Shown here: positions 1 through 64,000 of the stretch, one piece after another | Numbering within the stretch: the stretch's first letter is position 1 | Layout: each line of letters opens with the position of its first letter | From: Pandoraea faecigallinarum | GTDB lineage: Bacteria > Pseudomonadota > Gammaproteobacteria > Burkholderiales > Burkholderiaceae | Length of the DNA: 64,000 bases | Direction: 5' to 3' | Assembly (NCBI RefSeq): GCF_001029105.3 | Contig: NZ_CP011807.3 | Coordinates: 434,001 to 498,000 of the forward strand | Translations under genes and position numbers: made by a program | The notes under the pieces: generated by a model | What the model saw: only the letters and a program-made list of their open reading frames with translations | What the model was told of the DNA's origin: nothing | Database searches by the model: none

Positions 1-828
1 ACGCATTGCCATCCCGACCACCTCGGTCTTGCGCACTGGATTTGCAAGGGCGGCGACAAGCAGCGCTGGGAGGCGCGTCTTGCCATGTCGCTCGGCGACT
101 ATGCGTGGGGGCGGCTCATGTCGGAAGGCGACAATAACAACGCCGCCAATGCCGGGGGCGAATTTGCCGTCGCGCATTTCCTCGCGCATGGACTTGCCGA
201 CGAAGCCATGATCGAGCCGATCCGCAATCGCAAGTCGTACTTCAGCGATCTCGTGCCCGAAGTGCCGTCGCGGTATTTCCGTTTGAAGGACGGCGACTCA
301 TTGCGCATCGGCGGCAGCGACTGGCGTCTGATCGCCGGTTACGGTCACTCGCCCGAACACATGGCGCTGTATTCGGAACAGCACAACGTGCTCATCTCCG
401 GCGACATGGTGTTGCCGCGTATTTCCACCAACGTCAGCGTGTTCGACATCGAACCCGAAGCCAACTCGCTGCAACTGTTCCTCGACTCGCTGGGCGTGTA
501 TCTCGATCTTCCGCCCGACTGCCTCGTGTTGCCCTCGCACGGCCGGCCGTTCACCGGCCTGCACACGCGGATTCGTCAGCTTCGCGATCACCACGCGGCG
601 CGTCTGCAGGAAGTGCGTGAGGCGTGTGCGAAGTCGCCGCAAAGCGCGGGCGACATCGTACCTATCATGTTCCATCGCAAGCTCGACGCCCATCAGACCA
701 CCTTCGCCATGGGCGAGGCGCTCGCGCATCTGCACATGCTCTGGCATGCAGGCGAACTCAAACGCGAGCGCGATGCGAAAGGCGTCTGGCGTTTCTCGGC
801 CGTCCTCTCGCCGGTCCTGCCCGTCTGA
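1..828 (+). CDS. MBL-fold metallohydrolase (5' end outside window)
   Basis: The frame is open from base 1, so the start lies before the window; 275 residues are visible. Metallo-beta-lactamase fold: the first metal motif HCHPDH lies at visible residues 2-7, GHSPEH near 115-120, SGD near 133-135 (bridging Asp), and a final PSHG His near 180. These are the binuclear zinc-site ligands of the family. The C-terminal ~90 residues (after the SHG motif) resemble the helical winged extension seen in glyoxalase-II-like or LACTB2-like hydrolases. Substrate cannot be told from sequence. The gene ends 22 bp before a strong bidirectional terminator shared with the convergent transporter gene. Confidence 0.85.
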   Translation, partial: THCHPDHLGLAHWICKGGDKQRWEARLAMSLGDYAWGRLMSEGDNNNAANAGGEFAVAHFLAHGLADEAMIEPIRNRKSYFSDLVPEVPSRYFRLKDGDSLRIGGSDWRLIAGYGHSPEHMALYSEQHNVLISGDMVLPRISTNVSVFDIEPEANSLQLFLDSLGVYLDLPPDCLVLPSHGRPFTGLHTRIRQLRDHHAARLQEVREACAKSPQSAGDIVPIMFHRKLDAHQTTFAMGEALAHLHMLWHAGELKRERDAKGVWRFSAVLSPVLPV

Positions 829-850
829 TCCAAGTCAGCGCGCAATCGTG

Positions 851-888
851 AAAAAAGCCCCGGAGACCGACATCTCCGGGGCTTTTTT
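851..888. terminator. Bidirectional intrinsic terminator
   Basis: A perfect 16-bp inverted repeat (851-866 and 873-888) with a 6-base loop. The stem starts with six A and ends with six T, so it provides a T-run on both strands. It separates the convergent MBL hydrolase and MHS transporter genes. Confidence 0.93.
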
Positions 889-927
889 CATCGCGTCGCC
901 GGCATCGTGAGCATGCCGGCGGCCTCG

Positions 928-2247
928 TCAGGCGTGTTGCGTCGACGCCGGCACATGGCGGCCTTCGCGACCCAGCAAACCATAGGTCGTCAGGCTGATC
1001 GCCACCGTCAGCAGAATGTACCAGGCGGGCGCGAGCGGGTTCGCCGTGAGTTTGATGAGAGACGTGATCCAGAACGGCGCGAGACCGCCGAAGAGCATCA
1101 CCGAAACGTTGTACAGAATCGAGACGCCCGTCGAGCGCACGCCGACCGGGAACACCTCCGTGACGGCCGTCGGGAACGCGCCCCAGACAAAGCCCATGCA
1201 GATCGCCGGGAGAATCTGGGCCAGCAGCAGGTTGCCCATGGACGGCGCACCGTGCAGGCGCGTGAACATCCAGAACGACGTCAGTCCGTAGAGCAGCACG
1301 AACAGCAGGATCAGCGGCTTGCGACCGACGCGGTCCGAAATCCAGCCCGTCAGCGGACAGAGCAAGGCGATCAGCATGGCAGCGAGGAACGTCGACAGAC
1401 TCGCCACGCCTTGCGTCAGGCCGAGTTGCTTGACGGCGTAGATCGGCGTGTAGATCAGCGTGACGTAGAACGACGTCGTGGCGGCGACCGTCAGGCCGAA
1501 GCCGGCGATCAACGAGCGATAGTGCTTCGAGAAGACGTCGGCAAGCGGCGTGCGGCGTGTCGGTTCACGCGCCGCGGCGTAAGCCAGAAATTCCGGCGAT
1601 TCCGTCATGCGGCGGCGAATGTAGAAGCCCACCGGCCCGATCAGAATGCCGAACAGGAACGGCAGCCGCCAACCCCACGATTCCAGCGCTTCTTTCGTCA
1701 GGCCGGTGTTGAGCGCATACGCGCACAGCCCTGCGAGCGCCACGGCGAGTGCCTGCGAACACATCTGAAAGCTGCCGTAAAAACCGCGCAGATTCGGCGG
1801 CGAGAATTCGATGAGCATGGCCGTCGAGCCCCCGAACTCGCCTCCCGCCGAGAAGCCCTGAATCACACGGGCGAGCAGGATGAGCAACGGCGCTGCGAAG
1901 CCGATGGTCGCGTACGTCGGCGCAATACCGATCAGCCCCGTGCCGAGCGCCATCAACAGCACCATGACTGACAGTGCGGACTTGCGGCCCGCACGGTCCG
2001 CGTAGAGACCGAACGCCAGCCCGCCGATCGGACGGAAGAAGAACGCCACGCCGAGCGAGGCCACGCTCGCGAGCAGCGATGTCGTGTCGTTATCGGCAGG
2101 AAAGAAGAGTTTCGCGATGACCACCGCGAACAGGCCGTAGACGGTGAAGTCGAACCACTCGAACGCATTGCCCAGCGTGGAGCCGATCACCGCTTTGCGT
2201 CGCAGTGCCGGATCGATGACCGGCGTACCGGTAGGGGTTGTCTGCAT
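928..2247 (-). CDS. MFS transporter, metabolite:H+ symporter (MHS) type
   Basis: A 439-residue inner-membrane permease with about 12 hydrophobic segments. Near the N terminus GNAFEWFDFTVYG is the signature of the MHS family (ProP, KgtP, ShiA, citrate and proline/betaine carriers); DRAGRKSAL is the cytoplasmic loop 2-3 motif and RVIQGFSAGGEFGG the segment-4 motif. Start set at 2247 because AGGAGAG lies 4 bases upstream; an in-frame ATG at 2313 has no comparable site. The gene is monocistronic, ending at the bidirectional terminator. A dicarboxylate, tricarboxylate or osmolyte substrate is possible but not decidable. No regulator is adjacent. Confidence 0.85.
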   Translation of the reverse strand: MQTTPTGTPVIDPALRRKAVIGSTLGNAFEWFDFTVYGLFAVVIAKLFFPADNDTTSLLASVASLGVAFFFRPIGGLAFGLYADRAGRKSALSVMVLLMALGTGLIGIAPTYATIGFAAPLLILLARVIQGFSAGGEFGGSTAMLIEFSPPNLRGFYGSFQMCSQALAVALAGLCAYALNTGLTKEALESWGWRLPFLFGILIGPVGFYIRRRMTESPEFLAYAAAREPTRRTPLADVFSKHYRSLIAGFGLTVAATTSFYVTLIYTPIYAVKQLGLTQGVASLSTFLAAMLIALLCPLTGWISDRVGRKPLILLFVLLYGLTSFWMFTRLHGAPSMGNLLLAQILPAICMGFVWGAFPTAVTEVFPVGVRSTGVSILYNVSVMLFGGLAPFWITSLIKLTANPLAPAWYILLTVAISLTTYGLLGREGRHVPASTQHA

Positions 2248-2490
2248 GTGCCTCTCCTGCTTGGTTGGGAGTGCCGCAGGCGGATCGGTAGCCGACAGAT
2301 CGGTCGTCGACACGCGTCCGCTCTATGGCGGCAGGTCCGGATTGACGTCGTGTTTACCTCTGTTCAAGTTACACGGACACTCTAACGCAGGTTTGGAATG
2401 CACCACAATGGGTCAAAAATACGACGGAATCTTGCGCGAGACGGAAGGTTTCGCGCATGAAATGCGAGGGGGCGAACCGTCCGGCAGGCT

Positions 2491-3015
2491 TCACCGATGC
2501 CGGCGATGCCCGCGACGTCCCTTCCAGCGGTAGTCCGTCTGACTCACCCAGTCCCAGGTGCCGGTGTATGGATCGAATTCGTACCCCTGATGAGATTCGG
2601 CCGTATAGCAGCCCCCCTTTTCCAGATAGCAGCGTTCTCGCAGAAAATGCGCGGCGTCGCGCGCGCTGCCGGGGCGTGAGGGGGCGACGACGACCGGCGG
2701 GCGAGGACCCACGATGACGGGGGACGGTGTAACGATGACCGGTGCCGGAGCCACGATGGCCGGCGCTGGCGGCACGATAACCGGTGCGGGGGCGGGGGCA
2801 GGCACGACAATCATCGGCGCGGGGCGCACGTAGGACGACGGCGGCCCGAAGACCTGCCAGTTGCCGGGGTCCATGGCGGCGCATCCGGTCAGCACGGCAG
2901 CGGCGGGAAGGACTGCGAACACGCAAAGATGACGACGAAGGACACTGCCGCGAGAGGAGCAAGCGGAGCAGGCCGGGCAAGCGCGAGGCTCGGCTTGCGA
3001 AAACAAGGCGCTCAT
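2491..3015 (-). CDS. Proline-rich lipoprotein
   Basis: A 174-residue protein with a hydrophobic stretch ending in the lipobox LTGC (Cys near residue 45), so it is probably a lipid-anchored envelope protein. After the Cys come alternating Pro/Ala/Val repeats (APVIVPPAPAIVAPAPVIV style) for ~70 residues, then a Cys-containing C-terminal domain (RCYLEKGGCYT, QGYEFDPYTGTWDW) ending in a basic tail GRRGHRRHR. The signal peptide is unusually long if translation starts at 3015; I see no nearer ATG, and an alternative start cannot be excluded. Function unknown. Confidence 0.65.
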   Translation of the reverse strand: MSALFSQAEPRACPACSACSSRGSVLRRHLCVFAVLPAAAVLTGCAAMDPGNWQVFGPPSSYVRPAPMIVVPAPAPAPVIVPPAPAIVAPAPVIVTPSPVIVGPRPPVVVAPSRPGSARDAAHFLRERCYLEKGGCYTAESHQGYEFDPYTGTWDWVSQTDYRWKGRRGHRRHR

Positions 3016-3124
3016 GGGACACCGCAGGTTTGGGAATGCGGGGCACTGTAACGCGCCGGATTGCGCATTCCGCGGCTTCGTCCTGCGTTTTGGGGGATGT
3101 CCGAGCCGCAGCCCCCGCGAGCGA

Positions 3125-3712
3125 TCACATCGTGAAGCGCTCTCGCGTCGTGGCGTAGTAGCCTGCGCCGAGGCGTCCGACAGGGGCGTATTCGTCCAGC
3201 CGGATGCGGCACGTCTCACGATCGACCAGGCCGTCGCGCGCGTGCAGGCGCAGCACGCGACCGATGAAGATCTCGCGACTGTCCGAGCGCAGCGTCTCCC
3301 AGACCGTGCACTCGAACGCTACGGGAGCCTCGGCGATGCGCGGTGGCGCGATGTCGACGCTCGCTGCCGTGGTCAAGCCTGCTTCAATCAGTTCGCTGAC
3401 GTTCGGCGGCAGCCGTGCGCTACACCGATGCATCCGGGCGGCGATGACCTCGTCACAGAGATGCACCACGAATTCGCCGCTGCGCGCGATATTGACAGCA
3501 GTGTCCTTGAGCGCCCCATCCTCGTGCCGGTTGATGCTCACCATCACGATGGGCGGATCTTCCCCCAGCATGTTGAACATCGAGAACGGCGCGGCATTGA
3601 CGGTGCCGTCGTCGCTCAATGTCGTGATCAACGCAATCGGGCGGGGGACGATCAGGCTGCTCATCAGCTTGTACCGTTCGTAGGGCGTGAGTTCTCCAAA
3701 GTCGATTTCCAC
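3125..3712 (-). CDS. Flavin reductase-like (FMN-binding) family protein
   Basis: 195 residues. ELTPYERYKLMSSLIVPRP near the N terminus, then TVNAAPFSMFNMLGEDPP, is the typical opening of the flavin-reductase-like FMN-binding split-barrel family (DIM6/NTAB type). Start is a GTG at 3712, preceded by GGAG seven bases upstream; the first later ATG would remove conserved barrel sequence. It is the last gene of the hydantoin cluster, 71 bp after the MFS transporter. A flavin reductase is not a core step of hydantoin degradation; it may supply reduced flavin to an oxygenase elsewhere or act on an imported substrate (inference). Confidence 0.85.
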   Translation of the reverse strand: MEIDFGELTPYERYKLMSSLIVPRPIALITTLSDDGTVNAAPFSMFNMLGEDPPIVMVSINRHEDGALKDTAVNIARSGEFVVHLCDEVIAARMHRCSARLPPNVSELIEAGLTTAASVDIAPPRIAEAPVAFECTVWETLRSDSREIFIGRVLRLHARDGLVDRETCRIRLDEYAPVGRLGAGYYATTRERFTM

Positions 3713-3783
3713 GCGTTCTCCAGTGACCGAAACGACAAGGCGGGCCCGTCGGCCCGACGCCCGGGCGGCCCGCCGTATCGGGA

Positions 3784-5046
3784 TTACTCCAGCTCCACGC
3801 CCTTCAGTTCGGGGATGAGGAACACCGTCGCAAGAATGTCGATGACGTAAATGCCCGCCAACGCCGCAATCGCGATTTCGAACGAGTAGTGCGCCGCGAT
3901 CACGCCGATGGCAAGCGGACTCAGGCCACCGAAGCCCCGTCCGATGCTCCACAGCACGTTCTGCGCAGTCCCGCGGGCATGCGTGGGATAGAGTTCGGCG
4001 AGCAGCGCACCGTAGCCGCCCATCATGCCGTTGACGAAGACCCCCATGACGATGCCGCCAATGAGCAGCGCTTCCGGTGTGGTCAGTCGCGAGTACACGA
4101 ACACCATGACCAGCGCCCCGATCTGATAACCGATGAAGGTCGGACGACGGCCGATTCGATCGGCCAGCTGACCGAAGATCCAGATGCCCACGAGCATGCC
4201 GATGATCGACGCACCGGTCCACACCGCCGACTTCGCGAGGCTGTAGCCGAAGATCTTCGACAGATACGCCGGCATCCACACGATGAGCCCGTAGTAGCCG
4301 AAGTTCTGTACCGAACACAGGATGATGACGCCGAGGCTGCGTTTGGTGGTCTGCGCGTCGCGAAACAGCGTCTTGATCGGGAATTCGCGTTTCTTGCGCG
4401 TCGACTTCAGGAAGATCTCCGACTCGCCGATCACCTTGCGAATGATGAACGACCCGAGCGCAGGAATCACGCCCACGATGAACATACCGCGCCAGCCGAT
4501 ATGCGGCAGCAGCAGCGGCGTGAGCACCGCAGCGAGCAGCACGCCGAGTTGCCAGCCCATGCCGACGTAAGACGACACGCGGCCGCGCTTCTCGGCCGGC
4601 CATGCCTCGATGGCCAACGCCATGCCGATGCCGAATTCGCCGCCCAGGCCCAGACCCGCAAGGAAGCGATAGATCAGCAGATCCCAGTAGCCTGTGGCGA
4701 ACGCGCACAGACCGGTGAACAGCGCGAACACGAGGATCGTGTAAGTCAGCACGCGCACGCGACCGTGGTAGTCGCTCAGAATCCCGAAGCCGATCCCGCC
4801 GAAGATGCCGCCGATGAGCGTTGCCGTCACCAGCGAGCCGCCCTCGGTCGCGCTCAGACCAAGATCCACGCTGACCACGCTCATCATGAAGCCCAGAATG
4901 AGGAGGTCGAAGCCGTCCATGGCATAGCCGGACACGGCCGCGATCAGCGCGCGCATCGGGCTGTTGGCAGGCTGGCCCGCCGGGGTTCCCGGTCGGTCTT
5001 GAGCCCCTTGTGCCGGACTCAGGCTGTTTGTTTCATAGCCACTCAT
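3784..5046 (-). CDS. MFS transporter in hydantoin cluster (probable hydantoin/pyrimidine permease)
   Basis: 420 residues, about 12 transmembrane segments. AMDGFDLLILGFMM in the first segment and RFLAGLGLGGEFGIGM in segment 4 resemble the aromatic acid:H+ symporter branch of the MFS; LADRIGRRP is the repeat of the 2-3 loop motif in the second half. Start at 5046 is fixed by AAGGAGACATC just upstream. It lies 43 bp after the carbamoylase, in the same direction, so uptake of a hydantoin or a related cyclic ureide is the natural guess, made from context only. Confidence 0.85.
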   Translation of the reverse strand: MSGYETNSLSPAQGAQDRPGTPAGQPANSPMRALIAAVSGYAMDGFDLLILGFMMSVVSVDLGLSATEGGSLVTATLIGGIFGGIGFGILSDYHGRVRVLTYTILVFALFTGLCAFATGYWDLLIYRFLAGLGLGGEFGIGMALAIEAWPAEKRGRVSSYVGMGWQLGVLLAAVLTPLLLPHIGWRGMFIVGVIPALGSFIIRKVIGESEIFLKSTRKKREFPIKTLFRDAQTTKRSLGVIILCSVQNFGYYGLIVWMPAYLSKIFGYSLAKSAVWTGASIIGMLVGIWIFGQLADRIGRRPTFIGYQIGALVMVFVYSRLTTPEALLIGGIVMGVFVNGMMGGYGALLAELYPTHARGTAQNVLWSIGRGFGGLSPLAIGVIAAHYSFEIAIAALAGIYVIDILATVFLIPELKGVELE

Positions 5047-5089
5047 GATGTCTCCTTCGTGCGGTTTGCACGAGCGATGGACGGGTATC

Positions 5090-6037
5090 TCAGAAGTCTT
5101 GCTGCGGCAACGGGGCACCGGCGCCCGTGCGTTCCACGATCAGACGGTAGTGCTCCGGACGGCGGTGCTTCGCGAAGTTGAAGACGTGATTCCGGAAGCC
5201 TTCGGTGACCGCGAGGTCGACCGACGCGACGATGACTTCGTCTTCTTCGGTGACGGCCTGCGCCACGATCTCGGCCGTCGGCGCCACGATGACCGACCCG
5301 CCGATCATGTGATGACCGTCTTCGCTGCCGCATTTGGCGGCGGCGGCGATGAACATCGCGTTCTGGTAAGCAGCGGCCTGTAGCGACACGAGGTGCGTGT
5401 GCATGCGCAGATGCACCGGCTCGTTCCAATGAATGTTGATCGACGGCGTGTTGTAGCCCACCAGTCCGATCTCGGCGCTTTGCAGCGACATGACGCGCCA
5501 CGTCTCGGGCCAGCGGCGATCGTTGCAAAGGCACATGCCTACGCGCGTGCCGAACGATTCGATCACCGGAATGCCGGAGTTGCCGACTTCGAAGAACTTC
5601 TTCTCCAGATGCTGGAACGGCGCTTCGGTCTTGTGATCCGAGTGACCCGGCAAATGGATCTTGCGGTACTTGCCCAGGAGGTTGCCGTCGGTGCCGACCA
5701 GCACGCACGTGTTGAAGCGCCGGCCGTCCGGGGTGAGTTCGGCGTAGCCGAGATAGAAGCCCACCCCAAGCTGCTTCGCGGTGTCGAACAACGGCTGCAC
5801 GTCGGCATTGGGCATCGATGTCTCGAAAAAGCGCTCGACGGCTTCTTCTTCGCTCATCCAGTAGCGGGGGAAGAACGTCGTGAGCGCCATTTCCGGGAAG
5901 ACCACGAGTTTCGCGCCGCGTCCGGCCGCTTCACGCAGCATCTCGACCAGACGCGCCACGACGCGGCGACGGTCGTCCGCCAGATTCACCGCGCCCATCT
6001 GTGCGACGGCCAGCCCCAGTTTTCTGCTCTTGCTCAT
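5090..6037 (-). CDS. N-carbamoyl-D-amino-acid hydrolase (nitrilase superfamily)
   Basis: 315 residues. The nitrilase-superfamily triad is visible: Glu in LVVFPEMALTTFFPRY (near residue 46), Lys in GKYRKIHLPGHSDHK (near 126) and Cys in GMCLCNDRRWPE (near 171). The CNDRRWPE and TTFFPRY segments are characteristic of N-carbamoyl-D-amino-acid amidohydrolase, which releases CO2 and NH3 from N-carbamoyl-D-amino acids to give the D-amino acid. It follows the hydantoinase by 44 bp, completing the pathway. Start at MSKSRKLGLAVAQ; upstream in-frame sequence is not protein-like. Confidence 0.9.
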   Translation of the reverse strand: MSKSRKLGLAVAQMGAVNLADDRRRVVARLVEMLREAAGRGAKLVVFPEMALTTFFPRYWMSEEEAVERFFETSMPNADVQPLFDTAKQLGVGFYLGYAELTPDGRRFNTCVLVGTDGNLLGKYRKIHLPGHSDHKTEAPFQHLEKKFFEVGNSGIPVIESFGTRVGMCLCNDRRWPETWRVMSLQSAEIGLVGYNTPSINIHWNEPVHLRMHTHLVSLQAAAYQNAMFIAAAAKCGSEDGHHMIGGSVIVAPTAEIVAQAVTEEDEVIVASVDLAVTEGFRNHVFNFAKHRRPEHYRLIVERTGAGAPLPQQDF

Positions 6038-6081
6038 ATCCACTCTCTTGAAATAACAGATGCAATCGGTAATCCGGAAAA

Positions 6082-7581
6082 TCAGTAATTCTTCTGCTTC
6101 TCCCGGGTGAGGGCCAGCGTCCGGAAGAAGGTGGCGCGCGGGGAGACCTCGCGCTCGACCGTGTGCGGCTCGGGCACGCCGCGCGCGATGAAGCGCCCGC
6201 TGCCGGGGGCCGCATCGAGACGGCCGTCGCTCACGATCACGCGCCCTGCGCTGATGACGATTTCGGGCCATCCCCGGACCGTGCGCCCTTCGTAGGGTGT
6301 GTAGCCGACCTGATCGTGCAGCGTGGCGGTGGTGAGCGTGACTTCGCGCTCCGGATTCCAGATGGCGATGTCGGCGTCGGCGCCCAGCGCGATATGGCCT
6401 TTACGCGGGAAAATGCCGTACATCTTTGCGTGATTGGTTGCGCTCAGCGCCACGAACTGCTGCAACGACAGACGGCCGCCGCCGACGCCTTCGGAGAACA
6501 GCAGCGGCAGACGCGCTTCGAGGCCGGGCATGCCGTTCGCCATCTGCTTGAAGGTGGTCTTGTCGCCGTATGGGATCTTTCCGCTTTCGTCGTAGCGATA
6601 GGGCGCGTGATCGGAGGACAGCGTTTGCAGCGTGCCGTTGGCGAGGCCCTCCCAGAGGCTTTCCTGCGCCTGGGCGTCGCGCAGCGGCGGACTGCAACAG
6701 TACTTGGCCCCCTCGGTGCCGGGCAGGTCCATGTCATCCTCGGTGAGCAAGAGGTAGTGCGGACACGTTTCGCCATAGACCTGTGCGCCGATCTTGCGCG
6801 CTGCCTGAATGGTCGAGAGCGCCTCGACGGCGGACACGTGCACGATCATCACCGGCACATCGAAAAGCCGCGAGAGCTGTATTACGCGATGGGTGGCCTC
6901 GGCCTCGGCGAGCGCCACGTGACTCGTGCCGTGGAATTTGGGGGCCGTGTAGCCGCGCTCCAGCAGACGTTGCGAGACCCAGCGAATGACGTCGTTGTTC
7001 TCCGCGTGGACCATCACCAGGGCTCGCTCGCGTGCGGCGACGGCGAGTACGTCGAGCAACTGGTAGTCGTCGATTTTCAACTGGTCGTACGTCATGTAGA
7101 CCTTGAACGACGTGATCCCGCTGCGGATCAGTTCGGGCAGATCGGTGTGCAGGGTCTGCGGGTCGGTTTCCGAGAGGATCAGGTGGTAGCTGTAGTCGAT
7201 GACGGACTTGCGCCGCGCCAGCTCGGCGTAGTCGTCGGCGACCTTGCGCAGCGAATTGCCGCGATGCTGCGCGGCGAAGGGCACGATCATCGTCGTGCCG
7301 CCGAAGGCCGCCGACACGCTCGCGGAGTACCAGTCGTCTGCGCCCATCCTGCCCATGCCGGACAGTTGTTCGACGTGGCAGTGCGTGTCGATGCCGCCGG
7401 GCATCACGAGACGGCCGGTCGCGTCGATGACGCGTGCCGCGCTGCCGGCCAGGTGCGCGCCGATGGCGACGATCTTGTCGCCACGTATTGCCACATCGGC
7501 CACATCGGCCACATCGGCCTCGCACGTTTGTGTGGCGTTGACGACGGTGCCGCCGCGGATGATCAGATCAAAGTCGCTCAT
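6082..7581 (-). CDS. D-hydantoinase / dihydropyrimidinase
   Basis: 499 residues, an amidohydrolase-fold enzyme that opens hydantoin or dihydropyrimidine rings. Metal ligands are visible in order: GGIDTHCH (HxH), the carboxylated Lys in ITSFKVYMTY, His in ALVMVHAENN, His in VPVMIVHVSA, and Asp in LSSDHAPY. The start ATG at 7581 overlaps the stop of the upstream racemase (ATGA), indicating translational coupling. Near residue 21 three tandem Ala-Asp-Val units come from a perfect 9-bp triplication (7492-7518), just before the usual AIRGDKI strand; this lengthens an N-terminal surface turn. Cytoplasmic. Confidence 0.92.
   Translation of the reverse strand: MSDFDLIIRGGTVVNATQTCEADVADVADVAIRGDKIVAIGAHLAGSAARVIDATGRLVMPGGIDTHCHVEQLSGMGRMGADDWYSASVSAAFGGTTMIVPFAAQHRGNSLRKVADDYAELARRKSVIDYSYHLILSETDPQTLHTDLPELIRSGITSFKVYMTYDQLKIDDYQLLDVLAVAARERALVMVHAENNDVIRWVSQRLLERGYTAPKFHGTSHVALAEAEATHRVIQLSRLFDVPVMIVHVSAVEALSTIQAARKIGAQVYGETCPHYLLLTEDDMDLPGTEGAKYCCSPPLRDAQAQESLWEGLANGTLQTLSSDHAPYRYDESGKIPYGDKTTFKQMANGMPGLEARLPLLFSEGVGGGRLSLQQFVALSATNHAKMYGIFPRKGHIALGADADIAIWNPEREVTLTTATLHDQVGYTPYEGRTVRGWPEIVISAGRVIVSDGRLDAAPGSGRFIARGVPEPHTVEREVSPRATFFRTLALTREKQKNY
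7492..7518. repeat. Perfect 9-bp triplication inside hydantoinase gene
   Basis: CACATCGGC occurs three times head to tail, in frame, encoding Ala-Asp-Val three times. Copy number can change by slippage without breaking the frame. Confidence 0.9.
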
Positions 7582-8318
7582 GATGAAAAGCTCTCGCTCC
7601 TGAGTTGCTCTGCCTTCGACCGGCTCCACCATGCAATGCAGGCTGCCGCCAGCAAGTGGGTGGTGTCGAAGAGGGGGACGTCGGACGACTGGCCGTCAAG
7701 GGCCAGAGGAAGCTCCGTGCATCCGAGGATGACGCCTTGCGCACCGTCGTCGACTAGCTGCGCCGCGGCGAGCCGCAACAGTGAGGTCGCGGCGGCGAGG
7801 TCGCCGGCCTTGACGGCCGCAATGCCCGCCATGACGCGTTCGGTCTGGTGTTGCGCCGGCGGGACGATGACGTCGACCCCCGCCGCGCACAGTGCGTCGT
7901 GATAAATACGTCCCTGGATCGTTGCGGACGTCGCCAGCAGGCCCACGCGGGTAAGCCTTGCCGGATGCGACGTGACGGCCTCGGACGTTGCGCTGCCGAT
8001 GTGCAGCACTTCGAGGTCCGTGGCCGCCGCCAGACGCGCGTGCCAGAGATGCGCGGTGTTGCAGGGAATCGCAATGGCGCCGGCCCCTGCCGCTTCCAGA
8101 ATGCGCAGTCCCGACAGCAGGAACGGCCAGGGCGCGTCGGAGCCGGCGAGGAACGATTCGCTGCGGTCGGGGATCTGCGGCACGCTGTGGACGAACACCG
8201 GCATGTGATCCTGATCCCTTGCGGCCGGGGTGCTCTGCACGAGCTTGCGCATGAAGTCGGCCGTGGCGAGCGGTCCCATGCCGCCGAGCACGCCCAGTAC
8301 CGGGGCGGCGGCGCTCAC
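7578..8318 (-). CDS. Aspartate/glutamate racemase family protein
   Basis: 246 residues. VLGVLGGMGPLATADFM at the N terminus, the first catalytic Cys in IAIPCNTAHLWH (near 91) and the second in GVILGCTELPLAL (near 200) identify the cofactor-independent Asp/Glu racemase family. Start is GTG at 8318, sharing a GTGA overlap with the stop of the hydantoin racemase; GGGAG lies upstream. Its own stop overlaps the hydantoinase start. With hydantoin racemase already present, its substrate may be the free amino acid product, so that D-products can enter L-amino-acid metabolism (inference). Confidence 0.88.
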   Translation of the reverse strand: MSAAAPVLGVLGGMGPLATADFMRKLVQSTPAARDQDHMPVFVHSVPQIPDRSESFLAGSDAPWPFLLSGLRILEAAGAGAIAIPCNTAHLWHARLAAATDLEVLHIGSATSEAVTSHPARLTRVGLLATSATIQGRIYHDALCAAGVDVIVPPAQHQTERVMAGIAAVKAGDLAAATSLLRLAAAQLVDDGAQGVILGCTELPLALDGQSSDVPLFDTTHLLAAACIAWWSRSKAEQLRSESFSS

Positions 8319-8986
8319 CGGACGGCTCCCGTGAGAACGTTGGACGCCAGCGCGATAGCCGTCATGCACGGCTCGACGACGGGAACGCCGAGCGCGTCTT
8401 CGATGCGCGCGCGTAACGCGGTCATGCCGGCGCAGCCGAGTACGACAACGTCGGCACCGTCCTGTTCGATGAGCGCGCGTGCGGTATCGACAATACGCGG
8501 CACCGCAAGCGCCTCGTCGCCCGATTCCGCCACGCTCAGATCGATGGCGCGCTCGCCGACGACCTTCTGCGCGAAGCCGTGGGCGCGATAGGCGCGCCAG
8601 TGCCGGGCGATGCTCCCGGATGTAATCGCCACGACGCCGATGCGCTCGCCAAGGGCAGCGGCCGCACCCAATGCCGCCTGCCCGATGCCGATGATCGGCT
8701 TGCGCGTGATTTCCCGCGCGGCCGCGAGGCCGGGGTCGCTGTAGCAGGCGAGAACGAAGGCGTCGGCGGCGTCGGTGCTTTGCAGGTTGCGCTCGATGGC
8801 GTTGGCGACGAGCACGGCGGCGCGCTCGGCATCGCGCTGTGTCGCGATACCCGCCGGAGCATCGGCCAGCGTTGCGAACGTGAGCCGCACGGCGCTGTCG
8901 CGGAACTGGACACTTGCTGTCGCCGCGATGCTCTGCGTTACGCGGTCAAGCGAATTAGGGTTGAGGACGAGCAGGGTAGGTGGCAT
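8315..8986 (-). CDS. hyuE: Hydantoin racemase
   Basis: 223 residues. MPPTLLVLNPNSLDRVTQSI is the typical HyuE N terminus; the two catalytic Cys are in VLACYSDPGLAAAREI (near 81) and VVVLGCAGMTALRARIE (near 183). It interconverts the enantiomers of 5-substituted hydantoins so that a D-specific hydantoinase can consume both. First gene of a tightly coupled operon; next gene starts inside its stop codon. Regulated probably by the divergent LysR gene. Allantoin racemase is a close relative and an alternative. Confidence 0.87.
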   Translation of the reverse strand: MPPTLLVLNPNSLDRVTQSIAATASVQFRDSAVRLTFATLADAPAGIATQRDAERAAVLVANAIERNLQSTDAADAFVLACYSDPGLAAAREITRKPIIGIGQAALGAAAALGERIGVVAITSGSIARHWRAYRAHGFAQKVVGERAIDLSVAESGDEALAVPRIVDTARALIEQDGADVVVLGCAGMTALRARIEDALGVPVVEPCMTAIALASNVLTGAVR

Positions 8987-9158
8987 GCGTGAGATCCGTT
9001 TTCACGGCAAATGTGACGGATTCACGATAGCAACCGCGTGGACAGGGGGTCCAATAGAACGATTTTCGGACCTTATAGCCTCAATGCATGGGTTCGCACC
9101 ACCGGGGTGCCTGAGGTAAGCTTTTGCACCATCGAGACCCCTTCAGACAGGTGCAGAC
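8987..9158. promoter_or_regulatory. Divergent promoter region, hydantoin operon / LysR gene
   Basis: Contains a dyad GCACC-N5-GGTGC at 9096-9110 with a further GCACC half-site at 9126-9130, a layout expected of a LysR-type regulator. On the minus strand a -10-like TATAAG (9072-9077) points into hyuE, and its -35 position falls on the dyad and has no good consensus, which suits an activator-dependent promoter. No experimental support; the -10 is a hand call. Confidence 0.5.
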
Positions 9159-10109
9159 GTGGTATCCGACGCCCCCATACAGCGCCCGCTGGCGATGAGC
9201 CTGCGCCAGATCGAGACTTTTCGTGCCGTCATGATGACCGGTTCGATCACCGAGGCGGCGAAGATGCTCTTCATCACGCAGCCGTCGGCAAGCCGAATTC
9301 TTGCCGCGGCGGAGAGCCGTCTCGGGTTCGCATTGTTCGAGCGCTCGAAGGGGCGCCTCTTTCCCACGCCCGAAGCCCGCCGCATCTATAGCGAAGTGGA
9401 GACGGCGTATGCCGGTGTGCTGCGGGTCGACGACCTGGTGCGCGCGATCATCGAAGGCAAGAGCGGGAAGCTGAACATCGTGTGCAGTCCGAGCCTTGGC
9501 GCAGAACTGGTGCCGCGCGCGATCGCCCTGTTCAATCAACGGTATCCGGCGTTGCAGATTCACTTCGAACCGCTCACGCACAACAACCTGATTCCCCGCG
9601 TGTTGCTGGGCAAGGACTACCTGGGGGTGTCGATGTTCGCGGTGAATTCGAACAACCTGAAGATGGAGGCGCTGGCGGACGGGCCGATGATGTGCATCAG
9701 CCCGCCCGGCTGGCTCGCCCCGGGTGGCATCGTGAAAGTGGACGATCTTAGCTCGCATCCGTGGATCGATTACGGGCATGACACGCCGCTCGGCGCGATG
9801 GTCGGTGACATCTTCGGCAGGCACCGCCGGCCGTCCCCCATCGTGGAGGTGCGCTCGGCGATCAGTGCGCGGGTGCTGGTCAAGGAGCGCGTCGGTGTTG
9901 CGATCGTCGATCCGTTTTGCATCGATGCGTCGACGTTCCAGCGCATCGACGTCCACGAAATCCGCCCGGCAAGGAAACTGCGCGTGCATGCCGTGTACTC
10001 GCAGGCCGAGCCGCTATCTCACGCCGGACGCGCCTTCATTCGCCTGCTTCAGTCAGTCCTCGAAGATCATCTTCGCGCGATCGACGGGTTGCGCCGCTCA
10101 GTCGCGTAG
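9159..10109 (+). CDS. LysR-family regulator of the hydantoin cluster
   Basis: 316 residues. LRQIETFRAVMMTGSITEAAK and QPSASRILAAAESRLGFALFER form the N-terminal winged helix; the remainder is a periplasmic-binding-protein-like effector domain (KLNIVCSPSLGAELVPRAI, VRSAISARVLVKERVGVAIVDP). Start taken as GTG 9159; an ATG at 9195 (MSLRQIETF) is a good alternative because no clear ribosome site favours either. Its divergent placement next to hyuE makes it the likely regulator of the operon, with a hydantoin or carbamoyl amino acid as a plausible inducer. Confidence 0.87.
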   Translation: MVSDAPIQRPLAMSLRQIETFRAVMMTGSITEAAKMLFITQPSASRILAAAESRLGFALFERSKGRLFPTPEARRIYSEVETAYAGVLRVDDLVRAIIEGKSGKLNIVCSPSLGAELVPRAIALFNQRYPALQIHFEPLTHNNLIPRVLLGKDYLGVSMFAVNSNNLKMEALADGPMMCISPPGWLAPGGIVKVDDLSSHPWIDYGHDTPLGAMVGDIFGRHRRPSPIVEVRSAISARVLVKERVGVAIVDPFCIDASTFQRIDVHEIRPARKLRVHAVYSQAEPLSHAGRAFIRLLQSVLEDHLRAIDGLRRSVA

Positions 10110-10955
10110 GGTCTCGTCGCCGGGCTTGCCAGTGCCGGAGGGTGCCGCCCGGGCCATGTCACTTGCCTGCCTTTGCGCCACGGTCGGTTTGCGCGGCGCG
10201 CGGGCGAACAACGCGTCGTACAACCAGCGTGGCAGGCAGCGCATCGCGAAGGCGACGATGCCCATCGGCCACGGCAGCACGACGAAGCGTTTGCGACGCG
10301 CAATCGCCGCGGCCGCCTTGCGGGCGAACTTGTCCGCATCCATCAGGAAGGGCATGGGGAACGGATTGCCGTCGGTCATCGGCGTGCGAATGTAGCCCGG
10401 CGCAATCGTCACGACAGCCACCCGGTCGGCGCGCAACTCGACGCGCAGGCTCTCCAGATACGTCATGGCGGCCGCTTTCGACGCACTGTATGCCCCATGC
10501 CCCGGCAGACCGCGCACGCCCGCCACGCTGCCGATGCCCACGAGCGTGCCACGTTTGCGCTCGCGCATCGGGCCGGCGAACGGGCTGAACGTGGCGACCA
10601 TCGCCATCCAGTTCGTCTCCATGACGGAGGCAAAGTGCGGCAAATCCGCGGCGTCTTCCGTATTCACGCCGTGACTGATGCCCGCATTGGCAATCACGAT
10701 GTCCGGCACTCCGTGGCGTGCCATGAAGTCGCCGGCTGCCGCACGCAGGGCCAGCGCGTCGCGTACGTCGAGCGCATAGCAGTGCACGGCATGCGGATGC
10801 GGCAGCGTGGCGGCCAGATCGGTGAGCTTGTCGCCGCGGCGGCCGACGAGTCCGAGGATGGCGCCCTGCGCGGCGTAATGACGTGCCAGCGCCTGCCCGA
10901 GCCCGCTGGACGCGCCGGTAATGAAAACCTTGGGTGATGTCGTATGGGTAGCCAT
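10098..10955 (-). CDS. Short-chain dehydrogenase/reductase
   Basis: 285 residues. Rossmann motif TGASSGLGQALA (TGxxxGxG) at residues ~14-25, NAG in VIANAGISHG, catalytic Ser in VGIGSVAGVRGL and YSASK (Tyr/Lys) near 155-159, so a classical NAD(P)H-dependent SDR. A C-terminal extension with a hydrophobic segment (LPWPMGIVAFAMRCLPRWLYDALFA) may be membrane-associating. It overlaps the 3' end of the convergent LysR gene by 12 bp. Start at 10955, directly downstream of the dsbA terminator. Substrate unknown. Confidence 0.87.
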   Translation of the reverse strand: MATHTTSPKVFITGASSGLGQALARHYAAQGAILGLVGRRGDKLTDLAATLPHPHAVHCYALDVRDALALRAAAGDFMARHGVPDIVIANAGISHGVNTEDAADLPHFASVMETNWMAMVATFSPFAGPMRERKRGTLVGIGSVAGVRGLPGHGAYSASKAAAMTYLESLRVELRADRVAVVTIAPGYIRTPMTDGNPFPMPFLMDADKFARKAAAAIARRKRFVVLPWPMGIVAFAMRCLPRWLYDALFARAPRKPTVAQRQASDMARAAPSGTGKPGDETLRD

Positions 10956-10963
10956 ATAACGCA

Positions 10964-10987
10964 AAAGCCCGGCCGGGGCCGGGCTTT
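10964..10987 (-). terminator. Intrinsic terminator after dsbA
   Basis: An 11-bp perfect stem AAAGCCCGGCC / GGCCGGGCTTT with a 2-base loop, followed on the minus strand by TTTTGCG. It lies between dsbA and the SDR start 9 bp away, so the SDR is expected to need readthrough or its own promoter inside dsbA. Confidence 0.8.
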
Positions 10988-11001
10988 GTGAGCGGCGAAG
11001 C

Positions 11002-11682
11002 TTACATCTTCTTCGCGCGGATCTGGTGGATGATCGAGTCGGCCGTCTTGAGCGCCGCGTCGAACGTTTGCTGCTCGGTCGTGGCCGGCTTGCCCTGCTT
11101 TTGCAGCGCGTCGCCCGAAGTGGCCGGCGAGACGAGGTATTTGCCGTTGATCGCAATCGTCGGCACGCCGTCGATCTTGTAGTCCTGCCACGTCTTGTTG
11201 GCAACCTTCACGCCGTTGTCGACCCCGAAGCTCTTGTACGTATCGAGGTACTTCCGCTTGTCGACGCCCAGCGTTGCCAGGAAATCCGCCTGCTGGTCGG
11301 CCGTGAGCAGATAGTTATGCTTGACGTGGATTTCGTTGAAGACCTTCGGCATGAGTTCTGCATCCTTACCCATGGCGGCCAGTGCGAGATACATGCGCGT
11401 GTGCGGTTCGAAACGGCTCTGGAACGCCACCGGCACGCGCTTGAACACCACGTCCTTGGGCAGTGTCTTGACCCACTTCTCCAGCGACGGCTCCAGCGCA
11501 TTGCAATGCGGGCAGCCATACCAGAAGAATTCGGTCACTTCGATCTTGCCCGGCCCCGCACTGGTTGGCTGCGGCGCGATGGTCAGATAATCGGTCCCCG
11601 CGACCGGCACTTCCGGTGAGGCCGAGGCCGCACCCGAGAGGAAACCCAAAGAAATCAGAACGGCACCAAGAAGTTTTTTCAT
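11002..11682 (-). CDS. dsbA: Thiol:disulfide interchange protein DsbA
   Basis: 226 residues. Signal peptide MKKLLGAVLISLGFLSGAASA, then a thioredoxin fold with the active site FFWYGCPHC (Cys57 and Cys60) and the cis-Pro loop DGVPTIAINGKY. The CPHC dipeptide between the cysteines is that of the strongly oxidising periplasmic DsbA, which forms disulfides in exported proteins. It sits downstream of argS and the SPOR-domain gene in the same direction but behind a terminator, so it is probably transcribed separately. Confidence 0.95.
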   Translation of the reverse strand: MKKLLGAVLISLGFLSGAASASPEVPVAGTDYLTIAPQPTSAGPGKIEVTEFFWYGCPHCNALEPSLEKWVKTLPKDVVFKRVPVAFQSRFEPHTRMYLALAAMGKDAELMPKVFNEIHVKHNYLLTADQQADFLATLGVDKRKYLDTYKSFGVDNGVKVANKTWQDYKIDGVPTIAINGKYLVSPATSGDALQKQGKPATTEQQTFDAALKTADSIIHQIRAKKM

Positions 11683-11839
11683 GATCGTTGTTTAGGAGTG
11701 AGGCAGGCGCGCCGGTTAGCGGTGGTCGGATGCGCGGCGCGCCAGCAAAACCATATCCCGGATTCAGGCAAATTAGCCAGTGCGTATGACCGGCGACGCG
11801 CCGCCGGGTTCAACGCGCACGCTGTCGCTGGCGGAAACA

Positions 11840-11870
11840 AAAGGCGTTGCCCGTGCGGTGCAACGCCTTT
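11840..11870 (-). terminator. Intrinsic terminator after argS-SPOR operon
   Basis: Stem AAAGGCGTTGC (11840-11850) pairs with GCAACGCCTTT (11860-11870) around a 9-base loop; on the minus strand it is followed by TTTTGTTT. It lies 5 bp past the SPOR gene stop. Confidence 0.85.
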
Positions 11871-11875
11871 CGCGT

Positions 11876-12550
11876 TCATTGCTTCGTGAAACGGATGACT
11901 GCCGTGTCGTAACCGCCATCCTGCAAGCGCTGACGCACGTGGTTCATCTCGTCGAGCTTGCCGTACGGGCCGAGACGCACGCGAAAGAGCGTCAGACCGT
12001 TGGCGTCGCGCTGCGTGACCTTTGCTTCGAAGCCCGAGAGGGCCAGCTTGGCGCGCAGTTGCTCCGCATCGCTTTGCGACTTGAAAGCGCCGACTTGCAG
12101 GTAGTAACCCGTGCTCGCGTTGTCCGTCGCGCTTGCCGGAGGCGTGGTCGGCGGGGCAACCGGCACCGTCGACTTGCCGTTGAGAATGTCGGCGGGCGAG
12201 GGCTTCTGCGCGGGCTGCGCCGGCGCGCTCGGTGCCGATGCCACCGGCGGGGCGACCGGTGCGCCCGGCACCAGCGGCGACGCGTCGGCGGCCGACGCGG
12301 CATCCGGCGTGGCAGGCGACGACGCACCCGGCAGCGGGGGGCGCGGCTGGAGCGACTTGTTCGGGTCCGGTGCCTGCGCGGCCGGCGAATTGTCGGCGGG
12401 GCGCGGCGGCGTCTTTTCGACGAACGGCGTCGGCGTCTTGGTGATGTAGAGCGCAACGACGACGGCAACGGCCAGCCCAACGATCAGGCCGAGCACGATG
12501 CCCAGAAAAGTACCGCCCCGTTGGCGGGGTGGTCGACGTGTGTATGCCAT
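11876..12550 (-). CDS. SPOR-domain cell-division/envelope protein
   Basis: 224 residues. Short basic cytoplasmic N terminus (MAYTRRPPRQRGG), one transmembrane helix (residues ~15-37), a ~100-residue Pro/Ala-rich linker, and a C-terminal SPOR domain starting GYYLQVGAFKSQSDAEQLRAK and ending DTAVIRF. SPOR domains bind denuded glycan strands at the division septum; this FtsN-like topology suggests a septal or envelope role. It follows argS by 61 bp on the same strand, a pairing common in Burkholderiaceae. Confidence 0.87.
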   Translation of the reverse strand: MAYTRRPPRQRGGTFLGIVLGLIVGLAVAVVVALYITKTPTPFVEKTPPRPADNSPAAQAPDPNKSLQPRPPLPGASSPATPDAASAADASPLVPGAPVAPPVASAPSAPAQPAQKPSPADILNGKSTVPVAPPTTPPASATDNASTGYYLQVGAFKSQSDAEQLRAKLALSGFEAKVTQRDANGLTLFRVRLGPYGKLDEMNHVRQRLQDGGYDTAVIRFTKQ

Positions 12551-12611
12551 CGAGTCGATTCCGTCCTTACAGAGTTCCGATGCGATTTGCCGTTCGGAGT
12601 GGTTGGAAAAC

Positions 12612-14375
12612 TTACATCTTGGCCGGGGCCGACACGCCCAGCACGGCAAGCCCGTTGCGCAGCACCTGACGCGTGGCCGCGAGCAACGCGAGACGCGCAT
12701 GCTTCACGGTCTCGTCGTCGACCAGCACGCGATCCGAGTTGTAGAAGGAGTGAAACGCGCCGGCCAGATCCCGCAGATAGAAGGCCACCGCGTGCGGCGC
12801 AAGCTCCTCTGCGGCACGCGTGAGCATGTCCGGGTATTCGGCGAGCAGTTGCAGCAGCGCGAGCGCGCGTTCGCTGTCGAGCGGCGCAAGATCGGCATTG
12901 GCGAGCGCGGCGTCGTCGCCGCCCCATTGCGTGAGGATCGAGCAGATACGCGCGTGGGCGTATTGCACGTAGTACACGGGGTTCTCGTCGTTCTGTTTGA
13001 GGGCGAGATCCACGTCGAACACGAATTCGGTATCCGCCTTGCGCGAAATTAGGAAGAAACGCACGGCATCGCGGCCGCGGCGCAGGGCGTCTTCACGCTC
13101 GGCGGGGTCCGTCACCGGCGTTTCCGCCGTAATGCCGCCGGACCATTCGATCAGGTCGCGCACCGTCACGTAGCTGCCCGCGCGCTTGGAGATCTTCACC
13201 TCTTCGCCGTTGCGCATGACCGTGACCATCTTGTGGAGCACGTAGTCGGGGTAGCCCTTCGGAATGCCGATGCCCAGCGCTTGCAGGCCGGCGCGCACGC
13301 GGGCGATGGTGCCGTGGTGGTCCGAGCCCTGCACGTTGATGACCTGATGGAAGCCGCGATCCCACTTGCGCGTGTGATAGGCGACGTCCGGCACGAAGTA
13401 TGTGTACGTGCCGTCGGACTTGCGCATCACGCGATCCTTGTCGTCGCCATAATCGGTCGTGCGCAGCCACAGCGCGCCTTCCTGTTCGTACGTGACGCCG
13501 GCATCGATGAGCGCCTGCACCGTGCGCTCGACGCTGCCATCCGCATACAGGGAGGATTCGAGGTAGTACTGGTCGAAGATGACGCCGAACGTTTGCAGAT
13601 CGATGTCCTGCTCGCGGCGCAGATACGCCACGGCGAAGGCGCGGATCGAGTCGATGTCTTCGATGTTGCCGCTGCCGGTCACCGGTGCGCCGTCGGAGGC
13701 CTGCACGGTCTTGCCGGCGAGGAAGTCCTGCGCGATGTCGCCGATGTAGTCGCCGTTATAGGCCGATTCCGGCCATTGGGCGTCGCCCGGCTTGAACCCG
13801 CGCGCGCGTGCCTGTACCGACGTGGCGAGCGTCTGGATCTGCACGCCGGCGTCGTTGTAATAGAACTCGCGGTGGACCGGACGTCCCTGCGTGCCCAGCA
13901 GCGCCGAGATCGTGTCGCCGAGTGCGGCTTGCCGGCCATGGCCGACGTGCAGCGGGCCGGTCGGGTTGGCCGAGACGAACTCGACCAGCACCGGGGCGGC
14001 TTCGTTGCTGGCGGCACGGCGGCCGAAGGCGGCGCCTTCGGTGAGGATCGCGCGGGCAACCGACTGCTTGGCGGCGTTGGCCAGACGCAGGTTGATGAAG
14101 CCGGGGCCGGCGATTTCCACGGCGTCGACGAGGCCCCTGGCACGCGCGTCGGAGAGAATCGCGTCGGCGATCTTCTGCGCCAGCTCGCGCGGATTGGCGC
14201 GCAACGGCTTGGCGAGCTGCATTGCCACGTTACAGGCCAGATCGCCATGCGCGGCGACTTTCGGGCGTTCGAGCAGGATGACGGGCGCGGCGGGCGCGGT
14301 GCCGTGCGCAGGCATCAAACCGGCGACGACGTCGCCGATCAGCGCGACGAGAGCATTCTTTTGTGCGGGTAGCAT
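12612..14375 (-). CDS. argS: Arginyl-tRNA synthetase
   Basis: 587 residues, normal length for class I ArgRS. N-terminal Add1 domain, then the HIGH-type signature [18 protein letters not shown] near residue 140-155, tRNA/ATP-site segment [20 protein letters not shown], the KMSKS-equivalent [17 protein letters not shown] (degenerate, as usual for ArgRS), and a C-terminal DALR anticodon-binding domain ([16 protein letters not shown] ... [17 protein letters not shown]). Charges tRNA-Arg in the cytosol. Cotranscribed with the SPOR gene downstream. Confidence 0.97.
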
Positions 14376-14393
14376 TGGCGGGTGTTTCGGGTG

Positions 14394-14413
14394 CGTCCGG
14401 ACACGTCCGGACA
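14394..14413. repeat. Two tandem 10-bp units with GTCCGGAC palindromes, argS leader
   Basis: CGTCCGGACA is repeated exactly twice; each unit contains most of the palindrome GTCCGGAC. It lies 19-38 bp upstream of the argS start, between argS and the divergent DUF1840 gene. Could be an operator or a slippage product. Confidence 0.6.
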
Positions 14414-14549
14414 GGCAATTGAATCGTCAGCACCGGATTTTAACAGGTGTATGATGAAGCCACGGTACCCCTCCTTGCGTAACGGTTCGGCCATGGATCC
14501 GTCGTCGCTCAGGGAGGGTGGTGGTGATAACTCGAATAGGGAGCCAACC

Positions 14550-14870
14550 ATGCTGGTAACGTTCAAAGCGCACGCGTCGCCAACGATCACCATGCTCGAG
14601 AATCTCGCGCAACTGCTGCTCGGCATCGTCGGCAAGAAGCTAGGCGAGCGCGGTGCGATCGGGGCGGACGAAACAGAGGCCGCGATTGCCAAGCTCAAAG
14701 CGGCGATTGCCGAGGACAAGGCGGCGGCGGACAAGGAGAACGAGGGCAAGAAGCCCGACGAGCGCGACGAGGACAGTTTGCGTCTCTCGCAGCGGGCTTA
14801 TCCGCTGTTGGATATGCTCGAGAAAGCCTACGCCGAAAAGGGCGCCGTGATGTGGGAAGTCAACCGGTGA
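14550..14870 (+). CDS. DUF1840 family protein
   Basis: 106 residues. MLVTFKAHASPTITMLENLAQLLLGIVGK is the hallmark N terminus of DUF1840, a small betaproteobacterial family of unknown function. The middle is helical and charged (ETEAAIAKLKAAIAEDKAAADKE), the end SQRAYPLLDMLEKAYAEKGAVMWEV. Start at 14550 with GGGAG eight bases upstream. A TATGAT -10-like box lies at 14450-14455. It is divergent from argS and ends before an intrinsic terminator. Confidence 0.85.
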   Translation: MLVTFKAHASPTITMLENLAQLLLGIVGKKLGERGAIGADETEAAIAKLKAAIAEDKAAADKENEGKKPDERDEDSLRLSQRAYPLLDMLEKAYAEKGAVMWEVNR

Positions 14871-14931
14871 ACTGGCGCGGGCGTGCTGCCCGCCCCATCG
14901 CGCATCGCATGGATGCCGAACCGGACCAACG

Positions 14932-14967
14932 AAAAAGCAGGCCGCGAATGCGAGCCTGCTTTTTTTG
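14932..14967 (+). terminator. Intrinsic terminator after DUF1840 gene
   Basis: AAAAAGCAGGC (14932-14942) pairs with GCCTGCTTTTT (14954-14964), then two more T. Usable on both strands because the 5' arm starts with five A. Confidence 0.85.
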
Positions 14968-15144
14968 TATCGATGGAAAGCGGGGTGTGCGTGCCGTAGG
15001 CGGCGTCAGGAATCCGGGCCGCCCCCGGCGAGGGACTTGCGCTCAGAAACGAAGCATGAACAGTGGCGGCACCGGATCCCGCACGGATGCCGGAATGTCC
15101 GGCGATCCGCCCCGGCCGCAGCAAGGCACAAACCTTGCCGGAAA

Positions 15145-15468
15145 TTACTGTGCCTTGCCCGGCGCGTTATCCGGCGCGTTGGTCGCACCGTTGCCGGTAT
15201 TGCCGTTGCCCGGCGTCTTCTTGGTGCTGTGGCGCGGCTTCTGGGTCTTCGAACCCGGATGCGGGTCCGCCGGGGTCATCGTTTGAGCGCTCGGCGTCGG
15301 GGCCTGACGCGAATCCGGCGACGCCTGGCTCGGCATGGGAGTGGACGGATCAGTCGTCGTGCCGCCGCCAGGGCCCGCTGCGCCGCCGCCTGCCGAACCT
15401 TGAGCGAAACTCAGTGCCGAGGCACCGGCGAGGGTCAGGGCTGCAACCGAAATAATCAGCTTCTTCAT
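15145..15468 (-). CDS. Small secreted Gly/Pro/Thr-rich protein
   Basis: 107 residues. Signal peptide MKKLIISVAALTLAGASALSFAQ with predicted cleavage after SFA; the mature 85 residues are low complexity (Gly, Pro, Ser, Thr, Asn, with a basic HSTKKTPGNGN segment) and look unstructured. Start at 15468 supported by AAGGAG eight bases upstream. No domain recognised. Upstream DNA carries three TGTAA repeats at 10-bp phase, so a two-component response regulator probably controls it. Confidence 0.75.
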   Translation of the reverse strand: MKKLIISVAALTLAGASALSFAQGSAGGGAAGPGGGTTTDPSTPMPSQASPDSRQAPTPSAQTMTPADPHPGSKTQKPRHSTKKTPGNGNTGNGATNAPDNAPGKAQ

Positions 15469-15573
15469 CAGATGGACTCCTTTGCTTTGCGCTGCACACC
15501 GAAGGAACGTCTTTCGTGCAGGCATCACTTGCGTTAGTGAGATTCCAGTCTAAGAAGCCGTAGCGCGCGATGC

Positions 15574-15624
15574 TGTAAGGGTTTGTAATCGAATGTAATT
15601 CGGCTTTTTCCTGGGAAATTTCCC
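15574..15624 (-). promoter_or_regulatory. Candidate response-regulator site (three TGTAA repeats) plus palindrome
   Basis: TGTAA at 15574-15578, 15584-15588 and 15594-15598, exactly 10 bp apart; read on the minus strand these are TTACA repeats that precede the small secreted protein. Direct repeats in one helical phase are the usual site of OmpR/PhoB-family regulators, and GTAA-N6-GTAA resembles a CpxR box. A perfect palindrome GGGAAATTTCCC lies further upstream at 15613-15624. A weak -10 (TAGACT, minus strand, about 20 bp past the last repeat) fits activation. Confidence 0.5.
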
Positions 15625-15675
15625 GCATCGACCGAATTCTCACCGTCCTGCGCGCGCCATCCGGGCCGCCAATGA

Positions 15676-16395
15676 TTAGTCGTCCGAACGGCTCGACCAG
15701 AACACCTGATTGACGCCGGGCAGCGTTTCCAGATGGTCCGTGAGAGCGTCGAGTTCGCCGGCCTTGACGGCAGTCGGCAGCAGTAATGCTTCGATTTCCA
15801 CTTCGGCTTCGCCAAACGGATGAATGTCGAGTGCACGCACCGGATAGTTCGACGCTTCGAGCCAGGCTTCCACCTTGTCGAGCACGTCGCGTTGCGTCGT
15901 TCGGGCGCAGATGACGGACAACGCATACGTGGCTTCCGACGTCGCCTCGTTGATCGGCGCACGGTTGATGCGGTTCACGACCGGGCGCAACAGCGTGTTG
16001 GCCGCGAGCACGAAGAATGCCACGACCACCGCTTCGACGATCAGGCTCGCACCGGCGGCCGCGCCGACGGCAGCCGAGCCCCACAGCGTTGCGGCGGTGT
16101 TCAGGCCACGCACCGACGCGCCGTCCTTCATGATCGCGCCCGCCCCAAGGAAGCCGACGCCCGACACCACGTACGCGATCACCCGCGTATCGTCCGGCAT
16201 GAGCCGCATCGACAGATCGACGAATGCCGCAGCGCCCACGGCCACGAGCACGTTGGTGCGCAGGCCCGCGGTACGCTGGCGAACCTGCCGTTCCACCCCG
16301 ATGATCGTGCCGAGAACGAAGGCGACGGCCAGCGAAATGAGCGTGTTGAGCAGCGGGAGAAGATGGAAGTTCTGGATGCTGTGCAGTGCTTGCAT
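15676..16395 (-). CDS. MgtC/SapB family membrane protein
   Basis: 239 residues. Four to five N-terminal transmembrane segments with the family motifs GTIIGVERQ(V)RQRTAGLRTNVLVAVGAA, VVSGVGFLGAGAIMKDG and VRGLNTAATLWGSAAVGAAAG, followed by a ~90-residue cytoplasmic ACT-like domain. MgtC-type proteins are linked to Mg2+ limitation, acid survival and regulation of F-ATPase, though many homologues are uncharacterised. Start at MQALHSIQNFH (16395). Located between metH and the small secreted protein, all on the minus strand with separate spacers. Confidence 0.9.
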   Translation of the reverse strand: MQALHSIQNFHLLPLLNTLISLAVAFVLGTIIGVERQVRQRTAGLRTNVLVAVGAAAFVDLSMRLMPDDTRVIAYVVSGVGFLGAGAIMKDGASVRGLNTAATLWGSAAVGAAAGASLIVEAVVVAFFVLAANTLLRPVVNRINRAPINEATSEATYALSVICARTTQRDVLDKVEAWLEASNYPVRALDIHPFGEAEVEIEALLLPTAVKAGELDALTDHLETLPGVNQVFWSSRSDD

Positions 16396-16505
16396 GGGAC
16401 GTCCCGACGTAATCCGGCAATGTTGCGCCGCCGCATTATGGCATCTGCCGCCGTCGGGCGGAAGGCACGCCGGGATGAGTGCCCGGCGGTCCGAATGTGA
16501 CGGTG

Positions 16506-19247
<2,742 letters not shown>

Positions 19248-19259
19248 GGGGCAATCCGT

Positions 19260-20333
19260 TTAATTGTTGGTGCGGTACTGCGACGGCCAGCGGCGCGGCT
19301 TCACTTCCGACAGGGCTTTGGCGATCTCGGCAATGTGCTCCGGCGTGGTGCCGCAGCAGCCGCCGGCCAGATTCACCAGACCGGCCCGTGCAAATTCCTT
19401 GAGCAGGCCGGACGTCACGTCGGGCGTCTCGTCGAAGCCCGTGTCGCTCATCGGGTTGGGCAGGCCGGCGTTCGGGTAGACGGATACGTAGGTGTTGCAC
19501 AGCTTGGCCAGCTCGGCGATATACGGACGCATCAGCGTCGCCCCCAGCGCGCAGTTCAGGCCGAACGTGAGCGGCCGCGCGTGACGCAGCGAGTTCCAGA
19601 AGGCCTCGACGGTCTGGCCGGACAGAATGCGCCCGGAGGCGTCCGTGACCGTGCCGGAGATCATGATCGGCAGAAGCTCGCCGGTGTCCTCGAACAGTTC
19701 GTCGATGGCGAAAAGCGCGGCCTTGGCATTGAGCGTGTCGAAAATGGTCTCGACCAGGAACAGGTCCACGCCGCCTTCCATGAGCGACTTTGCCTGTGCG
19801 TAGTACGCGTCGCGCAACTGATCGAAGTCGACGTTACGGGCGCCCGGGTCGTTCACGTCCGGGCTGATGCTGGCGGTCTTGGGCGTCGGGCCGATGGCGC
19901 CGGCGGCGAAACGGGGCTTATCGGGCGTGCCGAACGCGTCGCAGGCCTCGCGCGCGAGACGCGCCGACGCGCGGTTCATCTCGTCGGCCAGGTCTTCCAT
20001 GTGGTAGTCGCTCTGCGCGATCGTCGTCGCCCCGAAGGTGTTCGTCTCGATGATGTCGGCGCCGGCGGCCAGGTACTGGCGATGGATCTCGCTGATGACG
20101 TCCGGGCGGGTGAGCGACAGCAGTTCGTTGTTGCCCTTCACGTCGTGCGCGAAGTCGGCGAACCGCGCACCGCGGTACTGCGCTTCGTCGAGTTTGTACC
20201 GCTGGATCATCGTCCCCATCGCGCCGTCGAGAATCAGGATGCGCTGCTCGAGCAACGCGGGCAGTGCCTGACCGCGCGTGTATTGCAAAGCGGGGGGCAG
20301 AGTGTTCGCGGCGGGTGGGGTTGCGGTTGTCAT
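19260..20333 (-). CDS. metH: Methionine synthase, homocysteine-binding part
   Basis: 357 residues. [16 protein letters not shown] opens the homocysteine S-methyltransferase barrel; zinc ligands are Cys in [10 protein letters not shown] (near 259) and the pair in [13 protein letters not shown] (near 324). This corresponds to residues 1 to ~350 of a standard one-piece MetH. It is the first gene of the two-gene metH operon. Start at 20333; a TACAAT -10 lies ~37 bp upstream, leaving a leader too short for a riboswitch. Confidence 0.95.
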
Positions 20334-20365
20334 GACGGACGTCGCCTTGGAGTGGCCGGAAAACC

Positions 20366-20375
20366 TATAATTGTA
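20366..20375. promoter_or_regulatory. Overlapping divergent -10 boxes, metH / rhodanese
   Basis: TATAAT on the plus strand (20366-20371) faces the rhodanese gene and TACAAT on the minus strand (20370-20375) faces metH. They overlap, so the two promoters should compete. No good -35 is visible for either. Confidence 0.45.
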
Positions 20376-20487
20376 ATGGTTTTCGCGGTTCGCGCCCGCG
20401 TCTCGACGCCTGATCGGGGACGCATCCCCAAGCCCGCTGCGCGGCGCCGCCCAACTTTCCCGAAGTTTTGCCGACGACACCGAAAAA

Positions 20488-20880
20488 ATGGAATTCCTGC
20501 TCCCCAGCGCCGCACACAAGTTTCTGCAAGCCAATGCCAGCGCGCTTTTCGTCGATTGCCGCAGCGAAATGGAACATCTGTTCGTGGGACACCCCGTCGG
20601 CGCGATCCACGTCGCGTGGAACGACGGTCCGGACTGGGAGATCAACCCGCACTTCGTGCAAAGCGTGCGCAAACTGGCAGGCGCCGGAGGCGAGCGGCCC
20701 GTCATGCTGATCTGCCGCAGCGGCAATCGCAGCGCGGCCGCCGGCGAGGCGCTCGAAGCGGCGGGCTTTCTCAACGTCTATGGCGTGCTGCACGGTTTCG
20801 AAGGCGATCTGGACGCCACGCACCACCGCAACGCCGTGAACGGATGGCGTTTCGACGGGCTGCCGTGGCAGCAGTGCTGA
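20488..20880 (+). CDS. Rhodanese-like domain protein
   Basis: 130 residues, a single rhodanese domain. [25 protein letters not shown] is the N-terminal signature and [21 protein letters not shown] carries the catalytic Cys (near 76) in the loop CRSGNRS. Probably transfers sulfane sulfur or binds a thiol substrate in the cytosol; no signal peptide. Divergent from metH, which suggests a link to sulfur metabolism without proving one. Ends before a bidirectional terminator. Confidence 0.9.
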
Positions 20881-20948
20881 GGCGGCGCCGGCCAGTCGCG
20901 TTGCAGGCCTGACACGACGTCAGGCGCACTGAATGCCCACGCCATGAA

Positions 20949-20974
20949 AAAACCCTCGCCGAGGCGAGGGTTTT
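20949..20974. terminator. Bidirectional intrinsic terminator
   Basis: Perfect 12-bp stem AAAACCCTCGCC / GGCGAGGGTTTT with a 2-base loop. Serves the convergent rhodanese and DUF3567 genes. Confidence 0.88.
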
Positions 20975-21004
20975 GTGGGTGACGGCACCGCGTGGGTGTT
21001 GGCG

Positions 21005-21262
21005 TCAATGGAGCACGACCGGGTTCGTCATGAAGTTATCGAACTGACCGAGGAATTCGTCGACTTCGTCCTCCGACGGTTCGCTGGCTATCAACTTCTG
21101 CACTTCTTCACGGAATTGCCGGGCAAGCGAGCCATCGAGGAAAATCTCGCGGCCTGCGGTTTTGTCCACGATTTCATAGCCACCGGCGGACAGCGCGTGA
21201 TTGCCGTTATCGGCGGCAAACTCAACGACACAGTAATTCGGGCTGTTGTAAATCATGAGCAT
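21005..21262 (-). CDS. DUF3567 family protein
   Basis: 85 residues. MLMIYNSPNYCVVEF at the start and YEIVDKTAGREIFLDG in the middle are the conserved core of DUF3567, a small protein family found in betaproteobacteria; function unknown. An acidic C-terminal helix (SEPSEDEVDEFLGQFD) follows. Start at 21262 with AGGAGAG six bases upstream. No signal peptide or membrane segment. It stands alone, bounded by a terminator. Confidence 0.82.
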   Translation of the reverse strand: MLMIYNSPNYCVVEFAADNGNHALSAGGYEIVDKTAGREIFLDGSLARQFREEVQKLIASEPSEDEVDEFLGQFDNFMTNPVVLH

Positions 21263-21457
21263 GGCAACTCTCCTGGTGTTCCTGCATGGTCCTTGGTAAC
21301 CCACATAGGGGCGACGCGGCGCGATTTCAAGGGGCAACGCCCCACGATTCGCTTATCGGCACACCGGCTGACGAATTCAATGGTTTTGGCCCTCCATTTA
21401 TCAAAGGTTCCGCAACAAGGCCCGCAAGTCCATCATTTCTCACCGATTTTGCAGGAT

Positions 21458-22252
21458 TCAGATGTTAGAGGCGGCCCCTTGCAAAAATGTTGCAAGGGCA
21501 TTCGTTACGAACTGTTTCTGTTCGACGATCGAGAGGTGCGCCGCATCGGGCACGATTTCCAACTGCGCGCCCACGATCCCGCTGGCGATACACCGGGCCA
21601 CTGCCGGCGGGGTAGAGGGGTCGTTTTCCCCGACGAGCACCAGCGTCGGCGCGTCGATTTCAGACAGCCGTGTTCGCACATCGAACGCGGCAAGCGCTTC
21701 ACAAGCGGCCGCAAATCCTTCCGGGTCGGCATGGGCGACGAGGCCGCGAATGCGCTCCGCCGTCTCCGGGTGGTGTTTTCGGAAGCGTTCTCCCAACCAG
21801 CGTTCGAGCGTGCCGGCGGCGAGGTCCTTCATTCCGTGGGAACGTGCCGTGGCCGCGCGCTGGAGAAACAGCTTCGCGTCGGCGTCGTCGTAGCCGGCGG
21901 TCGTATCGATCAGCGTGAGGCTCGCAATGCGCTCGGGGGCATCCAGCGCGAGCTGCTGGGCGACCGCGCCACCCATCGAAACTCCCGCGAAATGGGTGCG
22001 GGGGATCTCCAGCGAACTGAGCAGGGCGGTCGCGTCGGCGGCCAGTTGCGCCACGGAGTAGGGGCCGCGCGTCACATCGCTCTTGCCGTGACCGCGGCTG
22101 TCGTATCGGAGTACCCGGAAATGCGCCGCCAATTCGGGGACAAGGTCGTCCCAGACGGTGAGGTCCGCACCCAACGGATGCGCGAGCGTCAGCCACGGGC
22201 CATGGCCATCCACCGCGTAATGAATCGATGCGCCGTTGGCACTGACTTTCAT
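21458..22252 (-). CDS. Alpha/beta hydrolase, 3-oxoadipate enol-lactonase-like
   Basis: 264 residues. Oxyanion region LTLAHPLGADLTVWDDLVP, nucleophile elbow GVSMGG (Ser near 92), acid Asp in VLVGENDPSTPP and His in PDAAHLSIVEQ complete the triad of an alpha/beta hydrolase. The overall pattern (RGHGKSDVTRGPYS, EQK at the end) is closest to PcaD-type enol-lactonases, but no other protocatechuate genes are near, so another ester or lactone is as likely. An imperfect inverted repeat (GATGTT...AACATC, 22315-22341) lies ~65 bp upstream and may be an operator. Confidence 0.82.
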   Translation of the reverse strand: MKVSANGASIHYAVDGHGPWLTLAHPLGADLTVWDDLVPELAAHFRVLRYDSRGHGKSDVTRGPYSVAQLAADATALLSSLEIPRTHFAGVSMGGAVAQQLALDAPERIASLTLIDTTAGYDDADAKLFLQRAATARSHGMKDLAAGTLERWLGERFRKHHPETAERIRGLVAHADPEGFAAACEALAAFDVRTRLSEIDAPTLVLVGENDPSTPPAVARCIASGIVGAQLEIVPDAAHLSIVEQKQFVTNALATFLQGAASNI

Positions 22253-22509
22253 GTGCGGCCCCCTTGGTTCGTCGCTGCGTGGCGAGGTGGTGTCGATGGG
22301 CGTCGATGCAGTGGGATGTTTCCGATTATGTCAGGAACATCGGACTTGTGCTGATGGTTTCGTCGTAGTTGGGCAACACTACGGCGCGCACCCGCATGGG
22401 GCCTGCATCGCTCGAAATTCTAAGGATTCCTGCGCCACTTTTCGATGCGGAAAACCCTGTGTGCCGTGTGGACTCATGCGCGAGGGGGGAGCGGCAGCCG
22501 GGAATGCCG

Positions 22510-23715
22510 TCAGGGCGCCGACTTCTGCGTGAAGATCAGTTCGAATTCAGTGCCCGACGGCTCGGTCTGCTTCACCCGCACCGGCAGCCAGTCGAGCGAC
22601 GGCGCGAGCCAGATGTCCACGCGCCGTTCGTCGCCTGCCTTGCGCGGCAGGCGCGTGAAGTGACGCGTCTCGACATAACCCTGCGGCGTCGTCATCGTCT
22701 CGCTGCCGACGTACTGCACCGGCCACACCTCGCTGCTGTCTGTGTCCGCTACCGTGAACTCGTGCGTCACGCCGACCTGCGTGTAGCGCTCGGGATTGCC
22801 TCTGGCATAACCGGCCAACTGCATCATCACGCTGAAGCGGTCCTGCGCGCCGGGAGCCAGCGGGACGGACTGTCCGGAGCGCGAGAAGTGCAGCGCGGGC
22901 GTTGCGTCGCGCCGGAATTCCGTGACGTATTCGGCGCGTCGACCGCGCTTTTCCACATAACGGGACGGTGCGATGCCGTTGGCGTCGTAGCCGCCTTCAC
23001 TGACGAACTCGAACGTGCCGAAAAAGATGATCGGCACCGAGATGCGCAACTGGTAGTGCCCGTTCTCGTTGACCCAGTGCAGTTGGCCGGTCTGATTGCG
23101 CACGCCGTTCATGAGCGCGTCGTACGTGAGCGTGACGGACGGCGGTGGATCGAACTTGTCGCCGTTGGCCGCCGCCGCCGTGAGCGGCACGCTCGCCGGG
23201 GCGGCCGCTTCCGATGCCGTTGCACCGGAGGCGTCGCTGCTGCCCGCGACCGTCTCCGATGCAGCCTGCGGTCCCGGTGTGTCGGTGGTCGCCGGCGCGG
23301 CAAGCGTGTCGGGCGGCGGCTGCACCGCGGGCGCGGGCCTGGGAGGCGCCGGTACGGGCTTGGGCGGTGGCGGCGCAAGCGGTGGCGGTGGCGGGGCGAC
23401 CGGCTTGAGCGGGATCAGCGTAATCGGAATGCTCGGGACCGGCTTGTCGTCGAGCGTCGTGCGATGGCCGGCCACCCACAGTGCGAGGAACAGGTGGGCG
23501 ACGAATACCGCCACGAGCACGCTCGCCCGGAGCCGCCAGGCTTTTCCGCGTCCCTCGCTCCGCCCCTTGAGCGCCGGTGAACGCGCGGTCGGGGCAGAGG
23601 GCGGCTGCGCAGAAGCCGCCGAAGGCCCGGGGGCCGACGGCGTGTCGGAGGCGTCGTGGCGCGTGTGGCGCGTGTGGCGCGTGTGGCCGGAAGGAGAGGA
23701 GGGGCGCGAAGGCAC
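22510..23715 (-). CDS. DUF3108 protein with membrane anchor and proline-rich linker
   Basis: 401 residues. N-terminal cytoplasmic low-complexity region with His-Thr-Arg repeats, one transmembrane helix (WRLRASVLVAVFVAHLFLALWVAG, residues ~61-84), a Pro-rich linker reminiscent of TonB (APPPPPLAPPPPKPVPAPP), an Ala/Ser-rich stretch, and a C-terminal ~200-residue DUF3108 domain (LTYDALMNGV...GTFEFVSEGGYDANGIAPSRY...). DUF3108 domains are periplasmic beta-rich domains of unknown function. N-terminal start uncertain because of the repeats; 23715 is the longest option. Confidence 0.75.
   Translation of the reverse strand: MPSRPSSPSGHTRHTRHTRHDASDTPSAPGPSAASAQPPSAPTARSPALKGRSEGRGKAWRLRASVLVAVFVAHLFLALWVAGHRTTLDDKPVPSIPITLIPLKPVAPPPPPLAPPPPKPVPAPPRPAPAVQPPPDTLAAPATTDTPGPQAASETVAGSSDASGATASEAAAPASVPLTAAAANGDKFDPPPSVTLTYDALMNGVRNQTGQLHWVNENGHYQLRISVPIIFFGTFEFVSEGGYDANGIAPSRYVEKRGRRAEYVTEFRRDATPALHFSRSGQSVPLAPGAQDRFSVMMQLAGYARGNPERYTQVGVTHEFTVADTDSSEVWPVQYVGSETMTTPQGYVETRHFTRLPRKAGDERRVDIWLAPSLDWLPVRVKQTEPSGTEFELIFTQKSAP
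23661..23687. repeat. 9-bp tandem triplication in DUF3108 gene
   Basis: GCGTGTGGC three times head to tail, coding for the His-Thr-Arg repeat near the N terminus on the minus strand; a degenerate fourth copy precedes it. Confidence 0.88.
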
Positions 23716-23844
23716 GGAAGTCGGTCGGGGGCGTCGGAGCGTCGGGGTGTCGGAGCGTCAGGATCGCACATCGGGACGACTTCGGTTCGACAACCCGCGC
23801 CCTGCGCCGTTCAGTGCCCGTTGGTCCGCGTTCCCCGGCGGCGT

Positions 23845-24708
23845 TCAGCGTCTGACTCCCGGTGCGTGCGCGTGACCCAGATCGGCGGAGAGGTTTTGGG
23901 CAAGCGCGCGCAGCGGCGTGTCGATGGGGCCGCCCCAACTTGCATCGAAGCGGCTCTCCGGGCCGAGCGCCATGAGGCCCATCACGAGTTGTCCCGTCGC
24001 GTCGAACACCGGCATGCAGAACGCGTTGACGGACGGCAGCACAGTCCCCTCGACGCGCGCCGCGCGGTGCGCCCGCACGTCGTCGAGCACCGCTTCGTAC
24101 TCGGCGCGCGTGGCGGGCAGATGGTGGCGCGACGAGTGTTGCAGCGCGGCCAGGGCGGCGTCGATGAGCGGTGCGGTCTGGCGCTCCGGCAAATAGGCCG
24201 CGAACAGGCGCCCGGCAGCCGATTCGAGCATCGGCATGACGTCGCCCAGCCGCAGCGGCACGCGCATCGGAAAGGTCGAATCGAGCCAATGCACGACGGT
24301 CGGTCCCTGATTGCCCCATACGGCCAGGCCCACGGTCTGGTCGATGGCGTCGCGCAACTCGGACATGGCGAAGCGCGCGGCCTTGAACGCGTCGATGCGC
24401 GCGAGATGGGCGAGCCCCATGCGCAGCGTGAAAGGACCGAGGTCGTAGCGTCCGCTCACCGGGTCCTGCACGATGAGTCCGAGCCGCTGAAAGCTCACGA
24501 GATAGCGATGCGCCTTGGCGGGATTCATGCCGGCGGCATGGGCGAGGTCGCGCAGCATCATCGCATTCGACGCTTCGGTGAGCACTTCGATCAGCCGGAA
24601 GCCCACCTCGATGGACTGAATGCCAGAGCGGGTTTTCTCCTCGTCCGGCGCGGCGGCGTTGCCGTCGCTGTCTTGACCGGTATCGTTGTCGTGTTCAGGC
24701 GCTGTCAT
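23845..24708 (-). CDS. IclR-family transcriptional regulator
   Basis: 287 residues. After an acidic 30-residue N-terminal tail, the IclR winged helix is visible (IQSIEVGFRLIEVLTEASNA ... MNPAKAHRYLVSFQRLGLI), then the GAF-like effector domain (SAAGRLFAAYLPE, ARVEGTVLPSVNAFCMPVFD). Start at 24708 with AAGAGA upstream. It is divergent from the fumarylacetoacetase-family gene with a 191-bp shared region, so it likely controls that gene in response to an aromatic-derived acid (inference). Confidence 0.9.
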   Translation of the reverse strand: MTAPEHDNDTGQDSDGNAAAPDEEKTRSGIQSIEVGFRLIEVLTEASNAMMLRDLAHAAGMNPAKAHRYLVSFQRLGLIVQDPVSGRYDLGPFTLRMGLAHLARIDAFKAARFAMSELRDAIDQTVGLAVWGNQGPTVVHWLDSTFPMRVPLRLGDVMPMLESAAGRLFAAYLPERQTAPLIDAALAALQHSSRHHLPATRAEYEAVLDDVRAHRAARVEGTVLPSVNAFCMPVFDATGQLVMGLMALGPESRFDASWGGPIDTPLRALAQNLSADLGHAHAPGVRR

Positions 24709-24749
24709 GTGTCTCTTTCGTTGTTGTCGTGGCCGTGCGATGCCTGAGC

Positions 24750-24786
24750 GGCGTTCGCATGCGTGCGCCATGCCCTCAGGTAAAAT
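24750..24786. promoter_or_regulatory. Candidate IclR operator and -10 for the FAH-family gene
   Basis: An interrupted palindrome GGCG-TT-CGCATGCG-TG-CGCC at 24750-24769 overlaps the -35 position of a TAAAAT -10 box at 24781-24786 that faces the FAH gene. Position is right for repression or activation by the divergent IclR protein. Confidence 0.4.
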
Positions 24787-24899
24787 CTCCGGCTTCAAGC
24801 GCCATTCTATCGGGCCTGACGTTCCGGTCCGAATCCTGGCTCCCGGCACCCCCGGCTCCCGGCGCCCGAATTCCAAACCCGCTCGCAGACTTCATTGCC

Positions 24900-25886
24900 A
24901 TGAAACTCGCTACCCGTAAGGACGGCACGCGCGACGGTCAGCTGATCGTCGTCTCACGCGACCTGTCGACCGCCTGCATTGCCGACGCCATCGCTCCCAC
25001 GCTGCAACGCGTACTCGACGACTGGACGTTCTACGCGCCGCAACTGCATTTGCTGTACACCGAGCTCAATCACGGCCGCGCGCGCAACGCTTTCGCGTTC
25101 GATGCGTCGGAGTGCATGGCGCCGTTGCCGCGCGCCTACCAGTGGGCCGACGGTTCCGCGTATGTGAACCATGTCGAGCTGGTGCGCCGCGCGCGCGGGG
25201 CCGAAATGCCTCCGGAGTTCTGGACCGATCCGCTGATGTATCAGGGGGGTAGCGACGACTTCATCGGCCCCACGGACGACATCGTTTGCGCGTCGGAAGA
25301 CTTCGGCATCGATTTCGAAGCCGAAGTGGCGGTGGTGACATCGGACGTGCCCATGGGCGCCAGCCCAGCGCGTGCGCTCGAAGCGGTGCGTCTGGTGATG
25401 CTGGTGAACGACGTGAGCCTGCGCAACCTGATTCCGGCGGAACTGGCCAAGGGTTTCGGTTTTTTCCAGAGCAAGCCGGCCACGGCGTTCTCGCCGGTAG
25501 CCGTCACTCCCGACGAACTGGGCGACGCGTGGCGCGAGGGCCGCGTGCACCGTCCGCTCACGGTGAAGTGGAACGACAGGAAGTTCGGCGCACCGGAGTG
25601 CGGCGAAGACATGGTGTTCGACTTCGGGCAGCTGGTCGCGCACGTGTGCAAGACGCGTAACGCCCGCGCGGGGACCATCGTCGGTTCGGGCACGATCTCG
25701 AACAAGGACCGCAGCCGCGGCAGCGCCTGCATCGCCGAGAAGCGCATGCTGGAGACCCTCGAGAAGGGCGCGCCGGAAACGGCGTTCATGCGATACGGCG
25801 ACCGTGTGCGCATCGAGATGTTCGATGCCCAGGGCAAGTCGATTTTCGGCGCCATCGATCAGGCGGTCGCGCCGCTTGACGAGTAA
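24900..25886 (+). CDS. Fumarylacetoacetate hydrolase family protein
   Basis: 328 residues. The C-terminal FAH domain is clear: metal ligands in ASEDFGIDFEAEVAVVTSDVP, LVMLVNDVSLRNLIPAEL, and the glycine-rich GTIVGSGTISNKDRSRGSACI. The N-terminal ~90 residues resemble the SH3-like domain of fumarylacetoacetases. It may cleave a fumaryl- or maleylpyruvate/acetoacetate intermediate of aromatic degradation. Start at MKLATRKDGTRDGQ. No other aromatic-ring genes are adjacent. Confidence 0.87.
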   Translation: MKLATRKDGTRDGQLIVVSRDLSTACIADAIAPTLQRVLDDWTFYAPQLHLLYTELNHGRARNAFAFDASECMAPLPRAYQWADGSAYVNHVELVRRARGAEMPPEFWTDPLMYQGGSDDFIGPTDDIVCASEDFGIDFEAEVAVVTSDVPMGASPARALEAVRLVMLVNDVSLRNLIPAELAKGFGFFQSKPATAFSPVAVTPDELGDAWREGRVHRPLTVKWNDRKFGAPECGEDMVFDFGQLVAHVCKTRNARAGTIVGSGTISNKDRSRGSACIAEKRMLETLEKGAPETAFMRYGDRVRIEMFDAQGKSIFGAIDQAVAPLDE

Positions 25887-26213
25887 GCGGGCCTGCGTTC
25901 GTCACGCTTTCGTCATGTATTCGTCGCCGCCGCGCATCGGCGAGGCCGACGCCCGACCGCCCGGACGGGAAAATGAACCGGGCCGAACGCCATGCCCCGC
26001 AAGGCTTCGCGGGGTGCCGGGCGGCACCTCCATAGGGTGAACCCGGATATGGCGGGGAATTCCGGCTCCGCTATTCTTTGTCTCCTTGAGTCGGTGCGTC
26101 TGCCTCGCAGGTTCGCGCACCGGCCCTAACTTTCGCCGGCGCGGCGCGAGGTATCCGTCCCGGGATGCCCGCGTACAGAAAAACACAGCGCGGGCCAGAC
26201 CAGGAGATTTTTC
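25887..26213. other. Intergenic region, FAH gene to binding-protein gene
   Basis: 327 bp without a credible gene. Two adjacent GC hairpins, CCCCGC/GCGGGG (25995-26014) and GGTGCC/GGCACC (26013-26028), lack a T-run and may be weak terminators. The last ~150 bp presumably hold the promoter of the binding-protein gene, but I find no convincing -35/-10 pair. Confidence 0.5.
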
Positions 26214-27365
26214 ATGCGAAACCCCGTGCGCACTGCCCTGCTGGGTGCGATGTTGCTGGCGCTGGCCGGCGGCGCTGCCGCTCAGGTCAAGATTGGTGTG
26301 AGCATCTCGCTCACCGGCCCCGCCGCTTCGCTCGGCCTTCCCGCGCGCGACACGATCAGCATGCTGCCCAAGGAAATCGGCGGCGAGAAGGTCGACTACA
26401 TCGTGCTGGACGACGCGTCGGACACCACGACCGCCGTTCAGAACACCAAGAAGCTCATCTCCGAGAACCACGTCGACGCCATTATCGGCTCGTCGATCAC
26501 GCCGAACACGCTGGCGATGCTCGACGTCATCGCTGCCGGCACCACGCCGACGATCTCTCTCGCCTCGTCCGCCCGCATCATCGAACCGGTGGACGCCAAA
26601 CGTTACTGGATGTTCAAGACACCGCAGACCGACGCCCAGATGGCCTCCGCCATTGCCGAACATGCGAGCAAGCATGGCGTGAAGACGATGGCCTTCATCG
26701 GGCAGGGCGACGCGCTGGGCGAAGCCTTCTATGAAGAAGTCGCCAAGTTTGCCGGGCTTCACAAGATCAAGATGGTCGCCAGCGAGCGCTTTGCCCGTAC
26801 GGACCCGAGCGTGACCGGTCAGATCCTGAAGATCATGGGCGCGAACCCCGACGCCGTCGTCGTTGGCGCGGCCGGCACCCCGGCCGCCCTGCCGCCGAAG
26901 GCGCTGGCGGAGCGCGGCTACAAGGGCCTCGTGTATCACAACCACGGCGTGGGCAATAACGACTTCCTGCGCGTTTGCGGCAAGGACTGCAACAACACGT
27001 ACCTGCCGGCCAGCCCGGTGCTCGTGGCGTCGCAATTGCCGAACGATCACCCGGCCAAGGCCGTGGCGCTCGACTACATCAAGAAGTTCGACGCCAAGTA
27101 CGGCGCGGGCAAGGTGGCCGCCTTCGGCTCGTACGCGTGGGACGCCGGTATCCTGCTGCAACGCGCGATCCCCATCGCTCTGAAGAGCGCCAAGCCGGGC
27201 ACGCCGGAATTCCGCAAGGCGCTGCGCGATGCGCTGGAGTCGAGCAAGGACGTGCACGTGTCGAACGGCGTGACGAACATGAGCCCGACCGATCACCTTG
27301 GTCTCGATCAGCGCGCACGCGTGATGGTCAAGATCGACAACGGCAAGTGGGTGATTGCGCCGTAA
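26214..27365 (+). CDS. Branched-chain amino acid-type ABC substrate-binding protein
   Basis: 383 residues. Signal peptide MRNPVRTALLGAMLLALAGGAAAQ, then the type I periplasmic binding fold of the LivK family (VKIGVSISLTGPAASLGLPAR, DAIIGSSITPNTLAMLDV, SDTTTAVQNTKKLI). Such proteins bind branched-chain amino acids, amides or aromatic acids and deliver them to LivHMGF-type permeases; no permease or ATPase gene is next to it, so it is an orphan receptor. CAGGAG lies ahead of the start. Ends ~106 bp before an intrinsic terminator. Confidence 0.9.
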   Translation: MRNPVRTALLGAMLLALAGGAAAQVKIGVSISLTGPAASLGLPARDTISMLPKEIGGEKVDYIVLDDASDTTTAVQNTKKLISENHVDAIIGSSITPNTLAMLDVIAAGTTPTISLASSARIIEPVDAKRYWMFKTPQTDAQMASAIAEHASKHGVKTMAFIGQGDALGEAFYEEVAKFAGLHKIKMVASERFARTDPSVTGQILKIMGANPDAVVVGAAGTPAALPPKALAERGYKGLVYHNHGVGNNDFLRVCGKDCNNTYLPASPVLVASQLPNDHPAKAVALDYIKKFDAKYGAGKVAAFGSYAWDAGILLQRAIPIALKSAKPGTPEFRKALRDALESSKDVHVSNGVTNMSPTDHLGLDQRARVMVKIDNGKWVIAP

Positions 27366-27393
27366 CCGCCGCCGCGATTGGACAATTGCGCGA

Positions 27394-27420
27394 ATGCGAG
27401 GGGCGACAGACGTCTCGCAT
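27394..27420 (+). promoter_or_regulatory. Stem-loop between binding-protein gene and terminator
   Basis: ATGCGAG (27394-27400) can pair with CTCGCAT (27414-27420). It precedes the terminator at 27472 and could be part of a leader structure upstream of the enoyl-CoA hydratase. Confidence 0.35.
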
Positions 27421-27471
27421 CGAAACTGTTGACCGTCGGCGGCGCTGGCTTTTGTCCGGTGCCGCTGTTCC

Positions 27472-27499
27472 ATCCCCGCCTGTGCGGGGATATTTTTTT
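27472..27499 (+). terminator. Intrinsic terminator abutting the next ribosome-binding site
   Basis: ATCCCCGC / GCGGGGAT with a 4-base loop CTGT, then ATTTTTTT. It ends only 15 bp before the ATG of the enoyl-CoA hydratase, whose ribosome site (CGGAG) starts 2 bp further on. Confidence 0.9.
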
Positions 27500-27514
27500 C
27501 CGGAGCGGTAAGCC

Positions 27515-28336
<822 letters not shown>

Positions 28337-28479
28337 GTTCCGGCGCCTCGGGGTTTACGACGGACGCGGCCTGTTTTGACACACCATCGGCGCATGCTCG
28401 GCGTATGATCGATAGCCATACGCCCTGTGCGCCTGGCTTGGCTGGCGCCGTCCGTCCCCGACCGTGACTGGAGATCGTA

Positions 28480-29541
28480 ATGAGCGATTCGACGAGTGCC
28501 ATGCCTAACGGCTTCGACATTCTCAAGAAGATGTGGGAGGCGTTCAGTCCACCCGCGACGTTCACCTCACCGCTGACGCAGTTGATGCAAAGCGCCGCGC
28601 CGCTGCTCGATCCCGGCGAAATCGAGAATCGCATTGCCGAAATGCGCGCTGTGGAACAGTGGCTCACCCTCAATCTGAACGTGCTGCGCTCGACCATTCA
28701 GGCGTTCGAGGTGCAGCGCGCCACGTATGCCACGCTGCGCGCGTTCGGCACGGGAAGCTTCGGCGCCGCTGCGTCCGGTGCGCCGGCTGCCGGTGACCCG
28801 GGCAGTCCCGACGACGCTGGCGCCGCCAGCCTCTGGCGCTCGCCGTTCTCCACGCAGACGCCGCAGGATGTCGAACCCGAACCGCAGGCTGCTGCTGCCG
28901 AGGCCGAATCCGAACCGGCACCGGAAGCGGCAGCCGAGGACGAGGTGTCGGCGGGCGGGGCGGGTGGGGCGGCGTCGCCGTTCGCGCAGGCGAGCAGTGC
29001 CTATGGTGCGCTGGACCCCTCGGTGTGGTTCAACGCCATGCGCGCGCAGTTCGATCAGATCGCTGCCGCGGCGCAGGCCGCTGGCGTGTCCGCGGCGCAG
29101 ATGACCGAAGCCGCTGCGGCACAAATGTCGGAAGCGGCAGCCAAGGCGACGCATGCGACGCACGCAACGGCTGGCGCGGGCAGGGCTTCCGCCGGGAAGG
29201 CGCCGGGTAGTGTGGGCAAGGCGAGCAAGGCGGGCAAGGCGGGCGCGGTGACAAAGAAGGCGGCAGCGAAGACCGGGGCCCGGCGTGCGCCCGCGAGCAA
29301 GAAGACGCCGGCGAAGTCCGCTGCGGCGAAGACGTCTGCAAAGGCTACGACCAAGACGTCGGCGAAAGCGCCGTCGAAAGCACCGTCGAAAGCGGCAACC
29401 GGCACGCCTGCGAAGGCGGCGGGAAGCGCCTCGGGTCGGTCGGGGGAGTCGGTGGCGTCGGTGGCGTCGGTGGATAAGGCGCCAGGGACCCCAGGAAAAA
29501 CGTCGGGTGTGACGGGCAAGCAGGCTGCCTGGAAGTGGTAG
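28480..29541 (+). CDS. PhaM-like polyhydroxyalkanoate granule regulatory protein
   Basis: 353 residues. [15 protein letters not shown] and the helical segment [31 protein letters not shown] match the conserved N-terminal region of the PhaM family, which activates PHA synthase and tethers granules to the nucleoid. The C-terminal ~120 residues are a histone H1-like Lys/Ala/Pro/Ser tail ([26 protein letters not shown]), expected to bind DNA. The tail contains 9-bp tandem repeats. Monocistronic by appearance. No phaC/phaB nearby. Confidence 0.75.
29448..29474 (+). repeat. 9-bp tandem repeat in PhaM-like tail
   Basis: GTCGGTGGC in three head-to-tail copies (last base of the third differs), coding for Ser-Val-Ala repeats near the end of the basic tail. 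Confidence 0.85.
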
Positions 29542-29595
29542 CGCGTGTGGTCTCGCGCACGGGCGTAAGCGCTTTCGACGGGTTTGACGGGACCT

Positions 29596-29645
29596 GAAGT
29601 GGTCCGAGGTGGCCAGAAGTGGCGTAAAACGGCGAGGAACGGCGA
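29596..29645. repeat. Degenerate 10-bp phased repeats between PhaM-like and patatin genes
   Basis: Five consecutive 10-bp units: GAAGTGGTCC, GAGGTGGCCA, GAAGTGGCGT, AAAACGGCGA, GGAACGGCGA. The first three share GRRGTGG. One unit per helical turn. No coding sense. Confidence 0.6.
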
Positions 29646-29753
29646 AGGAAGCTCGCGCAACCCTCGGCCGCCAGCGGGTGACGGAACGAAGGCCGCGCAC
29701 AACAGCACGCGACAGCCGCGAACAACGACAGCGAAAGCAGGAGGAGGCCCCCC

Positions 29754-31043
29754 ATGATCTCGGGCGAACGTACCGGTCTCGTCCTGATGGGCGGTGGCGC
29801 ACGCGCCGCGTATCAGGTCGGCGTGCTCGCGGCGATTGCCGCGATTCAACGCGAGGTCCTGCCAACGCGGCGGGCGATCCCGTTTCCCATCGTCTGCGGC
29901 ACGTCGGCCGGCGCAATCAATGCCGCAGCGCTCGCCTCGCACGCCGACGATTTCCAGCACGGTGTCATGAAGCTCGACGCCGTCTGGCGTCAGTTCCACG
30001 CCGGTCAGGTGTTCCGCGCCGACTCGCTGGGCATGGCGGGCACCGGCGCTCGCTGGCTCGCCGCCATCTCTCTGGGCTGGGCGTTGCGACGCTCGCCGCG
30101 ATCCCTGTTCGACTGGTCGCCGCTGGCCGGCATGCTGCGTCAGGCGATTCGTCTCGATCGCCTGCCGGAAGTCTTCGCATCCGGGGCACTTGAAGCCCTG
30201 TCCGTGACGGCGCTCTCGTATTCGTCCGGCAAACACGTCACGTTTTACCAAAGCGCCGAGCCGATTCAGGCATGGAAGCGTTCGTTGCGGCTCGCGCGGG
30301 CGGTGCCGTTGACGGTGGAGCACCTGCTGGCGTCGAGCGCGATCCCGTTTCTGTTTCCCGCCATCGAACTCGATCTCGACGGACAGTCCGAGTACTTCGG
30401 TGACGGCTCGATGCGTCAGATCGCGCCGCTCAGCCCGCCGATCCATCTCGGTGCGACGCGCGTGCTCATCATCGGCGCCTCGCACGGACAGTACGGGCTC
30501 GATAGCAGCGGCGAGCGTATCGGCGGGTATCCGAGCCTCGCGCAGATTGGCGGACAGGCGCTTGCGAGCGTGTTCATCGACGGATTGTCGGCGGATCTGG
30601 AGCGCCTGCAACACATCAACAACGTGCTGCGCCATGTGCCAGAGGCGCAGCGCGAGTCGAGCGGGTGGCGTCCCATCGAGACGCTGCTGATTTCGCCGAG
30701 TCAGCGCCTCGAACCGATTGCGGCGCGGCATCTGAAGCAATTGCCCCGCGCCGTGCGAACGATGCTCGGCGCGATCGGCGCCGATGCCGAGCGCGGGGCG
30801 GCTTTCGCCAGTTATCTGCTGTTCGAATCGGCGTACACTCAGGAGTTGATTGCGCTGGGCGAAGCCGACGCTTATGCGCAGCGCGACGCGATTGCCGCAT
30901 GGCTCGTCGCCGAGGCGGACGGCACGAGCCCGCTCGACGGCGTCGAGGCCGGCGCTGTCGGTGGCGCCGCGCCACCGGCAAACTCGCCGCTGTCCGCCGA
31001 TCCGGCCGCCGCGGTGGCCGACACCGGCAAACCTGCCGCTTGA
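29754..31043 (+). CDS. Patatin-like phospholipase
   Basis: 429 residues. Glycine-rich oxyanion segment GLVLMGGGARAAYQVGVL, nucleophile GTSAG (Ser near 52) and the dyad Asp in SEYFGDGSMRQIAPLSPP (near 220) define a patatin-family serine lipase. No signal peptide; the C-terminal ~40 residues are Ala/Pro-rich. The layout resembles other Burkholderiaceae patatins of unknown substrate encoded near phaM. AGGAGG lies seven bases ahead of the start. Followed 40 bp later by the AraC gene on the same strand. Confidence 0.92.
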   Translation: MISGERTGLVLMGGGARAAYQVGVLAAIAAIQREVLPTRRAIPFPIVCGTSAGAINAAALASHADDFQHGVMKLDAVWRQFHAGQVFRADSLGMAGTGARWLAAISLGWALRRSPRSLFDWSPLAGMLRQAIRLDRLPEVFASGALEALSVTALSYSSGKHVTFYQSAEPIQAWKRSLRLARAVPLTVEHLLASSAIPFLFPAIELDLDGQSEYFGDGSMRQIAPLSPPIHLGATRVLIIGASHGQYGLDSSGERIGGYPSLAQIGGQALASVFIDGLSADLERLQHINNVLRHVPEAQRESSGWRPIETLLISPSQRLEPIAARHLKQLPRAVRTMLGAIGADAERGAAFASYLLFESAYTQELIALGEADAYAQRDAIAAWLVAEADGTSPLDGVEAGAVGGAAPPANSPLSADPAAAVADTGKPAA

Positions 31044-31083
31044 CGGCGCGCGGGCCACCCGTGCGCTTCCATGGACCCAACGA

Positions 31084-31944
31084 ATGACCGTCGCTTCCCC
31101 ATCACGCACCGATCATCTGCCCTGCCCCTATCCGTCGACATTCTGGCGCGATCCGGCCCTTCCGTTTCTCGAAGCCCGCGAGGTGCTCGACGGCCGACGG
31201 GTCTGCTACGCGCGGCACAGCCACGAGACGTTTTCCATCGGCGCGGTGACGGGCGGACGCAGCACCTATCTCAATGGGGGCGCGCGGGAGACGGTCGGGC
31301 GCGGCAGTGTCGTCGTGATGAACCCGGATGCCGTGCACGCCTGCAACCCCATCGGCGGCGACGCATGGGCGTATCGCATGCTGTTCGTCGACACGGCGTG
31401 GCTCGGGAGCCTGCAACGCGAGCTGGGGTTTGGGGACGGGCAGGATCTGCATCTGTTCGATCCGTTGTCGTCGACCGATGCGACGCTGTACGAAGGCCTC
31501 AATCGGTTGTACGACGTTTGCACCGATGCGTCGCGCGAGGTGTTGGAGCGAGAGAGTGTCGTGCAGCAGTTCTTCATCGACGTGCACGAGCGCCTCAATC
31601 CCGCGCCCAGGCCAATGCGCGACGACTCGCACAAACTGCACCGCGCGGCGGATTTCATTCGTGCACACTGCTGCGAGGCGCTGACGCTCGCGCAGATTTG
31701 TGACGCTGCGGGGCTGTCGGCGTCGTATCTTACACGGGCGTTTCGTGCACGGTTCGGCCTCACGCCGCATGCGTTTCTGATGAATCGGCGAATTCAGTAT
31801 GCGCGCTCGCGCCTGCGTCGCGGCCATGCGATTGCGGAGGTCGCGCTCGATGCCGGCTTCGCCGACCAGGCGCACTTCCAGCGGACCTTCAAGCAACTGC
31901 TTGCGGCCACGCCGGGGCATTATCGCGAGGCGCGCGCGGCCTGA
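31084..31944 (+). CDS. AraC-family regulator
   Basis: 286 residues. N-terminal cupin-like sensor (YARHSHETFSIGAVTGGRSTYLNGG, NPDAVHACNP) and C-terminal double helix-turn-helix: LTLAQICDAAGLSASYLTRAFRARFGLTPHAFLMNRRI and AIAEVALDAGFADQAHFQRTFKQLLAATPGHYR. This subclass (cupin plus AraC) is frequently found beside LysE-type exporters, which is the case here (convergent). Start at 31084 with no strong ribosome site. Likely senses an amino acid or small amine. Confidence 0.9.
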   Translation: MTVASPSRTDHLPCPYPSTFWRDPALPFLEAREVLDGRRVCYARHSHETFSIGAVTGGRSTYLNGGARETVGRGSVVVMNPDAVHACNPIGGDAWAYRMLFVDTAWLGSLQRELGFGDGQDLHLFDPLSSTDATLYEGLNRLYDVCTDASREVLERESVVQQFFIDVHERLNPAPRPMRDDSHKLHRAADFIRAHCCEALTLAQICDAAGLSASYLTRAFRARFGLTPHAFLMNRRIQYARSRLRRGHAIAEVALDAGFADQAHFQRTFKQLLAATPGHYREARAA

Positions 31945-31952
31945 GCCGATTC

Positions 31953-31992
31953 AGCGGACTTCAGTGGACGCTAGTGGACCTTAGCGGACTCA
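31953..31992. repeat. Four 10-bp phased AGYGGAC repeats
   Basis: AGCGGACTTC, AGTGGACGCT, AGTGGACCTT, AGCGGACTCA in direct succession, each beginning AGYGGAC. They lie 8 bp after the araC-type gene, in the 137-bp spacer to the convergent LysE gene. Confidence 0.75.
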
Positions 31993-32081
31993 GCGTCGCC
32001 TACTGCGCGAATCGCGTGAGCTGCCATCCGGCGTCGTACGGCGGCGAGCAAGCGCCCTACGCGGCATGCCGCACGAATCGG

Positions 32082-32696
32082 TTATCCCCCCACCACCAGA
32101 TACACCGCGCTACCCGCCAACAGCGCGGCCATCCCACGATTCAGATACCGCACGCGCGCCGGGTTGCCCAGATGCTGCCGCAACATCGCGCCCGCGGCGG
32201 CCCAGCATCCGACCGATAACCAGCACACGGCGAAGTAGATCGCCGCGAATTGCCAGATGCGCGCCGGGTCGCCGCCGGTGTATGCGCCCATGCCCGCCAG
32301 TGCGGCGAGCCAAGCCTTGGGGTTAAGCCATTGCATCACCGCCCCATGCAACATCGTGGGGCCGCGTTGCGAGCCGGGACTAGCCATGTCCCGGGGATAT
32401 CCGGCCGTGCCAAGTTCGCCGTCGTCGACGGCCAGCCTGTACGCCATGTACAGCAGAAACGCCACGCCGAACCACTGAATTAGCTGCATCAGCACGGGCA
32501 TGCGTTGCAGCAGCTCGTAGACACCGAAGCCCACGGCGACGAGCAAGACGACGAAGCCGATCGTCGCTCCTGTCACGTGGCGCAGGCTCGGCACGAGGCC
32601 ATAGCGGGCGCCGGAGCCGAGCGCCACGACGTTGACCGGGCCGGGGGTGATGGAAGCGGCCAGCGCGAATGCGGCCATCGAGTAAAAAATCGTCAT
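32082..32696 (-). CDS. LysE/RhtB-family amino acid exporter
   Basis: 204 residues with six hydrophobic segments. FALAASITPGPVNVVALGSGARYG is the family signature in segment 1-2, and MQWLNPKAWLAALAGMGAYTGG the conserved second-half loop. Exports amino acids or analogues to relieve toxicity. Start at 32696. Convergent with the AraC regulator; export substrate unknown. Confidence 0.9.
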   Translation of the reverse strand: MTIFYSMAAFALAASITPGPVNVVALGSGARYGLVPSLRHVTGATIGFVVLLVAVGFGVYELLQRMPVLMQLIQWFGVAFLLYMAYRLAVDDGELGTAGYPRDMASPGSQRGPTMLHGAVMQWLNPKAWLAALAGMGAYTGGDPARIWQFAAIYFAVCWLSVGCWAAAGAMLRQHLGNPARVRYLNRGMAALLAGSAVYLVVGG

Positions 32697-32821
32697 CGGA
32701 ATCCTCGTTGCGGGCACCGCGGCAGCGTTGCCACGAGTGCGAGGTTCCGACTTTAGGTGAGCGGGTGGACCGCGTATTGAAGAAAACTGCCCTCGCGCGA
32801 TGCCGCCGGAGTCGTCCGGCC

Positions 32822-33283
32822 CTAGAGGAACAGTCGATGGCGCAGCCAACGTATCAAGCGTCCCAGAAACGGCACCTTCAGATAGAGGTCTTCGGTGGCG
32901 TCCCAATAGTCGCGTTGATACGCGATGCGCCCATCCACGGCAAGACGCAGGTGCGACGCGCCATGAATGACCTGCTCGTCGTCGAGCCAGCGCTTCGTGT
33001 GGAAGTAGAGATTCCAGACGAGTAACGCCTGATTGTGCTGCAACAGTTGAGCGGTCACTTCGATGCGCGGTACTTCGAGACGCTCGAACAGCCGCGTGAG
33101 CAGCCCGGCGACTTCGGCGGCGCTGCGCACTTCGTGAAGCGGCGTCTTCACATAGACGTTCGGCGTGTAGAACTCCCCGAGATTGCCGATGCTCTGGCGC
33201 GTCAGGGTCTCGAAGTAGTACGTGAGGCGCGTTATTGCAGCCGTGTGGTCGATGTCCATAGGTCCATGGGCACGCGAGTCCAT
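32822..33283 (-). CDS. NTF2-like (SnoaL/nuclear transport factor 2) protein
   Basis: 153 residues. An alpha+beta NTF2-like fold: ITRLTYYFETLTRQSIGNLGEFYTPNVYVKTPLHEVRSAAEV at the start, strands LLVWNLYFHTKR and GASHLRLAVDGRIAYQRDYWDATEDLYLKVP at the end. This subgroup is typically encoded beside the chalcone-isomerase-like gene, as here (7-bp gap, same strand). Start at 33283 (MDSRAHG); an ATG at 33259 is an alternative with no better ribosome site. Function unknown. Confidence 0.78.
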   Translation of the reverse strand: MDSRAHGPMDIDHTAAITRLTYYFETLTRQSIGNLGEFYTPNVYVKTPLHEVRSAAEVAGLLTRLFERLEVPRIEVTAQLLQHNQALLVWNLYFHTKRWLDDEQVIHGASHLRLAVDGRIAYQRDYWDATEDLYLKVPFLGRLIRWLRHRLFL

Positions 33284-33290
33284 GTGCGGG

Positions 33291-33923
33291 TCAGTGCGCG
33301 TCGCTGATCAGTTCTGCGCGCAGGTCGGGGGCACTTGTGCGCGGGTCCAGCCAGATGGCGAAGAAGGCTCGACCGAAGGCGTCGCCTGCGATCTGACCGA
33401 TGAGCTTGCCGTCCGAGAAGAAGCGTGTGCCGTCGCCCGGTCGGAAGACGCCCGTCAGGTGCTGTCCCGCCGAGACGTCAGGCAGGATCCGGGCGAGTTC
33501 GTCGGCCCAGCGCTGCCGCTCGGCGTCGGTCCCCACTTGCAGTTTGCTCATTTCGATCAGACTGCGCTGCACGAGCGTGCGCGATTTGAAGCTGCGCGCG
33601 TAACGCACGTCGAGAACGAGGGGGTGGGTGCTCCAGTTCGCGCCGACGCGATCGGCGCCGGAAAAGAGCGCTGCGTCATAAAGGTGAAAGCCCAAACGCG
33701 AGAACGATCCGTGACCGACCAGATGGACGGCGGGGGCCTCCTGCGAGGCCAGTTGGCCGGCGTCGAACGCCTGTACGCCGGGGGCCGTCGCCACCGCCAT
33801 CAAAAAACAGGCGGCGCGCAGCCATAGGGCAAAGGCGGGACGAAATGCCTGGTGTGCGCGGCACGCCCGATTTGTCTGATTCGTCCGGTTTGTCCGGTTT
33901 GCCCGATGTGCTCGAAGTGCCAT
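33291..33923 (-). CDS. Chalcone isomerase-like exported protein
   Basis: 210 residues. A basic N terminus of Asn-Arg-Thr repeats, a hydrophobic signal segment ending in VQAF, then the chalcone-isomerase-like domain (HLVGHGSFSRLGFHLYDAALFSG, LDVRYARSFKSRTLVQRSLIEM, FSDGKLIGQIAGDAFGRAFFAIWLD). Bacterial members are periplasmic and uncharacterised; true isomerase activity is unlikely. Start at 33923, with AAGGAG seven bases upstream. Operon with the NTF2-like gene. Confidence 0.82.
   Translation of the reverse strand: MALRAHRANRTNRTNQTNRACRAHQAFRPAFALWLRAACFLMAVATAPGVQAFDAGQLASQEAPAVHLVGHGSFSRLGFHLYDAALFSGADRVGANWSTHPLVLDVRYARSFKSRTLVQRSLIEMSKLQVGTDAERQRWADELARILPDVSAGQHLTGVFRPGDGTRFFSDGKLIGQIAGDAFGRAFFAIWLDPRTSAPDLRAELISDAH
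33871..33906. repeat. Four imperfect 9-bp repeats in chalcone-isomerase-like gene
   Basis: TTTGTCTGA, TTCGTCCGG, TTTGTCCGG, TTTGCCCGA head to tail; on the minus strand they code for the Asn-Arg/Gln-Thr repeat that extends the signal-peptide n-region. Confidence 0.8.
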
Positions 33924-34597
33924 GCTCGGCTCCTTATCTCTCAAGGATCCAGTCGAGTCGGTAGGCCCATTGGCGGCGTTCGGCCCGTTCTGCCGAGACG
34001 TCTGCCCGTCATACATGTTGCGTAATTGCGACTGAGAACTATCCTCAAAGCGGTGGCACCCCACCGTCTGGGCTGTCGCGAGGCCGGAACGATTGTTTTC
34101 AGCGTAGACCATCGGCGCGGCACGTGCACGCCCATGGAACAAGGACATACCCTGACACGCCGGCGTCACATGCCCGTCGCATCGTCTTGCGCGACGAACC
34201 ATCGGCAGGGGCGGGCACTCTCCACGGTGCGAATGCTCAACCTCTGCCGCCCCTTGAGCTTAGGCGCTTTGCGTGACAATTTGATGGGGGTCAAAATTAC
34301 GACGCATTACCGTCACGCGAGTGTCAAACGTAACGGTAATGAAGGAGAATTATGTTATGATTCAAGAGTTTGCCCATATTTTAGTAGGGTCGCTCTAAGC
34401 CATATCGCCAGGATGCGGCCAGATCACAGGCGTGAAATCGCCGTCCTCATGCGACGGCAGGGTTCAAGACGTGGAACCGGAACGGCGGGGGCCGACCGTG
34501 ACACGCTCACCGTTTTGTCTGTCGAAATTCGGCGTAAACTTTCACAATACTATCTTGAGTCCTGGTGTAAGGTCTCGCGACCTTGGGGGTAATTGAA
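33924..34597. other. 674-bp divergent intergenic region
   Basis: No credible gene of normal length. It is the divergent regulatory region of the chalcone-isomerase-like and di-iron protein genes. An AT-rich island at ~34285-34400 holds a 9-bp inverted repeat CATTACCGT (34305-34313) / ACGGTAATG (34333-34341), followed by AAGGAG and a possible 13-codon ORF (ATG at 34357, stop TAA 34396-34398). A second AT-rich stretch at ~34515-34560 probably holds the promoter of the downstream gene; no clear consensus. Confidence 0.5.
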
Positions 34598-35479
34598 ATG
34601 ACCGAAATGCTGTATCCCGAACTGTACAAGTCGCTGGAGGCAGTGCGTTGGAACATGGAGAAGGACATTCCGTGGGACAAGTTCGACGCGAGCCAACTCA
34701 CCGACGATCAGGCGCGCACCATCAAGATGAATGCCATCACGGAATGGGCGGCACTGCCGGCCACCGAGATGTTCCTGCGCGATAACCGTGACGACAGCGA
34801 TTTCTCCGCTTTCATGAGCGTCTGGTTCTTCGAAGAACAGAAGCATTCGCTGGTGCTCATGGAGTACCTGCGCCGCTTCCGCCCGGATCTCGTGCCGACC
34901 GAGGCAGAACTCCACGCCGTGCGCTTCCCGTTCGACCCGGCCCCGCCGCTCGAGACGCTGATGCTGCACTTCTGCGGCGAAATTCGCCTGAACCACTGGT
35001 ATCGCCGTGCTGCCGAGTGGCACACGGAGCCGGTCATCAAGCACATCTACGAAGTGATTTCGCGCGACGAAGCCCGTCACGGCGGGGCTTACCTGCGTTA
35101 CATGAAGAAGGCGCTGACGAACTTCGGCGATAACGCACGTGCGGCGTTTGCGAAGATCGGCGTATTGATGGCTGCGGCGCGTCGTACCGAAAAGCCGCTG
35201 CACCCGACGAATCTGCACGTGAATAAGGAACTGTTCCCGAACGACACGGTGCAGTCGCGTCTTCCGGAGCCGGAATGGCTCGAACACTGGCTCGACGAGC
35301 AGATCAAGTTCGACGACAGTTGGGAGAAGAAGGTTGTCGAGCGCATTCTGCACAACATGTCGCTGCTGTTCGAGCGCACGTTCGCCACGGCGCAGGATCT
35401 GAACCGCTATCGCAAGGAAATCACCGTGCGTCTGGCCGCGGTGGCGGCACCGGCATCGGCCGTTGCTGCCTCGGCGTAA
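34598..35479 (+). CDS. Ferritin-like di-iron carboxylate protein
   Basis: 293 residues, all-helical. Metal-ligand motifs of a ferritin-like four-helix di-iron centre are visible: Glu in ITEWAALPATEMFL, ExxH in WFFEEQKHS (near 88-91), and ExxH in ISRDEARHGGAYL (near 158-161), with Glu in FCGEIRLNHWY between. Related to acyl-ACP desaturase-type and AurF-like di-iron proteins, so an oxygenase or desaturase is possible. Start at 34598 (MTEMLYPELYKSLE). Followed by an intrinsic terminator. Confidence 0.8.
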   Translation: MTEMLYPELYKSLEAVRWNMEKDIPWDKFDASQLTDDQARTIKMNAITEWAALPATEMFLRDNRDDSDFSAFMSVWFFEEQKHSLVLMEYLRRFRPDLVPTEAELHAVRFPFDPAPPLETLMLHFCGEIRLNHWYRRAAEWHTEPVIKHIYEVISRDEARHGGAYLRYMKKALTNFGDNARAAFAKIGVLMAAARRTEKPLHPTNLHVNKELFPNDTVQSRLPEPEWLEHWLDEQIKFDDSWEKKVVERILHNMSLLFERTFATAQDLNRYRKEITVRLAAVAAPASAVAASA

Positions 35480-35865
35480 GCCGGGACGCCACGAGGTCGG
35501 CATAGGCTGGCCCGACCGGCGTAGGCCGACGTGGGCAGAAGGTGCGGTATCCGAGAAAGGGGGCTTCGGCCCTCTTTTTCGTTGCCGGAACAAAAACGCG
35601 CATGCCTTCCGCCAGTGTGCGCCGGACGTCCGGGAGACTGCGCACCTTTTGACGGACCGCGGCACCGCGCGATGGCGAGCGCCCTGTCGCACGTTGCGAC
35701 GGCTTGACGGCCATGCCCGCGTTGCCAAAGAGTCGGCGGCCCCGATTTTCGCCAGCATTCCCAGAAACGGTGATGCCGGGATCGCGAGGCGTTAGCCGCG
35801 TCGTGTGACAATAGCGGCCATTAGCGCGCCGGAACCGAACTGCGCGTTCACTTCGATCGATTGCC
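35480..35865. other. Intergenic region, di-iron gene to rfaE2
   Basis: 386 bp. Holds the terminator at 35556-35579; the rest (35580-35865) shows no gene I can support. A GACAAT -10-like box near 35807 may belong to the rfaE2 promoter. Confidence 0.45.
35556..35579 (+). terminator. Intrinsic terminator after di-iron protein gene
   Basis: AAAGGGGGC / GCCCTCTTT (one G-T pair) around a TTCG tetraloop, with TTTTT at the 3' side. Confidence 0.85.
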
Positions 35866-36387
35866 ATGTCATCTTCCCAAGTCATTCCTCAGGCCGATTT
35901 CGAGGCCAAGATTCTTTCTCGCGAGGCGCTGGCCGCACTGGCACCGAGCCTGCCTCGCCCGCTGGTGTTCACCAACGGCGTGTTCGACATTCTGCATCGA
36001 GGTCACGTCACCTATCTGGCGCAGGCGCGCGCACTGGGCGCGTGCCTGGTCGTCGGTGTGAACACCGACGCGTCGGTTCGCACGCTCGGTAAGGGCGACG
36101 ACCGTCCCATCAACAACGAGAACGATCGTGCGGCACTGCTCGCCGCGCTGCAAAGCGTCGATTACGTCGTCACATTCGGTGAGACGACACCCGAGGCGCT
36201 GATCGCTGCCGTACGTCCGGATATTCTCGTCAAGGGCGGCGACTACGACATGGACAAGCTCCCGGAGTCTGCGCTGGTGCGTGGCTGGGGCGGCAAGGCG
36301 CTGGCGATCCCGTTCGAACATCAACGCTCGACGACGTCGCTGCTCAAAAGGTACGGGCCCAATCATGACGCATGTGCCTCTCGTTGA
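35866..36387 (+). CDS. rfaE2: D-glycero-beta-D-manno-heptose 1-phosphate adenylyltransferase
   Basis: 173 residues. LVFTNGVFDILHRGHVTYLAQARALG carries the nucleotidyltransferase HxGH motif (HRGH), and DILVKGGDYDMDKLPES plus TTSLLKRY the C-terminal signature. It corresponds to the adenylyltransferase half of HldE and makes ADP-heptose for the LPS inner core; the kinase half must be elsewhere. No clear ribosome site, start at MSSSQVIPQ. The last 23 bp overlap the asparaginase gene. Confidence 0.93.
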   Translation: MSSSQVIPQADFEAKILSREALAALAPSLPRPLVFTNGVFDILHRGHVTYLAQARALGACLVVGVNTDASVRTLGKGDDRPINNENDRAALLAALQSVDYVVTFGETTPEALIAAVRPDILVKGGDYDMDKLPESALVRGWGGKALAIPFEHQRSTTSLLKRYGPNHDACASR

Positions 36388-37372
36388 AGTCACGCGCGGC
36401 GCGAACGGTGTCGATACGGTTGAGTGCGTGCATTACGGTTCGGTCGCGGTCGTCGACGCGCAAGGGCGCCTCCGATACGCCGCGGGCGATCCTTCGTTCC
36501 TCACGTTCTCGCGCTCCACGCTCAAACCGTTCCAGGCGCTGCCGTTCGTCGAAGGCGACGGCGTTGCCCACTTCGGCCTGACGCAATCGGAACTGGCGCT
36601 GTTGTGCGCCAGCCACTCCGGCGAGTCGTTTCATGTCGACGGTGTCAAGCGTCTACTGAGCAAAGCGGGTTGCGACGAACACCATTTGCAGTGCGGTTGC
36701 CACGTGCCGACGTTCTACTCCGCGACCGGCAAGCGTGCCCCAGCCGACCTGAAGCCGACGCCGTTGCACCATAATTGTTCGGGCAAGCATGCGGGCTTTC
36801 TCGCGTATTGTGTGCAGCATGGTTTGCCCCTCGACAGCTATCTCGATCCGGATCACCCGTTGCAGCGGAGGATTCGTGCGCGTGTGGGCGATGTCGTGGG
36901 CGTTGATGGCGACACATTGCCGCTCGGTATCGACGGTTGCTCCGCACCGAACTATGCGCTGCCGCTCGATAAACTCGCTGCGGCGTACGCCCGCCTGGCC
37001 GCGAGCGACAATGGGGCCTTCTCGACGCTGTTCGCTGCCATGACGCAACAGCCTGAGATGGTTTCCGGCACCGCGCGCAACGATCTGGCGTTCATGCGCA
37101 TGGCGCCGGGCGACTGGGTAGCGAAGATCGGCGCCGACGGTGTGCAAACCATCGGCGTGCGCTGCGCAGGACTCGGCATCGCGATCAAGGTCGTTGACGG
37201 CAACATGCGTGCGCTGTACACGGCGGCAGTGGCGGTACTCAAAGCGCTGGGACTCGTGGATTCGCCCGAAGACACCGGTCTGGCACCGTGGGCCGCGCCG
37301 GTGGTGAAAAACGCGCGTGGCACGCGAACTGGCGTGGTGCGGCCCGTGGTGGAACTGAAGCGGGTTGCCTGA
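36365..37372 (+). CDS. L-asparaginase II family protein (thermolabile, rhizobial type)
   Basis: 335 residues. VEVTRGANGVDTVECVHYGSVAVVDAQG opens the asparaginase II family; further landmarks are FSRSTLKPFQALPFVEGDG, LCASHSGESFHVDGV, HHNCSGKHAGFLAYC, IDGCSAPNYALPL and VSGTARNDL. This type is unrelated to the AnsA/AnsB fold and resembles Rhizobium etli AnsA, with a Ser/Lys/Cys-zinc active site. Hydrolyses Asn to Asp and ammonia. Start at 36365, inside rfaE2 by 23 bp, so translation is probably coupled. Confidence 0.9.
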   Translation: MTHVPLVEVTRGANGVDTVECVHYGSVAVVDAQGRLRYAAGDPSFLTFSRSTLKPFQALPFVEGDGVAHFGLTQSELALLCASHSGESFHVDGVKRLLSKAGCDEHHLQCGCHVPTFYSATGKRAPADLKPTPLHHNCSGKHAGFLAYCVQHGLPLDSYLDPDHPLQRRIRARVGDVVGVDGDTLPLGIDGCSAPNYALPLDKLAAAYARLAASDNGAFSTLFAAMTQQPEMVSGTARNDLAFMRMAPGDWVAKIGADGVQTIGVRCAGLGIAIKVVDGNMRALYTAAVAVLKALGLVDSPEDTGLAPWAAPVVKNARGTRTGVVRPVVELKRVA

Positions 37373-37629
37373 TTGGCATTGAGCGGGAATTGCTGATGTG
37401 GCATCTCGCCGCTTTCATCCAGAAAGATGGCGACTTGCGACAGATGCGCCGGCCGCACCCGTGCCGGACGCCCGAACTTGCTGTGACCGGCGGCCGGAAA
37501 CACGGTGTGGGGCTGCGCGATGATGGCTTCGGCCACTTCCTGATGCCCGCCATCAACGCCCATCATCAACGCCCGCCACCAACCCAAGCCACCAACCAAG
37601 CCGCCAACGCACGCGGTCGACGCACCTCG

Positions 37630-38493
37630 CTAATGCGCGCCGACCGGCGGGCTACCCGCCGGTGCCGGGCACGCCTTCACCAGTTGCACCGACCATTGCT
37701 GCGTGACGACGCCGCGTACCTGCGTCGCCGCATTCGCGTTGATCCCCGCGATGCGATAGACGATTCGGCTCCTGGCGTTCGGCCTCTCGCTCAACTGTGG
37801 TGTGAGACCTTTCTTTTGCGCTGCCGCCATCAGACGCGTGGCACGGTCCTTGTCGTTGAACAGTCCCAGCGACACGACCAGCGTCGAGCCTTCGTCGTTG
37901 ACGAGGAAGTATTCCGTTACACCAGCCGAGCGCAACTGCGCCACTTGCTTGTCCGCGGCTGCTTTGTTCGGCACCGGGTCGAGGTGCACCCAATACCGCT
38001 TGTCCACCGAGATCGACTGTATATCGCCCTGTCCGGCGGGAAGGGCGGCGAGCAGCAGACCACGTGCCTGCTGCGCGTCGGCGGCGGCAAACGGTCCGAC
38101 GTCGAGGCACGTGGATGCCGCAACGGCGGCAGCCGCCTGCGACGCTCCGGCTTCGCCCGACACCGCAGCCGGTGCTGTCGCGGCCATGGCCTGACTTGCC
38201 GCCGCTACCGCTGACGCCGCAGCCGGTGCCGTCGATGCTGTCGATGCCGTCGCATCGCTGTCGCTTGCACTACGTGATGCCTCGGCAGCAGTTGCCGCCG
38301 CACTGGCCGGTAACTGGGTACCGATCTCCGCGCCAGTGAGGCGAACATGCGCCGGGTCGAGCTGTGCCGTGATGCGTGCCGGTTCACGGCCGGTTTCGGG
38401 CAACACGTCACGCCATTTCAGCCAGCCGAGCTGTACTGCCGCCAGCGCCGCGTTTGCCGCGAGAAACATGACGAGCAACAACGCACGCAACAT
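37630..38493 (-). CDS. SPOR-domain-like membrane protein
   Basis: 287 residues. One N-terminal transmembrane helix (MLRALLLVMFLAANAALAAVQLGWL), an Ala/Ser-rich linker (~70 residues), then a SPOR-like domain around CLDVGPFAAADAQQARGLLLAALP and VVSLGLFNDKDRATRLMAAAQKKGL. Start at 38493, one base after the coaX stop, with GGAGGG upstream. It is the last gene of the birA-coaX operon, a conserved neighbourhood in Burkholderiaceae. Function in envelope or division unproven. Confidence 0.8.
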   Translation of the reverse strand: MLRALLLVMFLAANAALAAVQLGWLKWRDVLPETGREPARITAQLDPAHVRLTGAEIGTQLPASAAATAAEASRSASDSDATASTASTAPAAASAVAAASQAMAATAPAAVSGEAGASQAAAAVAASTCLDVGPFAAADAQQARGLLLAALPAGQGDIQSISVDKRYWVHLDPVPNKAAADKQVAQLRSAGVTEYFLVNDEGSTLVVSLGLFNDKDRATRLMAAAQKKGLTPQLSERPNARSRIVYRIAGINANAATQVRGVVTQQWSVQLVKACPAPAGSPPVGAH

Positions 38494-38494
38494 C

Positions 38495-39715
38495 TCAGAT
38501 CCCTCCGCCTGCATGTCCGGCACGGCGCGACGCGCTTACCGGGATATCGGTCGCAGCGGCATCGGGCGACGCGGGCTCGGTGGGACGCAGCGATTCGGTG
38601 GCTCGCAGCGCGACCTCGTAAAGACCCGCCGGTACAAGCTGGTCGTGTTCGGTAAAGGGCAGCGAAAGCGCATGTGCGAGCGCGTGACGCGCGCCGCCCG
38701 ACAGCACGCACCGGACCGCCGCCCCAAGCTGGGCTTCCAGTTGCGCGTGACTGCGCTCGACGAGGCCCGCCTGTGATGCGGCGCAGCCGCGAAGAATCGC
38801 TTCGGTCGTGCTGCGTGCAAAAGCCTGTCCACCGGAGGGCATGGCGGCATCGAGCGCCGGCAACTGAGCCGTGCCCTGAGCGAGCGATTGGAGCATCAGT
38901 GCCGGGCCGGGGGCGATCAGCCCGCCGAGATATTCGCCGTCGCCACGCAACGCTTCCACGGTCGTTGCCGTGCCGAGCGTTACGATCAGTAGATGTTCGC
39001 CTGGCCAGGCCGCGTGCGCGCCGATCAGGCTCGCCCATCGGTCGCTACCGAGTTGCGCCGGTTCCCGGTAGCCGTTGCGCACTCCTGCCCGCGACTCGCT
39101 CGCGCGCAGTACCTGAAGCCAGTCGGCGGAGGCCATGCCCCACAGCGTCTGTAACGTCATTCGCACCGCTTGTTCGGCGGCGTCTCCGGCGACGTTGGTG
39201 AGCCACACGCCAGCCGGTTCGGGACAAATGAATCCATCGTCGCGCCCGGCCTGCCCAAGCGCCAAAGGCACGGTGTTGGGCGCGAAGTGTCTGCTGCCGT
39301 CGCCGGCGGTCACATCGGCGGCGCTGTGGCCTGCGGATGCCCGCGGTGCTTCGCCACGGCCGGAACTCTCAGAACCCTCGGTCCCAGCCGGCCCGGCCGC
39401 CTCAGCCGCCTCAGCTGCCTCAGTGGCCTCAGTGGCCTTAGCGGCCTCAGCCGAACTGAGTGCGGACCATCCGGCGCGAATCTGCGTGGCGAGCGTGCGC
39501 CACTGCGCATGATCCACCGCGCCGCTGGCGAGGAACGACGGCGAGGCGGCGCGCCAGTGGGCAGGGCGCCTCGCCGGTGCCAGCGCCCACTTGATCCGGC
39601 TATTCCCGGCATCGATAAGCAGCCACGGGGCGGCGTTCGCGCCCGTTTCCCCGCCGGTAGCCGTCGCGCCGGTCAATGTGGGCGACGTCGGTGATGTTCG
39701 CCGTGGGGCGGTCAT
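38495..39715 (-). CDS. coaX: Type III pantothenate kinase
   Basis: 406 residues. APWLLIDAGNSRIKWAL (phosphate-binding Asp/Asn), GSDRWASLIGAHAAWP, LLIVTLGTATTVEAL and YLGGLIAPGPALM mark the ASKHA-fold CoaX that phosphorylates pantothenate with no feedback by CoA. It is much longer than the usual ~255 residues: an Ala/Glu/Gly-rich insertion of ~80 residues (88-165) built partly from 9-bp repeats, and a 40-residue tail. Start at 39715 overlaps the birA stop (ATGA), giving translational coupling. Confidence 0.93.
   Translation of the reverse strand: MTAPRRTSPTSPTLTGATATGGETGANAAPWLLIDAGNSRIKWALAPARRPAHWRAASPSFLASGAVDHAQWRTLATQIRAGWSALSSAEAAKATEATEAAEAAEAAGPAGTEGSESSGRGEAPRASAGHSAADVTAGDGSRHFAPNTVPLALGQAGRDDGFICPEPAGVWLTNVAGDAAEQAVRMTLQTLWGMASADWLQVLRASESRAGVRNGYREPAQLGSDRWASLIGAHAAWPGEHLLIVTLGTATTVEALRGDGEYLGGLIAPGPALMLQSLAQGTAQLPALDAAMPSGGQAFARSTTEAILRGCAASQAGLVERSHAQLEAQLGAAVRCVLSGGARHALAHALSLPFTEHDQLVPAGLYEVALRATESLRPTEPASPDAAATDIPVSASRRAGHAGGGI
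39399..39452. repeat. Six 9-bp repeats inside coaX
   Basis: GCCTCAGCC, GCCTCAGCT, GCCTCAGTG, GCCTCAGTG, GCCTTAGCG, GCCTCAGCC in a row, encoding the Ala/Glu/Thr-rich insertion of the pantothenate kinase on the minus strand. Confidence 0.88.
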
Positions 39716-40761
39716 CGGCGATCCTCCCGGGCTCCGGACGTGCCCGCTGCTGAGGACGTATCGAGCAGGCGTACCGACACTTCGCCGCTGGCAATCGTGC
39801 GTTCGCCTTCGTTCGTCGCTACCCGCAGGCAACCTTGTGCGTCGACGCCCAGGGCCACGCCGTGCAATATGTCGCGCCCATGCTCGATCACGCGAATCGG
39901 TGCCCCGGCGTATGCATGCATCGCTTCCCAGTCTTCACGGAATGCGGCGAACCGGTGATGGGCGAAGCGATCGAGCATTGTCGACAAGCGTTGCACCAGC
40001 GCGACGAGTACCGACGACATATCCGGATCAGCCAGCACCGATTCCAGGGCCGCGGGCGGTGTGACCGGAATGGCCGGATTGGGCGGTGCAGCGGACGCCG
40101 CGGACATAGCCGATGCGCCCCGTGTGCTCGACGCGCTTGTCGCTGCGGTGGCGTTGTCGATGCGCGTGGCCACATCCGCGGCATGCCGAAGGTTGACGCC
40201 GATGCCGATGACGACGCCGATGCGCCCCTGTCCGGCGGGCACCGTCTCGATCAGAATGCCCGCGAGTTTGCCGCCGCGCAGCAGTACGTCATTGGGCCAT
40301 TTGAGACCCAGCGCCTGAGGTGCCGCCAGCGGCAAGTCCGATAGTCCTTCGACCACGGCAACGCCTGTGGCCAACGACAATCCGGCCAGTTCGGCCGGCC
40401 CGCACGGCATGACATATGCAAGCGAGAACGTGAGGCTGTCACCCGGCAGGCTTTGCCACGCCCGGCCGCGCTGTCCGCGCCCCGCCGTCTGTTGCATGGC
40501 GGCGCGCACGATGGGCGCATGCGAGGCGTCTTCGCGAAGGCGGGCGAGAAGGTCGAGATTCGTGGAGCCGGTGGCATCGACCACTTCGATCTGCCAGCCC
40601 CGGCACGCGGCGCTCAGACACGAGCGGATGCGCTCGCCATCGAGATGCCGGGCGGGCGAGCCGGTCGTCGACACGGCAGCCTCGCCGGACGGACGTTCCG
40701 GGGAATCGGAAGGCGTCGTGGCAGGGGCGGCGTCGGGCGGGAAAAGTGCGGCGTTATTCAT
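39712..40761 (-). CDS. birA: Biotin--[acetyl-CoA-carboxylase] ligase
   Basis: 349 residues. Catalytic core motifs: STNLDLLARL, QTAGRGQRGRAWQS (biotinyl-AMP loop GRGxxG), ALGLKWPNDVLLRGGKLAGILIE and GIGVNL. The N-terminal ~45 residues are low-complexity with no winged helix, so this is a monofunctional ligase without DNA binding. An insertion rich in Ala/Ser/Pro lies between the core and C-terminal SH3-like domain (RVIEHGRDILHGVALGVDAQG). Start at MNNAALFPP. First gene of birA-coaX-SPOR. Confidence 0.93.
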   Translation of the reverse strand: MNNAALFPPDAAPATTPSDSPERPSGEAAVSTTGSPARHLDGERIRSCLSAACRGWQIEVVDATGSTNLDLLARLREDASHAPIVRAAMQQTAGRGQRGRAWQSLPGDSLTFSLAYVMPCGPAELAGLSLATGVAVVEGLSDLPLAAPQALGLKWPNDVLLRGGKLAGILIETVPAGQGRIGVVIGIGVNLRHAADVATRIDNATAATSASSTRGASAMSAASAAPPNPAIPVTPPAALESVLADPDMSSVLVALVQRLSTMLDRFAHHRFAAFREDWEAMHAYAGAPIRVIEHGRDILHGVALGVDAQGCLRVATNEGERTIASGEVSVRLLDTSSAAGTSGAREDRR

Positions 40762-40887
40762 GGCTGCTATTGTAGCGGCGCGGCAGGCGCCGCGCCCGGC
40801 TGTGCTGTGTCTGGCCTTGTATTTCGGCATTATCCGAGGCACGCGTCGGACGATTCCGGCAGGTTTTCAGCGCGCGCCGGGTTGCCA

Positions 40888-40915
40888 TCGACAGGTCGCG
40901 CCTGTACCGTACAAT
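40888..40915 (+). promoter_or_regulatory. Candidate sigma-70 promoter of the MCE transporter operon
   Basis: TCGACA (40888-40893), 16-bp spacer, TACAAT (40910-40915), about 63 bp upstream of the permease start. Good match for a hand call. Confidence 0.55.
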
Positions 40916-40977
40916 GACCGCGTTTTGCTGGATTCACGCCGGATTCCGGCCAGTTTGCCGTCAGGAGATCCCCCGTT

Positions 40978-42099
40978 TTGAACCTCGATGCCGTACCCAC
41001 TCTGGAACTGGCTACCTCGCCACAGGGCCCTGTGGTGATGTTGCGCGGCCTGTGGACGGCGCTGGCGCTCTCGCAGCGCAAGAAAACGCTGCTGCGCCTG
41101 GTCCATGCCCTGCCGCGCGGCGACCTGGCGTGGGACCTTACGTGCGTCGAACGTCTCGACCACGTGGGCGCGCAGGCGCTATGGCGCTACTGGCAACGTA
41201 AGTACCCCGAACGCATCGCGCTCACGCCGACACAGCGCGCGCTGTTCGATCACCTGGCCGAGTTCGACCGAACGCGCCAGAGTCCGGTGCCCACGCGCCG
41301 CGTCGATCCGATCAGCCGCCTGGGTTATTCGTTGTTCACACTCGGCGAACATTTGCGCGATGGCATCACGATGTTCGGCCGTTTCGTAATCGACCTCGGC
41401 CGAGTCGTACGTCATCCGGTACGCGCGCCGTGGCTCGAAATGTCAGCGAACATTTACAGCGCGGGCACCCGGGCGCTCGGAATCACGGCGATGGTCGCAT
41501 TTCTCATCGGCATCGTCCTGTCCTACCTGTCTGCGCAGCAGCTGAAGTTGTATGGCGCGAGCACGTTCATCGTGAACATTCTCGGCCTCTCAGTGATCCG
41601 CGAACTCGGGCCGGTGCTTTCCGCGATTCTCGTGGCGGGGCGCTCCGGCTCTGCGATTACGGCACAACTGGGTGTCATGCGCGTGACCGAGGAACTCGAC
41701 GCGATGCGCGTGATGGACATCCCGCATGGGCTGCGCCTGGTGTTGCCCAAGGTCATCGCATTGGCGATCGCGATGCCGCTACTCGTCATGTGGACGAATA
41801 TCGTCGCGCTGCTGGGCGGTGCGCTCGCGGCCAAGTATGAGCTTGGCATCGGGCTGCATTACTTCTTCACCACACTGCCCAATGCAGTTCGCATCGCGAA
41901 CTTGTGGATCGGTCTGGGCAAAGGGGTCGTGTTCGGCATGTTGATTGCGCTCGTGGCCTGCCACTTCGGCATGCGTGTGAAACCCAATACGCAGAGCCTC
42001 GGCGAAGGTACGACACAGTCGGTCGTCACGTCGATCACCGTGGTGATTCTGGCGGATGCCGTCTTTGCGATTCTCTTTCGCAATGTGGGGATCGGCTGA
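40978..42099 (+). CDS. MlaE-type lipid ABC permease with N-terminal STAS-like domain
   Basis: 373 residues. The N-terminal ~95 residues form an MlaB/STAS-like domain (GPVVMLRGLWTALALSQR, DLTCVERLDHVGAQALWRYW); the rest is an MlaE permease (GTRALGITAMVAFLIGIVLSYLSAQQL, VIRELGPVLSAILVAGRSGSAITAQLG, MRVMDIP). It moves phospholipid or another lipid together with the ATPase and MCE protein below. The start is a TTG at 40978 preceded by AGGAG; downstream ATGs would delete the STAS region. Next gene overlaps its stop by one base. Confidence 0.92.
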   Translation: MNLDAVPTLELATSPQGPVVMLRGLWTALALSQRKKTLLRLVHALPRGDLAWDLTCVERLDHVGAQALWRYWQRKYPERIALTPTQRALFDHLAEFDRTRQSPVPTRRVDPISRLGYSLFTLGEHLRDGITMFGRFVIDLGRVVRHPVRAPWLEMSANIYSAGTRALGITAMVAFLIGIVLSYLSAQQLKLYGASTFIVNILGLSVIRELGPVLSAILVAGRSGSAITAQLGVMRVTEELDAMRVMDIPHGLRLVLPKVIALAIAMPLLVMWTNIVALLGGALAAKYELGIGLHYFFTTLPNAVRIANLWIGLGKGVVFGMLIALVACHFGMRVKPNTQSLGEGTTQSVVTSITVVILADAVFAILFRNVGIG

Positions 42100-43034
42100 T
42101 GAGCGATTCCATCGTGCGCGATCCGTCCAAATCACGTGCGGCGCCGGAGCATTCGCAGGGCGGCGACGTGCGCCTTGGCGCCTCGGCCGGGTGTCCGCCG
42201 GTCTCGTCCACGTTGCCGGGCGAAGCCCAGCCTGTCATCGAAGTGCGCGACCTCACCAAGCGCTACGGCACTCACACGATTCACGAACATCTGGATCTCA
42301 CGGTGCGTCAGAGCGAGATCATTGCGCTGGTTGGCGGTTCGGGTTCCGGCAAGACTACGCTGATCCGTCAGATCATTGGGCTGGAAGCGCCCACGAGCGG
42401 GCACATCAGCATCTTCGGTCACGACATTACGATGATCGACCGGCGTACCGCGCACTTGCTGCGTCGCCGCTCAGGCATGCTGTTCCAGCGTGGTGCCCTG
42501 TTCTCCGCGATGACGGTGTTCGACAACATTGCCCAGCCATTGCGTGAGTTGCACACGTTGTCCGAAGATCTGATCCGCGATGTCGTGATGTACAAGCTCG
42601 AGATGGTGGGGTTGTCGGGACGGATGGCGAACCGCATGCCGTCCGAGTTGTCGGGCGGCATGATAAAGCGTGTCGGTATCGCGCGCGCGATTGCGCTGGA
42701 GCCGGAATTGCTGTTCCTCGACGAGCCGACCGCGGGACTCGACCCGCAGGCGTCCGACGAATTCGTGGACATGATTCGCGGGCTGCACCGCTCGCTCGGA
42801 CTGACCGTCGTCATGGTCACCCACGATCTGGATACCGTGATGATGCTCGCCACGCGCGTGGCAGTGCTGGCCGAACGCAAAGTACTCGTCAACGAGCCTG
42901 TCGAAGACGTGGTCTGTGTCGACCACCCGTTCATCCACAGCTTCTTCCTCGGTGAGCGAGGCAGACGCGCGCTGCTGGCTTTGCCCGCAGCACGGCGTGC
43001 CAAGATTTCGGAGTTACTCGACGATGGAAAATAA
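42099..43034 (+). CDS. MlaF-like ABC transporter ATPase
   Basis: 311 residues. Walker A LVGGSGSGKTTL (near 82-93), Q-loop LFQRGALFSAMTVFDN, signature ELSGGMIKRVGIARAI, Walker B LLFLDEPTAGLDP and H-loop MVTHD. ~40 extra N-terminal residues are low-complexity. Pairs with the permease in an MCE-type exporter/importer. ATG overlaps the permease stop (TGATG). Confidence 0.95.
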   Translation: MSDSIVRDPSKSRAAPEHSQGGDVRLGASAGCPPVSSTLPGEAQPVIEVRDLTKRYGTHTIHEHLDLTVRQSEIIALVGGSGSGKTTLIRQIIGLEAPTSGHISIFGHDITMIDRRTAHLLRRRSGMLFQRGALFSAMTVFDNIAQPLRELHTLSEDLIRDVVMYKLEMVGLSGRMANRMPSELSGGMIKRVGIARAIALEPELLFLDEPTAGLDPQASDEFVDMIRGLHRSLGLTVVMVTHDLDTVMMLATRVAVLAERKVLVNEPVEDVVCVDHPFIHSFFLGERGRRALLALPAARRAKISELLDDGK

Positions 43035-43992
43035 ATCGCACGCTTTCATGGCGGGCCTCTTCACGCTGGTGCTGCTTGCCGCGGTCGCCGCGGCGGTGTA
43101 CTGGTTCAATCGCGACAACCGCGTGCGTGTGCCCTACGATCTGGTTGCCACCACCAATGTGACCGGCCTCAATCCCGAATCGGCGGTGCGCTATCGCGGC
43201 CTGGGCGTCGGCAAAGTGGAGTCCATCAAGTTCGATCCGCGCAAGCCGGGGCAGATTCTGATTCGTATCCTCGTGAACGAGGGCACGCCGATGACCAAAT
43301 CGACGTTCGCCACGTTGAGCTATCAGGGCGTGACGGGACTGGCGTTCGTGCAACTGGACGACGACGGACATGACCGTACGTTATTGACATCCTCGCAGAC
43401 CCAGGTCGCGCAATTGCGTCTGCGCCCGAGCTTCGTCGACGAACTTCAGCGGCGCGGGAACAATCTCGTGCATCAGTTGGAAGAGGCAACGTCCTCCGTC
43501 AACAAGCTGCTCGCCCCTGAAAACCGGCAGGCAATTCTCGATTCGATCAACAGTGTGAAGACTGCCGCGCAGGGCGTGAACCGGGTGGCGACACAGCTCG
43601 AACCTGTCACGAAGCAACTGCCGGAGACGGTGCGCGAGTTGAACGGCACGCTGGCGGGCGCGCATCGCCTGACGAATCAATTGACGGATCCCCAAGGGCC
43701 GCTCGTGCGCAATCTGGACAGCGTCGGACGCGCGGCCGATCAGGCGGCGTCGAGTCTGGCGGCATTCCAGGGCACGATGCAGACGTTCGAAGGTTCGCTG
43801 CAACAGGAAGCGCTGCCGCGCCTGAACCGGCTCTCCGACGACCTGCGCTTCACGTCGCAGGCAGTGGGTCAGGCGGCAGAGACGATCAACCGCAATCCGC
43901 GCGCGCTGCTGTTCGGCACGACACCGCCGCCGCCGGGGCCGGGCGAGGCCGGCTTCGCGTGGCCGAGCGGCACGGGCGGGGCAGGGCAATGA
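43024..43992 (+). CDS. MCE (MlaD-like) lipid-binding protein
   Basis: 322 residues. Short N-terminal cytoplasmic piece, one transmembrane helix (HAFMAGLFTLVLLAAVAAAVYW), one MCE domain (YDLVATTNVTGLNPESAVRYRGLGVGKVESIKFD ... LSYQGVTGLAFVQLD), and a long helical region with heptad-like pattern (residues ~140-280) that probably builds a periplasmic needle or tube. Overlaps the ATPase gene by 11 bp. Confidence 0.93.
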   Translation: MENKSHAFMAGLFTLVLLAAVAAAVYWFNRDNRVRVPYDLVATTNVTGLNPESAVRYRGLGVGKVESIKFDPRKPGQILIRILVNEGTPMTKSTFATLSYQGVTGLAFVQLDDDGHDRTLLTSSQTQVAQLRLRPSFVDELQRRGNNLVHQLEEATSSVNKLLAPENRQAILDSINSVKTAAQGVNRVATQLEPVTKQLPETVRELNGTLAGAHRLTNQLTDPQGPLVRNLDSVGRAADQAASSLAAFQGTMQTFEGSLQQEALPRLNRLSDDLRFTSQAVGQAAETINRNPRALLFGTTPPPPGPGEAGFAWPSGTGGAGQ

Positions 43993-44033
43993 GCTGCGAC
44001 ACCGTTATCACCGTCATACAAGAGGATACCGAG

Positions 44034-44912
44034 ATGACTGAGCCGACTGGATCGATCGAGACGAGCAAGGCGAGGCTCCTCGGTGCGAATCGCCAAGGCC
44101 GCTTCGCCGTGTGGCGATACTGTGCGTGGCGCGCGGTTGCCGGCACGTGCGTTCGCGGTGCTGCAAAACGGATGGCGGCCGCGCTTGGTGTCGCGTTCGG
44201 TACGGCGGTGCTGGTGGCGGGCTGTGCGGCACCGTCGCCGTCGGCCTCACTGGCACGGTTCGACCTCGGGCCGCCCACAATGCCTGCGTCGGCCCTTGCC
44301 GCATCGGACACGCAAAACCATGCGAGCGGCGTGAATGCCCCGGCCTCGGAAGTCGTTGCCGCCGGTGCCCCGAGCCTGTCGCCGCTGAAGGTCGTGGTCA
44401 ACGCGCCCAGTTGGCTCGACTCCGACATGATCTATTACCGTCTGCCCGTCAGCGAAGGCGATCAGGCGCGCGTGTACGCGAACAGCCGTTGGTTGTCCTC
44501 GCCGGTACGGCTGTTCGGCGATCGCCTGCGGGCCGCGTTGTCCGTCGACCGCGTGGTACTGGCGGCCGGTGACCCGGCCGCGGCACCCGCGCTGCGGGTG
44601 GAAATCGAGGAGTTCGCGCAATACTTCGACAGCACCTCGGCAAGCCACGGTGTCGTTCAGGTGCGCGCGACGCTGTTCGACGGGCCGAAGCTGCTCGCCC
44701 AGACGACGCTGCGCGGGCAGGCGCCTGCCGCCACAGCCGATGCGGCGGGCGGTGCAAAAGCGCTTGCGACCGCCAGCGATACCGTGCAACGGCAACTGAT
44801 TCAGTGGCTCGCCGGGCGCGTGCCCATGCCGTCGGCCACGACTCGTGCGCCTGCGCAAACGCGCGCATTGCCCGCCTTGTCCTCGCCGGGTGCAGCGGCG
44901 CCTTCGCGATAG
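44034..44912 (+). CDS. ABC-type transport auxiliary lipoprotein (PqiC-like)
   Basis: 292 residues. Lipobox VLVAGC near residue 64, then the ABC_trans_aux domain (LSPLKVVVNAPSWLDSDMIYYRLP, YANSRWLSSPVRLFGDRLRAAL, LRVEIEEFAQYFDS). An outer-membrane partner of MCE systems, comparable to PqiC. Start at 44034 chosen for AGAGG upstream; ATG 43989 overlapping the MCE stop is a competing start. The n-region of the signal peptide is very long in both cases. Confidence 0.85.
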   Translation: MTEPTGSIETSKARLLGANRQGRFAVWRYCAWRAVAGTCVRGAAKRMAAALGVAFGTAVLVAGCAAPSPSASLARFDLGPPTMPASALAASDTQNHASGVNAPASEVVAAGAPSLSPLKVVVNAPSWLDSDMIYYRLPVSEGDQARVYANSRWLSSPVRLFGDRLRAALSVDRVVLAAGDPAAAPALRVEIEEFAQYFDSTSASHGVVQVRATLFDGPKLLAQTTLRGQAPAATADAAGGAKALATASDTVQRQLIQWLAGRVPMPSATTRAPAQTRALPALSSPGAAAPSR

Positions 44913-44927
44913 CGGATTGTCTCGCCG

Positions 44928-46100
44928 ATGGCTGAGCAGGACATCAAACCCTGGCAACGACGCGCTTCTCCGCTAACGCGTCAGGCATTGTTGTGCCTGA
45001 TTCTGCTGATCGCCTACGCAAGTCTTTACCCGTTCGAATTTCAACGCGCCGCGGTCGGCCCGTTCGACTATCTGTTCGCGCCCCTGCCTCGCTGGATGAC
45101 GATGTTCGACGTCGTCACCAACGTGCTGGGGTACATGCCGCTGGGCACGTTGACGGTGCTTGCATTGCACCCGGCATGGCGCGGCACACGTGCAGTACTC
45201 GCGGCATTCCTGCTCGGCGCAATGCTCTCGTGCGGCATGGAGGCGTTGCAGACGTATCTGCCCACGCGTGTCGCGTCGAACGTGGATCTCGCGACGAACG
45301 CCCTCGGTGCGCTCATCGGCGGCGCGGTGGCCGTGCCGCTCACGAGCCCGCTGCTCGACCGTGGCTGGCTCAGGCATCTGCGCTTCGCGTGGTTCGAGCG
45401 CCATGCGAGTCTTCTGCTCGTGCTGCTGGCGCTGTGGCCATGGGCGCAGGCGTATCCGCAGCAATTTCTCTTCGGTGACGGCGATCTCGTGCGTCAGATC
45501 TGGCTCTGGCAGGATCCGGACGTCACCGATCTGGTGCTCGACTGGGTTCCCAGGCTCGGTCAGTTACAGGACTATCTGTCCGAGCTCGATGCCGTGGCCA
45601 GTCACGCGTTATGGGAGACGGTCGTGACCGCCAGTGGCACGGTACTGGCCGGGCTGCTCGCCACGCTGGCGATGCGACGCTCTGCCCCGCGCGTGCCGTT
45701 GCTGTGCGCGATGTTCATCAGCGCATTCGCGATCAAGGCAATCGCTTCGGCGTGGCAATTCTCGCCCTCGCAGGCGTTCGACTGGGTGACGGCCGGGGCG
45801 ATCTACGGACTGGTCATCGGCACCCTCGTGCTCATGCTGGCAGGGCGCGGGCCACGTGCGCTGCGCGGCGCAATGGCGCTCGCGGCGCTCGTGGTGCTGC
45901 TGGTCTTCGTCAACCTGCTGCCCGCGAACCCGTATTACGAGGCGGCGCTTCAATCGTGGCGCCAGGGTCAGTATGTCCACTTCAACGTGCTGGCGCGTTG
46001 GCTCGCCTGGACGTGGCCCTATCTTGTACTGATCTATCTGCTCGCGATGTTCGATCCGAGTCATCGCGGCCCCGCGCGCAGCGTCGGAAAACAGCGCTGA
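44928..46100 (+). CDS. VanZ-like family membrane protein
   Basis: 390 residues. N-terminal VanZ-like domain (LLIAYASLYPFEFQ, DVVTNVLGYMPLGTLTVLAL, TYLPTRVASNVDLATNALGALIGG) with ~5 segments, then an additional membrane half of ~6 segments of unknown type. VanZ proteins can reduce glycopeptide binding, but most are uncharacterised. 15 bp after the auxiliary lipoprotein gene, so probably the last gene of the MCE operon. Confidence 0.85.
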   Translation: MAEQDIKPWQRRASPLTRQALLCLILLIAYASLYPFEFQRAAVGPFDYLFAPLPRWMTMFDVVTNVLGYMPLGTLTVLALHPAWRGTRAVLAAFLLGAMLSCGMEALQTYLPTRVASNVDLATNALGALIGGAVAVPLTSPLLDRGWLRHLRFAWFERHASLLLVLLALWPWAQAYPQQFLFGDGDLVRQIWLWQDPDVTDLVLDWVPRLGQLQDYLSELDAVASHALWETVVTASGTVLAGLLATLAMRRSAPRVPLLCAMFISAFAIKAIASAWQFSPSQAFDWVTAGAIYGLVIGTLVLMLAGRGPRALRGAMALAALVVLLVFVNLLPANPYYEAALQSWRQGQYVHFNVLARWLAWTWPYLVLIYLLAMFDPSHRGPARSVGKQR

Positions 46101-46297
46101 ACCGTTCCGGGCGGGACGCTGAAATTCCGCTATGGCATGTTTTCCTCCGGAATGCCCGTCAGACGGCCGTCCGCGCCACATTGCCGGTTCCGATTGTTTC
46201 CAATTCGGAAATAGCGTATTGGCCGACAACCCATTGGTGAGATGGCGCGCGAATCCTAAACTCTCATGTAAGGCATGCTGATACTTGATGTGCCATG

Positions 46298-46334
46298 ACC
46301 GCCCGGCATCCACAGGCAGATCCCGGGCGGTTTT
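46298..46334 (+). promoter_or_regulatory. Terminator-like hairpin in leader of MFS gene
   Basis: ACCGCCCGG (46298-46306) pairs with CCGGGCGGT (46323-46331), followed by TTT; the MFS ribosome site begins only ~7 bp later. An attenuator or the terminator of an upstream transcript. An inverted repeat TTCCGA/TCGGAA lies at 46188-46210. Confidence 0.45.
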
Positions 46335-46348
46335 CATTGGGAGGGAAG

Positions 46349-47890
46349 ATGAGCACCTGGGGATTGGCGTTTGCGCACAAAACACGGCAACGTGTGCTGA
46401 TGGCCGTGATCGCGGCTGCGACGGGCATCGAAATGCTGGAGAACGGCATGTTCGTGTTCGCGTCGTCGCACATCGCGGGCGGTGTCGGCGCGGCGCCCGA
46501 AGAGTACGCCTTCGTCTCCACTCTCTACGCGGTTGCGGGCATTCTCGTCATTCTCAAGCAACGGTGGCTCGCGTCGCGTCTCGGCTATCGTACATTCCTC
46601 ACCGGTGCGCTCACGCTCATGGCCTTCGGCGCATGGCTGTGCGGCATGGCCCACAACCCCACGCAACTCGCCGTCGCGCGTTTCGTCCTCGGGCTCGGTG
46701 CCGGCTCGCTGTTCACGGCAAGCCGCATCCTTATCAATCTGTGCTTCGCGCCAGAGCAGCGCCTGCGCGCATTGCTCTTCTTCACGTACGGCTTCTTCGG
46801 CGGACAGATTTCCGCGCCATTGCTCGCGAGCTATCTCGTCGATCACTTCCTGTGGTCGTCGGTGTTTCTTGTGGTGGTGCCGATTGCGCTCGCCGGGGCC
46901 TTCGCCTCGTGGCTGTTCATTCCCGACTTCCGTGAGCGCTTGCGCGACGAGGGCGAATTCGAGATGCGCGGCATCGTATTCTTCGCGGCAGGCGTGCTGT
47001 TCGTCGAGGTGATGATGCAGCGCTCGCGCTTCGATTTCTTCTCCAATCCGCTGCATCTGCTCGAACTGTGTCTCGTTGGCGCCGTCTGCGCAATCGGCTA
47101 CATGTGGCATCAGTACTCGCATCACAAGCCGCTCATCGACTTTCGCGTGCTGGTGCGCAACCCCGTCTACGTGCTCGGATTGGGCGGGTACGCCGTGTAT
47201 TACTTCTTCTCGTATTCGACGTCGTATCTGTTCCCGATCTACATGCAGCAGGGGCTGAACTGGAGCGTGGAGCACACGGGGTACCTGCAGGCCGTCGCCT
47301 CCGTGACCAGTCTGGTCGTGGCGGTGCTGTACACGCTGGCGCGCCCGAAGTTCGTGCAGCTCAAGCCGTTCGTGCTGCTCGGCTACCTGTGTCTGTTGGG
47401 ATACGCCTTTCTGCTGTCGCAGAGTTATCAGGGCGTGTCGAGCGCGTGGCTGATTCTGCCGATGGTCCTGAGCGGGCTCGGCGGGGTGTTCGCCATGATT
47501 CCCATTGCCGAGTTGACGTTTCGCGGTATGGACGAATACGTTTTCCAGCACGGCTATCAGACGAAGAATATCGTGCGTCAACTGGTCAGCTCGATGTCGG
47601 TGTCCATGATGGCCGTGTTGATGCAGGACCGTCAGGCTGTCTTCATGCATCAGCTCACCCCCGCGATGACGCCGCTCAACCCCGCCTACAACGCGGCCGT
47701 CTCACAGGCACAGCAGACGTTCGCGGCAAGTGTCGATCCGGCCACCGCCGCGCACATGGCGTCCGCGTGGGTGGGCAGCCTCGCCTCGCAGCAGGCGCTG
47801 GTGCTCTCGTGCGTGAACGTCTTCTTCGGATTCGCGTGTCTGGCGGCGTTCTGCGCCCTGTTCATGGCGGTGCAGCGCCGTCTTGGGTGA
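46349..47890 (+). CDS. MFS drug/metabolite transporter, DHA2-like (14 segments)
   Basis: 513 residues with about 14 hydrophobic segments. ATGIEMLENGMFVFASSHIAGG in segment 1, RFVLGLGAGSLFTASRI in segment 4 and a long loop before the last segments suit the DHA2 branch (EmrB-like). No EmrA/adaptor gene is adjacent. Start at 46349 with GGGAGGG ahead. Substrate unknown. Confidence 0.85.
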   Translation: MSTWGLAFAHKTRQRVLMAVIAAATGIEMLENGMFVFASSHIAGGVGAAPEEYAFVSTLYAVAGILVILKQRWLASRLGYRTFLTGALTLMAFGAWLCGMAHNPTQLAVARFVLGLGAGSLFTASRILINLCFAPEQRLRALLFFTYGFFGGQISAPLLASYLVDHFLWSSVFLVVVPIALAGAFASWLFIPDFRERLRDEGEFEMRGIVFFAAGVLFVEVMMQRSRFDFFSNPLHLLELCLVGAVCAIGYMWHQYSHHKPLIDFRVLVRNPVYVLGLGGYAVYYFFSYSTSYLFPIYMQQGLNWSVEHTGYLQAVASVTSLVVAVLYTLARPKFVQLKPFVLLGYLCLLGYAFLLSQSYQGVSSAWLILPMVLSGLGGVFAMIPIAELTFRGMDEYVFQHGYQTKNIVRQLVSSMSVSMMAVLMQDRQAVFMHQLTPAMTPLNPAYNAAVSQAQQTFAASVDPATAAHMASAWVGSLASQQALVLSCVNVFFGFACLAAFCALFMAVQRRLG

Positions 47891-48096
47891 TTAGCCGGGC
47901 GCTCGCGCCGCGGCGCTCCCCGTGAGGGGCGAACGTCCCGGAATCCGCATTTGCGTATCCCTTTCGCATGACGCCCCGCGCCTGCCTGCCGGGCGTGCCC
48001 GCAATGCCGGGGCAGGTCGGTTAGAATGGCCCGCAACCCGTCGGCAGCACGCGCGCAGCGTGTTGTTCAGTCGCCCATTTCCCCCACGGAACCGAC

Positions 48097-48426
48097 ATGA
48101 CAACCCTCTCGCAGTACTACAAGCATCACGTGTTTTTCTGCCTCAATCAGCGTGAAGCGGGCGCCGATCGTCCGTCGTGCGCGAACTGCAATGCGCAGTC
48201 GATGCAGGAATACGCCAAGAAAAAGGTCAAGCAGCTCGGGCTCGCCGGTCCCGGCCAGGTGCGCGTGAACAAGGCCGGGTGCCTGGATCGCTGCGAACAG
48301 GGTCCGGTCGTGGTGATCTATCCCGAAGGGACCTGGTACACGTACATCGACGAAACCGACATCGACGAGATCGTCGAGAAGCATCTGGCGCAAGGCGAAA
48401 TCGTCGAGCGTCTGCTGATCGACTGA
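48097..48426 (+). CDS. Thioredoxin-like [2Fe-2S] ferredoxin
   Basis: 109 residues. Cys in HHVFFCLNQRE, SCANC and AGCLDRCEQGPVVVIYPEG give the Cys pattern of the thioredoxin-fold 2Fe-2S ferredoxins related to NuoE and Shethna proteins. Electron carrier, partner unknown. 35 bp ahead of a hydrolase gene on the same strand, a pairing conserved in Burkholderiaceae. Confidence 0.9.
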   Translation: MTTLSQYYKHHVFFCLNQREAGADRPSCANCNAQSMQEYAKKKVKQLGLAGPGQVRVNKAGCLDRCEQGPVVVIYPEGTWYTYIDETDIDEIVEKHLAQGEIVERLLID

Positions 48427-48461
48427 TCCGGCAGCTCCGCACTTCAGTCCAACAATCGCTC

Positions 48462-49100
48462 ATGAACGCTCAGACCGAACGCTTCACCATCGACGGCCCC
48501 GTCGGTGCCATCGAAATCGCCATCGACCGCCCGGCCGGAGCGCCGGACAGTCTGCGCGGCATCACCCTTGTGGCGCACCCGCATCCGCTGTTCGGCGGCA
48601 CGCTCGACAACAAGGTCGCGCAGACGCTGGCGCGTGCCTTCGTGCAACTCGGCTACGCCGTGGTGCGCCCGAACTTCCGCGGCGTGGGCAAATCGGCGGG
48701 CGAGCACGACAAGGGAATCGGCGAGCGCGACGATCTGCTCGCCGTCATCGCATGGATGCGCCGGCAACCCGGCTGGGAGACGCTCCCGCTTGCGCTCGCG
48801 GGATTCTCGTTCGGCACGTTCGTCCTCTCGCACGTGGCCAAAACGCTGGAAGATGCGGGCACGCCCGCGCAACGTCTGGTGTTCGTCGGCACGGCCGCGA
48901 GCAACTGGGACGTGGCCACGGTGCCGGCCGACACTCTCGTCATCCACGGCGAGAAGGACGACACGGTGCCGCTGCAATCGGTGCTCGACTGGGCGCGGCC
49001 GCAGACCTTGCCCGTCGTGGTAATCCCCGGCGGCGAGCATTTCTTCCACGGCTTGTTGCCCCTGCTGAAACAGATCGTGGTCGACGCGTGGCGTCATTGA
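48462..49100 (+). CDS. Alpha/beta hydrolase (dienelactone-hydrolase-like)
   Basis: 212 residues. ITLVAHPHPLFGGTLDNKVAQTLARAF, VRPNFRGVGKSAG, nucleophile LAGFSFGTFV (Ser near 118), Asp in VIHGEKDDTVPL and His in IPGGEHFFHG. This is the widespread small hydrolase family of unknown substrate. Start at MNAQTERFTIDG. Confidence 0.87.
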   Translation: MNAQTERFTIDGPVGAIEIAIDRPAGAPDSLRGITLVAHPHPLFGGTLDNKVAQTLARAFVQLGYAVVRPNFRGVGKSAGEHDKGIGERDDLLAVIAWMRRQPGWETLPLALAGFSFGTFVLSHVAKTLEDAGTPAQRLVFVGTAASNWDVATVPADTLVIHGEKDDTVPLQSVLDWARPQTLPVVVIPGGEHFFHGLLPLLKQIVVDAWRH

Positions 49101-49173
49101 TACATCCCGCACGAATTTTTCGCAATTTCGACAGCCAGCGCTCGCTTCGCCGGAGACGTCATATCGCGACGGG

Positions 49174-49179
49174 TATAAT
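49174..49179 (+). promoter_or_regulatory. Consensus -10 box ahead of the D-Ala-D-Ala carboxypeptidase gene
   Basis: TATAAT, with no good -35 at 16-18 bp. Would give a leader of ~170 bases before the start at 49360. Confidence 0.5.
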
Positions 49180-49359
49180 TCGCGTCTGAACCATGTCGTG
49201 CCGTGAAGGGTCTATGTCCCCGACAGGTATGGCTCCGGCGCTCCGGTGCCGCCGTCTTCTTCGCCGTGCCGCGCTCGCCAAAGCGTTGGTTGCGCGGCGT
49301 TCCTTCAAGTGCAGATGCCCCTGAGTCTTACATCGCTCACTTCGTTTTCCTCATCGCCA

Positions 49360-50547
49360 ATGAAATTCAACGCTTCGCTGTCCCGTGCCGCCGTCGCCGC
49401 GGCGATTGTCGCTTGTGGCTCGCTTGCTACGCTTCCCGCCCGTGCTCAACAGATCCCGCCGCCGCCGATGACGGCCAAGGCGTGGGCCATCGTCGACGTG
49501 ACCAGCGGCCAGGTGCTCGCCGCCGGCGATCCGGACGCCCGCGTTGAGCCGGCGTCGCTCACGAAGATCATGACGACGTATCTGGTCTTCGAAGCCCTTC
49601 GCGACAAACGTATCTCGTGGGAACAGACCGTCATTCCGGGCGAATCGGTTCGCAAGGTGGGGCGCGACGAATCGCGCACCTTCATCGAGGCTGGCAAGCC
49701 GGTCTCGGTGCACGACCTGGTGTACGGCATGATCGTCCAGTCGGGTAACGACGCGTCCATCGCGCTGGCCGAGCTCGTCGGCGGCTCACAGCCGGGATTC
49801 GTGGAACTGATGAACCGTGCGGCGCAGCGCATGGGCCTGAAGAACACCCACTACACGAACGTCGACGGTCTGACCGACCCGCAGCACTACACGACCGTGG
49901 CGGATATCGCCACGCTGTCGACGCGCATGATTCAGGACTTCCCCGAGTACTACAAGGTCTATTCGGAGAAGAGCTTCACGTACAACAACATCCGCCAGCC
50001 CAACCGTAACCGCCTGCTGTATCTCGATCCGACGGTCGATGGTCTGAAGACCGGCCACACGAAGGAAGCCGGGTACTGCCTCGTGTCGACGGCGTCGCGC
50101 CCGCTGCCCGGCGCCCCGGGCGTGAACCGCCGCGTGCTCTCGGTGGTCGTGGGCGAGCCGACTGAACGCGCGCGCGTGCAGGACAGCCTCTCGGCCTTGA
50201 ACTACGCGTATCAGAACTTCGACACGCTGCGCGTGTACGGCGCCAATCAGGTCGTGGCCACGCCCAAAGTGTGGAAGGGCAAGGACAGCGAGCTGAAGAT
50301 CGGCGTGAAGAAGGACACCTTCATCACCGTGCCGAAGGGCGTGGCCGACAAGATCAAGCCGCAGCTCGAACTGCGTGAGCCCCTGATCGCCCCGATCGCG
50401 AACGGCGCACAGGTCGGCACCGTCAAGGTCATGGCGGACGGCAAGCAACTTGCGGAATTTCCGGTCGTGGCGTTGAACGACGTGGCGCAAGCCAGCTTCA
50501 TCGGCCGTGCATGGGACGCCCTGCGTCTGATGTTCGTGAAGAAGTGA
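49360..50547 (+). CDS. D-alanyl-D-alanine carboxypeptidase (PBP5/6-like)
   Basis: 395 residues. Signal peptide MKFNASLSRAAVAAAIVACGSLATLPARAQ, peptidase S11 domain with SxxK in ASLTKIMTTY (near 69-72), SGN in VQSGNDASIAL and KTG in DGLKTGHTKEAGYC, then the C-terminal PBP5-like beta domain and an amphipathic tail IGRAWDALRLMFVKK for membrane anchoring. Trims peptidoglycan pentapeptides in the periplasm. Start chosen by the signal peptide; ATG 49315 is possible. First gene of a group with the transaminase and ybeD. Confidence 0.93.
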   Translation: MKFNASLSRAAVAAAIVACGSLATLPARAQQIPPPPMTAKAWAIVDVTSGQVLAAGDPDARVEPASLTKIMTTYLVFEALRDKRISWEQTVIPGESVRKVGRDESRTFIEAGKPVSVHDLVYGMIVQSGNDASIALAELVGGSQPGFVELMNRAAQRMGLKNTHYTNVDGLTDPQHYTTVADIATLSTRMIQDFPEYYKVYSEKSFTYNNIRQPNRNRLLYLDPTVDGLKTGHTKEAGYCLVSTASRPLPGAPGVNRRVLSVVVGEPTERARVQDSLSALNYAYQNFDTLRVYGANQVVATPKVWKGKDSELKIGVKKDTFITVPKGVADKIKPQLELREPLIAPIANGAQVGTVKVMADGKQLAEFPVVALNDVAQASFIGRAWDALRLMFVKK

Positions 50548-50566
50548 TACGGAAGACGTCCGCACC

Positions 50567-51415
50567 ATGAATAACCCCACCGTCTGGCTCAATGGCGAGT
50601 TGATTCCGCTCTCCGACGCGAAGATTTCGGTCCTCGACCGAGGTTTCCTCTTCGGCGACGGCATCTACGAAGTCGTGCCGGTCTATCACGGCAAGCCGTT
50701 CCGTCTCGCACAGCACCTCGACCGCCTTGAGCGCAGTCTCGCGGAGATTCGCATCGCCAATCCGTACACGCGTGCCGAATGGGAAGCGCTGTTCGCACGC
50801 CTGTCCGCCACGTGCGCAGCCGATCCGCACAGTGTCTACGTGCAGGTCACGCGTGGTGTCGCGCCCCGTCAGCATACGTTCCCGAAGGACGTGACGCCGA
50901 CGGTGTTCGGTATCGCCACGCCGCTTGCGCTGCCCAGCCGCGAGAAGGTGGAGCAGGGCGTCGGGGCGGTCACGCATGAAGACCGCCGCTGGCTGAACTG
51001 TCACATCAAGTCGACGTCGCTGCTGGGTAACGTACTGATGGCGCAATACGCGGCCGATCACGACGTGCAGGAAACGATCCAGTTCCGCGACGCGATGCTG
51101 ACCGAGGCGTCGTCGAGCAACGTGTGGGTCGTCAAGCACGGTGCAATGGCCGCCCCGCAGCGCGATAATCGAATTCTCGAAGGCATTCGGTACGGTGCGC
51201 TCGAAGCGCTGGCGCGGGAGTGCGGTATCCCGTTCGAGGAGCGTGCGGTGAGCGAAGCGGAAGTGCGCGACGCCGACGAACTGCTCATCACGTCGGCCAC
51301 GAAGGAAGTGCTGGCGGTGGTCACGCTCGACGGCAAGCCGGTGGGCGACGGCAAGCCGGGCCCCGTCTTCCGTGCGCTTTATGCGGCGTATCAACGCGCC
51401 AAGGAGGCACTATGA
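50567..51415 (+). CDS. D-amino-acid transaminase (class IV aminotransferase)
   Basis: 282 residues. WLNGELIPLSDAKISVLDRGFLFGDGIYE at the N terminus, PLP Lys in NCHIKSTSLLGNVL (near 147) and the Glu in MLTEASSSNVWVV are of the D-amino-acid aminotransferase/branched-chain fold type IV. Makes D-Ala/D-Glu from keto acids for peptidoglycan or recycles D-amino acids; position after a D-Ala carboxypeptidase fits. 19 bp after that gene. Confidence 0.9.
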   Translation: MNNPTVWLNGELIPLSDAKISVLDRGFLFGDGIYEVVPVYHGKPFRLAQHLDRLERSLAEIRIANPYTRAEWEALFARLSATCAADPHSVYVQVTRGVAPRQHTFPKDVTPTVFGIATPLALPSREKVEQGVGAVTHEDRRWLNCHIKSTSLLGNVLMAQYAADHDVQETIQFRDAMLTEASSSNVWVVKHGAMAAPQRDNRILEGIRYGALEALARECGIPFEERAVSEAEVRDADELLITSATKEVLAVVTLDGKPVGDGKPGPVFRALYAAYQRAKEAL

Positions 51416-51684
51416 CGACGGAAGAGAAGAAGAGCCTGATCGACTTTCCGTGCGTCTTTCCGATCAAGGTAATGGGCCATGCGCAGGACGGTTTTGCGCA
51501 GGCCATCGTGGAACTGCTGCGTGAGTTCGACGCGCAGTTCGACGCCGCCAAGGTGGAGATGCGGCCGTCGAGTTCCGGCAAGTACCTCGGCCTGACCGTC
51601 ACGGTGCGCGCGCACTCCCAAGCGCACCTCGACGATATCTATCGCAAGCTGACCAGCCACCCGATGGTCAAGGTGGTGCTGTAG
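51412..51684 (+). CDS. ybeD: YbeD/DUF493 family protein
   Basis: 90 residues. SLIDFPCVFPIKVMGHAQDGFAQAIVELL and SSGKYLGLTVTVRAHSQAHLDDIYRKLTSHPMVKVVL are the DUF493 family. ACT-like fold, role unknown; commonly sits between the carboxypeptidase/transaminase genes and lipB. The ATG overlaps the transaminase stop (ATGA). Confidence 0.93.
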   Translation: MTTEEKKSLIDFPCVFPIKVMGHAQDGFAQAIVELLREFDAQFDAAKVEMRPSSSGKYLGLTVTVRAHSQAHLDDIYRKLTSHPMVKVVL

Positions 51685-51719
51685 GCGCGGCGACGGCGCG
51701 AGGGCGTGTCGATGCGAGC

Positions 51720-52760
51720 TCATGCATGCGTTGGCGCGCCATCGTCGGCCGGCGCACCGGGGTCCAGGCCCAGTTGTGCGTGCGTCGTCATCTCCCCGGC
51801 CGTTGCAGCCATGCCTGCGGCGAGCGCTGCACGGCTCGGCTGGGCGGGGCGCCGCCGGGTATCCTTCACCAGGTCGAACGCCGCGACTTCCTCCAGAAAC
51901 CATGTTCTGAACGCCTGAACGCGCTGCGTCTCCAGCACCGCGGGCGGACACACGAAGAAGTAATCCCAGCCGCATGGCGTATCGACGTCCGACAGGCGCA
52001 CCAGACGCCCTGCCATGATGTCGCCGACCGCCAGCGAACGTCTGACTAGCGCCACGCCCTGACCGACGATGGCCGCCTGAGAAAGCATCCCCGAATCTTC
52101 ATACATCATGCCCTGCATCGGCTCGGGCAGATCGAAGCCCGCACTCGCGAACCAGGGCGCCCACGGTTCGTCTTGCGAGCGCAGCAGGGTGCATGCGCGG
52201 AAGTCGTCGGCCGTTTGCGGCAACTTGCCATCGTTGTAGGTCGGGCTGCATGCGGGGAAGAACACGTCGTCGAGCACTTTTTCGATATGAAGCCCCGGCC
52301 AGTTTCCCTTACCCATGCGCAACGCGACGTCGACGTCGTCGCGCTCGAAATCGGTCAGTTGCGCGCTGCATCGCAGTTCCACCTCCAGTTCCGGATGGCG
52401 GTCGATGAACCGGCCGATGCGAGGCGTGAGCCAACGGCTCGCGAACGATGGCATGGTGGTGAGCACCAGACGCCGCTCGCTGCGCGTGCCCGCTTGCAGC
52501 TTGCGGGTCGCCTGCGCAATGTCCGTGAGCGCGGCACGGATCGCGGTGGCGTACTGGCGTCCCGCCGGCGTGATGCTGATGCGCTTGCCGTTGCGGGCGA
52601 AGAGCGTAGTGCCCAGCTCCTGCTCCAGCGAGCGAATCTGATGGCTGATGGCGCCATGCGTGACGAATAATTCCTCGGCCGCACGTGAAAAGCTTTCGAG
52701 GCGGGCTGCCGCTTCAAACGCGCGCAAGGCACTCAGGTTGGGAAGTCTCCGAAGATCCAT
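51720..52760 (-). CDS. LysR-family regulator (GcvA-like)
   Basis: 346 residues. RRLPNLSALRAFEAAARLESF and AAEELFVTHGAISHQIRSLEQELG give the N-terminal helix-turn-helix of the GcvA-like LysR subgroup; effector domain includes LTTMPSFASRWLTPRIGRF and GQGVALVRRSLAVGDIMAGRLVRL. The C-terminal 40 residues are a low-complexity extension. Divergent from the DUF2917 gene. Inserted, with DUF2917 and EamA genes, between ybeD and lipB. Confidence 0.9.
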   Translation of the reverse strand: MDLRRLPNLSALRAFEAAARLESFSRAAEELFVTHGAISHQIRSLEQELGTTLFARNGKRISITPAGRQYATAIRAALTDIAQATRKLQAGTRSERRLVLTTMPSFASRWLTPRIGRFIDRHPELEVELRCSAQLTDFERDDVDVALRMGKGNWPGLHIEKVLDDVFFPACSPTYNDGKLPQTADDFRACTLLRSQDEPWAPWFASAGFDLPEPMQGMMYEDSGMLSQAAIVGQGVALVRRSLAVGDIMAGRLVRLSDVDTPCGWDYFFVCPPAVLETQRVQAFRTWFLEEVAAFDLVKDTRRRPAQPSRAALAAGMAATAGEMTTHAQLGLDPGAPADDGAPTHA

Positions 52761-52860
52761 GTGAGCTTTATTTGCAAGGCCGTGAAAATATGTCGTTTGG
52801 TGCGGCGCCTGCCAGTCCCTATGATTCAGTCATTGTCTCGCACTGAGTGGGGGTCGTAAA

Positions 52861-53193
52861 ATGCAAAACAATTTGACAAAGGTTCAGTACTTCTACGGTC
52901 TTCGCCCGGGCGAAGTGATCACGCTCGATCTGCATCATGAGCATACGCTGGTCGCGCGCGGCGCGTCGGTCTGGGTGACGCGGGCGGGCGATCCGCGCGA
53001 TTACTGGCTCGCACCGGGCCAGCGCCTTGCCGTCGAGCCGGGACGCCGCTACTGGGTGTCTTCGGAGGAAGCCGCCGAAGCGGAGCTGGAACGCGAAGTG
53101 GCCCACCGTTTCCCGCTGCTACGTGTGCTTCGCAAGTGGCTGGCCGGTCGTCGCGCCGCCCGGGAAGCCAACTCCTGCACGGCGGCCGCCTGA
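52861..53193 (+). CDS. DUF2917 family protein
   Basis: 110 residues. LRPGEVITLDLHHEHTLVARGASVWVTRAGDPRDYWLAPGQRLAVEPGRRYWVSSEE matches DUF2917, a small cupin-like family of unknown function typical of betaproteobacteria and usually encoded next to a LysR gene. Start at MQNNLTKVQYF. Cytosolic. Confidence 0.85.
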   Translation: MQNNLTKVQYFYGLRPGEVITLDLHHEHTLVARGASVWVTRAGDPRDYWLAPGQRLAVEPGRRYWVSSEEAAEAELEREVAHRFPLLRVLRKWLAGRRAAREANSCTAAA

Positions 53194-53367
53194 CGTAAGT
53201 TGAGGACTGCAAGGTATTGGCCCGTTGCCGATCACGCGCTCTTTGGCGAGCTACGCCGGGGGGCGCGTGTTTCGTTTCGGGCGACCAATGCCGGATACTG
53301 CGAATGTGTTAATCGAATTCACAACAAGGTGCGCAATAATCAGGGGGAATCCAGGTCGATAACCCCG

Positions 53368-54336
53368 ATGGCGCGTCGAAATAAGAGCTGCCGTTTCTCG
53401 ATGAGACAAGTTTTGCCCCCCGCCACACTGCCGTCTTCCCCTGTGCCGAATCCGCAAGCCGAGGAGCGCCTCGGGCGTTTTCTGATGATCGCCGCCATGG
53501 TGATCTCGGGAACGATCGGCTACTTCGTGCTGATGTCTGGACAGCCTGCCCTGAACGTGGTGTTTTTTCGCTGCCTGATCGGCGCGCTCAGTCTGTGCGT
53601 GTGGTGCGCGTATCGCGGCTACTGGCGCGGCTTTCGCATGGCGCGCTGGCAGGTCGTCAACGTCGCTCTCGGGGCGATCACGCTGGTCTCGAACTGGTAT
53701 TTCCTGTTCACCGCCTACAAGTTGACGTCGGTGGGCATTACGACCGTCGTCTATAACGTGCAGCCGTTCTTGCTGGTCCTCGCGAGCGTCGTCGTCACGC
53801 GTGAGCGGCCGTCGCTTGCCACGATGGGATGCCTTGGCGCGGCGTTTGCCGGACTGGTGATTCTGGCCGAGCCCGGTGGCGCGCATGGTGCCGGGTACCT
53901 GCTTGGCGTGGCGAGCGCGCTGGCGGCCGCATCGCTTTACGCCGCCACGACGCTCTTCACCAAGAAGCTCGCCGGCACGATCCGTCCCGAGATCATCGCC
54001 GCGCTGCATATGGTGATCGGCGCGGTCGTTTTCGTCTGGATGGCGGATTTCGGGCATTTGCCGTCGGCGCCGCGCGAAGTCGGCGCTATCGTGACACTGG
54101 GCCTTTTCCACACGACCTTCATGTACCTGTTGCTGTACGGCGCGTTTCAGAAGGCGTCGACGTCGAGCCTTGCCGTATTCGGCTTCGTCTATCCGGTCGT
54201 CGCCGTCGCTGTCGACTTTCTCGCGTTCGGCATCGTGTTGCATCCCACGCAGTGGCTCGGCGGTGTGATGATTCTGCTGGCGGCGGGATGGTATGCGCGC
54301 GGGCTGGGCGCCGCGCCCGTAAAGCCGACGCGTTGA
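53368..54336 (+). CDS. EamA/DMT-family permease
   Basis: 322 residues with ten hydrophobic segments in two EamA repeats ([31 protein letters not shown] and [24 protein letters not shown]). Probable metabolite exporter. Start uncertain: ATG at 53368 or 53401; neither has a strong ribosome site. Confidence 0.85.
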
Positions 54337-54431
54337 GCATTGTGCGTTGCGGCGCGGCAACACTGCCTGTGGCGAGCCTTGCCGGGCGGTGCCGCGAGCA
54401 AGACCGGCCCGGTTTCGCTAAAATTGCGTCC

Positions 54432-55145
54432 ATGACCTCCCCGATCGAAGTTTGCTGGCGCGGCACGGAAGACTACGCCACATCGTTCGACGCCATGCGC
54501 GCGTACACCGACACGCGTGGCCCGAATGGCCCCGACCAGCTTTGGATCGTCCAGCATCCGCCCGTCTACACGCTCGGACTCGCCGGCGATCCCGCTCACC
54601 TGCTCGTTGCCAACACCGGAATTCCGCTCGTCAAGGTCGACCGCGGCGGGCAGATCACCTATCACGGGCCCGGCCAGGTGGTGGTTTACCTGCTCGTGGA
54701 CCTGCGCCGCCGCAAGCTGGGCGTGCGCGAAATGGTGCGCCTGATCGAGCAGGCGGTGATCGATACCCTTGGAGCGTATAATCTCGACGTTGAGCGCCGG
54801 GCCGGCGCGCCGGGCATCTACGTGAGCCAGGGCAACGGCACCGCAGCGCACGCCGGCGCGAAGATCGCTGCGCTCGGATTGAAAATCCGCAACGGATGCA
54901 GTTATCACGGCGTGTCCCTGAACGTCGCGATGGATCTGCGACCGTTCGACTGGATCAACCCGTGCGGTTACGCCGGTTTGCAAACCGTAGACATGGCCAC
55001 GCTCGGCGTGGCTCCCCGCTGGGATGAAGTGGCCGCGCGACTGGCGCGGCAACTCGGTCAACACCTCGAACAGCACCCCGCGACGACCGATGTCGCGCCG
55101 CAGGCCGGTAACGATCCGGCCGCAAGCGCAAACGCCGCCGCCTGA
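54432..55145 (+). CDS. lipB: Octanoyltransferase LipB
   Basis: 237 residues. [20 protein letters not shown], Lys in [14 protein letters not shown] (near 143) and the catalytic Cys in [16 protein letters not shown] (near 156). Transfers octanoyl from ACP to lipoyl domains. A 25-residue Ala-rich tail follows the catalytic domain. 24 bp before the start of lipA. Confidence 0.95.
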
Positions 55146-55169
55146 TTGGACGTCTGGAAAGCCCCCATC

Positions 55170-56177
55170 ATGACCACCGTGACTCAGAACGACAGCACGA
55201 ACAAGGAAGTTCGCACGATCGACGGCGAATACGACGCCACCGCGAAGCAGAAGTCGCAAGCCAAAACGGCGCGCATCCCGATCAAGGTCGTGCCGATCGA
55301 GCGTTTGAAGAAGCCGGACTGGATTCGCGTGAAGGCGGCCACTCATACGTCCCGCTTCTACGAAATCAAGCAGATTCTGCGCGAGCACAACCTGCATACC
55401 GTGTGCGAGGAAGCGAGCTGCCCGAACATTGGGGAGTGCTTCGGCAAGGGCACGGCAACGTTCATGATCATGGGCGACAAGTGCACGCGCCGCTGCCCGT
55501 TCTGCGACGTCGGCCACGGTCGTCCCGACCCGCTCGACGTGGACGAGCCGCTCAACCTCGCCAAGACCATCGCCGCGATGCGTCTGAAATATGTGGTGAT
55601 CACCAGCGTCGACCGCGACGATCTGCGCGATGGCGGCGCCCAGCATTTCGTCGATTGCATCCGTCACGTGCGCGAGCTCTCGCCGCAAACCCGCATCGAG
55701 ATCCTGACGCCGGACTTCCGTGCGCGTCTTGACCGCGCGCTGGGTATTCTCAATGCCGCGCCGCCCGATGTCATGAACCACAACCTGGAAACGGTGCCGC
55801 GTCTGTACAAGGAAGCGCGCCCGGGGTCGGACTACCAGCACTCGTTGAACCTGCTCAAGGAATTCAAGGCCGCACACCCCGACGTGTCGACGAAGTCCGG
55901 TCTGATGGTCGGACTGGGTGAAACGGATGAAGAAATTCTCGAAGTGATGCGCGACATGCGTGCGCACAACGTCGACATGCTCACGATCGGTCAGTATCTG
56001 CAACCGTCGGAACACCACCTGCCGGTGCGCCGCTATGTCACGCCGGACACGTTCAAGATGTTCGAGGAAGAAGCCTACAAGATGGGCTTCACCCACGCGG
56101 CGGTCGGTGCGATGGTGCGATCGAGCTACCACGCCGACGTGCAGGCGCACGAGGCCGGCGTGGCGGATGCTATCTGA
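55170..56177 (+). CDS. lipA: Lipoyl synthase LipA
   Basis: 335 residues, radical SAM enzyme. Auxiliary cluster Cys in [12 protein letters not shown] (near 80-92), radical-SAM Cys triad CTRRCPFC (near 107-114), and C-terminal RSSYHAD. Inserts two sulfurs into octanoyl groups. A 3' segment starting at 55992 has been duplicated at 57173, on the far side of the first paralogue. Confidence 0.96.
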
Positions 56178-56204
56178 GTCTCGTCGCTCGCACCGCGCGC
56201 GGCG

Positions 56205-56966
56205 TTACATGGCGTCGGCGTCAAGCTTGCGGACGTCGGCCTTCGTGAAATCGCGCGTTTCCCCGTTCCAGGTTCGCAGGTCAAGATAAGTCAGGCCGGC
56301 GGGCAGGCGTCCGAAGTCGGGATGATCGACGTAAGCGCCGCTTCCGTTCGTGTAAAGCAGCGTTTCCTTGCCCGGCGCCGAAAGGCCAACGCCCTGATGC
56401 ATCAAGATGTACTGGCGACTGTGGACTGCGTTTATCAGGTCCTGCAGATCGGTGTCTGCGACCTTCGGGACAAATGCCCAGGACGGTTTGATTTCCGGCT
56501 GGCGTGACCGAATGACCGCATTAAAGGGGATCATCTCCATGTACGGTCCCAAGTCGACGAAATACAGGCTCAACCAGATGGAGTTGATGAAGTATTCCAG
56601 CAAATCCGGGTCGTTGAGCATCCTGTCGACATTAATGCCCAGCACATCGATGTACAGGCGCTCGTAGACGAAGGTCAACCTGTAATTGTTGGGATCGACG
56701 ATGTAATCCGGGTGCGCAGCCAGCACTTTTTTGGCGGTGGCGATGATCTTGTCGAGGCTGGCGGCCAGCATCGTCGTCTCTACGATCGCTTGCGGGGTAT
56801 CGATTGTCGAAGGAACGCAGCGGATCGAGCCGGCTGTGAATTGCGCAGCGAGCATCGGCTCGTTAATCAGTTTTGCGTTTCGACGTTCGCTTGTTCGGCC
56901 GTCGCGACCCTTGCGAAGCCAGTCGAGGGTCACGCTGGCTTCCGCCAGCAGTTGTTCCTTACTCAT
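56205..56966 (-). CDS. Unrecognised paralogue A, quorum-type promoter
   Basis: 253 residues, no family recognised. No signal peptide or membrane segment; mixed composition, with segments NYRLTFVYERLYIDVLGINVDRML, SRQYILMHQGVGLSAPG, YVDHPDFGRLPAGLTYLDLR and WNGETRDFTKADVRK. Shares these with paralogue B, most strongly in the last 30 residues. Convergent to lipA with 27 bp between the stops. Start at 56966 with GGGAG seven bases upstream; a further ATG at 56990 is less likely. GC is lower than in neighbouring genes. A lux-type dyad and promoter lie 52-97 bp upstream of the start. Confidence 0.8.
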   Translation of the reverse strand: MSKEQLLAEASVTLDWLRKGRDGRTSERRNAKLINEPMLAAQFTAGSIRCVPSTIDTPQAIVETTMLAASLDKIIATAKKVLAAHPDYIVDPNNYRLTFVYERLYIDVLGINVDRMLNDPDLLEYFINSIWLSLYFVDLGPYMEMIPFNAVIRSRQPEIKPSWAFVPKVADTDLQDLINAVHSRQYILMHQGVGLSAPGKETLLYTNGSGAYVDHPDFGRLPAGLTYLDLRTWNGETRDFTKADVRKLDADAM

Positions 56967-57017
56967 GGCGTTTCTCCCAGTTGGCAGCACACCGGTCGGT
57001 GCACACGATCCGGGTCC

Positions 57018-57063
57018 AATCTATGTGGAGGACGTTGCCCCGGACAACTGTCAACGTTGACAG
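57018..57063 (-). promoter_or_regulatory. Promoter A with lux-box-like dyad
   Basis: Minus strand: perfect 16-bp palindrome CTGTCAACGTTGACAG (57048-57063), then directly -35 TTGTCC (57042-57047), 18-bp spacer, -10 TAGATT (57018-57023). CT-N12-AG with dyad symmetry centred near -44 is how LuxR-type activators bind. The same layout precedes paralogue B. Confidence 0.7.
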
Positions 57064-57172
57064 GACGCAATCGCGATAGTCAGTAAAGTCGAACCCGCCA
57101 CGTTGCCCCCGGGCTTAGCGCACATCTCCTCCGAAATATGTTGTGACAGGCGTCACCTCGCCGGCGTTGTTT

Positions 57173-57263
57173 CAGTACCGGCAACCGTCGGAGCACCATC
57201 TGCCGGTGCGCCGCTACGTGACGCCGGTTACGTGAAAGATGTTCGAGGAGGAGGCCCCTCTGA
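57173..57263 (+). pseudogene. lipA: Duplicated 3' fragment of lipA
   Basis: Reads [18 protein letters not shown], matching lip[19 protein letters not shown], then a stop codon replaces the Phe codon of TFKMFEEEA (VT-stop-KMFEEEA). About 95 bp of the lipA end are deleted before a TGAGTCTTGTCGCTCGC that matches the sequence after the true lipA stop. No start; a relic of the tandem duplication. Confidence 0.85.
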
Positions 57264-57290
57264 GTCTTGTCGCTCGCCTCGTGCGCGGCG

Positions 57291-58022
57291 TTACATGGCG
57301 TCAACCTTGCGGACGTCGGCCTTCGTGAAATCGCGCGTTTCGCCATTCCAGCTTCGCAGGTCGACGTAGGTCAGGCCTCCGGGAATATGTCCGAATTCCG
57401 GGTGATTGATGTAATAGTCTCCCCCCGAGGTGTGGAGCTTCATCTTCAGGCCGGGGGCCATGACCCCGATCGCCTGATGCATCAGGATATATTGACGTGA
57501 CCGGACTGCCTCGATCATGTCCTGTTCGCTCGCGCCTTCTTGCACCTGCATGAATGACCAATGCGGTGTGGCCTCGTTGTCGAATGTCTCCAGAATGGCT
57601 TTGGTGGACGCCATCTGGTAGTAATAACCAAGGCCAACGCGATATTCATTCCACAAGAAGTTGATATTGTCCAGGAAAGCGCCCGGTGAGGAGAACATCT
57701 GATCGAGATTCACTCCATTGACCGGCAGCCCCATGCGCTCGTAGACGAACGTCATGAAGAAGTCCGGATGGTTCGCATAATCCGGATATTGCTCGCGAAG
57801 CGACTGCGCGACAGCAATGGTTTTCTCCGCGCGAGCCACCAACATTTCCATGCGGACGTCTGCGAATATCAGATCGTTAGGTGTCCGACGCGTGCTGATG
57901 GCCCCGTCGATGAACGAACCTGCGAGCCGGGGGTCGTTGATCAATTCGGCTTCGTCATCCTCTTTTTCGCCGCTTTCGTGGCGAAGCCAGTACTTCGTCG
58001 TTACCGCTTCTCTGCCGTTCAT
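57291..58022 (-). CDS. Unrecognised paralogue B, quorum-type promoter
   Basis: 243 residues, paralogue of A. Shared landmarks: TFVYERMGLPVNGVNLDQMF, SRQYILMHQAIGVMAPGLK, YYINHPEFGHIPGGLTYVDLR and WNGETRDFTKADVRK. The N-terminal half is much more diverged than the C-terminal third. Start at 58022 with GGGAG nine bases upstream. In 57601-57720 only 57 of 120 bases are G or C, far below the neighbours. No signal peptide or membrane helix. Function unknown. Confidence 0.8.
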   Translation of the reverse strand: MNGREAVTTKYWLRHESGEKEDDEAELINDPRLAGSFIDGAISTRRTPNDLIFADVRMEMLVARAEKTIAVAQSLREQYPDYANHPDFFMTFVYERMGLPVNGVNLDQMFSSPGAFLDNINFLWNEYRVGLGYYYQMASTKAILETFDNEATPHWSFMQVQEGASEQDMIEAVRSRQYILMHQAIGVMAPGLKMKLHTSGGDYYINHPEFGHIPGGLTYVDLRSWNGETRDFTKADVRKVDAM

Positions 58023-58506
58023 TGCGCGTTCTCCCGGACTCCCGCACACCGACGAGTGCGCGCGGACGAGAGTCCAATTTAGGCAGAGGGCGGTGCCCGG
58101 ACAACTGTATACGTTGACAGGGGCAGCGCGGCGCAACGGTCGACCAGTCCGGCGCGGGGCAGTCCGGGCAGCCGTGACGTGTCGGAGCGAAGGCGGCGGT
58201 ACTTCAACCATCGTTTACATCGCATCACACGACGTGCCCGGTTCGATAGCCGATACGCTTCGCAGACATCGGCAGATGTCGATCTACGCGTTCGATAGCA
58301 CCGCCATCTGCACCGAACATCGTCGAATCGGCGACGTCCGCCCGCAGCCTGGCGGCGTTCGTCTCCGAAATATGTTGTAACACGCGTCACCTTGCTGCGT
58401 TTCCGGCGTTGTTTCAGAATATTCGAACTTTGTTTTGCGTGGCAAAACAATGCGCCCGGCATGGTTATTCCCGGGTGGATGTTCCGGATGCAAGCCAGGA
58501 GCCAGC
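58023..58506. other. 484-bp divergent intergenic region, paralogue B to amidohydrolase
   Basis: Holds promoter B, then ~180 bp not present in unit 1, including the inverted repeat GACATC-GGCA-GATGTC (58265-58280), the conserved unit end at ~58356-58414, and from 58415 the leader of the N-formylglutamate amidohydrolase gene. No credible gene. Confidence 0.6.
58076..58120 (-). promoter_or_regulatory. Promoter B with lux-box-like dyad
   Basis: Minus strand: CTGTCAACGTATACAG (58105-58120, CT-N12-AG, partial dyad), directly followed by -35 TTGTCC (58099-58104), 17-bp spacer and -10 TAAATT (58076-58081), then ATTGGAC as in promoter A. Leader of ~47 bases as in A. Confidence 0.7.
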
Positions 58507-59400
58507 ATGTCCCGTCAGGTCACCGAGGGCCGATTCTATGTGGAAGCACCGTATGGCGGCACCAGTGGCCGCAGCGGGCGCTTGCCTCTGGTCCTCGACG
58601 CGCCTCGCAGCGGCCACGTCCTTCCCCCGGATTTCGACACCATCGCCTCCACGGCGGCGATCCTCGCCTGCGGCGACGTGCGCGTCGACGAACTGTGGTC
58701 GGTGGCCACGCGTCACGGCGCAACACTGGTCGCCGCCCTTTTTCCGTGCGCCTACATCGATCCCGATCGCGCCGAGTCGGACATCGATCCCGAGTTGCTC
58801 GCCAGCCTGTGGCCGCACGACGCGCGCCCGCAGGCGTTCAGCGAGCGTGGTGTGGGCCTGCTGCACCGGTTCGCCGCACCCAATGTGCCGCTCTATGACC
58901 GTCGTCTGACGGTGCCTGAAGTGGAGCGCCGTATCCATGACTACTACCGCCCGTATCGCCATGTGCTGCGCGACGCAATCGAGGCCGCGTGGCAGCGTCA
59001 CGGTGTGGTCTGGCATCTCGACTGCCATTCGATGCGCCCGCGTGGTGGCGCGCTCGACCCCGACGCGGGCATGACGCGCCCGGATGTCCTCGTGAGCGAC
59101 GGCGACGGCACCACGGCCGAACCCGCGTTCTCGCGCTGGGTGATCGCGGAATTCACGCGTCTGGGTTTTCGCGCCGCTTACAACGCGCCCGGTCGCTGCG
59201 GCGATCTCGTGCGTCACTTCGGGCGCCCGTCCGAAGGACGTCACAGCGTGCAGATCGAGTTGAACGAGGCGCTGTACCTGAATGAATCGAGCGGCGAAAA
59301 GCACGTGCGGCATGACGGTTTTTCGACGCTGCAATCGCAACTTGGCCAATTTGCGGCGGCGCTCGCCGCGTATGCCGAACAACATAGCGAGGAAGTTTGA
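58507..59400 (+). CDS. N-formylglutamate amidohydrolase family protein
   Basis: 297 residues. FYVEAPYGGTSGRSGRLPLVLDAPRSG, metal/catalytic segment HLDCHSMRPRG (near 170-180), and RHSVQIELNEALYLNE at the C-terminal end match the FGase (HutG-type) family that releases formate or another acyl group from N-acyl-glutamate-like substrates. Start at 58507, supported by AGGAG; ATG 58435 is unlikely. Its stop overlaps the IclR start (TGATG). The rest of the histidine pathway is absent, so another N-acyl substrate supplied by the transporter downstream is likely. Confidence 0.87.
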   Translation: MSRQVTEGRFYVEAPYGGTSGRSGRLPLVLDAPRSGHVLPPDFDTIASTAAILACGDVRVDELWSVATRHGATLVAALFPCAYIDPDRAESDIDPELLASLWPHDARPQAFSERGVGLLHRFAAPNVPLYDRRLTVPEVERRIHDYYRPYRHVLRDAIEAAWQRHGVVWHLDCHSMRPRGGALDPDAGMTRPDVLVSDGDGTTAEPAFSRWVIAEFTRLGFRAAYNAPGRCGDLVRHFGRPSEGRHSVQIELNEALYLNESSGEKHVRHDGFSTLQSQLGQFAAALAAYAEQHSEEV

Positions 59401-60179
59401 TGGACTACACAGTCGCTTCGGTCGACACGGCGCTTTCGCTGTTGTCGCTGGTCGGGGAATGCCCCGGCCTGGGTGTGACGGAACTGGCGCAGCGCGCTGG
59501 CTTAAACAAGTCGCGGGCGTTTCGTCTGCTGGCGACGCTCGAACAGCACCGCTGGGTGGTCCGTGAGGGCAGCCCGGTCACGTACGTACTCGGCGCGCAG
59601 GCGCTGGTGCTGGGCGTGGCGGGGCATGAGCAGGTCAACCTCGTGAAAGTCGCGCACCGCCATCTCCAGTCGCTCAATCGTGCACTTAACGAGAACATCC
59701 AGCTTCGTGTGCGCGACGGTCTCGAATCGCTGTGCGTCGCGCGTGTGGAATCCACGCACGAACTGCGCGTGCATGGTGTCGTGGGCAACCGCCGCCCGTT
59801 GTACGTGGGCGCGTCGGGCCGTGTGCTGCTGGCCTTCGCCTCCGACGACGTACGCGCCCAGGTGCTTGGCCGCCCGCGCAAGCGCTTCACGGCGGGCACG
59901 CTCATCGAGCGTGACGAACTGGCCGCCGAACTGCTGAACGTGCGCCGTCAGGATTGCGCGGTGAGCTTCGGGGAACTCGCGCCGGAAGCCGTCTCGGTCG
60001 CCGTGCCGGTGCGCGACGCGTCGGGCGAGGTGACCGCATCGCTGTCGGCGTCGGGCCCGTCTTCGCGCATGACGCGCGCCCTGCTGCCCGATATTTCGTC
60101 GCGGCTGTCGGCGTGCGCCGCGGAAATCTCCGCCGCGCTCGGTTATCAGGCGCCCGTGCCGGAAACGCTGTCGGCCTGA
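59400..60179 (+). CDS. IclR-family regulator of the transporter cluster
   Basis: 259 residues. Winged helix in VASVDTALSLLSLVGECPGLGVTELAQRAGLNKSRAFRLLATLEQHRWV; GAF-type effector domain with GNRRPLYVGASGRVLLAF and LAPEAVSVAVPVRDASGEV. ATG overlaps the amidohydrolase stop, GAGGAAG upstream. Likely controls the transporter 310 bp downstream; TGGAAAACCA-type boxes are present there. Confidence 0.9.
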   Translation: MDYTVASVDTALSLLSLVGECPGLGVTELAQRAGLNKSRAFRLLATLEQHRWVVREGSPVTYVLGAQALVLGVAGHEQVNLVKVAHRHLQSLNRALNENIQLRVRDGLESLCVARVESTHELRVHGVVGNRRPLYVGASGRVLLAFASDDVRAQVLGRPRKRFTAGTLIERDELAAELLNVRRQDCAVSFGELAPEAVSVAVPVRDASGEVTASLSASGPSSRMTRALLPDISSRLSACAAEISAALGYQAPVPETLSA

Positions 60180-60281
60180 CATGGGGCACGGCCCCGCCAC
60201 CGCGCGCCAACGTGTCCGGGCATGACGGCGGCGCGCCGGCACATTGTGCCTGGCCGGAGAATTTCACCGAACCCCGCGTTT

Positions 60282-60326
60282 TTCTGGAAAACCAGAATGC
60301 TACTGCATTGATTTTCTGGTTTTCCA
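60282..60326. promoter_or_regulatory. Candidate IclR operator (13-bp inverted repeat)
   Basis: TGGAAAACCAGAA (60285-60297) and TTCTGGTTTTCCA (60314-60326) are a perfect inverted repeat; the left arm extends to TTCTGG-AAAA-CCAGAA. TGGAAA...TTTCCA elements are typical for IclR proteins. Confidence 0.55.
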
Positions 60327-60385
60327 TATAACCGAACATCGGGTTTTCCACAGCTTCCCACAATTAAATCAAAGATTTAACGCGA

Positions 60386-60401
60386 TGGCATAAGAATTGC
60401 T
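60386..60401 (+). promoter_or_regulatory. Sigma-54 (-24/-12) promoter
   Basis: TGGCATAAGAATTGCT fits TGGCAYRNNNNTTGCW at every fixed position, with GG and GC at the right spacing. Predicted start ~60412, a 78-base leader to the binding-protein gene. Needs an enhancer-binding activator. Confidence 0.7.
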
Positions 60402-60489
60402 TTCTAACGCGCGTGCTGCCTGAAAGGACGGAATCCCATCCGGAATCCGGAAAACCAGAGCGAGCCGTTCTAATAAGAGAGGAGACCTT

Positions 60490-61458
60490 ATGTTCAAGCA
60501 ATGTCTTGCCGCTGCTGCGCTGTGTGCGGCTTCGCTACACGCTTTTGCCGAGGATCTGGTGCGGTTGGGGAACCTGAAATTCGCCCACTACGGCGCCGTG
60601 TCGTACATGAAAAAAATCGGCCCGAAGTACGGCCTGAAGATCGAAGAACACATGTTTGCCAAGGGCGTGGACATCATGCCCGCAATTCTGGCGGGCGATA
60701 TCGACGTTTCGGCAAGCGCGCTCGATGCTGCTATCGCCGGTCGTGCGCAGCGTGCGCCGATCTACGCGGTGGCCGGATTCGCTAAAGGTGGCGTGCGTCT
60801 CGTAGCGAAGAAGGGATTGCCGATCACCAAGGTGGCCGATCTCAAGGGCAAGAGGGTGGGCGTGGCCCGTGGCGGCGCCCAGGAACTGATTCTGTATGCG
60901 GAACTGGCCAAGGCCGGCCTGACATGGTCGGATCAGCCGGGCAAGGACGTGCAGATCATGTTCATGGCCTTCGCCGATCTGAATCAGGCGCTCGCCGCCG
61001 GTAGCATCGACGCGATGTGCCAGTCCGAGCCGCAAGCTTCGCAATCCATCAACAAGGGCTTCGGTGTCGAAGTGCTCAAGCCGTACGACACGCCGATCGG
61101 CGAGCCTGTGCGCGCGCTCGTCATCACCGAGAAGCTCTACAAGGAGAAGCCGGACGTGGCGCAACGCCTGATGTACGCGTTCGTCGAAGCAACCGACTAC
61201 TTCATCAAGCATCCGAAAGCGGCCGAAAAATTCGTTCGCGAGGACATGTTCAAGAACCAGATCACCGAGCAGGACTTCACGGACGCCATCGGCAATTCGC
61301 CGTACAGCTACGACCTGAGCCTCTCGCATGTCCAGCTCACGACCGACCTCATGAAGAAGTACGGCGTGGGCAAGTTGCAGGATCCGGTGCCGAAGGCTGA
61401 AGACTGGGTCAAACTCGACCTGCTCGCCAAGGCCAAAACCAAGCTGAACATCAAGTAA
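60490..61458 (+). CDS. NitT/TauT-family ABC substrate-binding protein
   Basis: 322 residues. Signal peptide MFKQCLAAAALCAASLHAFA, then the NMT1/SsuA-like fold (LKFAHYGAVSYMKKIGPKYGLKIEEHMFAKGVDIMPAILAGDIDVSASALDAAIAG, LKGKRVGVARGGAQELIL). Substrate class: sulfonates, taurine, nitrate, pyrimidine precursors or other small acids. First gene of SBP-permease-ATPase under the sigma-54 promoter. Confidence 0.92.
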   Translation: MFKQCLAAAALCAASLHAFAEDLVRLGNLKFAHYGAVSYMKKIGPKYGLKIEEHMFAKGVDIMPAILAGDIDVSASALDAAIAGRAQRAPIYAVAGFAKGGVRLVAKKGLPITKVADLKGKRVGVARGGAQELILYAELAKAGLTWSDQPGKDVQIMFMAFADLNQALAAGSIDAMCQSEPQASQSINKGFGVEVLKPYDTPIGEPVRALVITEKLYKEKPDVAQRLMYAFVEATDYFIKHPKAAEKFVREDMFKNQITEQDFTDAIGNSPYSYDLSLSHVQLTTDLMKKYGVGKLQDPVPKAEDWVKLDLLAKAKTKLNIK

Positions 61459-61472
61459 GGCGAGGCGAACGG

Positions 61473-62327
61473 ATGTCTGCCGTACTTCCCAAGCCGACCG
61501 CCTCGGGCGCATCGGGCACTTCACGCACCGCGCGCATGCTGCGCGGTGTGCTGATTCCGGTCGCCGTCGTGGTGATCTGGCAGGTCGTCACCGGCCTGGG
61601 CTGGATCAACCCGATCATTCTCCCGTCGCCGCTTGCCGTCGTGGCCAAGTGGTGGCAATACCTCAAGCCGACCGTGGCCATGGCCGACGGCTTCAACGCG
61701 TGGCTGCAATCGAGCGAACTGCTCATGGATGCCACGCACAGCCTGTACCGCGTGGTGATGGGCTTTCTCGTCGGTGCAGGCATCGCGCTGCCGCTGGGCC
61801 TGCTCATGGGCACGAGCACGCGCGTCTACGGTCTGTTCAATCCGCTGGTGCAGGTGGTGCGTCCGATTCCCCCGATCGCGTACATTCCGCTTGCCATCCT
61901 TTGGTTCGGTCTGGGTAATCCCCCCGCGTTCTTCCTGATCGCGCTGGGAGCGTTCTTTCCGGTGCTGATGAATACGATCGCCGGCGTGCGGCATGTCGAC
62001 GGCATTTATCTGCGTGCCGCGCGCAATCTCGGCGCGGGCCAGCTGACCATCTTCCGCCGCGTGATTCTGCCGGCGGCGACGCCCTACATTCTGTCCGGTG
62101 TACGTATCGGCATCGGCACGGCGTTCATCGTCGTGATCGTGGCCGAGATGATCGCCGTGAACAACGGCCTGGGCTACCGCATTCTGGAAGCGCGCGAGTA
62201 CATGTGGTCCGACAAGATCATCGCCGGCATGCTGACCATCGGCCTGCTCGGTCTGGTGATCGACCTTGGCATGGACCGTCTCAACAACCACCTGCTCAAG
62301 TGGCACCGTGGTCTGGAAACCAAGTGA
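61473..62327 (+). CDS. ABC permease, NitT/TauT (SsuC-like)
   Basis: 284 residues, six membrane segments. RVVMGFLVGAGIALPLGLLMG and the EAA-like loop YLRAARNLGAGQLTIFRRVILPAATPYILSGVRIGIGTAF. 14 bp after the binding-protein gene. Confidence 0.93.
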   Translation: MSAVLPKPTASGASGTSRTARMLRGVLIPVAVVVIWQVVTGLGWINPIILPSPLAVVAKWWQYLKPTVAMADGFNAWLQSSELLMDATHSLYRVVMGFLVGAGIALPLGLLMGTSTRVYGLFNPLVQVVRPIPPIAYIPLAILWFGLGNPPAFFLIALGAFFPVLMNTIAGVRHVDGIYLRAARNLGAGQLTIFRRVILPAATPYILSGVRIGIGTAFIVVIVAEMIAVNNGLGYRILEAREYMWSDKIIAGMLTIGLLGLVIDLGMDRLNNHLLKWHRGLETK

Positions 62328-62337
62328 GGCGATCAAC

Positions 62338-63132
62338 ATGCTGATTCAAATCGATCACGTCAACAAACAGTTCCCCGTTCCCGGCGGTGTCGTCGATGCG
62401 CTCAAGGACATCGATCTGAACATCGACGCGGGCGAGTTCGTCTGCCTGCTCGGGCCGTCGGGCTGCGGCAAGTCGACGCTGCTCAACGCGCTGGCCGGTT
62501 TCGTGCAGCCGACCTCGGGTTCGATCCGCATCGACGGTCGTGCCGGCGCTGCCGCACAGCCGGGGCCGGATCGCGGCATGGTGTTTCAGGAGTACGCGCT
62601 GTTTCCGTGGATGACGGTGGCGCAGAACATCGCTTTCGGACTGGAAATCAAGGGCATGAAACGCGCCGACATCAATGAGCGCGTGGGCCTGCTGCTCGGC
62701 AAGCTCAATCTGCGCGAGTTTCGCGATCGCTTTCCGCGCGATCTGTCGGGCGGCATGCGTCAACGCGTGGCCATTGCGCGGGTGCTTGCCCTCGACAGCC
62801 CGATCATGCTCATGGACGAGCCGTTCGGCGCACTCGACGCGCTTACCCGTCGCACGTTGCAGGACGAACTGCTGCGCATCTGGGAGGAATTCAAGAAGAC
62901 GATCATATTCGTCACACACAGCATCGAGGAGTCGATCTATCTGGCCGACCGGGTCGTCGTCATGACGTACCGGCCGGGCACGGTCAAGCGGGACATGGTC
63001 ATCGACCTGCCCCGTGCGCGCGACACGGCAGGCAGCGAATTCAACGAACTGAAGAAGGCGCTGGCCCAGATGGTGATGGAGGAGCAAATGCGCTTTGCGC
63101 AAAGCGAGATTCGCGGCGTCGCCGCGGATTGA
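62338..63132 (+). CDS. ABC ATPase, NitT/TauT (SsuB-like)
   Basis: 264 residues. Walker A GPSGCGKSTL (near 40), Q-loop VFQEYALFPWMT, signature LSGGMRQRVAIARVL (near 139), Walker B MLMDEPFGALDA and H-loop FVTHS. Completes the importer; 10 bp after the permease gene. Confidence 0.95.
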   Translation: MLIQIDHVNKQFPVPGGVVDALKDIDLNIDAGEFVCLLGPSGCGKSTLLNALAGFVQPTSGSIRIDGRAGAAAQPGPDRGMVFQEYALFPWMTVAQNIAFGLEIKGMKRADINERVGLLLGKLNLREFRDRFPRDLSGGMRQRVAIARVLALDSPIMLMDEPFGALDALTRRTLQDELLRIWEEFKKTIIFVTHSIEESIYLADRVVVMTYRPGTVKRDMVIDLPRARDTAGSEFNELKKALAQMVMEEQMRFAQSEIRGVAAD

Positions 63133-63176
63133 TAACAAGGGTGGTGGCTTGCCCCGCTGCCTGAAGAGGAAACAAC

Positions 63177-64000
63177 ATGCAAACTCAGACCAAGAAACCT
63201 TTTTACCGCATTCTGTACGTACAGGTGCTGTTTGCCATCGTCGTCGGCATTCTGCTCGGCCATTTCAGGCCCGATCTGGCCGTCGAGATGAAGCCGCTCG
63301 GCGACGCGTTCATCAAGCTTATCAAGATGATCATCGGCCCGGTGATCTTCTGTACTGTCGTGACCGGTATCGCCGGCATGGAAGACATGAAGAAGGTCGG
63401 CCGCGTTGGCGGCAAGGCGCTGATCTACTTTGAAGTGGTCTCGACGCTGGCGCTGGTGATCGGTCTGATCGCCACGCACGTTCTGAAGCCGGGCGCGGGC
63501 TTTAACGTCGACATCCACTCGCTCGACCCGAAGGCCATCGCCGGCTACGCCGAGAAGGCAGCCCACGGCGACACGTTCACCGACTTTCTGCTTCACCTGA
63601 TTCCGAACACGATTACCGATGCGTTCGCCAAGGGTGAAATTCTCCAGATCCTCGTGATCGCCATTCTGTTCGGCGCGGCGCTGGGCGCCATCGGCGAGCG
63701 TGGCCGTGTGGTGACGAACTGGATCGACAGCGTGTCGGGCGTGCTTTTTCGCGTGGTGCACATCATCACCAAGGTTGCACCGCTGGGCGCGTTCGGCGCC
63801 ATGGCCTTCACCATCGGCAAGTACGGCATCGCCTCGCTGGTGCCGCTGGCCAAGCTGATGGGGACGTTCTATCTGACGTCGTTCCTGTTCGTGATCGTTG
63901 TGCTGGGTCTGATCGCCAGGTTCACCGGCTTCTCGATCTTCCGCTTCCTCGCCTATATCAAGGAAGAGCTGCTGATCGTGCTGGGGACGAGCTCGTCGGA
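63177..64000 (+). CDS. dctA: C4-dicarboxylate transporter DctA (3' end outside window)
   Basis: The frame stays open to the last base; 274 residues visible of ~430. [76 protein letters not shown] and, at the edge, LGTSSS (start of the serine-rich re-entrant loop) identify a dicarboxylate/amino acid:cation symporter of the DctA type. Start at 63177 with GAGGAAACAAC upstream. 44 bp after the ATPase, so it may be read from the same sigma-54 promoter. Confidence 0.93.

Follow-up and report, generated by a model that had tools for sequence, protein, structure and literature searches.

Members of the genus Pandoraea infect cystic fibrosis patients as opportunistic pathogens, and a LuxI/LuxR quorum-sensing system is already known in the genus (PMC6691176). 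This earlier study describes a lux box ahead of luxI, a LuxR1 protein that clusters with CepR and SolR, and the detection of both quorum-sensing activity and C8-HSL in P. pnomenusa (PMC6691176). In the literature that we searched we found no description of the target genes of the Pandoraea LuxI/LuxR system or of the protein family treated here; the portion of PMC6691176 consulted gives no list of targets, and that of PMC4556143 makes no mention of a box, an upstream region or a promoter. Here we analyze two neighboring genes, A and B, that lie in a window of 64,000 nucleotides of the Pandoraea faecigallinarum genome (Table 1). Sequence comparison makes it very probable that these genes belong to a Pandoraea-only family that is switched on by acyl-homoserine-lactone (AHL) quorum sensing via LuxR1; because A and B carry what appears to be the quorum-sensing switch of the genus, they are probably turned on in crowded cells. 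The original prediction, which saw a lux-box-type dyad in front of each gene, is thereby supported in silico: the genome has luxI and luxR, the dyad is kept in relatives, and the box tracks luxI in 32 genomes.

Table 1 Features of the A/B locus (positions in the window) and the luxI/luxR1 pair of the same genome (positions in locus L018 and in the genome, G000).
Feature	Position	Strand	Remarks
lipA, left neighbor of A/B	55146..56177	+	Radical_SAM, LIAS_N
Gene A	56205..56966	-	253 aa; member of a Pandoraea-only family, without known domain
Proposed -10 of A	57018..57023	-	TAGATT, 18 bp beyond TTGTCC; from sequence
Proposed -35 of A	57042..57047	-	TTGTCC, abuts box; from sequence
Predicted lux box of A	57048..57063	.	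CTGTCAACGTTGACAG, perfect 16-bp palindrome
Copy of DNA before the FGase gene	57129..57175	.	Copy of 58363-58417; right edge of repeat unit 1
lipA 3'-end remnant	57172..57256	+	86% to 55991-56075; mark of the tandem repeat
Gene B	57291..58022	-	243 aa; paralogue of A
Proposed -10 of B	58076..58081	-	TAAATT, 17 bp beyond TTGTCC; from sequence
Proposed -35 of B	58099..58104	-	TTGTCC, abuts box; from sequence
Predicted lux box of B	58105..58120	.	CTGTCAACGTATACAG on the - strand, 2 mismatches to the A box
FGase (N-formylglutamate amidohydrolase) gene, right neighbor	58507..59400	+	PF05013
luxI	L018:6885-7631 = G000:C1:3690884-3691630	-	
luxR1	L018:6045-6821		

Both genes are real open reading frames at exactly the positions originally predicted, and they are indeed paralogous, their proteins being 45% identical across 242 columns of a protein alignment. 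Neither had been placed in a family from the sequence alone, and profile searches agreed, with no Pfam or NCBIfam family matching A or B even at E ≤ 10. When seven family members were compared with Pfam, NCBIfam, PHROGs, and PADLOC (E ≤ 0.1), nothing was returned but one nameless PHROG, at 0.059 and for one member. All seven members that we found are from Pandoraea, no relative outside the genus was found, and a family-profile search placed genes of this family in 5 of 32 Pandoraea genomes; the seventh member (P0007) is a database entry only, and the promoter comparisons below cover the other six genes. PCA31118_04336 of P. captiosa (35% identical to A) and PAQ31011_03626 of P. aquatica (32% identical to A) are members of the same family, annotated in their sources just as hypothetical proteins. 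Values of dN/dS between members were 0.22–0.44 in the 12 computable pairs out of 15 (the other 3 were saturated), which suggests that these proteins are real, constrained, and fast-evolving, without detectable positive selection overall. Across the seven members 32 columns are invariant, most of which (25) fall within the C-terminal half; the invariant residues of A include R184, Y186, Q191, H215, D229, and E236.

The two promoters have the layout that had been predicted, with a perfect palindrome at A, TTGTCC directly after each dyad, and TAGATT or TAAATT at a spacing of 18 or 17 bp. They carry an inverted repeat of 18–20 bp of the CT-N12-AG type, as in class II lux-box promoters, and the sequence layout places the box so that it abuts or overlaps the proposed -35 in A, B, luxI, and four homologues; the hexamers beside the box in the homologues and in luxI are poor -35s. 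Likeness also extends beyond the 16 bp, as 63 sites with ≤2 mismatches from seven genomes have flanking bases in common (A or C, then A, mirrored). Within the window, the true box has two sites at ≤2 mismatches, whereas none of 40 composition-matched shuffled palindromes had any. Genome-wide, the perfect dyad has six copies, and the degenerate form CTGTNNACGTNNACAG has seven sites vs. 0 for a reversed control. At ≤3 mismatches the genome-wide excess was weak (33 vs. 14 per strand), and we therefore placed our reliance on close matches. A separate sequence, TTGTCAACGGTGACGG, is present in nine identical copies (G000:C1:1560271, seven places on C2, and C3:71437), mostly on the two smaller replicons, and is probably part of a repeated element.

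Although neither luxI nor luxR lies in the window, as had been noted, a profile search of the genome identified both elsewhere: a luxR gene (PF03472 and GerE) and a luxI gene (PF00765) form a convergent pair, as in the luxI/luxR1 (ppnI/ppnR1) system of Pandoraea. The LuxI match is low-scoring, at 39.6 bits over 12–86 of 183. Its promoter reads CTGTTAACCTTGACAG-TTTTCG-17 bp-TAATCT, a box with two mismatches in the same layout as in A and B. Two perfect dyads are located at distances of about 5 kb and 15 kb from luxI, one of them (L018:12429-12444, G000:C1:3696428) between divergent genes of large repeat-type proteins and the other 203 bp ahead of a gene for a pertactin-type autotransporter. An arrangement similar to that of the divergent genes recurs in G014, G024, G031, and G021 (L105, L113, L127, and L134). 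Another PF03472 gene (G000:C2:267555-267926) is found on the 387-kb replicon, with a three-mismatch dyad 2 kb away.

Of 32 Pandoraea genomes surveyed, 17 have the dyad at ≤1 mismatch, with 1–13 copies each, and the other 15 have none; the reversed control dyad gave 0 in all 32 genomes at the same threshold. LuxI-type matches occur in exactly the 17 genomes that have the dyad, in a count that leaves out an acetyltransferase common to 31 of the 32 genomes and Pfam-checked in our own genome only. A genome-wide dyad search coupled to a check for luxI/luxR, which had been proposed as a test of the lux-box reading, thus returned the box only where luxI is present (17/17 vs. 0/15). There are 5.7e8 ways of choosing 17 genomes from 32, but relatedness among these genomes has to be considered. 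A quick tree, built from the FGase gene alone with 30 of the 32 genomes, requires four changes for the joint state of box and luxI, with both traits always together, and the well-supported branches force four as well; the 17/17 match therefore rests on about four independent changes, and a sign test on four independent pairs gives a p of 0.125, in a setting where so few pairs cannot reach 0.05. An untidy case among the 17 genomes is G017, in which a luxI match and a single dyad are found but no PF03472 match, of two in total, adjoins luxI. In G030, two perfect boxes are found only 62 bp apart (G030:C10:46482 and 46544).

One may postulate that the palindrome is the operator of some other regulator, whether TetR, GntR, or the IclR-type protein encoded at 59397-60179, and that it resembles a lux box by chance. 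A dyad of the form TGTCAA-CG-TTGACA is plausible for other regulator families as well, and the IclR gene is 1.3 kb from the box; nevertheless, we regard this scenario as very improbable, given that the presence of the box tracks luxI in 32/32 genomes, that the luxI promoter has a box with two mismatches, and that boxes lie ahead of homologues at unrelated places with different neighbors. The luxI-independent occurrence expected of a TetR, GntR, or IclR operator was not seen, which largely refutes it, and the TetR or GntR alternative raised in the original prediction does not explain why the dyad is confined to exactly the 17 luxI genomes. A second scenario, in which the box is bound not by LuxR1 but by a LuxR solo (LuxR2 or LuxR3), appears only slightly less improbable. 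This genome does encode further PF03472 proteins that may bind similar sites; PF03472 genes are found in 31 of 32 genomes, however, including 14 of the 15 that lack luxI and have no box at ≤1 mismatch, suggesting that the box follows LuxI/LuxR1 and not the LuxR solos.

Regulation through LuxR1 is also consistent with the DNA ahead of A-family genes elsewhere. All six genes with readable DNA, from five genomes, have a box with 0–3 mismatches located 75–89 bp before the ATG (mismatches, box-to-ATG distance, and -10-spaced hexamer: A 0, 81 bp, TAGATT; B 2, 82 bp, TAAATT; G005 2, 75 bp, TAGATT; G015 3, 88 bp, TATGCT; G021 2, 79 bp, TAGAGT; G001 1, 89 bp, TAGAGT). The dyad is thus conserved in relatives, as the lux-box reading had anticipated, with one to three mismatches ahead of homologues in four other species, although four of the six boxes carry two or three mismatches and the box of B shares its repeat with A. 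By-eye identification of neighbors places the genes at three unrelated sites, next to lipA (G000 and G005), next to an apparent LysR gene (G021 and G001), and at a third site in G015 (P. terrae). At the last of these an unclassified 418-aa ORF (L028:8452-9708) directly adjoins the A-family gene. We compared 27 lipA–FGase loci, of which 25 intervals were delimited (the exceptions being G031 and G015). The 24 intervals without an A-family gene span 368–493 bp, and their best dyad has 5–8 mismatches, amounting to no box; the G005 interval has one A-family gene in 1230 bp, and our own interval is about 2.33 kb. The box is found with the gene and neither is found in the gene-less intervals, which suggests that gene and box come and go together. 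The family is patchily spread, with five state changes for the five of 32 genomes that have it, and all five fall among the 17 box/luxI genomes, for which the chance is 0.03 if relatedness is ignored.

Within the window, A and B are part of a tandem repeat, the unit of which includes the gene with its promoter, DNA from before FGase, and an 85-bp remnant of the lipA 3' end, beyond which there is a gap of about 97 bp. The likeness of the two promoters to each other is consequently due in part to shared descent, and independent evidence for the box comes from other genomes. Uncorrected synonymous differences between A and B were 0.55–0.73 in six windows of the gene and 0.17 in the last 18 codons, and the flanks, including the lipA fragment, are closer to each other than the gene bodies are. 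The gene bodies of A and B therefore look older than the repeat, and from these sequence differences we infer recombination, either by tandem insertion of a foreign allele whose ends were similar or by replacement of the middle part of one copy with such an allele; alternatively, the ends may have undergone conversion. A simple recent tandem duplication with later divergence seems an unlikely origin for the pair. The repeat does carry a lipA remnant, as a duplication of this kind would, but the synonymous difference of the gene bodies is far from the 0.17 of the last codons and the 14% of the lipA remnant, and recombination with a foreign allele, or end conversion, provides a better fit. The earlier description of a duplicated gene holds in that A and B are paralogues in a tandem repeat, but they are better viewed as two divergent alleles with younger flanks.

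Other genes linked to the box were collected from 40 stretches around dyads in five further genomes (G014, G024, G001, G031, and G021), together with our own sites and the homologue loci; the stretches were drawn among the dyads listed, and G010, G027, and G030 make up the rest of the eight other listed genomes. We counted 64 sites with ≤2 mismatches in these stretches (three were allowed in one locus). ORFs were picked if they started 30–139 bp after the dyad and had a GC3 above 0.68, which yielded 55 ORFs and left 20 of the 64 sites without a pick, including those of the G015 family member and our own autotransporter. A cluster of 15 picked ORFs encodes large repeat-type proteins of up to 1484 aa; their Ig-like character is based on a single Big_2 match below the cut-off (22.2 vs. 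22.8 bits), and two other scanned members had no Pfam match. A further cluster of 11 (9 distinct) contains a lipoprotein-like protein and longer relatives, and presumably corresponds to halovibrin-like proteins. Among these picks is a 323-aa lipoprotein-like gene (L020:5127-6098) located 80 bp after a perfect box, for which there was no Pfam or NCBIfam match. The smaller clusters comprise the A family (5), luxI (4), proteins of about 330 aa (3), delta-60 repeats (3), VRP1 (2), and one more pair, and ten ORFs were picked singly, some of them probably spurious. One of the two VRP1 members was scanned and has Big_1 as well; in our genome, L022:1-4674 (G000:C1 near 2356785) encodes a VRP1 + Big_1 protein whose length is 1558 aa or more and whose start lies 111 bp after a perfect box. 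The proteins of about 330 aa form a second family behind lux boxes, in three other genomes (L115:916-1929, L121, and L137), and the one scanned member had no Pfam or NCBIfam match. Two box-linked autotransporter genes were confirmed by Pfam, and a visible Sec signal is wanting in several of the box-linked proteins. Metabolic genes also neighbor boxes, namely a thiolase gene at L130 and, next to the box of L022, a gene for an enoyl-CoA hydratase, indicating that not every neighbor fits a secreted set.

Structure prediction, which had been suggested along with the original prediction, yielded two confident AlphaFold2 models, yet neither had a usable match among solved structures. The model of A had a pLDDT of 81.8 and a pTM of 0.79, with low confidence in residues 1–27, and that of the P. 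captiosa homologue was the better of the two, with a pLDDT of 89.9 and a pTM of 0.85; the predicted fold is a compact alpha/beta protein. Foldseek returned nothing at E ≤ 1e-3 for both models against PDB or for the model of A against BFVD, and structure comparisons of the models gave VIA-align Z values below 5. Inspection by eye revealed no Sec signal in A or B.

As to the products, the explanation that we tentatively favor is that A and B encode soluble and fast-evolving proteins with exchanged alleles, effector-like or accessory in role, that belong to a "social" set and would be released or delivered without a Sec signal. The sole grounds for this guess are that the box-linked set is partly surface- or toxin-like and that several of its proteins lack a visible Sec signal; counting against it are the lack of a partner gene, the lack of a fold match, and the metabolic nature of some box-linked ORFs. 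Alternatively, A and B may be self-protection (immunity-type) proteins against a co-regulated protein, with two alleles for breadth. Several features would agree with this, including the lack of a signal peptide by eye, the patchy spread across 5 of 32 genomes, the adjacency of two divergent alleles, and a promoter type in common with autotransporter and VRP1-type genes. We nonetheless consider it doubtful: by-eye inspection of ORF lists showed no evident toxin gene beside the family genes (with the 418-aa neighbor in G015 unclassified), and the many conserved Y, R, H, D, E, and Q residues are as enzyme-like as they are inhibitor-like. Those conserved polar residues, together with the compact alpha/beta model, could instead indicate a cytoplasmic enzyme of a quorum-controlled metabolite, which we find somewhat less likely still, given that these are single genes with no evident pathway neighbors and no fold match.

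Returning to regulation by LuxR1, at high density LuxI would make an AHL (C8-HSL by analogy), and LuxR1 with AHL would bind CTGTCAACGTTGACAG as a dimer just ahead of the -35 hexamer and recruit polymerase from a class II position. A and B would then be transcribed along with luxI and the other box-linked genes, the co-regulated set potentially including the pertactin-type autotransporter, the large repeat proteins, the lipoprotein-like protein, and the VRP1-type protein. LuxR1 binding, activation, and the AHL signal at the A and B promoters are all steps that we infer from promoter layout and genome comparison. The box as defined here provides a short, testable list of targets (1–13 sites per genome at ≤1 mismatch, across 17 genomes), and the A family is a clear example of an orphan gene whose apparent link to quorum sensing is already in place at several genomic sites. 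More speculatively, and with less assurance than the effector-like guess, the family may represent a new fold and a density-dependent social trait unique to Pandoraea, with gene and lux box having spread together as one self-contained cassette and alleles having been exchanged at conserved ends, all within a quorum regulon that spans the genus and includes many proteins of surface or secreted type.

The A family is new, in that neither relatives beyond Pandoraea nor a fold match were found here, and its promoters are, judged by sequence, new members of a known promoter type. They are similar to the CepR-type cep box promoters of Burkholderia cenocepacia in having a CT-N12-AG inverted repeat near the -35, and by our count CTGTCAACGTTGACAGTT is equal to the cep box CTGTAAAAGTTACCAGTT (PMC1766932) at 14 of 18 positions. 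Unlike the cep boxes in the table of that study, however, the Pandoraea box is a near-perfect palindrome with a CG center, and it looks far more uniform between targets (PMC1766932).
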